IMG/VR virus record: IMGVR_UViG_3300048928_000297
Coordinates: 1 to 33,273 of that record
Strand: one strand, 5' to 3'
DNA: 33,273 nucleotides
From: a virus
Below are positions 1 through 33,273 of this stretch, in pieces (within the stretch, counting starts at the first letter, position 1; the number at the start of each line of letters is the position of its first letter). The notes beneath the pieces are model-generated. The model had not been told where the DNA came from, made no database searches, and saw nothing but the letters and a program-made list of their open reading frames with translations. Both the position numbers and the translations under genes were made by a program.

Positions 1-2850
1 ATCCACGAAACCCCAGCCCTTGGTCCGGGCCAGATCCATGCCCAGCTCGCGATACCCGAACAGACGGCGGTGGTGATAGTTCGGCGCGCCGCAAGTGGCG
101 ATGTGCACGCGGCAATCCGGGTTCTCGTCCTGGACGATCTGCACGCACTGCTCGACCTGGGAAACCCACGTCGGCGCCGCCTTGATCATTGCCCAGTCGC
201 CGACCAGGCCGGCCAGGCTGTCGGCTTGCGCAAAGTCATCGGCGCTGATCGGACGCTTGAACGTCGCCACGCCGGCTGCGTAGGTATCGATCAGCCGTAC
301 CGCGACGCGGCGATGGTCGCCATGGAAGGAGCCGATGATCAACGCATCCCCGGCAGCCGCCGAAATGGTGGCGCCCGCGGTGTTCAACGTGATGGACTTC
401 GCCGCGGCCGCAGCGATGGGGATCCGGTCGTCCAGCACCGTCTTATTCGGGGACGTTCCCGTGATCGAGTTGAAGTAGTTGCTGCTCTCGTCGTCCTTCA
501 ACTGCTGCGCCGTCACGCCCGTGCGCGTGACCCATCCCTTCGTGACGTGCGTAAGCCAATCGTCATTGGTGCTGGATTCCACCAGGAAGACGTCCGCTCC
601 CCATTCCGCCACGCAATCGATACGGTTAAGGAGCACATCGCTAGTCAGGAACAGTTCAGCCGACCAACCGCCAATGCCTGCGTTCATGACGTGATGCATG
701 CGATTCGTAACGAAGTTCAGATCCAACCACGGGGACCCACCCGTCGCCCGCGGATCCAGTGCCCGGACCACCAATCTAAAATGACGCTGCTTCGCCTCTC
801 CCAGCACGTAGGTGACGCAGGCGCGAGGATCACTATCCCGAAAACCCAGCCCGCTGGAGATCGACGCGGGTTGCGTCGTGTCCTCCGACACCGACCCATC
901 GCCAAAAGGCGATTCCAAAGGTGAATCCAGACCGACCCCGGTGTTGCCCAGCGTGCCGCGCATATAGGCGATGGACTCGCCATACTTGTAGGAACACGCC
1001 ACAGTGCCCGAGGGTGCCACTTTGAACCAGAGAACATGCGTAACCCTGTTGAACGAGGCGTTATAGCTGCGCACAACCATGTAGTCCCAGCCGGCCGGGA
1101 TTGCGGCGCCGCTGCCCTGAGTGTTCATGCCGCCGACCATGGGCGTACCGTTCACAGTCACCGCGTGGTCGTAGGTGAAGCCGCGCTGCAGGTCAAATTT
1201 GACGTTCGCACCGTTGCCCGCGAAGTTGGCCACGCCAGCGCCTTGAGGCTCGTCATTAAACGTACTGAACGAGGCGAACAGCTGATCGTCCATGTACACG
1301 TCAACCATTGCCGCGCCAGCATTCCCCCGTTCACGGCACAGGTTCACCGTCAGCTCATCGCCCCAAAGGTCGAATTCAGCAGACGCGTTGACACCTTGAA
1401 CCCGCCGAGCCGATCCCAGCCACAGATTCGGAGCCACAATCGTTTCAGCCGAAGGCGCGAGCTCAGACGCGTGGATTGACGTTGCGGCGCGCGTACGCAA
1501 GTACAGCTCGACGCCTCCCACATAGCTCAATTCGCCCAGGTATCCCTGCCCCCAAGTGATGCTGGAACCCGCCAGAGCGACCTTAATCGCCCGCGCGAGC
1601 GGGCGCATTGAGGCTTGGGAGTTCGCCGCACCTCCGCCGCGGTAGACGAGCTGCGCTGCGCGCTCAGGGTCCGGATAGCTCGGATCAATCACCAGGTTCG
1701 ACACAACGCTGGTAACCACGAACGGCCCGGTCAGGAGCGACCAATTAATGGTTACAGAGCCAGACACACCGCTGCCGTTGCGCTCGGAAAGGGGAACGGT
1801 CTGAATACCAGTGGGAGCAATCCCCGGATCGTCATACCCCGCTACGGTGCCCGCCCCGTCATGGATCAGGATTCGGTTGCCATAGGACTGATCCTTGGCG
1901 ACGACGCTCACCCGGTAGTTCTTGGCGCTATCGACGCCATCCAGCCAGATCCCCCGGATAGCGCTCGTCGCAGCACGCCAGCGCTCATTGCCCGCCAGCA
2001 CCAGATTTCGATAGTCCGCGCGCAACCAGGACGGCAGCATGCCTCGGTCGACGATCTGTCGAATGGCATCCAGCTCACGCGTCCGAGCGATCCGGAAAAG
2101 ACCGAGCGACGCAGAGTTGAGGACACCCGTGCTGGTGATTTCGCGGTAGTCGATATCAAGGTATGCCCGCAGCGAGGCGTCATTCGCCACAGACCCAATG
2201 ACGACGCGCGTCAATCCGCTGGCGTTGCGAGCGATATCCACGGCACCAGTATTGAGGACCGTCGCACCGTCGCTCAGCTTTGCAATGGCGATCCGATCCT
2301 TGTTCGTTGGATCCTGGTTGCAAATGACCGAGATTAGGTACTGCTCGTTGGGATCACCGTTCTCGATGCGGACCGACTTGATAGCCAGCGCCGCCTCTAT
2401 ACGCTTCTGCGTCGGCAAGAACCAATCGGTTTGACCAGAGCCGCTGAGATTGAGCACGGACGGATCCAGCCAGGGGCAAGCCTGCACGACCCTCAACAGG
2501 CTGTTGACGCGCGGCACGCTCGCCGGCTGAATTCCCGACCACAGCCAAGCCGTCCCGTTGAAAACGTAATAGCCGTTCTTGGACGCGTCCGAATCGTTCG
2601 TGACCTGCCCAGTCGTACCCGCAGGCGAACTCGTATCACTATTCATCGCGGCCGCGGTCGAATAGGTCCGCAAGTTTGCAGCGCCGGAGGCTACTTCCAG
2701 CACTTGCTGCGTCAGCGTGGCCAGGTTCTTGACATCATTGCCAATACGATTGACGTTCGGCTGCCCGACGCTTCCCGTGGCGTATCTATCGAGCGTTTCG
2801 GCATCTAGGCTGCCATTGATCAATTGCTGTGCAGTGAGGTATCCAGCCAT
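1..2850 (-). CDS. Tail fibre with SGNH-hydrolase domain (3' end missing)
   Basis: An open frame of 950 codons without a stop runs from the ATG at 2850 off the left edge, so the gene is partial. The first 120 residues look like a phage tail-fibre base, with a Ser/Thr/Asn-rich stretch. At residues 428-437 the segment GSSITWGQGY matches block I of SGNH/GDSL hydrolases (nucleophile candidate Ser430). Around residue 762 the sequence STNDDW resembles the block with the conserved Asn, and near the edge IATCGAPNYHH looks like the late part of such a fold. The family removes acyl groups from sugars or lipids, so a role in receptor or capsule deacetylation at the tail tip is inferred. It follows the J-like gene in the late operon but sits directly behind a terminator. 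The ribosome site is weak (GAG, 9 bases before ATG). Confidence 0.85.
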   Translation of the reverse strand, partial: MAGYLTAQQLINGSLDAETLDRYATGSVGQPNVNRIGNDVKNLATLTQQVLEVASGAANLRTYSTAAAMNSDTSSPAGTTGQVTNDSDASKNGYYVFNGTAWLWSGIQPASVPRVNSLLRVVQACPWLDPSVLNLSGSGQTDWFLPTQKRIEAALAIKSVRIENGDPNEQYLISVICNQDPTNKDRIAIAKLSDGATVLNTGAVDIARNASGLTRVVIGSVANDASLRAYLDIDYREITSTGVLNSASLGLFRIARTRELDAIRQIVDRGMLPSWLRADYRNLVLAGNERWRAATSAIRGIWLDGVDSAKNYRVSVVAKDQSYGNRILIHDGAGTVAGYDDPGIAPTGIQTVPLSERNGSGVSGSVTINWSLLTGPFVVTSVVSNLVIDPSYPDPERAAQLVYRGGGAANSQASMRPLARAIKVALAGSSITWGQGYLGELSYVGGVELYLRTRAATSIHASELAPSAETIVAPNLWLGSARRVQGVNASAEFDLWGDELTVNLCRERGNAGAAMVDVYMDDQLFASFSTFNDEPQGAGVANFAGNGANVKFDLQRGFTYDHAVTVNGTPMVGGMNTQGSGAAIPAGWDYMVVRSYNASFNRVTHVLWFKVAPSGTVACSYKYGESIAYMRGTLGNTGVGLDSPLESPFGDGSVSEDTTQPASISSGLGFRDSDPRACVTYVLGEAKQRHFRLVVRALDPRATGGSPWLDLNFVTNRMHHVMNAGIGGWSAELFLTSDVLLNRIDCVAEWGADVFLVESSTNDDWLTHVTKGWVTRTGVTAQQLKDDESSNYFNSITGTSPNKTVLDDRIPIAAAAAKSITLNTAGATISAAAGDALIIGSFHGDHRRVAVRLIDTYAAGVATFKRPISADDFAQADSLAGLVGDWAMIKAAPTWVSQVEQCVQIVQDENPDCRVHIATCGAPNYHHRRLFGYRELGMDLARTKGWGFVD

Positions 2851-2861
2851 TTGGAACTCGC

Positions 2862-2889
2862 AAAAAAAAGCCCCGCACGGGGCGGGGCT
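2862..2889 (-). terminator. Intrinsic terminator between tip gene and fibre gene
   Basis: On the minus strand a perfect 8-bp GC-rich stem (arms 2882-2889 and 2869-2876, loop 2877-2881) is followed at once by eight T residues (2862-2869). It lies just after the stop of the J-like gene and ends only 11 bases before the fibre ATG, so fibre expression needs read-through, antitermination or partial termination. Confidence 0.85.
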
Positions 2890-2907
2890 CATTGGGTTTG
2901 GTGAAAT

Positions 2908-5796
2908 CTAAGCGTGAAAATCGAGATCGTTCTGGTAGTACCTGGCGTCGTAGTTGATCGCCTTTAGCGGGATAGTCCCGTCGTCGTTCGGTGCTCCCTT
3001 CTCGTCGACCAAAAACGGCATGGCCTCCCGGGGGCTGGTTCCCTCGCCAATGATGTAAGTCGTCGGGTTGTAGCCCTCACCCCGCAGGATGATTGGTGTC
3101 CGCGGTTCACGTTCCAACAGGGCAAGCCGAGGACTTCCCCCAGATTGCACCGCCATCGTCTCAATGGTGGCGTCGCTGCTCTGAAGAAAAATGCGGTAGG
3201 TGCCGCCCGGCTTCCAGTCATAGGGCTGCGACAAGGCGACGAGCCTGCCGTCGTCCTTTGCCACATCCACAATCTCACCGTCGCTTCCCTGCGCCCGCGT
3301 GTTATCTGCGACCCGGATCCGCTCGGACACCGCAAGCAGGTTGGCCTCCGGCAATGCGTCGAACTCCGTCACCACATCCTGAAACTGCAATTTGTTCCAT
3401 GCGCGGTGCGCATGGATGTAGGCTTGCTCCCTGACCCGCACCCCCACCGAGTCATACCGCTTCGGATTTACTGCAGATCGGTCCTCGGGCAGGTAAATCG
3501 TCACCTGGGAATCGTCGTCGGGGTCAATCCACGGATACTCGATACCGTCGTTCTCCATCGCGCTGCCCTCGGTCCGCGTTTCGGAACCGGGCAACTTGTT
3601 GCGATGGTTGAACTGCAAAGAGGCATCTTCGGAAGCGCGCTCGAAAAACAGCTTGATCACGCTCCCTCGTCGATATGCGCGGCAGAACACCGCTTGCGCA
3701 ATCATGTCCAGCGTTTCCTCGAATGACAGATTGTCGCTATCGATGGTGTAGTTGAACTGCGCCACGTCGACGCCGAAGTAATCGCGGATCTCCTGCACCG
3801 TGTTGTAGATGTTGTCAAAGTCCACCTCAGCCGGCGCCCTATTCCCGATAAGGGGATCCAGGCACACGGCCGAAATGATGTCCGCGACATCGGTGGTCGG
3901 ATACAGCTCCGTCGTGAACGTCGACCCTGACACCCTGCGCGGCAGCTTGCGGGTCACCAGCAGATTCAGCTTTCGTTCCTTGACGGCTAAGGCGCCGTCC
4001 GTCGCAAACGTCACCGACTGCACCGTGGTCACATCGCCGAAATGAGCCCGGTCTACGGTAGAGCAGGCGTACAAGTCGCGCCATTGGATTTCGTCCACGA
4101 CGCTCCCCTCGAAGTCCGTATCCGAATTCGTCAGGCGACGAGCGCGCATCTGCCAGCGCTTGCTGGGCGCCCCGCCCAGCTCAACGTCAAGTGTGTCTGC
4201 GCGAACTACCTTCGTGACTGCCGAACCCCGGATCTCCCGATCGAACACCAGTACCGATCCGTACGGGTTGCCGTTGCCATCGACGCGCTGGGCCTCGAAC
4301 CTGTAGACCACATCGCGCCGGTACTGCTGGCGCCCGTTGTCCTTGTACAGGCCGTTGAGAGCAATAACATTGGCAATCACCCGCGTGATGGGCTGAACGC
4401 TCTCCACGGTGAACCAGCCCACCCAACGCTCACCCGTCGTGGAGATCGTAGGGTTCATGACCACCGAGACGCCGCCATAGTCGTTCTGCAAGGTGTCCCA
4501 TGCAGGATTGACCGCACTCGGGTTGTCCAGCGTCAGCAGTGACGAGGTCAAGGTATTGATCGTGTACATGCCGGACAGGTCAAACTGCACAATGTCAGAC
4601 GGCCTGGTCAGCGTAGGCGTGCCCGAGACGACATTCGGCGCCGTGCGAAAGGCCGCCCAGGCCGCCGAATTCTGCGAAATGTCCAATCGCACCGTTGTCA
4701 GCCCATCACTGAAACTGGCCCCCATAACCCCATATATCCCTGTAACGTTCCCCGTCGCCGTGTAGTCGAAATCCCCGTCGCCGCCAGTATGGTCGGTCCA
4801 GGAGACGGCACCGTTCGACAGCGTGACGACTTGACCGACCGACCATTCGGCCGCGTGGTTACCCTCAAAGGTCACCTCGCCCCAACCCGGCCGCATGGCG
4901 CTGTCGGTCCGGAAAGTCGCCCCCTCAGGCGGGCTGTACGAGTACGTCCCTTGTGTCTGTGCGGCATTCTGGATAGAGATAACCTCCCCAGCAATGAATA
5001 GCTCCGTGAAGTCCAGTTCGCCATCCTGCGACACGACCTCGTTTGGCGAACGAAATACCATGCCGCGACGTATCGCACTGCCCACGTCCTGAGGCTGCAA
5101 CACTTGGCCATTGACGCTGTTGATCCGCCTGCTGGAAATGACAGGCTGGTTGATCGCGTTGCCGATGCGAATCTGAGGCGCATGCCCACTATTGGGCGAC
5201 GTGAAGGGCGCGTAAACCTCTACAGAGGCGCCAGCGATTTGGGAGATTGGCGTGGTGTCGTCCCGTGCATCGTGGATCGCGTAGGCGCCACGCCCGATGC
5301 ACATGAACGCGATTTCCTTTTCGACGTGGTTCTCGAAGATCTTGTAAGGCTGGGCCAGCAGATCCGCCGTCGATCGGACCTTCCCCAGAATGTCCGGCAC
5401 CCGCCCGTTCACCCTAGCCTGATTCGTGCGTTCCGACAGGCCATTGTTCGGCGATTCCTGCTGCACATTCCGGGCGGTGGCGTTCGGTGGATCTGGCGTC
5501 AGAATGGACGTCAAGATCATCGAGGCAGTTGATGCTGCCAACGCGACAGCTATGGCCGTCCAAGTCAATCCCGCTCGCGGAAAGACTTCAACGACAAACG
5601 GTCCAGGCATTCCCCGCAGCGCGGAGACTTCGAGCGGGACCTTGGGCGTGACCACAGCTTGCGTGGCCATATCAGTGATGCGCGCACCCGGCGGGAAACG
5701 CGGCCCCAGTTCCGCCTTCAAAAACGAAAGCAAGTCATTGACTTGGTGCGTTTCCATCGCTCTATCGGGAGCTCGGTACAAGAGGACAGTGATCAC
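2908..5796 (-). CDS. Tail tip attachment protein, J-like (TipJ family)
   Basis: This 962-residue protein is the central tail-tip (host specificity) protein of siphophages, which joins the tail tube to the fibre and contacts the receptor. A hydrophobic stretch lies at about residues 77-98, followed by the region conserved in the TipJ group (RVNGRVPDILGKVRSTADLL) at about 125-145. The length fits the family. I choose the GTG at 5796 as start: it overlaps the stop of the upstream peptidase gene by GTGA and has GAGG 9 bases upstream. A longer open frame to 5895 would overlap that gene by over 100 bases. It is the last gene before the terminator at 2862-2889. Confidence 0.9.
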   Translation of the reverse strand: MITVLLYRAPDRAMETHQVNDLLSFLKAELGPRFPPGARITDMATQAVVTPKVPLEVSALRGMPGPFVVEVFPRAGLTWTAIAVALAASTASMILTSILTPDPPNATARNVQQESPNNGLSERTNQARVNGRVPDILGKVRSTADLLAQPYKIFENHVEKEIAFMCIGRGAYAIHDARDDTTPISQIAGASVEVYAPFTSPNSGHAPQIRIGNAINQPVISSRRINSVNGQVLQPQDVGSAIRRGMVFRSPNEVVSQDGELDFTELFIAGEVISIQNAAQTQGTYSYSPPEGATFRTDSAMRPGWGEVTFEGNHAAEWSVGQVVTLSNGAVSWTDHTGGDGDFDYTATGNVTGIYGVMGASFSDGLTTVRLDISQNSAAWAAFRTAPNVVSGTPTLTRPSDIVQFDLSGMYTINTLTSSLLTLDNPSAVNPAWDTLQNDYGGVSVVMNPTISTTGERWVGWFTVESVQPITRVIANVIALNGLYKDNGRQQYRRDVVYRFEAQRVDGNGNPYGSVLVFDREIRGSAVTKVVRADTLDVELGGAPSKRWQMRARRLTNSDTDFEGSVVDEIQWRDLYACSTVDRAHFGDVTTVQSVTFATDGALAVKERKLNLLVTRKLPRRVSGSTFTTELYPTTDVADIISAVCLDPLIGNRAPAEVDFDNIYNTVQEIRDYFGVDVAQFNYTIDSDNLSFEETLDMIAQAVFCRAYRRGSVIKLFFERASEDASLQFNHRNKLPGSETRTEGSAMENDGIEYPWIDPDDDSQVTIYLPEDRSAVNPKRYDSVGVRVREQAYIHAHRAWNKLQFQDVVTEFDALPEANLLAVSERIRVADNTRAQGSDGEIVDVAKDDGRLVALSQPYDWKPGGTYRIFLQSSDATIETMAVQSGGSPRLALLEREPRTPIILRGEGYNPTTYIIGEGTSPREAMPFLVDEKGAPNDDGTIPLKAINYDARYYQNDLDFHA

Positions 5797-6137
5797 AGAT
5801 AAAACCTCATGTTTATGTAACTCGCGGCCAGGGCCTCTATCAGGAGAAACTGGGCGCCGCCCTCGGTTAGATGGAGCAGCCGCCCACGCACACACACCCC
5901 GATATGGGATCCTCCGCCCAATGCCTCCATAAGCACCAATGACGGCTCAACCGTCGGGCCGCGCTGGCGTCGCAAATCCCGAAAGAGCGCGGACAGCCGA
6001 CCGGCCTGAAAATCGCATTCCTCGACCTGGTGCAACCGTGCGTCGCCCGTCAAGTGTTCCCAGGCGTCAGCCGCAAAGTGCAGGCAGTTATATGACTTTC
6101 GGTCGTATTCCCTGGACAAAAGAAAGTCGATACTCAC
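5793..6137 (-). CDS. NlpC/P60-like tail assembly peptidase
   Basis: A 114-residue protein with a Cys-His pair in the order expected for small NlpC/P60-type (C40-like) domains: SYNCLHFAADAW places Cys18 near the N-terminus and GGSHIGVCV gives His78. In lambda the matching gene is K, whose product is needed for tail-tip assembly and may cut peptidoglycan during entry. The start is a GTG whose GTGA overlaps the stop of the DUF1833 gene, and the end overlaps the J-like gene in the same way, so the three are translationally coupled. The family assignment rests on motif and position; catalytic activity is inferred. Confidence 0.75.
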   Translation of the reverse strand: MSIDFLLSREYDRKSYNCLHFAADAWEHLTGDARLHQVEECDFQAGRLSALFRDLRRQRGPTVEPSLVLMEALGGGSHIGVCVRGRLLHLTEGGAQFLLIEALAASYINMRFYL

Positions 6138-6652
6138 AAGAACCCCCGCAGCATCGGAAACTCGTCCGACCGATACACCCGCCCCGTCTTGCTGACATTG
6201 ACCTGCGGAGCAGTGGCGTCGAACTGCGAGCCTTCCGGCGATCGCGTGATCGTGCGGGCCTGCAAGACGACCGGGCCGAACATTGGCCTTTCCATGTCGT
6301 CGGATCGATACGACCTGTAAACCACCCTGGGCGGAGATGTTCGCAACGAGCCTGCCGCACGCGCCCGTTGAATTTCATCGGGCAAGATCTCACCCAAGTC
6401 TCCGAGGGTTACGGTCATGCCGAAATCAAGATTTCCACGGTCCTCCAACAGCTTGAGGCCCAAGGGAACATATTGAAAAAATACCTGCTCGCCGGATTCC
6501 AGGCGGGCCCAGAAGCCTTCTCGATACTTCGCCTGAACGCGCCACACCCGGGAGAAATTCGGTTGACTGATCTCCAGGGTGGGCACCTCTGCCGTACTGG
6601 ACGGCGCACCGAAAAAGAAATCGACCCACTGGTCTTCATTAGATTCAGGCAT
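6134..6652 (-). CDS. DUF1833-family minor tail protein
   Basis: 172 residues, resembling the DUF1833 proteins found between tape measure and tip genes in lambda-like siphophages (the slot of lambda L/M). The C-terminal half (YRSYRSDDMERPMFG, then VNVSKTGRVYRSDEFP) carries the recognisable part. It overlaps the upstream gene by 8 bases and the downstream peptidase gene by 4. The role is inferred as part of the tail-tip baseplate; no catalytic residues are seen. Confidence 0.75.
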   Translation of the reverse strand: MPESNEDQWVDFFFGAPSSTAEVPTLEISQPNFSRVWRVQAKYREGFWARLESGEQVFFQYVPLGLKLLEDRGNLDFGMTVTLGDLGEILPDEIQRARAAGSLRTSPPRVVYRSYRSDDMERPMFGPVVLQARTITRSPEGSQFDATAPQVNVSKTGRVYRSDEFPMLRGFL

Positions 6653-7136
6653 GGGGAAGATCCTCGTTTACAAGCTTGGCAAGAAGATCCAGGATTTCCC
6701 TCGCCGCAGCGAAGCTTCCATAGATCGTGAGCATCATGATTAGCGATCCCCAGTAGTCCAGCTCGCCTACCTGTAGGTCCGGCAACGGCTGCACTTCCAA
6801 GGTGGCCGAAACCGTATAGAACCGCCCTTCCTTCGAGACGAGCCTGACCGACCCAGGGATGAAGTTCGCGACGTAGCGTTCAGTCCTATGGGTATCCAGC
6901 CGCAGATCGATCTCGAAGGCCTCCGCCCCGTTGCGTCGGTAGTTCCGCACAAAGCCCATGAACATCGAATACCGCTCGTCGCGCAGGCGCCACAACGCCG
7001 ACACCATGTGAGGACTACCCGAGAGGTCGGCGCGATATCGCCCGGGCCCACCGTCCAATGGAGTTCGGATCGTGCCGTCCCCAATGTCGGCCGAATACCC
7101 TGCCATCAGCGGGCAGAACGGTAACAACGGCCTCAT
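6645..7136 (-). CDS. Minor tail protein, unknown family
   Basis: 163 residues encoded between the tape measure gene (ATGA overlap) and the DUF1833 gene (8-base overlap). This is the position of lambda gene M, whose product joins the tail tip after the tape measure. The sequence is rich in beta-type segments (RYVANFIPGSVRLVS, YTVSATLEVQPLP) and ends in a hydrophobic helix (WGSLIMMLTIYGSFAAA). I do not recognise a specific domain, so the tail role comes from context. Confidence 0.7.
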   Translation of the reverse strand: MRPLLPFCPLMAGYSADIGDGTIRTPLDGGPGRYRADLSGSPHMVSALWRLRDERYSMFMGFVRNYRRNGAEAFEIDLRLDTHRTERYVANFIPGSVRLVSKEGRFYTVSATLEVQPLPDLQVGELDYWGSLIMMLTIYGSFAAAREILDLLAKLVNEDLPHA

Positions 7137-9355
7137 GAGCGCTTCCTCGACGTTTCAAAATTTGAAGTAAGGGACTTCGAGGCCCGTGAGTTCGCCTGAC
7201 CAAACTGCCTTTGCATAATTCGTGGGGTCTTCGATTCAATACGGCGATCAACCTCGATCAGCAGTTCCCCATCGCTCATTCGCTGCACATCAACATCCCT
7301 GCCGCCATAGTTGTTGACCGTGACCCGAGGCTCTCCCCAGCCGCCAGCAAACCCGGAGCCAAGGGGCGTCACATACCCGCCGCTTCCGCCTTCCATAAGA
7401 AAGGTGTCCCGCCCTTTGGTGTATAGCTCCGGGCCGCGCTCGTTCACTTGGTAAAAGGACCCAGGCATCGTCGGACCGCCCGACGCCCGCAACCCACCCC
7501 ACGAACCAGTCATCCCGCTTACATTGCCGACCGCCGTGCCGCCGGAGGTGTACGACGACGAAACAGACATGCCGCCACCAAGCCAGCCGGCGATTCCATT
7601 GAAGAGCCCGCCCAGCAACCCGCCCACTTCGCCGCCCTTCCCGCCGTAGCTGCCAAACAGCAGCTTGCCCAGCTGAGACGCCATCAGGTCCGATCCCATC
7701 CTTGCAAGCATGTCCGCGAACTTCAGGCCGATGTTGTCGAACTTTCCCGTCAGAACCGAATAGATCCCATCGCCCAACGTCGACTGAATGTTCCGCGCAC
7801 CCTGCTTGGCGAACTCATCCATCTCATCAGTGGCTGCGCCAAACTGCTTGACCAACTTTTTGTAGGCGTCTTCATACTCCGGGGTCCCTACTTGCAGGTA
7901 CTGGCCCAGCAGCGCCGCCCCGTCGGCGATTTTCCTAGACTTCGCCCGCTCGGGGTACAGGGTGTCCATAAGCCGGCCGTATTCCTCCAGCTGCTTCTGC
8001 GCGCCCTTGATAGCGTCCTGCTGCTCATTGAATGCGTCGGTTGCCTCAGCCAGGCCGATCGCTTGCTGCTTTTCGCGATCTGTCCGGAATGTCAAAGTGC
8101 CCGAGGCAATGCTGGCAAACAGCTTCTCCGCTTCGGTCTCTCGACCAATCAGGGCCAACCGCTCTTTCATCTGCGCGATGTAACGAGCGCCTTCGTCGAG
8201 CTTCTGAGCTCCGCCCTTAGACTCCCCTGTCACGATCACAGGCGAGGTAACTGGAACATCGCCAGCCCCGAGAATGTCGATGCCCCAGCCCTTCATCTCG
8301 TGATCAATGCGGGCCTGGGCGGCCGCAATTACGCGTTCCGCGTTTCGCAACTGCTCGCCGAGTTCCTTTTCCCCGACGCCGAAGATCAGCGACTTAGCCT
8401 TTGCACCGGCATCCCCACGCCGCAGCGCATCGATCTCGCCCTGAATCGACCGGCGCTGCGCGTCGTACTTCGTGAGCGCTTCGAATGGATCGCTACTGCC
8501 AAAGAGCGAGTCATACGCCGTCCCCTGGATTGCCCCGAGAAAATCGCCCAACGACTTCCGGGCCGTCATCAGGCGTTCGATGTACGTGTTCAGCACCGGC
8601 AGCGAAGCGGCCGCAAGCTCGTTGAATGCACCCTTCGCCAACCGCTGCAGATCATCCAGCGAATCATTGAACTGCGCGGCAGCGCCGACCACGTCCTCGC
8701 CGACGACGATGCCGAAGTCTCGCGCCTTCGCCGCGGCATCGTCGAAACCCTTGGCGCCGCCATTGAGCATGACAATCATGTCGGCACCGGTCTTGCCGAA
8801 GACTTCCTGCGCGATCGCCGTCTTGTTCGCCCCATCCTCCATCCGGGCGAACCGATCAGCCACATCCCGCATCACGGCGTCGGCCGACCGCAGCTTGCCC
8901 GAGCTATCCGCGACCTCGACCCCTAAGGCCTTGAAAAGCGCGACCTGGGATTTGCTGCCAGTATTGGCAGCCTCCATATTCTTGGACAGCGTGCGGATTG
9001 CACCGTCCAGACCTTCCACCGACACGCTGGAAAACTCCGCATAGTAGGAGAGTTCCTGCAAGGTTTCCGCACCGATGCCAAGCCGCTGGGTGCGATCAGA
9101 AATGGAATCCATCTCGTCGATCGCACCCTTCACGGCCGCCAGCGCCTGACGCGGGATCTCCTGCAGCTGGCCGACAATTCCCTCGGTGATGCCGGCCCAA
9201 ATGCCTGCGATCCGCCCGACATCGGCCGCCATGCTTCGGCGGATGTTCTCCATCGTGCGCTGAGCCGCGTATTCCGACCGGCTCAGTCCCGAGCTAAATT
9301 CGGTCGTGTCCAGACCCAGCAGCATGTTCAGCTTGCCGATCGCGCCGCCTGCCAT
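7133..9355 (-). CDS. Tail tape measure protein
   Basis: 740 residues, the longest structural protein of the tail operon apart from the tip and fibre. Tape measure proteins fix tail length and leave the tail ahead of the DNA. The N-terminal half resembles the family core (about residues 80-220, with SDRTQRLGIGAETLQELS and EVFGKTGADMIVMLNGG). Later come long Ala/Glu/Lys-rich helices and a Gly-rich hydrophobic stretch near residues 570-620 that could cross a membrane. AGGGGA lies 5-10 bases before the ATG. At roughly 1.5 angstrom per residue a tail near 110 nm would be expected; this is inference. Confidence 0.9.
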   Translation of the reverse strand: MAGGAIGKLNMLLGLDTTEFSSGLSRSEYAAQRTMENIRRSMAADVGRIAGIWAGITEGIVGQLQEIPRQALAAVKGAIDEMDSISDRTQRLGIGAETLQELSYYAEFSSVSVEGLDGAIRTLSKNMEAANTGSKSQVALFKALGVEVADSSGKLRSADAVMRDVADRFARMEDGANKTAIAQEVFGKTGADMIVMLNGGAKGFDDAAAKARDFGIVVGEDVVGAAAQFNDSLDDLQRLAKGAFNELAAASLPVLNTYIERLMTARKSLGDFLGAIQGTAYDSLFGSSDPFEALTKYDAQRRSIQGEIDALRRGDAGAKAKSLIFGVGEKELGEQLRNAERVIAAAQARIDHEMKGWGIDILGAGDVPVTSPVIVTGESKGGAQKLDEGARYIAQMKERLALIGRETEAEKLFASIASGTLTFRTDREKQQAIGLAEATDAFNEQQDAIKGAQKQLEEYGRLMDTLYPERAKSRKIADGAALLGQYLQVGTPEYEDAYKKLVKQFGAATDEMDEFAKQGARNIQSTLGDGIYSVLTGKFDNIGLKFADMLARMGSDLMASQLGKLLFGSYGGKGGEVGGLLGGLFNGIAGWLGGGMSVSSSYTSGGTAVGNVSGMTGSWGGLRASGGPTMPGSFYQVNERGPELYTKGRDTFLMEGGSGGYVTPLGSGFAGGWGEPRVTVNNYGGRDVDVQRMSDGELLIEVDRRIESKTPRIMQRQFGQANSRASKSLTSNFETSRKRS

Positions 9356-9396
9356 GTCATTCCCCTGCGGGACAGCCCCCGCGTTTAATTGCTTCG

Positions 9397-9690
9397 CTAC
9401 ATCACGACGTCGGCATCCATAACCAAAGCGTCGACATCCCCAGCCCCGCCGCCGCCAGCGGACCAGAACTGCATAACGTCATTCACGCCGAACAACTTGT
9501 TGCCAGAGCTCCGGGCAATTACCACCGCAAGCTGAGCAATGCGATAGTCATCGCGCCACAGACCGAACGGCTGCTTTTCGTAGTACCGCTCAAACTCCAC
9601 CAAATGCCTTTCGGGCATGGCTTCGATTTCAGATGGAAGCTTTCCCAGCGCGAGGCACAGCAGCAGCTGAAACTCGCGCCGGGGAGTTAG
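9397..9690 (-). CDS. T extension of tail chaperone (made by -1 frameshift)
   Basis: This frame has no good start of its own, but the family-like sequence begins at the slippery site of the preceding gene: LTPRREFQLLLCLALGKLPS continues through YYEKQPFGLWRDDYRIAQLA. It matches the T-type tail assembly proteins (DUF4035-like), which are made only as a G-T fusion. The 97 codons after the shift would give a fusion of about 233 residues. An internal ATG at 9618 gives only 73 residues and would drop the conserved first part. The G-T fusion is known in lambda to bridge the tape measure and the tail tube protein during assembly. Confidence 0.85.
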   Translation of the reverse strand, partial: LTPRREFQLLLCLALGKLPSEIEAMPERHLVEFERYYEKQPFGLWRDDYRIAQLAVVIARSSGNKLFGVNDVMQFWSAGGGGAGDVDALVMDADVVM

Positions 9691-9696
9691 TTTTTT
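9644..9696 (-). promoter_or_regulatory. Programmed -1 frameshift signal (heptamer plus stem-loop)
   Basis: On the minus strand the heptamer A AAA AAC (9696-9690) is in phase with the G frame and is followed at once by its TAA stop. Six bases later an 11-bp stem starts (arms 9673-9683 and 9644-9654, one G-U pair, 18-base loop). Slippery site, 6-base spacer and stable stem are the three parts expected of a bacterial -1 frameshift cassette. Confidence 0.9.
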
Positions 9697-10097
9697 GCCG
9701 ACTTTTCCTCCTCGTCATCGGTAGCCGTGGACAAGAATTCCTTGCCCAAACTGTTGATGAATTCGAGATCAGCTTCGTCGGAGGGATCAAAGACCCGATT
9801 GCCTTCGGCATCGCACAGGCGATGCGCAATCCGGGACGCCATCGCGTACGGGTCCGTGATCTGTTCAAGCTGGAGCTGCACCTCCATCGGCTCATCGTGA
9901 TTGAGGTCGATTCCGAGCTTCTGGGCAATTTTGATTTTGCGCCGGCGCGCGTCCTGGAAGTAGGCGTTGGCCTCGCCCACGCTCATGTCCGTGCGCAGAT
10001 ATGCCTGTTTTCCCAGGACCTTTGTCGGCTTGAACGTGGGTCGCTGCTTCAGGATCAGGTCGCGCAGTTGCTGGGCGGAAAGGTCTGTCTCTGCCAT
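9687..10097 (-). CDS. Tail assembly chaperone G
   Basis: 136 residues, located between the major tail protein and the tape measure, the place of lambda gene G. The C-terminus is strongly acidic (ATDDEEEKSAKN) and ends exactly at the frameshift heptamer, so a fraction of ribosomes should make the longer G-T product. The family coats the tape measure protein before the tail tube polymerises. AAGGA lies 7 bases before the ATG at 10097, a strong ribosome site consistent with the higher level of G over G-T. Confidence 0.85.
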   Translation of the reverse strand: MAETDLSAQQLRDLILKQRPTFKPTKVLGKQAYLRTDMSVGEANAYFQDARRRKIKIAQKLGIDLNHDEPMEVQLQLEQITDPYAMASRIAHRLCDAEGNRVFDPSDEADLEFINSLGKEFLSTATDDEEEKSAKN

Positions 10098-10106
10098 GGT
10101 CCGTCC

Positions 10107-10784
10107 TTACTCGCCCGTGACTGCCGGGAACCACACCTTGGAACGCGCACCGCTGACCGGCGGCGTCTTCTTAATCGTCACACCGCCCGTAAACAATGCG
10201 CCCGTGGAGCCGTCCATCCCGATGCCCGTCTGGATGTAGCCATGCACCAGCACCGTTCCCTGACCATTCGTCAAGCGCAGGCGGGACCAGAAGCGCGTCG
10301 TCTCGTCGTCCAGCTTCTGCAGGGTCTGCTGGCCCGTGGTTGCCGGTGCCGAATTGAACTGGAGCGTCAGCGCGCCAGGCGTGCGCATGCCAGGCTCGGA
10401 TTCTTCCTCGTCGTCCGAGCAGATTGTGCTGGTCGGCAGTTCCGCACGCGTGTCGCCCGCCTCGCTGTAGCTGGTCAACTCGCAGATGTTGGTGAACACC
10501 CCGCGGCTTGCCTTTGCCTGGGTCAAAGACAGGATATAGTCCTCGCCGTTACTGCCGACGAGTTCAAACGTGTCAGCGGACAGACTCTTGATCGCGTAGG
10601 TGGCATCCACGCTTTCATGCAAACCTGAAACCTCTACCACATCTCCCGACACGTAACCATGCCCGACGACAGTAACGACGATCGGCTTTGCCTGGGTTGC
10701 GTTGGTGATGGCTTTGGACGCCTCCAGGGCGGTCTGTACGGCATACCGCGAGCCGTTGAATCGCGTGGTTTTACCCTTCGACAT
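10107..10784 (-). CDS. Major tail tube protein
   Basis: 225 residues placed directly upstream of the G/G-T chaperones, as lambda gene V. The sequence is mostly beta-type with Gly/Thr-rich turns and contains a segment (VVTVVGHGYVSGDVVEVSGL, about residues 37-56) that looks like an inserted Ig-like or ubiquitin-activating-type repeat used by some tail tube proteins. An ATG at 10784 is preferred over the GTG at 10793, because the GAGGTG ribosome site lies 6-7 bases before the ATG and would overlap the GTG. The tube polymerises around the tape measure protein. Confidence 0.85.
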   Translation of the reverse strand: MSKGKTTRFNGSRYAVQTALEASKAITNATQAKPIVVTVVGHGYVSGDVVEVSGLHESVDATYAIKSLSADTFELVGSNGEDYILSLTQAKASRGVFTNICELTSYSEAGDTRAELPTSTICSDDEEESEPGMRTPGALTLQFNSAPATTGQQTLQKLDDETTRFWSRLRLTNGQGTVLVHGYIQTGIGMDGSTGALFTGGVTIKKTPPVSGARSKVWFPAVTGE

Positions 10785-10846
10785 TTCGTGCACCTCAGTT
10801 TTGATTGCCCAGCGGGCGGAGAAATATGATTTGAAGTGGCGCCCTC

Positions 10847-11200
10847 TTAGCGGGCGGCCACCTGATAGACGATTAGGCAGCGGTACAGCCGGCCGTCCTC
10901 TTCGAAGCCTTGCTCGATCGAGATACGTTCCCAGCTCTCGAAAGCCGTTTCAATCGCCCCACAAACGGGGCCATCCTTCGCACCGAGTGCAGCAACCTCG
11001 TCGAAGTCCGGGCCGTAGACATCGACTTGGACCCGATGGTCATCGAGATCTGAATCGCCGCAATTCGTCGAGGCCGGAACCGCGTAAGAACTGAACCGTA
11101 TCGCCGGCCACGAGTTCAGGTTTTGGGGCAGGACGACCGGGTACGCCCGGTCATCCACCAGCGCGCCCAGGACGGGTCCAAGGACTTCTGCAACGCCCAT
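10847..11200 (-). CDS. DUF3168-like tail completion protein
   Basis: 117 residues in the position of lambda gene U, between the gp10-like gene and the tail tube gene. The order of a Pro-Ala-rich start, WPAIRFSSYAVP, the polar D-rich middle and RVQVDVYGPDFDEVAAL fits DUF3168 tail terminator proteins, which cap the tail and join it to the head. It begins right at the end of the upstream gene (they share base 11200). Family call is by eye. Confidence 0.75.
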   Translation of the reverse strand: MGVAEVLGPVLGALVDDRAYPVVLPQNLNSWPAIRFSSYAVPASTNCGDSDLDDHRVQVDVYGPDFDEVAALGAKDGPVCGAIETAFESWERISIEQGFEEDGRLYRCLIVYQVAAR

Positions 11201-11706
11201 TACTTCACCTTTCCGTGTGTGCGGCCCACGTCGGAGGCTTCCGCCTCTAAACGCGTTCCGAGCTGGTCCGCAGTCCTTTTCGCCGCCTCAAGCTTTTTCG
11301 AATCGAAGGCCCGGGACATCCACGGATTGGCCGGGATCTTCGCGGTGCCAAAATGAACCATCCACCAGTAAAACGGGTCGTCCGGGTTCTGACTGCTGTT
11401 GCGGCCCGTCGCCTGCTTGAACGCGGCGATCTTCTTGGTGCCGATGCCTTTCACCCAGACGATTGCCTCGAATGACCCGCTGCGCTTGGCTATCGCCTTC
11501 ACGCGCGTGGCCGCCCGGATAGTCCCGGGCTTGCGGTGCGGATGGGGTTCCTTAAGAACAGGTGCCTGAGCCTTGGCTTCCTTCTGCAGGACACGACCGC
11601 CGGCGGATACCGCACTGCGCCCGATCCGCTTCTGCAAGCGGTTGTTGAGCTCTTTAAATGCCAAACCCATTTCCCGAAGGCCCGTCATCTTCACCTTATC
11701 GACCAT
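11200..11706 (-). CDS. HK97 gp10-like phage protein
   Basis: About 168 residues. The basic N-terminal half (RLQKRIGRSAVSAGGRVLQK) and a central FYWWMVHFGTAKIPANPWMS motif are typical of the HK97 gp10-like group, which acts at the head-tail joint or tail completion. The start is unclear: ATG at 11706 (used here) overlaps the head-closure gene by 11 bases, while an ATG at 11688 has AAGGTG 4 bases upstream and would shorten the protein by six residues. Confidence 0.85.
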   Translation of the reverse strand: MVDKVKMTGLREMGLAFKELNNRLQKRIGRSAVSAGGRVLQKEAKAQAPVLKEPHPHRKPGTIRAATRVKAIAKRSGSFEAIVWVKGIGTKKIAAFKQATGRNSSQNPDDPFYWWMVHFGTAKIPANPWMSRAFDSKKLEAAKRTADQLGTRLEAEASDVGRTHGKVK

Positions 11707-12061
11707 CACTAACCCCGCCCGACTTCGCCATGATTTCCCACATGTCGCCGGCCTCTTTCACATTGGCCACCGACACAATGCCCAACACCGTTGAGACAAA
11801 CACGACGCGCATAGTTGGATCGAGCGGCAGGCCTGGCTGCACCCGCATGACTATCTTGGTGTCCATGTCCGCCCGGACCTGGGCGCCGGCGGCGTAGTAC
11901 TCGCGGCCCCGCAATGGCTCCACAGACGCCCAGTACTCACCCTGGGGATTCGATGCCGTGCCGGCGGGGACCCAGCCAAGGAGCTTTTCTGCGCCGCTCG
12001 GCGTACGTTCAATTTGGCGCCGCTCGATGCGGATCCGCTTGTTCAGAGGGCCGGCCTTCAT
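11696..12061 (-). CDS. Phage head closure protein (head-tail adaptor)
   Basis: 121 residues. The N-terminus (MKAGPLNKRIRIERR) and the central EYWASVEPLRGREYYAAG are the hallmark of the head-tail joining (head closure) family that plugs the portal after packaging. It overlaps the connector gene by four bases (ATGA-type junction at 12058-12061) and the gp10-like gene by eleven. Confidence 0.9.
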   Translation of the reverse strand: MKAGPLNKRIRIERRQIERTPSGAEKLLGWVPAGTASNPQGEYWASVEPLRGREYYAAGAQVRADMDTKIVMRVQPGLPLDPTMRVVFVSTVLGIVSVANVKEAGDMWEIMAKSGGVSDGR

Positions 12062-12390
12062 ACACCCATCCCGATTCGATAGGGCATCAGCAATGCCCGA
12101 AAGGCAGACGATGACACCGGCGCGCCAGGCTCGCGGTTCGCATACAGCGCGCCCAGCTCCAACTTGATCGCCGCATTCACCGACTCGGGCACCGGCTCTT
12201 CTATTGGCTTGCCGTCCTCATCCACCACGGGCTCGCCGTCGCTGTCCAGGCGCGGCCACGGAATCGGCCGGCCGAGATAGTTCGACGCCGATTCCACAGC
12301 CGCCGCCAGCAAAGAGGTGATCAGCGAGTCATCGGCGTCAAAATCAACGCGCAGATGCAGCTTCGCCTGCTCAAGCGTTGGCGTCGGCAT
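12058..12390 (-). CDS. Head-tail connector protein (HK97 gp6-like)
   Basis: 110 residues. The opening PTLEQAKLHLRVDFDADDSL followed by helices (SLLAAAVESASNYLG) is typical of the HK97 gp6-like connector that forms a ring below the portal. The ATG at 12390 is preferred over the upstream frame, because GGTGG lies a few bases before it and the family starts here; the longer reading is Arg/Pro-rich shadow sequence. It overlaps the end of the preceding small gene by 20 bases. An acidic insertion (DGEPVVDEDGKPIEEP) splits the domain. Confidence 0.88.
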   Translation of the reverse strand: MPTPTLEQAKLHLRVDFDADDSLITSLLAAAVESASNYLGRPIPWPRLDSDGEPVVDEDGKPIEEPVPESVNAAIKLELGALYANREPGAPVSSSAFRALLMPYRIGMGV

Positions 12391-12655
12391 TGGTTCCACC
12401 CTGCGTCTGGACCGGCGGAGACTTGGCCGTTTCGGGTGCCGGGTTCGGCTTCTTGTTGGGCGCACGCGCGGGTTTCGTCGCGGGCGAACGTTCGGGCTTG
12501 CTCTGCATCTGGGATCCTTCAGCAACCTTCGACGGCAACGCCACCAGCCCATTCGCTGCCAGATCCTTAGCGCGGCCGTCCGGAACGGTCAGTGTTTGAT
12601 TGGGCATCGCCCAGTTGCCGCCATTCAGAAACGCTTTGATAACAGTGACTTTCAT
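12371..12655 (-). CDS. Small head-region protein, unknown
   Basis: 94 residues between the major capsid and connector genes. The first 45 residues (MKVTVIKAFLNGGNWAMPNQ) form a compact beta-type unit like the small SH3-like proteins seen here in other phages. The rest is a low-complexity Pro/Lys/Ala-rich tail. It could be a capsid decoration or joining factor, but I know no function. The ATG at 12655 is chosen because upstream sequence in the same frame is Arg-rich and overlaps no coding logic; the ribosome site is weak. Confidence 0.65.
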   Translation of the reverse strand: MKVTVIKAFLNGGNWAMPNQTLTVPDGRAKDLAANGLVALPSKVAEGSQMQSKPERSPATKPARAPNKKPNPAPETAKSPPVQTQGGTNADANA

Positions 12656-12710
12656 GTGTTCGCGAGCCGAGTCTCCCCGGCCCGCCCTGGTTGACGCCCT
12701 TGGGCGCGGT

Positions 12711-13988
12711 TTACGGCGTCGGCGCTGCGAACGCGCCGAACACGAACGATTCCGGCCGGTAGACGGCCAGCGCAACGCGCTCTTCGCCGCGGATCGTCAC
12801 CATGTTTTTGCGGAAGTTGTCACCGTCTTCCGTCGACACCTCGACGGCGGCGTCTTCGCGATCAAAGACCTGGGCGGCCATATCGAACGCCCCGACGAGG
12901 AACGAGCCGGCGGGCATTGCCGTGGTCTCGACCACCGGCAGGCGCCACATGCGCGGCTGGCCGCCTTCCACGACATTGACCCAGATGTAGCGGCCGTTCG
13001 AGTCGGTTTCCAGTTCGATGTCGGCCCAGTCGATCGGGTTGAGTACGATGCCGCTGGCGCGGTACTCGGCCAGGCGTACCTGCAGGATGGCCCGACGCAG
13101 CGTCTTGATCTTCGTGTCGCCGGCCTCGCGCAGATCGTCGTCGAAGTCCGTGGCCTGCGGGATCAGGCCGAGCAGGTTCTGCCCCGTGCCGTCACCGGCC
13201 AGGATCTGCTGCTCTTCCACGTACTGCAGGCCGTAGCGCAAACGCCCGTCGATGTAGCTTTGCAGCAACGGAATGTCGGCCAGCACCTGCTTGGAGGCAC
13301 GCATCCAGTGCGCGATCGTGCGTACGGGCGTGGTCTTCAGCTCGAACGACAGATCGGACTGGGGCTTATCGGTGCCTTCAGCGACGGGCCCTGCCATGTT
13401 CTGGAAGCCGCTCTCCTGGACGAACTCGATCGAGTCCGACGAGGTGCGCCCGGGCATCAGCAGATCGCGGATGGTCATCGGACGATCCGGGCGGCTGATG
13501 ATGCCCGGCACGCGCGTGGGCTCGATGGCGGCGCCAACGCCACCAGTACCAGCGGTGGAGCTGGTGATATTGGTGACCGCCTTCAGGCGCATGCGGGCCG
13601 TACCGCGCCCCTTGCTGGACAAGGACTTGTAGTCGTCCGTATCGGTGAAAGTCTCGCCCACCGACTTGATGCGATCGCCGTCATTGGTCTGGCGACGCGC
13701 CAGTTTCTGCTCGAGCTCGAGCAGGCGGTCGTTCATCTTGATGCCTTCGCTGGAGATCTTTTCCAGCGCGGTCTTGGTCTCTTCCGAGACCTTGCCCAAG
13801 GTCTTGATTTCTTCGGTGGCCTTTTCGGCGAACTGCTTGATCTCGTTGTCGCGGTCGGTCAGCGCTTTGACGAGTTCCTTCACTTCCAGGGTGTCGCCAC
13901 CATCGTTACCGCCCTGGGCAGCCTTACGCTGGAGGCCCGAGGCAACAGCGATGGCCAGAGCTGATTGTTCGAATTGACTGATACGCAT
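12711..13988 (-). CDS. Major capsid protein, HK97 family
   Basis: 425 residues, the usual length for HK97-type precursors. About residues 33-98 form a charged coiled-coil (the delta or scaffold domain), removed by the neighbouring protease in related phages. The mature part begins near residue 115-140 and includes conserved fold segments such as VRTIAHWMRASKQVLADIP and YVEEQQILAGDGTGQNLLGL. The order portal, protease, capsid is the HK97 arrangement. The cleavage site cannot be fixed from sequence alone. Confidence 0.95.
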   Translation of the reverse strand: MRISQFEQSALAIAVASGLQRKAAQGGNDGGDTLEVKELVKALTDRDNEIKQFAEKATEEIKTLGKVSEETKTALEKISSEGIKMNDRLLELEQKLARRQTNDGDRIKSVGETFTDTDDYKSLSSKGRGTARMRLKAVTNITSSTAGTGGVGAAIEPTRVPGIISRPDRPMTIRDLLMPGRTSSDSIEFVQESGFQNMAGPVAEGTDKPQSDLSFELKTTPVRTIAHWMRASKQVLADIPLLQSYIDGRLRYGLQYVEEQQILAGDGTGQNLLGLIPQATDFDDDLREAGDTKIKTLRRAILQVRLAEYRASGIVLNPIDWADIELETDSNGRYIWVNVVEGGQPRMWRLPVVETTAMPAGSFLVGAFDMAAQVFDREDAAVEVSTEDGDNFRKNMVTIRGEERVALAVYRPESFVFGAFAAPTP

Positions 13989-13997
13989 GATGTGTCC

Positions 13998-14696
13998 TTA
14001 AAACTTGGGGAGGGTGAAGGCCGAGGCGTGACGTGCCAGGCTGGCCAATTCATTGGTAATCGCGGCATCGCCCTCGGACTCGCTCCGGAGCAGGTGTTTC
14101 AGGCCGCGATTCGCGATCACCGCGGCCTGTGACTTTGAGAAGCCTGCCTCGCGCAGGAACCGCTCAAAGTCGGGAAGTTCGGGGACCGCACCGTGCGCGA
14201 TGCGGGCCTTGATAGCGTCGACCCGCGCCTCGTCGTTCGCGGGCGCCGTAACAATCGAGATCTCGGCCAGGTCCAGCTTTTTCAGCGTGCGGATCTTGGT
14301 CTTTTCGTCGTATGCGGCATCCCGGACGAAGTAGCCAATAGACAGGCCGGTAATCGCCCGGGTTTTCATTCCGCGATAGGCTGTCTTGGCATAGGGCGCA
14401 TCCTGCAGCCACAGCTGGCCCACGCCATACAACCCATGGGCGTCTTCCTTGAGCTGGTTGATGTCCCAGTCGCCGATGGGTTCCGAGCCGCGGTGATGCC
14501 AGAGGACAGGAAGCGTGCGGCCTTTGGCGCGGGTATCGTCCAAGCTCTCAATGAATGCCCCCGGAGCGACGACTTCGTTGTAGCTATCCACGACCCCGAA
14601 AACCGAGCCGTAGCCAGAAAAAAGGCCGTCATCGCTGACGGCCTTGATGTCGTAGTCGAACGACCGGATCTGCATCACAGCGCTCTTTCGTTTCAT
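13998..14696 (-). CDS. HK97-family prohead protease
   Basis: 232 residues. The sequence SGYGSVFGVVDSYNEVVAPG near the N-terminus, LWHHRGSEPIGDW (His67/His68) and RAITGLSIGY (Ser119) match the herpesvirus-type His/Ser serine protease that matures HK97-like heads by removing the delta domain and itself. The ATG at 14696 overlaps the portal stop as ATGA, which decides the start; the longer open frame to 15083 is portal shadow. Capsid gene follows nine bases downstream. Confidence 0.93.
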   Translation of the reverse strand: MKRKSAVMQIRSFDYDIKAVSDDGLFSGYGSVFGVVDSYNEVVAPGAFIESLDDTRAKGRTLPVLWHHRGSEPIGDWDINQLKEDAHGLYGVGQLWLQDAPYAKTAYRGMKTRAITGLSIGYFVRDAAYDEKTKIRTLKKLDLAEISIVTAPANDEARVDAIKARIAHGAVPELPDFERFLREAGFSKSQAAVIANRGLKHLLRSESEGDAAITNELASLARHASAFTLPKF

Positions 14697-15985
14697 TTCT
14701 TTTCCTCGAAGGTGGGGAGGTCCAGCCAGGACCGCATAGACGCTTTCGCCTGTTCGCCGGACGACTGCTGTCCCAGTTGGTCGACCGGTATCAAATTGGA
14801 TTGCACGGTGTAAATGTCGCCACCTTCGTAGGGTTCTTCGTCCTCGAGCTCGCGAATCGAATTTCGGTTCGCCAGCCCGTTCTGCACTTTCGACGAATAC
14901 AGTTGGGCCCGGCCCACGGAATCCGCGCGCATCAGCCCCTCGAGGGAGAACTTCGAGTAATACGAGCGCCGCTCTTCCGGTCGCAAAAGTTGCCGCTTGA
15001 TGGCCTGTTCGATCCCGATGACAAGCGGCCCCATGCCCATCACGCGCCAACCCATGATTACCTGCTCGACACCGCTGCCCCACATCGTTTGTCCCTGGGG
15101 CGAATGGCCGATGAGGATGGGTGGAGTGTTGAAGAACCAGCGGCAGATTTCCTCTATGGAGAAGGCGCGGCTTTGGAGCAGCTGCGCGTCCTCTGGGTTC
15201 ATCGTCACCGGCTGGTACTTCATGCCCGCCTCGAGCACGAGCGTGCTGCCCGACTGCGATGCCGTGCCCACCTGCGAGATGACGCTCTTGCGTATGTCTT
15301 CGCGGTTGCCTTTGGTCAGGATCTGTTCAGTCGACACCACCCCACTGGGCCGCAGCCCGTTGGCGAAGATCCGGCTGGACGTTTCCTCTTGCGCCATGGC
15401 GGCGCCCAGGGTGTTACGCGCAAAGGCAATGGGCGACAACCCAATCAGCCCATCAAGGGAAAAGCCCTTGATATGGAAAATCTCGGCCTCGCTGTAGATC
15501 GTCAGCACGCCTTTTAGGTCCGTATATCGAAACTCCAGCGCACCGGATTTATCGACCTTCACGACCATCAATTCGGGGCGCAACGGCTCCAGCGCCACAA
15601 TGCGACCACCCGCCCGGTGGATCAACGCATACCCGTTGCCCCAAAGCGCTACCGCCGCAATGAGGCTCTGCCAGAAATCGGCCGGTGTCATGTTGGCATT
15701 CGGCTGGTCGTGCAGAACCGTGTACAGCGGATGGTCCGTTGCAAGTGTCCTTTTCCCCTTGCCGTCGCGGTAATACAGGAACACCGGCAACGTTCCAAGC
15801 ACCTGCGACAGCAGCCGAACGCATGCCCAAACCGCAGAGAGCTGCAAAGCGGTCTGGGCTGTCACGGTCTTGCCCGAGTAGTTATCGGATCCGTAGTACC
15901 AGCGCCAGAATCCGCTATCGCCCAGGCTGAGCGTGCGCCCCAGCCACTGGGCGATGCCAGCGGACGCTTTCGTAAGTAGTTTCAT
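14693..15985 (-). CDS. Portal protein, HK97 family
   Basis: 430 residues. Segments typical of HK97-type portals are SAVWACVRLLSQVLGTLPVF (about residues 50-69), HPLYTVLHDQPNANMTPADF and the later LQSRAFSIEEICRWFFNTP. The protein forms the dodecameric DNA channel at one vertex and binds TerL during packaging. Its ATG overlaps the last base of terL, and its stop is in ATGA overlap with the protease gene. Confidence 0.95.
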   Translation of the reverse strand: MKLLTKASAGIAQWLGRTLSLGDSGFWRWYYGSDNYSGKTVTAQTALQLSAVWACVRLLSQVLGTLPVFLYYRDGKGKRTLATDHPLYTVLHDQPNANMTPADFWQSLIAAVALWGNGYALIHRAGGRIVALEPLRPELMVVKVDKSGALEFRYTDLKGVLTIYSEAEIFHIKGFSLDGLIGLSPIAFARNTLGAAMAQEETSSRIFANGLRPSGVVSTEQILTKGNREDIRKSVISQVGTASQSGSTLVLEAGMKYQPVTMNPEDAQLLQSRAFSIEEICRWFFNTPPILIGHSPQGQTMWGSGVEQVIMGWRVMGMGPLVIGIEQAIKRQLLRPEERRSYYSKFSLEGLMRADSVGRAQLYSSKVQNGLANRNSIRELEDEEPYEGGDIYTVQSNLIPVDQLGQQSSGEQAKASMRSWLDLPTFEEKK

Positions 15986-17670
15986 CAGAAGACAATCGGA
16001 TCGTTGATAAAGTCGGCTAGTTCGGCCGGCGAATGCACTGCCGCCCGACTCATCGCAAGCACTGTCGCGACGATCGGGTCGATCCGCCCTTTGGTGGACG
16101 ACTTCTTTTTGTCCGGGCGGAAATTGCCATTGCTGTCAAAGAGCAGGGCCACATTCATTGCTGCCCATCGAACGACCGGGTTGCCGCCGTGCCGCAGGCG
16201 CTTTCCGTATACGCACAGTTCCAGCAGCTTCGACCCCGGATACATGCCGCCCGTGTTTTGCGGCACCTCCACCATCGGCACGCCTTCCTCGGCCAGCTCG
16301 TTCACCAGGTGCGTGGAGTTCCATTTGTCGTAGGCCACTTCCACCAGGTCATAAAGCTGCGAGGCCGACGTGATCTGGCGATGCATAGGCTCGTAATCGA
16401 CGATGTCGCCCTCCGTCACTGTCAGGTGGCCCGAGCGCTCCCAGCGCGCATAGGGCGCCGCATCATCTTTCTGAGCGTCGACCTTCGTGCGCGGGCAATA
16501 CGTCCACACCAGCAAATACCAATTTGGATCGTCCTCCACGGGCGGAAACACCAGGGCGAAGGCCGTCAGGTCCGTCGTTTGCGAAAGGTCGATACCACCG
16601 AAGCAACGGCGCCCACGCAGGGACAGTGGATCAAATGGCTTTTTGCCCTTGTCCCAGACGTCAACGTCAAACCACCCGTCTGCCCCGTTACACCAGATAT
16701 TCAAATCCTTGGTCTTGAAGTTCGCCATTTCGCTGGGTAATGCCGCCGCCGCTTTAGCACGCGACCGCATGTACTCCAACGTCTTGGACCGCCCCAGCCC
16801 GGGATTCGCCTTCGGCCATACCCGTTCATTCAGCGGGTCATCGCCTTCGTCCAGGGTGTACACATACCCGAAGAACGAATCGTCTTCCCGCGTTCCCTCT
16901 AACACGCTGACCAGGTAGTTCCTGACCGTCATGCACACACCGTCCAGGATGAAGCCGGCAGTCGTGATCGCCGATTGCAGCGGCTGGAGCCGTGCGCCCA
17001 ATGCGCTCGACATCACTTCCCAGACCTCGGGCGACCTGTGCGCGTGTAGCTCGTCCACAAGGACCGCATGCGGATTCAGGCCGTCCAGCGATTCCGCGTT
17101 CGCAGGCAGCGGCTTAAACACCGAGCTGTCGTACGAAATCTGTTCCTGATTCTTCCCGTCATGGATCTTGAAGCTACGCTCCACACCACGGGACCGCCGA
17201 GCCCACCGTCGGAAGTTGTCCAGTGCCGGGCGGAAGATGGCCATAGCCTGCTCACGCGTGGTGGCGATGGTGTACACCTCCGCTCCGATCTCTCCATCCA
17301 TCATGAAGAGGTACGCGCCCTGGGGGCCCTTCCACGTGCTCTTACCGTTCTTGCGAGCGACTTCCTCATACCCTGTCCTGAATCGGCGCAGGCCATCGGC
17401 CCGCAGCCAGCCGTACAGGACGGCGGTCCAAAACTTCTGCCAGGGGTCCAGCAAGATGGGCAGCCTTGCCAGCGGCCCACGGATGTGCACGAAGTTCTGC
17501 TCGATATAATCGATCACGTGCCAGGCATGCCCGGGACTGAACTCCAATCCCCGCTCATACCCGTCGAGCAGATCCTGGTAGTGGCGGGCCACCGCCAGGT
17601 ATGTCAGGCGTCCCACCACCTCCTGCCCACGCAGCACCGGCAAGCCGTACGCGAGGTCCCATTCATGCAA
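15985..17670 (-). CDS. Terminase large subunit (TerL)
   Basis: About 561 residues: packaging ATPase and nuclease. From the chosen start the ATPase P-loop YEEVARKNGKST lies at about 101-112 and the Walker B acidic pair in AVLVDELHAH at 206-207. The nuclease half has GGIDLSQTTDLTAFAL and a late Asp in KGRIDPIVATVLAM. I prefer the TTG at 17670: GAGG sits 8 bases upstream and overlaps the terS stop. The ATG at 17811 would give an Arg/Pro-rich leader overlapping terS by 130 bases, which looks like shadow sequence. A third option is a -1 shift from terS at 17697-17703. P27-type TerS partner. Confidence 0.93.
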   Translation of the reverse strand: MHEWDLAYGLPVLRGQEVVGRLTYLAVARHYQDLLDGYERGLEFSPGHAWHVIDYIEQNFVHIRGPLARLPILLDPWQKFWTAVLYGWLRADGLRRFRTGYEEVARKNGKSTWKGPQGAYLFMMDGEIGAEVYTIATTREQAMAIFRPALDNFRRWARRSRGVERSFKIHDGKNQEQISYDSSVFKPLPANAESLDGLNPHAVLVDELHAHRSPEVWEVMSSALGARLQPLQSAITTAGFILDGVCMTVRNYLVSVLEGTREDDSFFGYVYTLDEGDDPLNERVWPKANPGLGRSKTLEYMRSRAKAAAALPSEMANFKTKDLNIWCNGADGWFDVDVWDKGKKPFDPLSLRGRRCFGGIDLSQTTDLTAFALVFPPVEDDPNWYLLVWTYCPRTKVDAQKDDAAPYARWERSGHLTVTEGDIVDYEPMHRQITSASQLYDLVEVAYDKWNSTHLVNELAEEGVPMVEVPQNTGGMYPGSKLLELCVYGKRLRHGGNPVVRWAAMNVALLFDSNGNFRPDKKKSSTKGRIDPIVATVLAMSRAAVHSPAELADFINDPIVF

Positions 17671-17681
17671 CTCCAGCGCCT

Positions 17682-18185
17682 CTATCTGCGCGAGTAGTTT
17701 TTTCGATCCTCGTTCGCGTGGCCCACCAGGTCGCCGAAGTGCAGATCTTGCTGCCCGTCGTCGCCCAGCTTGCTTCGGACGTTCGCGAAGGATGGGATCG
17801 TCAGACAGCATTCCGGGAGATATTGCAGGAGTTCACGCCGCAGCTTCTCCGCGACGTAGAACGATTGATGAGGTTGCTCGTAGCCGTTGGGGGCCTTCCA
17901 GTAATACGAACCGTCGTTGCTTTGCTTGTAGTCCTCAAGCACTTGCCGAGCCGTCAACCATTCCGAGTAGGCATTGCACACCAGCGCGCCCGCAAGGCCG
18001 AAGATCCGGTGCTCGACACCCGCCGCACGAAGCTGCTCGCAGATGTAGTTCCAAATCTCGAGTTCTTTCGGTGAAGTCAAACCGGGAGGCGGTTCCGGCG
18101 AGACAGCTTTGCCGGCGGTCACAAGCGGGACAACTTTCTGGCCGCCGCCGGTGAGTACTTCGAGTTTCGGTCGTTCTTGATCCAT
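17682..18185 (-). CDS. Terminase small subunit (TerS), P27 family
   Basis: 167 residues. The middle part (EIWNYICEQLRAAGVEHRIF, about 50-69) and the following helical repeats resemble P27-type TerS proteins, which bind the packaging site and recruit TerL. GAGGTG lies 6-8 bases before the ATG at 18185, so the longer upstream frame is rejected. The last codons contain an A AAA AAC heptamer (17703-17697) in the correct phase. The repeat-rich noncoding region just upstream is a candidate binding site. Confidence 0.88.
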   Translation of the reverse strand: MDQERPKLEVLTGGGQKVVPLVTAGKAVSPEPPPGLTSPKELEIWNYICEQLRAAGVEHRIFGLAGALVCNAYSEWLTARQVLEDYKQSNDGSYYWKAPNGYEQPHQSFYVAEKLRRELLQYLPECCLTIPSFANVRSKLGDDGQQDLHFGDLVGHANEDRKNYSRR

Positions 18186-18570
18186 GCTCACACCTCGATG
18201 CTGCCGAACTGAAACCGTCGGCGCGTGAGGTGGAGAGGTCACCTTTGACCCCCCCCCCTTCAAAAATCGGTTGCCATAAATTCCCAACTTGGGGCGCGGT
18301 CTCAGGGCCATACCGCCCGACTTTGACCCCCCTACCCCGTCCCCTTTTTGGTCATTTTTTGACCAACCCTCAAAAATGCGCAATTTTTGAGCAAAACAGG
18401 GAAATTCGATTAGTTTTTGACCACTTTTACGGTCAACCCGCGCCGGATCCACCAAGTGACGCGATCCATGTCAGGCCGAAGACCTGTCAAAGCATGCATG
18501 GTCACCACGCCGTACAAATACCAGCGCAACCACCAGCGCCAACGCAGTTGCACCGGCGCCGTCTTAGCCA
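18186..18570. other. Noncoding repeat region before terS (candidate cos site)
   Basis: No convincing gene lies in these 385 bases. The heptamer TTTGACC occurs at 18244, 18322, 18358 and 18416. Perfect inverted repeats are TTGGTCA/TGACCAA (18348-18366, 5-base loop), CTCAAAAAT/ATTTTTGAG (18369-18391, 5-base loop) and TTGACC/GGTCAA (18417-18436). A run of ten C residues is at 18249-18258. The segment is more AT-rich than its surroundings. Position between an HNH gene and terS suits a cos or TerS-binding site; this is inference. Confidence 0.55.
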
Positions 18571-19011
18571 TCACATATCCGCCTTGTGTCGTAGGGGCGT
18601 ATTGCCGAAGCCGCCATCCTCACGCGCCGTTTTCTTGGAGTGGCATCGCTGGCAGAGCCCTTGCCAGTTCCCAGAGTTCCAGAACAGCGACTGCGCCAGC
18701 GCGATGCGTTCGTGATCACCGCAGTCCAGCGCCTCAGACAAACGGTGTGGCACGATGTGGTCAACGTCGCGCGCCACCACCGGCCTCTCATCTGTCGAAC
18801 AAACCGCACACAGCGGGTGGCGCGCAAGGAACGTATCCCGCGCCTTACGCCATCGACCGCCGTACCCACGCTTGGCCGCGCTGCCACGCTGCCTATCCCG
18901 CTCCCGGCCTTGCTCAATCTGGGCGGGGCGATGCGCATCGCAGTAGCCCCCACCGTGGACGAGAGCCGGGCAGCCTGGCTGCAAACAAGGTCGCGGTCTT
19001 GCTTTCGGCAT
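18571..19011 (-). CDS. HNH endonuclease
   Basis: 146 residues. An N-terminal zinc-finger-like part (PCLQPGCPALVHGGGYC, Cys and His ligands) is followed by the HNH core: CAVC, RDVDHIVPH, then NWQGLCQRCHSKKT. This type of HNH protein is encoded next to terminase genes in cos phages, and in HK97-like phages its nicking activity supports packaging. The ATG at 19011 gives the usual MPKARPRPC-type start but has a poor ribosome site. A GTG at 19071 would add 20 residues. The late position upstream of terS supports a packaging role. Confidence 0.88.
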   Translation of the reverse strand: MPKARPRPCLQPGCPALVHGGGYCDAHRPAQIEQGRERDRQRGSAAKRGYGGRWRKARDTFLARHPLCAVCSTDERPVVARDVDHIVPHRLSEALDCGDHERIALAQSLFWNSGNWQGLCQRCHSKKTAREDGGFGNTPLRHKADM

Positions 19012-19266
19012 AAGGGGTGCCCTGTCGGGATTACGGCGCGGGCCACGCCGAGGAGTAGCGGCGATGTCCACGCCGTCCGATCCCGACTACGGATGCCACA
19101 AATGAAAACCCCGGACGGTTGCCCGGCCAGGGTCAATAAAAACGTTTATCTCGAATGCTACATTCGCCGTTACACGCGGGTTAACCGTGTGCACCGTGGC
19201 ATTTGAACAATGACCTGTAACTACACAAGAGGAAAGCCATGCAGGTGACCAGCCCCGATCAACCGT
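19012..19266. other. Intergenic stretch before HNH gene
   Basis: About 255 bases with no convincing minus-strand gene. It could contain the leader of the HNH/packaging operon. A 25-codon plus-strand reading frame with AAGAGG before ATG (19239-19316) starts here but overlaps the membrane protein gene and is not supported further. Confidence 0.4.
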
Positions 19267-19767
19267 TTATCCCTCAACCGCAGCCAGAACGGAAGCAAGC
19301 ACCACCGCGAAAGTGACGCCAATCACAAAAGCCAGAGGACTCGCAACGGCCCAAAGCCGAATTCGATTAAGGCTTTCGGCAGTTGCGTCGTTTCTCTCTG
19401 CTGTTTCGCTGATCCTTGCCTGAATGTTCTTCAGCTCGACTTCTCGCAACACGTTGAGTTCGTATTGCTTTTGATAGAGGTTCATGGGCTCGTTATAGAG
19501 CGCAGGCAAGTATCCCGACCTCAATACTCGAATGACCAGAAGGGCGCCCAACACGTACATATACGCAGAGAAAAGGCCGGCGCCACTGGCCAACCACCAC
19601 TTCTCCGACTCCAACCCCTTCACGACATAGGCCAGGCCGCCAGTCGCTGCAGCGATCAGAATCGTGAAAGTCGCCACTCCTTCCTTGAGAAGATGACCGG
19701 CGTTCTCTCTCCTGCCCTTCAAGTTTTCGATGCCGGCCGTCTCGGCCCAATCCAGCAGATCGCTCAT
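19267..19767 (-). CDS. Membrane protein of unknown function
   Basis: 166 residues with three likely membrane segments: about 32-50 (VATFTILIAAATGGLAYVV), 59-82 (SGAGLFSAYMYVLGALLVIR) and 139-163 (ASPLAFVIGVTFAVVLASVL), separated by a charged, probably coiled-coil stretch at about 100-132. The ATG at 19767 has AAGGAG five bases upstream; an adjacent GTG is too close. It lies between the Q-like gene and the HNH gene, where lambda-like phages often place lysis or accessory genes. I do not recognise a family. A holin or an exclusion factor are both possible. Confidence 0.75.
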   Translation of the reverse strand: MSDLLDWAETAGIENLKGRRENAGHLLKEGVATFTILIAAATGGLAYVVKGLESEKWWLASGAGLFSAYMYVLGALLVIRVLRSGYLPALYNEPMNLYQKQYELNVLREVELKNIQARISETAERNDATAESLNRIRLWAVASPLAFVIGVTFAVVLASVLAAVEG

Positions 19768-19852
19768 CACGACTCCTTAGGTACAGCCCGCCAAATGCCT
19801 AGGCGGTCTCTTAGGTTGCGGGCTCCGCAGGAATGTAGCGGATTATGCCCCC

Positions 19853-20254
19853 TCATGTATAAATCGCGAAAATTCCCCTTTGCTTGATTGCATCAGATCG
19901 GGCTTGCCGCGCCTCCAACCAATCCCGCACCCGCCGATCAGCATTGCACAGGCGATTGTGCAGGGTTGCACGCGTGCAGCCCAACGCGGCGGCGATCTCC
20001 TGCATACCGCCTTCCCATCTGTAGGCAGCCATGACGGTTCGCTTCAGTTCGGCAGGAAGCTGCGCGATCGCGCGGTCAATCTCCAGGGCGCTCGCATCGA
20101 ACGCCGGGTCGGAATTCCGCCACCCAGCGCGCACATCATCGGTTTGGTCGACGCGGTTCGGGTCGTATGCCCTGGGCAGGCCGCCGCCGGTCCCGCTCAT
20201 CGTCCAGACCGCCCAGCCTTCGAGCCGCTTGTGTACCCATTGGATGCGTTCCAT
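19853..20254 (-). CDS. Q-like late regulator (sigma-70 region 4-like HTH)
   Basis: 133 residues. The start MERIQWVHKRLEGWAVW and a C-terminal helix-turn-helix (LPAELKRTVMAAYRWEGGMQ, then EIAAALGCTRATLHNRL, about 67-105) resemble phage Q-type antitermination or late activator proteins. Being the last early gene before the late operon fits late-gene control. Its ATG overlaps the stop of the upstream gene by one base (TGATG). I did not find a clear Q-dependent late promoter just downstream. The identification is by architecture and place. Confidence 0.7.
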   Translation of the reverse strand: MERIQWVHKRLEGWAVWTMSGTGGGLPRAYDPNRVDQTDDVRAGWRNSDPAFDASALEIDRAIAQLPAELKRTVMAAYRWEGGMQEIAAALGCTRATLHNRLCNADRRVRDWLEARQARSDAIKQRGIFAIYT

Positions 20255-20724
20255 CAGCCCACCTTGCGAACGCGGTCGCGATCATCGATCGCCTGCAAAA
20301 TCCGCGCCTTGTAGGCTTGCGGACTCTCGCCCAGGCGGGCGGTGTCGATCTGCAGTTGCCGCGCCATCGCGTCCATGCCGGCCCAGCTCGCCATCCAACC
20401 CGGCGCTGCCGCCTCGCCTTGAGGTGCCCGCGCCTGCTTCGGCTTAGGCAACTCGATCTCATCATCCCACCGCGCGCCGTTGAGCCACGTCGCCGGATGC
20501 GGGATGTATTGCCGATCGGTACCGCAGGCATTCCAGTACTCAACATGCCTCGGCAGCGCCTCGATAGCCGCGGCCTTTTCTTGAGGACGCAGCTTTGCCC
20601 ACGCCTTTTCGGCATCCCGCTTGCCGACCCGTCGCGGCCATGCGGCCCAGAAGTCGGCGAAATCTTGGGCCGGTCGCGGCGATCGCGCGGAATTTTCCGT
20701 AGGGACGAGCTTTAGTACATTCAT
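20254..20724 (-). CDS. Replication organiser-like protein
   Basis: 156 residues. The first 90 residues hold the motif seen in many phage replication proteins: DFADFWAAWPRRVGKRDAEK followed by YIPHPATWLNGARWDDE. In other phages this unit forms the C-terminal part of O-like or replisome-organising proteins, where it may contact the helicase loader. Here it stands alone, without an N-terminal origin-binding HTH. AGAGGTG lies 5-6 bases before the ATG. Position before the Q-like gene matches lambda gene O/P. Confidence 0.7.
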   Translation of the reverse strand: MNVLKLVPTENSARSPRPAQDFADFWAAWPRRVGKRDAEKAWAKLRPQEKAAAIEALPRHVEYWNACGTDRQYIPHPATWLNGARWDDEIELPKPKQARAPQGEAAAPGWMASWAGMDAMARQLQIDTARLGESPQAYKARILQAIDDRDRVRKVG

Positions 20725-21034
20725 GTGGCACCTCTACCTATTACACCTGCTGGCTGTTGAAGGACATTGCTGAATAGGTGGGATCGGTGCGATGGGCAGA
20801 GCTCCCCCTACCCAATCGCGCTCAAACCTCTGCATTGCCGAACCGGAGCCGACCGTATGCATCAGGGCCCACAGGCGGATGTACGCCCCTGTGGTCGGCC
20901 AGACTGTTGGCGTCCGTACAGACACCCCTTCCGCGCTCTAGCCTTTCGCACCCACGCTGCTCCCTGGAATCGGTTTGGAGCCATGTCGGAGGGGTAACCG
21001 CGTATTCAGCCTCTTCCCCCCTCCCCTTGATGTC
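20725..21034. other. Intergenic stretch without clear gene
   Basis: About 310 GC-rich bases between the replication gene and the unknown protein gene on the minus strand. Only short frames (up to 63 codons, GTG start) without suitable ribosome sites are present. A G-rich purine stretch lies at about 21012-21033 (minus strand AAGGGGAGGGGGGAAGAGG). A replication origin could be here, but I see no iterons. Confidence 0.4.
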
Positions 21035-21424
21035 TCAGGGCGGCGCTCTGCCTCCCTGGACATGAATGATTTCGCCGTGCCGCCAGAACGGCTGACGGTC
21101 AGGATCGGGGAGCCCACGGACATCCAGCCGGGCGGGATGGTTGCGCGGCAGCTGGATCAAATAGGTGTATGGCCTGGGGCTGGAGGTATCGAACACCACC
21201 AGAATTTCGTAGCCGGGATGGGCCTTGGCCGCCTCGTAGAAGCCACTGGAACGCAGCAGGTCGGCTCGCGTGAAGCTGCGCCCCTGCCCGAAAAGAAAGA
21301 CCTCGGCGCGTGGCGTTCGTTGCCACGCGTCAGGCGCGGCAATGTGTGCTTCAGGCGCATCACTAGCCCGCGGGCGACGATAGGTCGCTTGGACTGGCGC
21401 ATGACCGAACAGATCTCGCGTCAT
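21035..21424 (-). CDS. Early protein of unknown function
   Basis: 129 residues. The ATG at 21424 overlaps the upstream stop as ATGA, which decides the start; a longer frame to 21664 is shadow of the HTH gene. The central part (SFTRADLLRSSGFYEAAKAH then YEILVVFDTSSPRPYTYLIQ) looks like a small alpha/beta domain. I do not recognise a family. Coupling to two regulators suggests an early regulatory or replication-linked role. Confidence 0.65.
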   Translation of the reverse strand: MTRDLFGHAPVQATYRRPRASDAPEAHIAAPDAWQRTPRAEVFLFGQGRSFTRADLLRSSGFYEAAKAHPGYEILVVFDTSSPRPYTYLIQLPRNHPARLDVRGLPDPDRQPFWRHGEIIHVQGGRAPP

Positions 21425-21729
21425 GTTGGCGTGACGCCATGGAACGGAAAACAGCCAGGCATCCCAGCGATGCCTTCGACCTGCCGCGCGACGGAGTACA
21501 CATGGACAGGACGATGCGCGCCGGCCACCCGAATCCTGCCCACAACTTCCAGGGCGCCTGACGCATTGAGTCGACTGCAAATGTGGCGCGCCGACACGAT
21601 AGAGAGCTTCAGTTCCTGCGCGATTTGCGCAGCCGTCATAGAGCGATCGGAAAGGAGTTCGCAAACACGCTGGGCCGAAGGCCCGAGCGCGCCTACAGGG
21701 CGCCCTCGCCGGCTACGACCGGGCGTCAT
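21421..21729 (-). CDS. Winged-HTH DNA-binding protein
   Basis: 102 residues. A helix-turn-helix at about 28-62 (SDRSMTAAQIAQELKLSIVS followed by ARHICSRLNASGALEVV) and a short wing look like a MarR- or Rrf-type small regulator. It overlaps the CII-like gene (ATGA at 21726-21729) and the next gene (ATGA at 21421-21424), so the three genes are one coupled unit. Target unknown. Confidence 0.75.
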   Translation of the reverse strand: MTPGRSRRGRPVGALGPSAQRVCELLSDRSMTAAQIAQELKLSIVSARHICSRLNASGALEVVGRIRVAGAHRPVHVYSVARQVEGIAGMPGCFPFHGVTPT

Positions 21730-22280
21730 TCGTCCGCCCCTAGGGTTCCAAGGGTCACCCCCTCGGCCGCCACGCGCTGCACATTCCGAATCAAGCGCAA
21801 CAGCATGCGGATTTCGTCATAGGCCTGAGCCTCGATCGCATCCGCCTCTCGGTCGGTAATGCGGCGGTCACGCAAAGCGCCGGCCAGCAACCCGGACAAG
21901 ATCCCGCCCTGCTCTTGCAGCGTGAATCCTTTCTCGACAATCGCGGCGATCTCGCACGGCCAGCGACCGCCTGGCGGTGGCGCATCAAGCTCGATGGCGG
22001 CAAGGTCGAATCGGGCGGCAAGAGCCATGATCCAGCTGCGCGCGCCGCCTTGACACGGCGACATGCGCAGCAGGTATTCGGTTATCAATTCGGCGTCATC
22101 CACCGACAAGCGTTCGCCGGGATCAGATCCGTCGAGCTTCTTGTACAGAGTCTTCGGTGCGATGCGCCGGTCGCGGAATTCAGCCGCCCAGGCACAGAAA
22201 CCCGCGACGCCGTCCGGCGACTGGCGCAAAGCGGTATAGATCGCCCCGCGCCAATGGGTCTCGGAATAGTGCTTGGTCAT
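21726..22280 (-). CDS. CII(CP76)-like regulatory protein
   Basis: 184 residues. The N-terminal third (SETHWRGAIYTALRQSPDGV, then RRIAPKTLYKKLDGSDPGER and LSVDDAELITEYLLR) resembles the phage CII regulators of the CP76 type, which help establish lysogeny. The C-terminal part has long helices (READAIEAQAYDEIRMLLRL) and may oligomerise. The ATG at 22280 has GGGTGG upstream; a GTG at 22298 has none. It lies downstream of cro in the P_R transcript, as cII does in lambda. Activated promoters are not identified. Confidence 0.65.
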   Translation of the reverse strand: MTKHYSETHWRGAIYTALRQSPDGVAGFCAWAAEFRDRRIAPKTLYKKLDGSDPGERLSVDDAELITEYLLRMSPCQGGARSWIMALAARFDLAAIELDAPPPGGRWPCEIAAIVEKGFTLQEQGGILSGLLAGALRDRRITDREADAIEAQAYDEIRMLLRLIRNVQRVAAEGVTLGTLGADE

Positions 22281-22301
22281 ACCGCCACCCGAGGACACAA
22301 C

Positions 22302-22329
22302 TTGGCGCCCCGCTCCTGCGGGCTATGCT
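22302..22329 (+). promoter_or_regulatory. Candidate promoter for plus-strand membrane gene
   Basis: TTGGCG (22302-22307), a 16-base spacer and TATGCT (22324-22329) lie 41 bases before the ATG at 22371. This would serve an isolated plus-strand gene embedded in the minus-strand early operon. Confidence 0.4.
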
Positions 22330-22370
22330 TTCGGCTCTCACACACGAAACCCGTACGGGAGGAGCAAGGC

Positions 22371-22706
22371 ATGGACTGGAAATTCTTTCTCGGGCTGATA
22401 ATCCCGGCCATCGGCGCAGCGTTCGTCTGGCTGACCAAGATTGCCCGCGAAGACCCGCCCCTGTACCGCGAGATCGACAATGTATTGTCCAGGTGGATAC
22501 CTGGAGCACTCTTCGGCGTTGTGATCCTGATGATCTTCTCAATGGTCACGTGGGACGATGGCCGCGGGGATGTTGGGTTCATCGGCGGGATCCTGATACT
22601 TGGGCTGATTCAGCTGCACAGCGCATTCCCGTTCTTTCGCCGCGTAGCCGCGCTTCCTCGGCCACATCGCGAAACAACATCACAAGAAAGAAGCACCACA
22701 GGATGA
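22371..22706 (+). CDS. Small membrane protein, antisense to early operon
   Basis: 111 residues with three likely membrane segments: about 4-21 (KFFLGLIIPAIGAAFVWLT), 42-59 (WIPGALFGVVILMIFSMV) and 67-85 (VGFIGGILILGLIQLHSAF). A strong ribosome site GGAGGAG lies 6 bases before the ATG at 22371. It faces the minus-strand early operon and its last 128 bases overlap another gene convergently. A lysogen-expressed accessory gene is likely. No family recognised. Confidence 0.7.
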   Translation: MDWKFFLGLIIPAIGAAFVWLTKIAREDPPLYREIDNVLSRWIPGALFGVVILMIFSMVTWDDGRGDVGFIGGILILGLIQLHSAFPFFRRVAALPRPHRETTSQERSTTG

Positions 22707-22863
22707 AGGCCAGGTGCCTATAGCGCACGCTGCCCCACGATGCGGCCTCTCCGCGCCTGACCTTCGCTCGATAAAACTCAGCCCGAGCCGACCAGTCGAC
22801 ACTCAAGGGCTTGGAGGTCCGACGACGGCCATGCCACGTCTTGGGGTTCCACCAGCGGCTCAT
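22579..22863 (-). CDS. Small protein with one membrane segment, unknown
   Basis: 94 residues; basic N-terminal part (MSRWWNPKTWHGRRRTSKPL) and a hydrophobic stretch at about 50-64 (HLAFILWCFFLVMLF). GGGAGA lies 5 bases before the ATG at 22863, a good ribosome site. The 3' end overlaps the plus-strand membrane gene by 128 bases on the other strand. Within this overlap both frames cannot be freely evolving, so one of the two ends may be annotated too long. Function unknown. Confidence 0.6.
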   Translation of the reverse strand: MSRWWNPKTWHGRRRTSKPLSVDWSARAEFYRAKVRRGEAASWGSVRYRHLAFILWCFFLVMLFRDVAEEARLRGERTGMRCAAESAQVSGSRR

Positions 22864-22955
22864 ACAGTTCTCCCGAAAATGGCGCGCGATTCTCGTAGAT
22901 GCATGCGCGCGTGGCGCATACGATGCGTGCTAGTCCTACCCGGAGACGCAGCACG

Positions 22956-23132
22956 ATGAGCAACCACCTGACCGAAACCGAGCAGCTTCTGATCAATGCG
23001 CAGGAAATCGCCGCACGCCGGTTCACCAGCCCGAGCGAACGGGCAGTGATGGACATCTTTGATGAGCTGCGGGCTGAAAGAGACCGAACCGCCTGGGCAA
23101 CGGAGGGCTGCGAAGGGGCCACGGTTCATTGA
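22956..23132 (+). CDS. Small protein antisense to the P_R transcript, unknown
   Basis: 58 residues (begins MSNHLTETEQLLINAQEIAA), charged and helical, with GGAG 10 bases before the ATG. It lies on the plus strand in the gap between the Cro-like gene and the next minus-strand gene. The composition looks like a real soluble protein, not shadow sequence. Upstream (22912-22924) is an inverted repeat CGCAT-acg-ATGCG that could be an operator. Confidence 0.5.
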   Translation: MSNHLTETEQLLINAQEIAARRFTSPSERAVMDIFDELRAERDRTAWATEGCEGATVH

Positions 23133-23142
23133 GTGGGATGTC

Positions 23143-23373
23143 TCAAGCATGGACAGCACTCTCCGGACCTGGGTTCTCTGCCTCATCTCGGGATGCGAAG
23201 TAGTTATGCAAGCTCTGAACTGTCTGGATCCGCGGGTCTTTAACCTCGCCATATCGCAGTTTTCGCAGCGTGCTTTCCGGCACGCCTGACCTGCGCGATA
23301 CCTCGCCCAGGTCGGAATGCCGCACTTCGCGCAAGCGCGCCAACACCGGAGAAAGAAAGTCGGTCTTTTGCAT
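23143..23373 (-). CDS. Cro-like HTH repressor
   Basis: 76 residues. A helix-turn-helix at about 18-42 (HSDLGEVSRRSGVPESTLRK) and the divergent placement to the CI-like gene across three operators make it the Cro-like lytic repressor. The start is not certain: the ATG at 23373 lies about 8 bases from the predicted -10 box of P_R and would be on a leaderless message; an ATG at 23382 lies inside the -10 box and is unlikely. Confidence 0.75.
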   Translation of the reverse strand: MQKTDFLSPVLARLREVRHSDLGEVSRRSGVPESTLRKLRYGEVKDPRIQTVQSLHNYFASRDEAENPGPESAVHA

Positions 23374-23380
23374 AGGCCGC

Positions 23381-23409
23381 ATTCTCAACCCATTTATGGG
23401 TTGCGTCAA
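23381..23409 (-). promoter_or_regulatory. P_R promoter (leftward, for cro and late functions)
   Basis: On the minus strand TTGACG (23409-23404), exactly 17 bases, then GAGAAT (23386-23381). The spacer is occupied by the perfect operator at 23386-23403, the same layout as P_L. Predicted transcription start near 23373-23375, next to the ATG of the Cro-like gene. Confidence 0.65.
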
Positions 23410-23455
23410 CCCACACTTGGGTAGCGAATCCCGGCATATTCCCAAAGATGGGTAA
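23386..23455. promoter_or_regulatory. O_R-like operator cluster (three sites)
   Basis: Three 18-bp sites built on CCC-N6-GGG with flanking CAA/TTG: 23386-23403 (perfect palindrome CAACCCAT-TT-ATGGGTTG), 23407-23424 (CAACCCACACTTGGGTAG) and 23438-23455 (ATTCCCAAAGATGGGTAA). Centre-to-centre distances are 21 and 31 bp, so all sites face almost the same side of the helix. They lie between the divergent Cro-like and CI-like genes. Confidence 0.88.
23435..23447 (+). promoter_or_regulatory. Candidate P_RM -10 box for the CI-like gene
   Basis: CATATT (23435-23440) could be the -10 box of a maintenance promoter. The -35 region (about 23412-23417) is poor and covered by the middle operator, as expected for a promoter that needs repressor-mediated activation. 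The start would be near 23447-23448, right at the first possible ATG. Confidence 0.35.
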
Positions 23456-23855
23456 GAACGCTATGAAAATCCTCGCCGACAACTTGAACAGGCTGATCGG
23501 GCCAGGCAAGAAATTCGCATCGAATGAAGCGGCCGCAGCTGCTTCCGGAGTGGGCCGCTCCACTATTGACCGCGCTCGCCGCGCCGAAGTCAGCCTGAAG
23601 ATTGATAACGTGGCCGAACTCGCCAGAGCATTTGGCGTCGAGCCATGGGAGCTTCTTTACCCCAATCTCAACGCTGAGCACCGACCGTCCGTGGGTGCCA
23701 AGCCGCAAGAATGGCCGCTACCCGGGGTGTCGCCCGACGATTTCCGACTCATTCCGCAAGATGAGAGGGAGGAGGTCGTTGCCCTGGTAAAGTCAAAAGT
23801 CACTCGACATCGCTCTAACCATGAGAAAAGCCCGAGCCCGAAGCGCGCCGCATAA
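23448..23855 (+). CDS. CI-like repressor without peptidase domain
   Basis: 135 residues from the ATG at 23448, or 130 from the ATG at 23463. A helix-turn-helix occupies about residues 25-47 (FASNEAAAAASGVGRSTIDR), followed by DNVAELARAFGVEPWELL, a typical XRE-type layout. The rest is short, charged and without a LexA/S24 peptidase (no Ser-Lys catalytic pair or Ala-Gly cleavage site). The first ATG lies inside the third operator and may be used on a leaderless message; no good ribosome site precedes either ATG. It is the likely immunity repressor. Confidence 0.75.
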   Translation: MGKNAMKILADNLNRLIGPGKKFASNEAAAAASGVGRSTIDRARRAEVSLKIDNVAELARAFGVEPWELLYPNLNAEHRPSVGAKPQEWPLPGVSPDDFRLIPQDEREEVVALVKSKVTRHRSNHEKSPSPKRAA

Positions 23856-23914
23856 ATCCGGGCAGTTGTCGCTTGTGTGGTCGTGCGGAAGGCTATTAGA
23901 GGACGCGTAAACGA

Positions 23915-24346
23915 ATGACAAAGTACCTGCTCGTCGCCTTACTAGCTGTAGGCTTGGTGGGCTGTGCCACGAAGAACTATGGGCGGCAAGGCCAACTTTC
24001 CGACTATGAAAAACAGACAATGTCCTGCTCGGACATTGACCTGGAAGAAGCAAAAGTCGGGGGATGGATGGCCACCATCAATCAGGAAAGTGGATTCGAT
24101 GGGCGCGATGCCCTCGCAGTTATGGGCGACTTCGGTATCGGGAACTCAATGGAAAAGCGCGCAGCATTGAAGTCGGCGAACGCGCGCCTTTGCCAGCTGC
24201 AGACCCTTGCCGTATCCAAACAATGTAGACCCGAGCCTCCCGTCGAAGCCGTCGCGCCGCCCAAACCGGTGCATTCTCAGACGGATCCGCAGTCAATGCG
24301 ATTGACTGGAATCAATGAGCCGAAGAATCCCTGCCTAAAGATGTGA
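23915..24346 (+). CDS. Lipoprotein in rex position (lysogeny-linked)
   Basis: 143 residues with a lipoprotein signal: hydrophobic core residues 4-15 and lipobox LVGC with Cys17 as lipidated residue. The next residues (ATK) lack the inner-membrane Asp signal, so outer-membrane location is expected. The mature part has two further Cys residues in the core and a Pro-rich tail (PEPPVEAVAPPKPV). It lies between the CI-like gene and the O_L cluster, the place of lambda rex genes, so it is probably made in the lysogen. Exclusion or host-modifying roles are inferred. Confidence 0.75.
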   Translation: MTKYLLVALLAVGLVGCATKNYGRQGQLSDYEKQTMSCSDIDLEEAKVGGWMATINQESGFDGRDALAVMGDFGIGNSMEKRAALKSANARLCQLQTLAVSKQCRPEPPVEAVAPPKPVHSQTDPQSMRLTGINEPKNPCLKM

Positions 24347-24432
24347 ACGCGCATCGGTAGGCAGATTTCGTACGAACTTCGCCCCAGACACGCCTGGAAC
24401 CCAGCGCCACTTTCAAAACAGCACCCACAAAA

Positions 24433-24503
24433 CAACCCATAAACGGGTTGTAAAAACCCATCAATGGGTTTAATATCGCCCCTGACAACCCATTTATGGG
24501 TTT
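24433..24503. promoter_or_regulatory. O_L-like operator cluster (three sites)
   Basis: Three 18-bp sites of the same consensus as O_R: 24433-24450 (CAACCCATAAACGGGTTG), 24454-24471 (AAACCCATCAATGGGTTT) and 24486-24503 (CAACCCATTTATGGGTTT). Centre distances are 21 and 32 bp, the same pattern as O_R. The two clusters are about 1.05 kb apart and could be joined by a repressor loop. Confidence 0.88.
24448..24476 (+). promoter_or_regulatory. P_L promoter (rightward early operon)
   Basis: TTGTAA (24448-24453), 17-base spacer, TAATAT (24471-24476): close to the sigma-70 consensus. The middle operator fills the spacer exactly, so repressor binding would block RNA polymerase. Transcription should start near 24483 and run through the operon up to the integrase. 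Confidence 0.8.
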
Positions 24504-24553
24504 AAAGACGCCACCACCGGCAAGGTTGGCGGCATGCCAGGGGAGATTCTGCA

Positions 24554-24832
24554 ATGAAATCCAAGACCCATATTGTTGTGGCCGGCCTACTTGCCGCTAC
24601 TGCAACTGCTGCCCTTTTTGGCTGGGCTCAAGTCGTCACACGCAATGATCACCGCCTGCTCCAGGCGGACGACGAGAAGCGCACCCGCATGCTGGCACGA
24701 AGCTGCGGGACGCGCGGCCAGCTTCTGCAAGACCCGCTCACGCGCCAGTACTCCTGCCTCTATGTGAATGCGGACGGCGAAGCGCTACTCCACGCGATCG
24801 CTGACGCCCCGCTGCTGGTCGTTCAGCGCTAA
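24554..24832 (+). CDS. Small membrane-anchored protein, first gene of P_L operon
   Basis: 92 residues with one hydrophobic segment at about 8-27 (VVAGLLAATATAALFGWAQV) near the N-terminus, likely an anchor or uncleaved signal. The rest is soluble with two Cys (SCGTRG, YSCLYV). AGGGGAG lies 8 bases before the ATG. As the first gene after P_L it occupies the place of host-takeover or N-type genes, but it lacks an Arg-rich N-like region. Function unknown. Confidence 0.7.
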   Translation: MKSKTHIVVAGLLAATATAALFGWAQVVTRNDHRLLQADDEKRTRMLARSCGTRGQLLQDPLTRQYSCLYVNADGEALLHAIADAPLLVVQR

Positions 24833-24842
24833 GAGGCCCGCC

Positions 24843-25046
24843 ATGGCCCGTGAAATCACTCGAGAGCAGGTGCTGGCCGCAGTCGCGAAGTTGGGCCGAC
24901 GCGTTCGCGACATCGACGTACTCATGCGCAACCGGGCCCTGTGCATCTCAATCCTGAATTCCGCCGAAGCACCGCAGAAAAGCCGCGTCGTCCAGCTGCG
25001 GCCCAAGCACGACTGGCGCGCACGCGCCGCCGGCGACACCGACTGA
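24843..25046 (+). CDS. Small basic protein, unknown
   Basis: 67 residues, helical and basic (ITREQVLAAVAKLGRRVRDI). AAGAGG lies 6 bases before the ATG at 24843, only ten bases after the preceding stop. No family recognised. Confidence 0.65.
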   Translation: MAREITREQVLAAVAKLGRRVRDIDVLMRNRALCISILNSAEAPQKSRVVQLRPKHDWRARAAGDTD

Positions 25047-25071
25047 TTCCCCACCCACCCATAGGAGTGCC

Positions 25072-25422
25072 ATGTCCACCAACTCGATCGAAGACACCCT
25101 TCGGCACCTGCGGGGCGGTCACCTGCTGGCCGACTTCCAGGAACAACTCGCCAAAGTGGTTCAGGCCGTAGACGCCACCGGCAAGGCCGGGAAGCTGACT
25201 CTCGCGCTGACCGTGAAGAAGGTCAGCCGCTCCGGCGCGCTGGAAATCCTCGACAAGGTCACCGCGGCCGCGCCCGAGGAAGCTCCGTTGACGACCTTGA
25301 TGTACCCCACCCCCGAAGGCCGCCTGGCGCCGAGCGATCCGCGCCAACAAGCCCTCGACCTCAAGTCGCTGCCCAACACGGCCAGCACCCTCACCAACCT
25401 GCGCGCTATTGGAGATCAATAA
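25072..25422 (+). CDS. Conserved-looking phage protein next to DUF2303
   Basis: 116 residues (NSIEDTLRHLRGGHLLADFQ, then KLTLALTVKKVSRSGALEIL). TAGGAG before the ATG. This protein type is familiar as the upstream partner of DUF2303 genes in phages of beta- and gammaproteobacteria, where both sit in recombination or early regions. Two bases separate it from the next gene. Function unknown. Confidence 0.75.
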   Translation: MSTNSIEDTLRHLRGGHLLADFQEQLAKVVQAVDATGKAGKLTLALTVKKVSRSGALEILDKVTAAAPEEAPLTTLMYPTPEGRLAPSDPRQQALDLKSLPNTASTLTNLRAIGDQ

Positions 25423-25424
25423 AC

Positions 25425-26309
25425 ATGCCCGCACCCACCAATCACCAGGGCGATCAAGGCAATTTTGCCGAGACCATCGCCCGCATTGCCCCGCACCCGG
25501 TTGAGCTTGTGAACACGGGAAACGGTCGCCTCTTCGCGGTGCCTGAAGGCTACTCCCTCCAAACCGATGCGGCACTCCAAAAGCTGCAGCCGACCCCCGC
25601 CCGCAAGGTCGGCACGGTCAAGCTGAAGACGTTGGATTCGTTCGTGCAGTACGTGAACCAGCACAAGCAGCCCGAATCGCAGCTGTACGCCGCCGTCAAT
25701 GCCAAGAGCGCAGATACGCCCCTTGTTGTGACGGCCGTGCTGAACGATCACGTGCACGGCGACCTATCCGCATCACCCGCCGGCTGGTGCGACTTCAAGG
25801 CGATCTTGTCTCCCGACTCCAGCCCGGAGTGGAAGACCTGGATCGGCGCCAACGGCCAGAAGATGTCGCAGATGGAATTCGCCACGTTCATCGAAGACAA
25901 CATCCATTGCTTCGCAGGGAACGACGTAGAGGGCGGCAAAGGCTTCCCCTCCGGCGGCGAAATGCTGCAGATGGCTCTGCAATTCGAGGCCTCGTCCGAT
26001 AAGCGAATTCGATCGGCCGTTCGCCTGCAGTCTGGCGGTGTCCAGATTGAACACGTCGACACCGACGACGCTGCCACCGTCAGCCGCATGCAAGCGTTCG
26101 ACCGCTTCCGCCTGGGCCTTGCGCCTTTCTGGCGCGGCGACTCGTACCCGCTGGAAGCCAAGCTCCGCTATCGCAACACCAGCGGCGGGCTGACGCTCTG
26201 GTTCGACCTGGTTCGGCCGGATCGTGTCGTCGATCACGCCGTCGAAGAAATGCTCGCGCAGATCGAAACCGGCACGGCCATCACGCCCATTTTCGGGAGC
26301 ATCGTGTAA
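25425..26309 (+). CDS. DUF2303 (YfdQ-like) family protein
   Basis: 294 residues matching the DUF2303 family (E. coli prophage YfdQ type): N-terminal IARIAPHPVELVNTGNGRLF, central NDHVHGDLSASPAGWCDFKA, and C-terminal LTLWFDLVRPDRVVDHAVEE. No function is established for the family; it often lies near recombination genes in early operons. The ATG follows the previous stop by two bases; the stop overlaps the ATG of the dNMP kinase gene by one base (TAATG). Confidence 0.88.
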   Translation: MPAPTNHQGDQGNFAETIARIAPHPVELVNTGNGRLFAVPEGYSLQTDAALQKLQPTPARKVGTVKLKTLDSFVQYVNQHKQPESQLYAAVNAKSADTPLVVTAVLNDHVHGDLSASPAGWCDFKAILSPDSSPEWKTWIGANGQKMSQMEFATFIEDNIHCFAGNDVEGGKGFPSGGEMLQMALQFEASSDKRIRSAVRLQSGGVQIEHVDTDDAATVSRMQAFDRFRLGLAPFWRGDSYPLEAKLRYRNTSGGLTLWFDLVRPDRVVDHAVEEMLAQIETGTAITPIFGSIV

Positions 26310-26986
26310 TGAAAAGCCGCAGCGGCCCCTACTTTCTGGTCGGCTTGGCCGGCCACGCCGGCGCGGGCAAAGACACGTGCGCCGACATCCTGGGCAGCGC
26401 CCACAGCTTCGCGCGTCTGGCATTCGCCGATGCGGTGCGCTCCGAATTGGCCGCGTCGTTTGGGGTCGATCTGCGGCTTTTTACTGATCGCTCGCTGAAG
26501 GAAGCACCGACCCTCGAGCTGGCCTTGCGCCGCTGCTCAGATCTGCGGTTCGTTGACGTGGTCATGTCCCTCGGGCTTGGCGTGAACTATGACAAGGCCA
26601 TCAGCCCCAGGACCGCTATGCGCCTTTGGGGCACCGAATACCGTCGCGGCTTTTGTGGGCCCGACTACTGGCTTCTGCGCACTCATGAGCGCGTTGAAGC
26701 ACTGCACCGCGAGGGGTATCGCCGCATCGCGATCACCGACGTTCGGTTCCTTAACGAGGCTGCGCTTGTCCGGACCCTTGACGGCGAGATTTGGCGCGTT
26801 CGCCGCCCCAGCGCTGATGCCCAGCCCGCATATCACCAATCTGAGCAGGAAGTCGACGCTATCCACGCGGATCGCATCATCAACAACGGCGCTCACACCA
26901 CGGCCGGACTGGCCTACGACGTCCTGCTGGCCTACCACCAGGCGACGTCACCGAAGGGAGACTTGCATGAGCAATCGTCATCGTAA
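26309..26986 (+). CDS. Deoxynucleoside monophosphate kinase
   Basis: 225 residues. The P-loop GHAGAGKDT lies at residues 15-23; later come PRTAMRLWGTEYRRGF (about 100-115) and IAITDVRFLNEA (about 139-150), as in phage dNMP kinases of the T4 gp1 type, which phosphorylate dNMPs to dNDPs for replication. Modified-base phages often carry such kinases; here a methyltransferase is encoded nearby, but base hypermodification genes are absent. The stop overlaps the next gene by 20 bases. Confidence 0.85.
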   Translation: MKSRSGPYFLVGLAGHAGAGKDTCADILGSAHSFARLAFADAVRSELAASFGVDLRLFTDRSLKEAPTLELALRRCSDLRFVDVVMSLGLGVNYDKAISPRTAMRLWGTEYRRGFCGPDYWLLRTHERVEALHREGYRRIAITDVRFLNEAALVRTLDGEIWRVRRPSADAQPAYHQSEQEVDAIHADRIINNGAHTTAGLAYDVLLAYHQATSPKGDLHEQSSS

Positions 26987-27395
26987 AGCCCGCAGCGGCA
27001 AGAGGTCTGGGCGCTGGCAAGCGCGCACGCCCATGATGGGCCGGAGCTGCGATCGCATCAGCCTTGACATGCACTTGGCGTTGGCCCGGCTTTTCAGTGC
27101 GCCCACCAGCGCCGCGCGCGACGACTTGGCCGACACGTTGAACGTGATCGGCTTGGCAATTCAAGGTGATCGGCGGTTCGTCGAAGAGTTGGCTGTCCTG
27201 AACCAAGCGGCGGCAGTCCTTGACCCCTATCAAGCCCCCGCGCCTCTCGGCGACGACGCTCGGCATGTGCTCTCGCACGCAGGCAGCGTCATCGACACCA
27301 TTCTGGGCCTGCTGGATCTCGAAACGCTGTGCGCTGCGGAGCATGCCTACGTCGCGGCAGTGAAGACCAATCCGCGCCTGAGGACACAACCATGA
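26967..27395 (+). CDS. Early phage protein, unknown
   Basis: 142 residues: a basic N-terminus (NRHRKARSGKRSGRWQARTP) and then an all-helical part (ISLDMHLALARLFSAPTSAA onward) with negative and hydrophobic residues in regular spacing. The pattern recalls short phage proteins found before Zn-type and methylase genes. GGGAG lies 6 bases before the ATG. ATGA overlap with the next gene. Confidence 0.65.
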   Translation: MSNRHRKARSGKRSGRWQARTPMMGRSCDRISLDMHLALARLFSAPTSAARDDLADTLNVIGLAIQGDRRFVEELAVLNQAAAVLDPYQAPAPLGDDARHVLSHAGSVIDTILGLLDLETLCAAEHAYVAAVKTNPRLRTQP

Positions 27396-27727
27396 CTTGC
27401 GATACGTCACACGGCTGGGTCAAGCCGCGCTCCGACGGCGCCCGCGCGAAGTGCGGCGGCCCCGATCTCTGCCCGACCTGCCAAACCGAGAAGATGCACG
27501 ACAGCATGCTGACCGCCTGCTTTGGGCCTTGCTCGAACAGTAGCCCAGAGCATGGCCATGCCGCCGCGGCTGCCGTTGCGAGGGACGCGGCGCGGTATCG
27601 CCTGCTGCGTCGGGGTCAGCATTGGAGCGTGATCAACGGCATCGGAGACGACTTGCGGGCCGAGGCCCTTGACGCCGCCATAGATTTCGCCATTTCGGGC
27701 CGCCCGCAGAGTAAGGGAGCCGCGTGA
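27392..27727 (+). CDS. Small Cys-rich early protein, unknown
   Basis: 111 residues. Two cysteine pairs (CGGPDLCPTC and TACFGPC) near residues 21-47 look like a zinc-ribbon-type site. The C-terminal half (RDAARYRLLRRGQHWSVING, then LDAAIDFAISG) is a common feature of accessory phage proteins. It is coupled by ATGA to its upstream neighbour and by TGATG to the next gene. Function unknown. Confidence 0.65.
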   Translation: MTCDTSHGWVKPRSDGARAKCGGPDLCPTCQTEKMHDSMLTACFGPCSNSSPEHGHAAAAAVARDAARYRLLRRGQHWSVINGIGDDLRAEALDAAIDFAISGRPQSKGAA

Positions 27728-27936
27728 TGGCCTTCATTCGACTTACCGACTACGACGGCTATCCGCTTGTGCTTAACCCGGCCTCGATCGTCTCCGTGAC
27801 AACGGCTCGATCCAGCTATGGGGGCAACAAGGCAAACATTCGCACCGAGGACGGCACCACCCATTCAGCACGTGACTCTGTCGACGAAGTCTATGCGCTG
27901 ATTGAAGCCGCCCAGCAGAAGGGAGAACTCGCATGA
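27727..27936 (+). CDS. FlbD-like small protein
   Basis: 69 residues. The order of beta-strands FIRLTDYDGYPLVLNPASIV then TTHSARDSVDEVYALIEAA resembles the FlbD group of small proteins (which also occurs outside flagella). AAGGGAG is 7 bases before the ATG at 27727, favouring it over the GTG at 27724. ATGA overlap with the methyltransferase gene. Role unknown. Confidence 0.65.
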   Translation: MAFIRLTDYDGYPLVLNPASIVSVTTARSSYGGNKANIRTEDGTTHSARDSVDEVYALIEAAQQKGELA

Positions 27937-29957
27937 TCCGCGATCAGTTCGTCTTGGATATCAACGAAGAACTCATCATCGACAACTTCGCCGGCGGCGG
28001 CGGCGCTTCGACTGGGATTGAAATGGCGCTCGGCCGCTGCGTAGACGTGGCAATCAACCACGACGCCGAAGCAATCCAGATGCACAGCATGAACCACCCT
28101 CAGACGCGCCACTATTGCGAGTCGGTTTGGGATGTGGATCCGCTGGAGGTGACGCAGGGCCGCCCTGTAGGCCTTGGCTGGTTCAGCCCCGATTGCAAGC
28201 ATTTCAGCAAAGCAAAGGGCGGCAAACCACGCGAGAAGCGCATCCGCGGCCTGGCCTGGATTGTGCTGCGCTGGGTTGCCCTCGTGCGTCCCCGCGTGAT
28301 CATGCTCGAGAACGTCGAAGAGTTCCGCACCTGGGGGCCGTTGCTGGAAAACGGCCAGCCTTGCCCCAAGCGCAAGGGCAAGACCTTCAAATCCTTCATT
28401 CACCAGCTGCAAGAAAAGGGCTACCGCGTCGAACATCAGGAATTGCGCGCCTGCGACTTCGGCGCTCCGACGATTCGCAAGCGGCTCTTTCTCATCGCAC
28501 GCTGCGACGGACAGCCGATTGTCTGGCCCTCGCCCACGCATGGCGCCCCGACTTCTCCGGAAGTGCTGTCCGGCCGGCTCAAGCCCTGGCGCACCGCCGC
28601 CGAGTGCATCGACTGGTCTATCCCCTGCCCCTCGATCTTCGAGCGTACCCGGCCACTGGCTGAGGCCACGCTTAAGCGTATCGCGCGCGGGATTCGCCGC
28701 TATGTGGTTGATTCGGCGGATCCGTTTATCGTGAAATGCAATCACACTAGCAATCGCACGGTGTACGACTGCTTCCGGGGCAGCGGCATTCATGAACCCC
28801 TCAAGACGGTCACTGCAAGCCACGGCATGGCACTGGCCGTACCGCACGTCACAAAGTTCCGAGCAGGCGCCGTCGGTTCGCCGCTCGATGAGCCTTTGCA
28901 CACGGTCACGGCCGGTGGCGAACAGGCGCGGCCCGGAACGGGTAACGCTATGGGCGTCATCGTGCCCTACCTGACGGAACATGCCAACGGATCCACGCAG
29001 CGCAATTTCCCCGCCGATGAGCCGCTGCGGACGCAATGCGCCGAGGTAAAGGGCGGGCATTTCGCGGTGGTCGCCCCGACGCTGATTCAGGTGGGCTACG
29101 GTGAACGCGAAGGTCAAGCGCCCCGCGCGTTGGATCTGGCACATCCCCTTGGCACCGTGACCGCACAAGGCGGCAAGCATGCCCTGGTGTCGGCCTTCAT
29201 GGCGAAGCACTACGGCGGCAACTATGACGGCCCTGGCGCGCCTCTCAATGGCCCTAGCCATACCATCACGACTGCGGATCATCACGCGCTTGTCACTGCG
29301 CACCTGATGACGAACACGACCGGTCACAGCGGCGCAGCGGCCAACGCGCCGGTTCCTACGCTTACGACCGGCAGGCAGCAAAGCCTTATATCCGCGCAAC
29401 TGGTCGGATGCGGCGGGCGAGCCGCCCAAAGCCGCCCGCGCGACGTAGCCGAGCCTGCCCAGACGCTGACCGCCAAGGCCGATAGCTGCTTGGTTACGTC
29501 CAACCTGGTGAAGCTGCGCGGCCAATGCACCGGCAGCGCAGCCGATGAGCCGGTGGCCACCGTCACCGCGGGCGGCACCCATGTAGGCGAGGTCCGCGCG
29601 TTCCTGGTCAAGTACTACGGCCAGGGCGGACAGGATCAGGATGCGCGGGATCCCATGCACACCATTCCCACCAAGGACCGCATGGGCCTTGTGACGGTCG
29701 CCGGCCAGGAATATCAGATCGCGGATATCGGCATGCGAATGCTGGAGCCGCACGAACTGTACGCCGCCCAGGGCTTCCCGGCGAATTACATCATCGCGCC
29801 AACCATCAACGGCCGACGCCTGCCCAAACACGCTCAGGTCCGAATGTGCGGAAACAGCGTCTGCCCGCCCCTGGCGGCGGCGCTGGTCCGCGCAAATCTG
29901 CCCGAAATGGCCTCCTGGTCCCGCCAGGACGCAAAGCTGCAAAGGATCCCCGCATGA
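27933..29957 (+). CDS. C5-cytosine DNA methyltransferase with repeat-rich recognition region
   Basis: 674 residues. Motif I is DNFAGGGGASTG (17-28). The catalytic loop reads FSPDCKHFSKAKGG with Cys88; ENV follows at 126-128, and ACDFGAPTIRKRLFLIAR gives motif VIII. The end contains MLEPHELYAAQGFP and MCGNSVCPPLAAALV (motifs IX/X). The proline-cysteine motif IV is P-D-C instead of P-C-Q, as in several phage enzymes. From about residue 288 to 590 the region between VIII and IX holds nine degenerate units of the type PLxTVTA...ALV. No restriction gene is adjacent, so self-protection of phage DNA is the likely role. Confidence 0.92.
   Translation: MIRDQFVLDINEELIIDNFAGGGGASTGIEMALGRCVDVAINHDAEAIQMHSMNHPQTRHYCESVWDVDPLEVTQGRPVGLGWFSPDCKHFSKAKGGKPREKRIRGLAWIVLRWVALVRPRVIMLENVEEFRTWGPLLENGQPCPKRKGKTFKSFIHQLQEKGYRVEHQELRACDFGAPTIRKRLFLIARCDGQPIVWPSPTHGAPTSPEVLSGRLKPWRTAAECIDWSIPCPSIFERTRPLAEATLKRIARGIRRYVVDSADPFIVKCNHTSNRTVYDCFRGSGIHEPLKTVTASHGMALAVPHVTKFRAGAVGSPLDEPLHTVTAGGEQARPGTGNAMGVIVPYLTEHANGSTQRNFPADEPLRTQCAEVKGGHFAVVAPTLIQVGYGEREGQAPRALDLAHPLGTVTAQGGKHALVSAFMAKHYGGNYDGPGAPLNGPSHTITTADHHALVTAHLMTNTTGHSGAAANAPVPTLTTGRQQSLISAQLVGCGGRAAQSRPRDVAEPAQTLTAKADSCLVTSNLVKLRGQCTGSAADEPVATVTAGGTHVGEVRAFLVKYYGQGGQDQDARDPMHTIPTKDRMGLVTVAGQEYQIADIGMRMLEPHELYAAQGFPANYIIAPTINGRRLPKHAQVRMCGNSVCPPLAAALVRANLPEMASWSRQDAKLQRIPA
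28794..29705 (+). repeat. Protein-level repeats in methyltransferase target region
   Basis: Nine degenerate units occur in the protein, each beginning P(L/S/V/A/M)xT(V/I/L)(T/P)(A/T) and spaced about 25-45 residues: PLKTVTA, PLHTVTA, PLRTQCA, PLGTVTA, PSHTITT, PVPTLTT, PAQTLTA, PVATVTA and PMHTIPT. The DNA copies have diverged, so this is an old internal duplication. Confidence 0.85.
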
Positions 29958-30223
29958 TTGACCAAGACCGCCCCACCAGACCGGCCAATCAAGCCGAGGC
30001 CGAAGCAATGGCCCGTATCGCCGTCACCGAGTACGTGAACGCATGTAGCCCCACAGACCGCAGCCAAATCGCTGACTACTTGATGAAGCTGGCCAGCGTC
30101 AGCGCCGTCGTAATGGCGCAGACCCAAGGATCCGAGGAGGCCGCCCAGCGCCTTGAAGCTACGGCCGCCTGGGTTCGAAAAACGATGCCGGCCCAGCCGG
30201 CGCGATTGGAGACCGTGCAATGA
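29954..30223 (+). CDS. Small acidic-helical early protein, unknown
   Basis: 89 residues (MIDQDRPTRPANQAEAEAMA onward), all helical with a few hydrophobic positions. Coupled by ATGA to the methyltransferase stop and to the next gene. Codon use looks like its neighbours. No family recognised. Confidence 0.65.
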   Translation: MIDQDRPTRPANQAEAEAMARIAVTEYVNACSPTDRSQIADYLMKLASVSAVVMAQTQGSEEAAQRLEATAAWVRKTMPAQPARLETVQ

Positions 30224-30957
30224 CCGACCACAACAACGCCGCCCAGGCGGCAGAGCAAGACCCGCTCAGCGACGAATACGTCAACGCAGTGATCCGTCAG
30301 CACGGCTACGGCCATCCTACGGCGGTCGCGGCACGCCTCTGGCAGTGGATCGGCCTGCCCGGCAGCGAGAACGGCGTAACCCTGCTCATCTACGAGGCGC
30401 ACAAGGCACTGTCCAAGCTGCGCGCGGAGAGCGTGCAGGCGGGCGATGAGGATGCGCCGCCGATAGCCCCAGACGATGAGGCAATCTCAGAAGCCTGGAT
30501 CACCGCCAGCGACTGCGATGGCATCGCCTACGACGGCCCGTCGTTTGAGCGTGGCTACCGCGCCGCCCTGGCAAGCGCCCCTGTAGCCGGGGAGCCGTTC
30601 ATGTACGGAATCATGGGGCCGGACCGGAAGGCGCACTTCGAAGAGTTCTGCGTTTCCGGCGACCGCAGCGAACTGCAAACCGAGGTGGTCGACCACTTGA
30701 ACCGCGACAATCCCGAGGACGGCACCTACTCCGTGGTGGCGCTGTTCCGCGAACCCGCGCCCCAGGCCAGCGAGGCGGTGCCGCGCGCTGGATATGCCGG
30801 CGTGACGGTATGGATCGGGGATCGGCAAGCAACGCAGGTCGTCACCAAACAGATGTTGGCGTCGCCCAATGTGGATGAACTGTCGCTCCGCTTCGAGGCT
30901 GCACGCGCCGCCCTTTCTCCCACCCAGCCCAGCAAGGACGGAGGCGGGGATGCGTAA
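30220..30957 (+). CDS. Early protein of unknown function
   Basis: 245 residues. The segment GIAYDGPSFERGYRAALASA is a pattern often seen in accessory phage proteins in the int-proximal operon; the region before (about 10-65) is helical (DEYVNAVIRQHGYGHPTAVA). It probably combines two or three small modules. Overlaps both neighbours by a few bases (ATGA and 8 bases). Confidence 0.65.
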   Translation: MTDHNNAAQAAEQDPLSDEYVNAVIRQHGYGHPTAVAARLWQWIGLPGSENGVTLLIYEAHKALSKLRAESVQAGDEDAPPIAPDDEAISEAWITASDCDGIAYDGPSFERGYRAALASAPVAGEPFMYGIMGPDRKAHFEEFCVSGDRSELQTEVVDHLNRDNPEDGTYSVVALFREPAPQASEAVPRAGYAGVTVWIGDRQATQVVTKQMLASPNVDELSLRFEAARAALSPTQPSKDGGGDA

Positions 30958-31204
30958 TCCGATCTGCGTCACGCTGCCCTTCATGGCCGCCGTGGGAACT
31001 TCCGGCGCGGTACAGCTGCGCCACGACGATCAGTGCGGGAACAAGGCGCGCCTATCCATCACCGTGGGCCATCGCGTAAGCGGAAGTTCGATTGACGCCG
31101 CCCTGTCTGTCGACGCCATGCGCCAGCTCGTCGACGGCCTGATGGATTGCATCTACGCCCTGGAGCGCAAGGCGCGCATTCACAGTGAGGAATCTCATGA
31201 CTGA
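30950..31204 (+). CDS. Small early protein, unknown
   Basis: 84 residues (CVTLPFMAAVGTSGAVQLRH, then SIDAALSVDAMRQLVDGLMD). GAGGCGGGG lies just before the ATG at 30950, and 8-base overlaps join it to both neighbours. Looks like a compact beta-beta-helix protein. No family recognised. Confidence 0.6.
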   Translation: MRNPICVTLPFMAAVGTSGAVQLRHDDQCGNKARLSITVGHRVSGSSIDAALSVDAMRQLVDGLMDCIYALERKARIHSEESHD

Positions 31205-31865
31205 GGTCAAAGAACGCCCCATCCTGTTCAGCGGGCCGATGGTCCGCGCCATCCTCGCCGGTCACAAGACGCAGACTCGACGCGTCGCCAAACCCGTGCG
31301 GCACCCCGACCTGGGCAACCTCTACGATCCCGGGGCCCTGGTGCTAGAGGGCGAACCAAAGCACGTCATTGACCGCGCATGTCCTTATGGTCAGCCCGGC
31401 GACCGCTTGTGGGTGCGCGAAACATGGTCACACGCAAATAATCGCATTGCGCCATATAGCCCCGGCGTGCCAGTTCACTACCGAGCGGACTACTTGGACG
31501 AGCCAGACGGCGCCGACGGAGAACTGGCGGTTGGCGGTAAGTACCGATTTTGGCTTCCCAGCATCCACATGCCGCGCTCGGCATCGCGTCTGGTGCTGGA
31601 GATCACCGGCATCCGGGTAGAAAAGCTACAGCAGATCAGCAGTGCTGACGCAAAGGCAGAGGGGACGGTGCCGGACAAGGTGCGCCAGTTCAACCTATTT
31701 GGGGCTGATGCGACGCAACGTGAACTGGCATACAGGGATGCTGCTGTAGACCCGTATCGCCGTCTGTGGGAAGAAATCAACGGGATGGGCAGCTGGCACA
31801 AGAACCCGTGGGTGTGGGTCGTGGAGTTTGGCGTCCTGATCGGTCATGAGACGGAGGACCGGTAG
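31197..31865 (+). CDS. ASCH-domain-like phage protein
   Basis: 222 residues. The opening ERPILFSGPMVRAILAGHKT followed by QTRRV, the middle YGQPGDRLWVRETW and the segment MPRSASRLVLEITGIRVEKL are typical of the ASCH-type phage proteins, believed to bind RNA or nucleotides. GAGG 6 bases before the ATG at 31197 supports this start over the GTG at 31185. No catalytic function can be given. Confidence 0.8.
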   Translation: MTEVKERPILFSGPMVRAILAGHKTQTRRVAKPVRHPDLGNLYDPGALVLEGEPKHVIDRACPYGQPGDRLWVRETWSHANNRIAPYSPGVPVHYRADYLDEPDGADGELAVGGKYRFWLPSIHMPRSASRLVLEITGIRVEKLQQISSADAKAEGTVPDKVRQFNLFGADATQRELAYRDAAVDPYRRLWEEINGMGSWHKNPWVWVVEFGVLIGHETEDR

Positions 31866-32210
31866 ATGGCCAGTAGCGACGAAGAAACCGCCCTTACCCT
31901 CCAGGAAGCGGCTGCGCGCCTGAAGTTGTCGTACAGCACTGTGTTCGCCTATCGACAGCGCATCGGCTTTCGAATTCCCGGATCTAGAGTGTGGAGAGTT
32001 TGGCCCTCCCAGCTTGCCCTGCTGACCGAAAAAAGCTCAAATGTGACCCGGCTATCGCTGCTGGTCGACGGAGAACCCACATGTCAATCCGCAGAGATAA
32101 AGAGTCCGGCGTTTGGCAGATCGACATCTGCACGCCAGGCATCCCGAGAATTAGATGTACTGCTGGCACAACCGACAAAAAGGCGGCACAGGAGTACCAC
32201 GACCGGCTGA
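31866..32210 (+). CDS. Excisionase-like HTH protein
   Basis: 114 residues as an open frame; only the first 60 are credible as a domain. The sequence ALTLQEAAARLKLSYSTVFA then RQRIGFRIPGSRVWRVWPSQ is a MerR/excisionase-type HTH. The last 43 codons overlap the integrase gene and look less like protein, so the active part is short. Position before int is that of xis. The ATG follows the previous stop directly; no strong ribosome site. Confidence 0.65.
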   Translation: MASSDEETALTLQEAAARLKLSYSTVFAYRQRIGFRIPGSRVWRVWPSQLALLTEKSSNVTRLSLLVDGEPTCQSAEIKSPAFGRSTSARQASRELDVLLAQPTKRRHRSTTTG

Positions 32211-33166
32211 AGTCCGACGCGTGGCGCAAGGTTAAGTTGGGTGAAGAGCCCAACCACTCTCTGGACGAAGCTGCGTTGCAAACGCTCAAACTGTCCGAGG
32301 GGCAACGCGACTATGACGCTAAGGTGCGCCACATCAAATATTGGCGCGCCGCACTCGGCGGCAGCACAGCGGTCAGCTCTTTAACAAGCGGAACCATCCT
32401 CGCGAAGCTTCCAACGCACAGCACTCATAAGCATCGGAAGCCGAAGCCATTGAGTGCCGGCGCGAAAAATCGGTACCTCGCGACGATGCGGCGCGTACTT
32501 TCACTTTGCGTCGAATGGGGCTGGCTCAGCAGAGCGCCGAAACTGACAAAATTTGAAGAGCCGGACGTACGCGTACGTTGGGAGCCGTCGCCCGTTATCG
32601 TCAAGATCATCCAAGCGATGTCCACTCAATGGATGCAGGAGGTCAGCCTGTTCGCCGTTGCCACGGGCATGCGCGCTACGGAGGTTTTATCCCTCACCTG
32701 GGCCCAAGTCGATTTGGAGAAGCGGCACGCCTGGATCACCCATGGGCGCGCAAAAAATAAGCGTGCACGTGCAGTGCCATTAAACTCCGATGCTGCCGGA
32801 GTATTGCAACGTCGCCTCGGCATACACCCGACACTGGTCTTTACCAGGCGCGCAAGGGCCGATCGGGAACCGGCCCAAATCAGCCAGATTGACGCGTCGA
32901 TTCTTTCCGCCGCGTGCAAGGCAGTGGGGATCGTAGATTTTCGATTCCACGATTTCCGGCATACGTGGGCATCGTGGCACGTGCAAGCTGGGACGCCCCT
33001 TATGGTCTTAAAGGAATTGGGCGGCTGGGAACGAATCGAGATGGTTCAGAAGTATGCCCACCTCGCCCCGACGCACCTTGCCCACCACGCTGAGAACGTC
33101 AAGATTGCGTCAACCTGGACGCCGGAAACGAAACAGCCGCCATTGCTGGCGGCTGTAGGTACCTGA
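32081..33166 (+). CDS. Tyrosine-recombinase integrase
   Basis: 361 residues. The catalytic residues are visible: Arg198 in TGMRATEVLSL, His290 and Arg293 in FHDFRHTWASW, Trp316 in KELGGWERIE, and Tyr325 in QKYAHLAP. Lys225 or Lys227 probably completes the set. The N-terminal part carries a SAM-like core-binding domain (about 55-150). The ATG at 32081 with GGAG 7 bases before is preferred over 31991, whose extra 30 residues are out of family. The gene ends 17 bases from a tRNA gene on the other strand, a standard arrangement for tRNA-targeted integration. Confidence 0.93.
   Translation: MSIRRDKESGVWQIDICTPGIPRIRCTAGTTDKKAAQEYHDRLKSDAWRKVKLGEEPNHSLDEAALQTLKLSEGQRDYDAKVRHIKYWRAALGGSTAVSSLTSGTILAKLPTHSTHKHRKPKPLSAGAKNRYLATMRRVLSLCVEWGWLSRAPKLTKFEEPDVRVRWEPSPVIVKIIQAMSTQWMQEVSLFAVATGMRATEVLSLTWAQVDLEKRHAWITHGRAKNKRARAVPLNSDAAGVLQRRLGIHPTLVFTRRARADREPAQISQIDASILSAACKAVGIVDFRFHDFRHTWASWHVQAGTPLMVLKELGGWERIEMVQKYAHLAPTHLAHHAENVKIASTWTPETKQPPLLAAVGT
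33133..33156. terminator. Hairpin at integrase 3' end (weak terminator candidate)
   Basis: A perfect 10-bp GC-rich stem with a 4-base loop, within the last codons of int. No T run follows directly on either strand, so efficient termination is doubtful. A second, weaker hairpin (CCTGA/TCAGG, 33162-33175) lies between it and the tRNA gene. Confidence 0.4.
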
Positions 33167-33182
33167 TTTCTCAGGATTTCTT

Positions 33183-33261
<79 letters not shown>

Positions 33262-33273
33262 AGGAAACGATTA

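Follow-up and report, generated by a model that had tools for sequence, protein, structure and literature searches.

The window, by which we mean the whole stretch of 33,273 nucleotides that was analysed (viral record IMGVR_UViG_3300048928_000297), carries two divergent genes encoding helix-turn-helix (HTH) proteins: a Cro-like protein of 76 residues on the minus strand (23143-23373; phrog_9425, E 6e-15) and a CI-like repressor of 135 residues on the plus strand (23448-23855), which matches the Pfam family HTH_3. The repressor gene is followed by a lipoprotein gene (23915-24346, plus strand; phrog_10370, E 5e-36), which occupies the accessory slot between cI and O_L that corresponds to the position of rex in lambda. 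On the minus strand the P_R operon additionally encodes a CII-like protein (21726-22298; phrog_101, E 1e-19, and Phage_CP76), a replication initiation-like protein (20254-20724; phrog_270, E 5e-21) and, by a weak match, a Q-like antiterminator (19853-20254; phrog_79, E 1.6e-5). On the plus strand the P_L-side early operon has an integrase gene at its far end (32081-33166; phrog_1, E 4e-52). The gene order is lambda-like but turned round, with the Cro-like, CII-like, replication and Q-like genes on the minus strand and the CI-like gene, lipoprotein gene, early operon and integrase on the plus strand. A tRNA-Met gene adjoins the integrase gene (32081-33261) and is a likely attachment site.

Six candidate operators of 18 bp lie in two clusters, which flank the CI-like and lipoprotein genes as the initial annotation had stated. 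The O_R cluster consists of O_R1 (CAACCCATTTATGGGTTG, 23386-23403), O_R2 (CAACCCACACTTGGGTAG, 23407-23424) and a candidate O_R3 (ATTCCCAAAGATGGGTAA, 23438-23455), the last of which contains the CI-like start codon; the O_L cluster consists of O_L2 (CAACCCATAAACGGGTTG, 24433-24450), O_L1 (AAACCCATCAATGGGTTT, 24454-24471) and a third O_L site (CAACCCATTTATGGGTTT, 24486-24503). Five of the six match the 18-mer CAACCCATNNATGGGTTG with zero to three mismatches (none at 23386, one each at 24433 and 24486, two at 24454 and three at 23407), while shuffled sequences averaged 0.07 matches, and five were not reached in any of 100 shuffles. At the same threshold no further copies were found in the whole 33,273-base record, the motif being present only at the switch. 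The form that had been ascribed to all six sites thus holds for five, whereas the 23438 site, with five mismatches, shares it only loosely; this candidate is supported by its conserved position and not by its sequence. Three sites are near-perfect, and the degenerate ones are 23407 and above all 23438. The sites start 21 and 31 bp apart in the O_R cluster (23386, 23407, 23438) and 21 and 32 bp apart in the O_L cluster (24433, 24454, 24486), exactly the centre distances first reported, and the distance from first site to first site between the clusters is 1047 bp.

The predicted P_R promoter, TTGACG-17-GAGAAT, lies on the minus strand (23381-23409; -35 at 23409-23404, -10 at 23386-23381) and has an equivalent in most relatives, and the predicted P_L promoter, TTGTAA-17-TAATAT, lies on the plus strand (24448-24476; -35 at 24448-24453, -10 at 24471-24476). 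At both, the -35 box begins within one operator and the 17-bp spacer is occupied by another, in keeping with the earlier observation of an operator inside each spacer: O_R2 overlaps the -35 box of P_R and O_R1 sits in its spacer, while the end of O_L2 forms the start of the P_L -35 box and O_L1 sits in the P_L spacer. The common unit of the two clusters is this 21-bp pair, which is found in opposite orientation at P_R and P_L. Comparison of 22 O_L loci placed the P_L -35 at +14 or +15 from the first O_L site in every one; the 21 others have a TTGAC-type -35 at the same place, the window's TTGTAA being weaker. Of the third sites, that of O_R lies towards the repressor gene and covers its start codon, and that of O_L is downstream of the P_L start, at about +4 to +21 of the transcript. 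As the third sites differ in place, near-identical cluster coordinates do not imply identical roles, and the almost identical geometry previously claimed for the clusters is borne out by the coordinates but breaks down when the promoters are taken as the reference. The third O_L site was itself ruled out as the P_L operator, the conserved -35/-10 straddling the middle site.

The best candidate for the -10 of a repressor promoter (P_RM) is a CATATT box on the plus strand (23435-23440), which has CATAGT or CATATT equivalents in relatives and in the close clades is followed, at a distance of 7 nt, by the CI-like ATG, inside the third O_R site. A P_RM with O_R2 in its spacer (TTGCGT-17-GCGAAT) is possible, but its -10 is poorly conserved in the clade of Achromobacter phage CF418P1, and for this reason the CATATT box is preferred. 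No recognisable -35 was seen upstream of this box. The O_R2 centre lies at about -32 from the predicted P_RM start, compared with the usual activator position of -42, near which there is no operator. Given the lack of both a clear -35 and a site near -42, lambda-type positive autoregulation is not supported. We place the CI-like start at 23448 because CF418P1 has only that ATG; an alternative start at 23463 was dropped, this second ATG being missing in CF418P1. In the window and close relatives, 7 nt separate the P_R -10 from the Cro-like ATG downstream of it; family-wide, this ATG is found 12-14 nt from the core of O_R1. This proximity to the -10 leaves no room for a leader, and the Cro-like message is accordingly predicted to be leaderless; the repressor message is probably leaderless too.

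Relatives with repressors 28-72% identical to that of the window keep both clusters; they come from IMG/VR, a Bordetella trematum genome and phage CF418P1. When sought in close relatives the sites and spacings proved to be present rather than absent, so that the proposal of the initial annotation survived this comparison. O_R1 keeps its position and form in the tabulated relatives, and O_R2 lies 20-22 bp from it in nearly all of them. O_R3 is kept as CCC-N6-GGG in the close clade and in three further loci (L085, L063 and L068), is degenerate in the CF418P1 clade and is absent in more distant relatives. Where O_L is present, the best triples in most relatives reach scores of 24-30 out of 30, as against 16-19 in shuffled DNA (the stretch of L010 ends before O_L). 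The third O_L site is kept in the window and CF418P1 clades, in which 52-54 bp, or about five helical turns, separate the outer O_L sites. Two loci (L069, L070) give no clean fit to the pattern.

The prophage of B. trematum LMG 13506 (NZ_FKBR01000032) shares both clusters, the 21/31 spacing and a CI-like protein 70% identical to that of the window, but has other cargo between cI and O_L. CF418P1 (OQ817832, L015) has the same operators, both clusters and the same gene order, with a Cro-like protein 64% and a CI-like protein 33-37% identical; it differs in its more degenerate O_R2 and O_R3 and in the two lipoprotein genes in its slot. Its genes next to the switch are annotated only as hypothetical, and a literature search found no paper on it. 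The deposited gene calls at 2418-4411 of CF418P1 look wrong, since a 1.5-kb ORF is annotated over the Cro-like gene on the opposite strand and the repressor is given a start upstream of its likely ATG. A literature search likewise found nothing on these operators, and only one published representative of the phage group was found.

A scan of IMG/VR (2.9 million viral contigs) for nothing but the operator pair recovered 12 stretches. In each of them a CI-like ATG stands about 60-62 nt from O_R1, with a Cro-like ATG on the opposite strand, and this includes three (L052, L054 and L057) that encode very diverged proteins. A scan for the promoter module (operator-TTGAC-operator) recovered 34 stretches, compared with none for a mirrored, complement-read control. 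Most of the new stretches have CI-like ORFs with Cro-like ORFs beside them, and O_R1 is usually 59-65 nt from the CI-like start. In L080, L091 and L098 the module is near the stretch end, and these three count as candidates only; L093, a G+C-rich inverted repeat in which no switch genes were detected, is probably a chance match. Genome searches across the order and the phylum yielded nothing more. Clustering of 46 repressor sequences at 50% identity gave 16 groups. Two loci (L095, L054) are compact, with two opposed operator-promoter modules about 500-750 bp apart and little or no cargo between repressor and O_L. Distances between O_R and O_L range from 517 to 1657 bp among the loci and show no consistent multiples of 10.5; phase-locked looping is therefore unsupported, and looping as such is compatible with the distances without being suggested by them.

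In the relatives, the genes between cI and O_L code for unrelated proteins, most of them exported or located in the membrane (lipoproteins, DUF2569, DUF3251). In the window, L009, L011, L012, L015, L025, L026 and others the slot is taken up by lipoproteins or membrane proteins that are not related, and the slot protein of L025 resembles superinfection-exclusion (Sie-like) proteins.

Searches of the CI-like protein against Pfam up to E 1 matched only HTH families and detected no S24 domain. Its profile match to SPC32H Rep (5d4z, E 2e-12) spans residues 10-72, the DNA-binding domain, and SPC32H Rep is also the top Foldseek match of its low-confidence model (pLDDT 65; 110 columns, rmsd 8.4). Judged by its sequence, the repressor belongs to the epsilon15/SPC32H Rep type, which is without an S24 autocleavage domain. 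It is homologous to these repressors across the HTH and is short like them; Rep differs in having an extra N-terminal part that is missing from the window protein.

Across the relatives the outer bases of the operator co-vary with recognition-helix residues of both the Cro-like and the CI-like protein, although the lineages are not independent and the comparison carries no phylogenetic correction. Thus, the TTCCC-operator phages L063 and L068 have KLYYGEV in the Cro-like and GKST in the CI-like protein, where the window, with its AACCC operators, has KLRYGEV and GRST. Furthermore, the TACCC-operator phages are without the Cro-like arginine that goes with AACCC and most GACCC operators. The TTCCC-N6-GGGAA operators of L063 and L068 occupy unchanged positions, and both HTH proteins of these phages carry corresponding changes. 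This pattern supports a reading of the sites by both proteins. That only one protein, most likely the Cro-like one, reads them, with the CI-like protein acting elsewhere or indirectly, is the alternative that fares best: the Cro-like recognition helix hardly varies among phages with an unchanged operator, whereas identity of the CI-like protein drops to about 30%. However, the CI-like helices also change with the operator (GRST with AACCC, GKST with TTCCC), and the start of the CI-like gene is itself covered by the sites, which makes this alternative improbable.

Recognition by both proteins would fit a lambda-type arrangement, in which two-operator control is textbook knowledge. As in lambda (NC_001416), cro and cI are divergent with O_R between them, and accessory genes follow cI and precede O_L and P_L. 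Inspection of the lambda record confirmed that there too the -35 opens with the final TTG of O_R2 or O_L2, and that the spacers contain O_R1 and O_L1. Unlike lambda, the window has the operator AACCC-N6-GGGTT, spacings of 21 and 31/32 bp (20-24 in lambda), a third O_L site downstream of P_L (lambda O_L3 is upstream), a repressor without an S24 domain, and a Cro-like message that is predicted to be leaderless; the first sites of its two clusters are 1.05 kb apart, as opposed to about 2.4 kb from O_R1 to O_L1 in lambda. The comparative evidence thus backs the view first put forward for this locus, of a lambda-like O_R/O_L logic with another operator and another repressor type and about 1 kb between the clusters, and at the promoters the correspondence with lambda is even closer than had been proposed.

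The kinship of the repressor to the epsilon15/SPC32H repressors, though distant, raises the alternative that the switch works as in epsilon15, the repressor acting from scattered operators and the lambda-like clustering being secondary. Epsilon15 does have sites on both sides of its repressor gene, but its operator is TTACC-N5-GGTAA, with spacings of 17 bp upstream and 62/76 bp downstream, and its P_L operators are not embedded in the promoter spacer; here a 20-22 bp pair fused to the -35 recurs family-wide, and the fixed, spacer-embedded pair is already present in relatives. We accordingly regard this alternative as decidedly unlikely. In the epsilon15 record (L016) TTACC-N5-GGTAA sites were located at 1016, 1078, 3627, 3644, 4368, 4430 and 4506; the pair at 3627 and 3644, between gp39 and the repressor gene, and the site at 1016 are not annotated there as repressor sites, unlike the others. 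Clustered near-palindromes also occur at replication iterons and host regulator sites, yet binding of a host regulator or service in another DNA process such as replication is very hard to credit when the motif occurs in this record only at the switch and the relatives' operators (AACCC, GACCC, TACCC, TTCCC) vary with the phage's own HTH proteins.

Based on these observations we propose that the window very probably contains a temperate-phage immunity switch built on the lambda plan around a small Rep-type repressor. In the lysogen the CI-like repressor would bind O_R1/O_R2 and O_L1/O_L2, and, bound at the -35-overlapping and spacer operators, would shut both P_R (Cro-like, CII-like, replication and Q-like genes) and P_L (the early operon through to the integrase). 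Binding at O_R3, over the repressor's own start, would limit repressor synthesis, while the third O_L site, just past the P_L start, would be a further obstacle to early transcription. The Cro-like protein probably recognises these sites too, with a different preference, and would tip the switch to lysis. The spacings of about two and three helical turns would place the sites on one DNA face, an arrangement favourable to cooperative binding and perhaps to looping between O_R and O_L through repressor tetramers. The sites, their spacings and conservation, the overlap of promoters and operators, the gene order and the repressor family can be read from the sequences; protein binding, cooperativity, looping, autoregulation, leaderless messages and induction without autocleavage are inferred. 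A bolder and rather doubtful extension is that this phage family kept or evolved the full lambda promoter-operator design with a non-self-cleaving Rep-type repressor, whose Rep-like tetramers would link operators inside each cluster as well as across the two, and that, both regulators being leaderless, the choice between lysis and lysogeny would also be set at leaderless translation.

The presence of sites on both sides of the repressor gene is already known from epsilon15; what is new is that the lambda promoter-operator module is combined with a Rep-type repressor, with a third O_L site downstream of P_L and with regulators predicted to be leaderless, in a large phage group. Dozens of phages, most of them unstudied, have this layout, and a single pattern, with 34 matches against 0 in the control, finds such switches. 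The overlap of promoter and operator known from lambda can hence be read from sequence alone in a broad group of phages with another repressor type. These phages offer a wealth of natural variation in which recognition helices co-vary with operator bases, and they allow a test of whether cooperative two-operator control is still within reach of a repressor without the lambda-type C-terminal domain.
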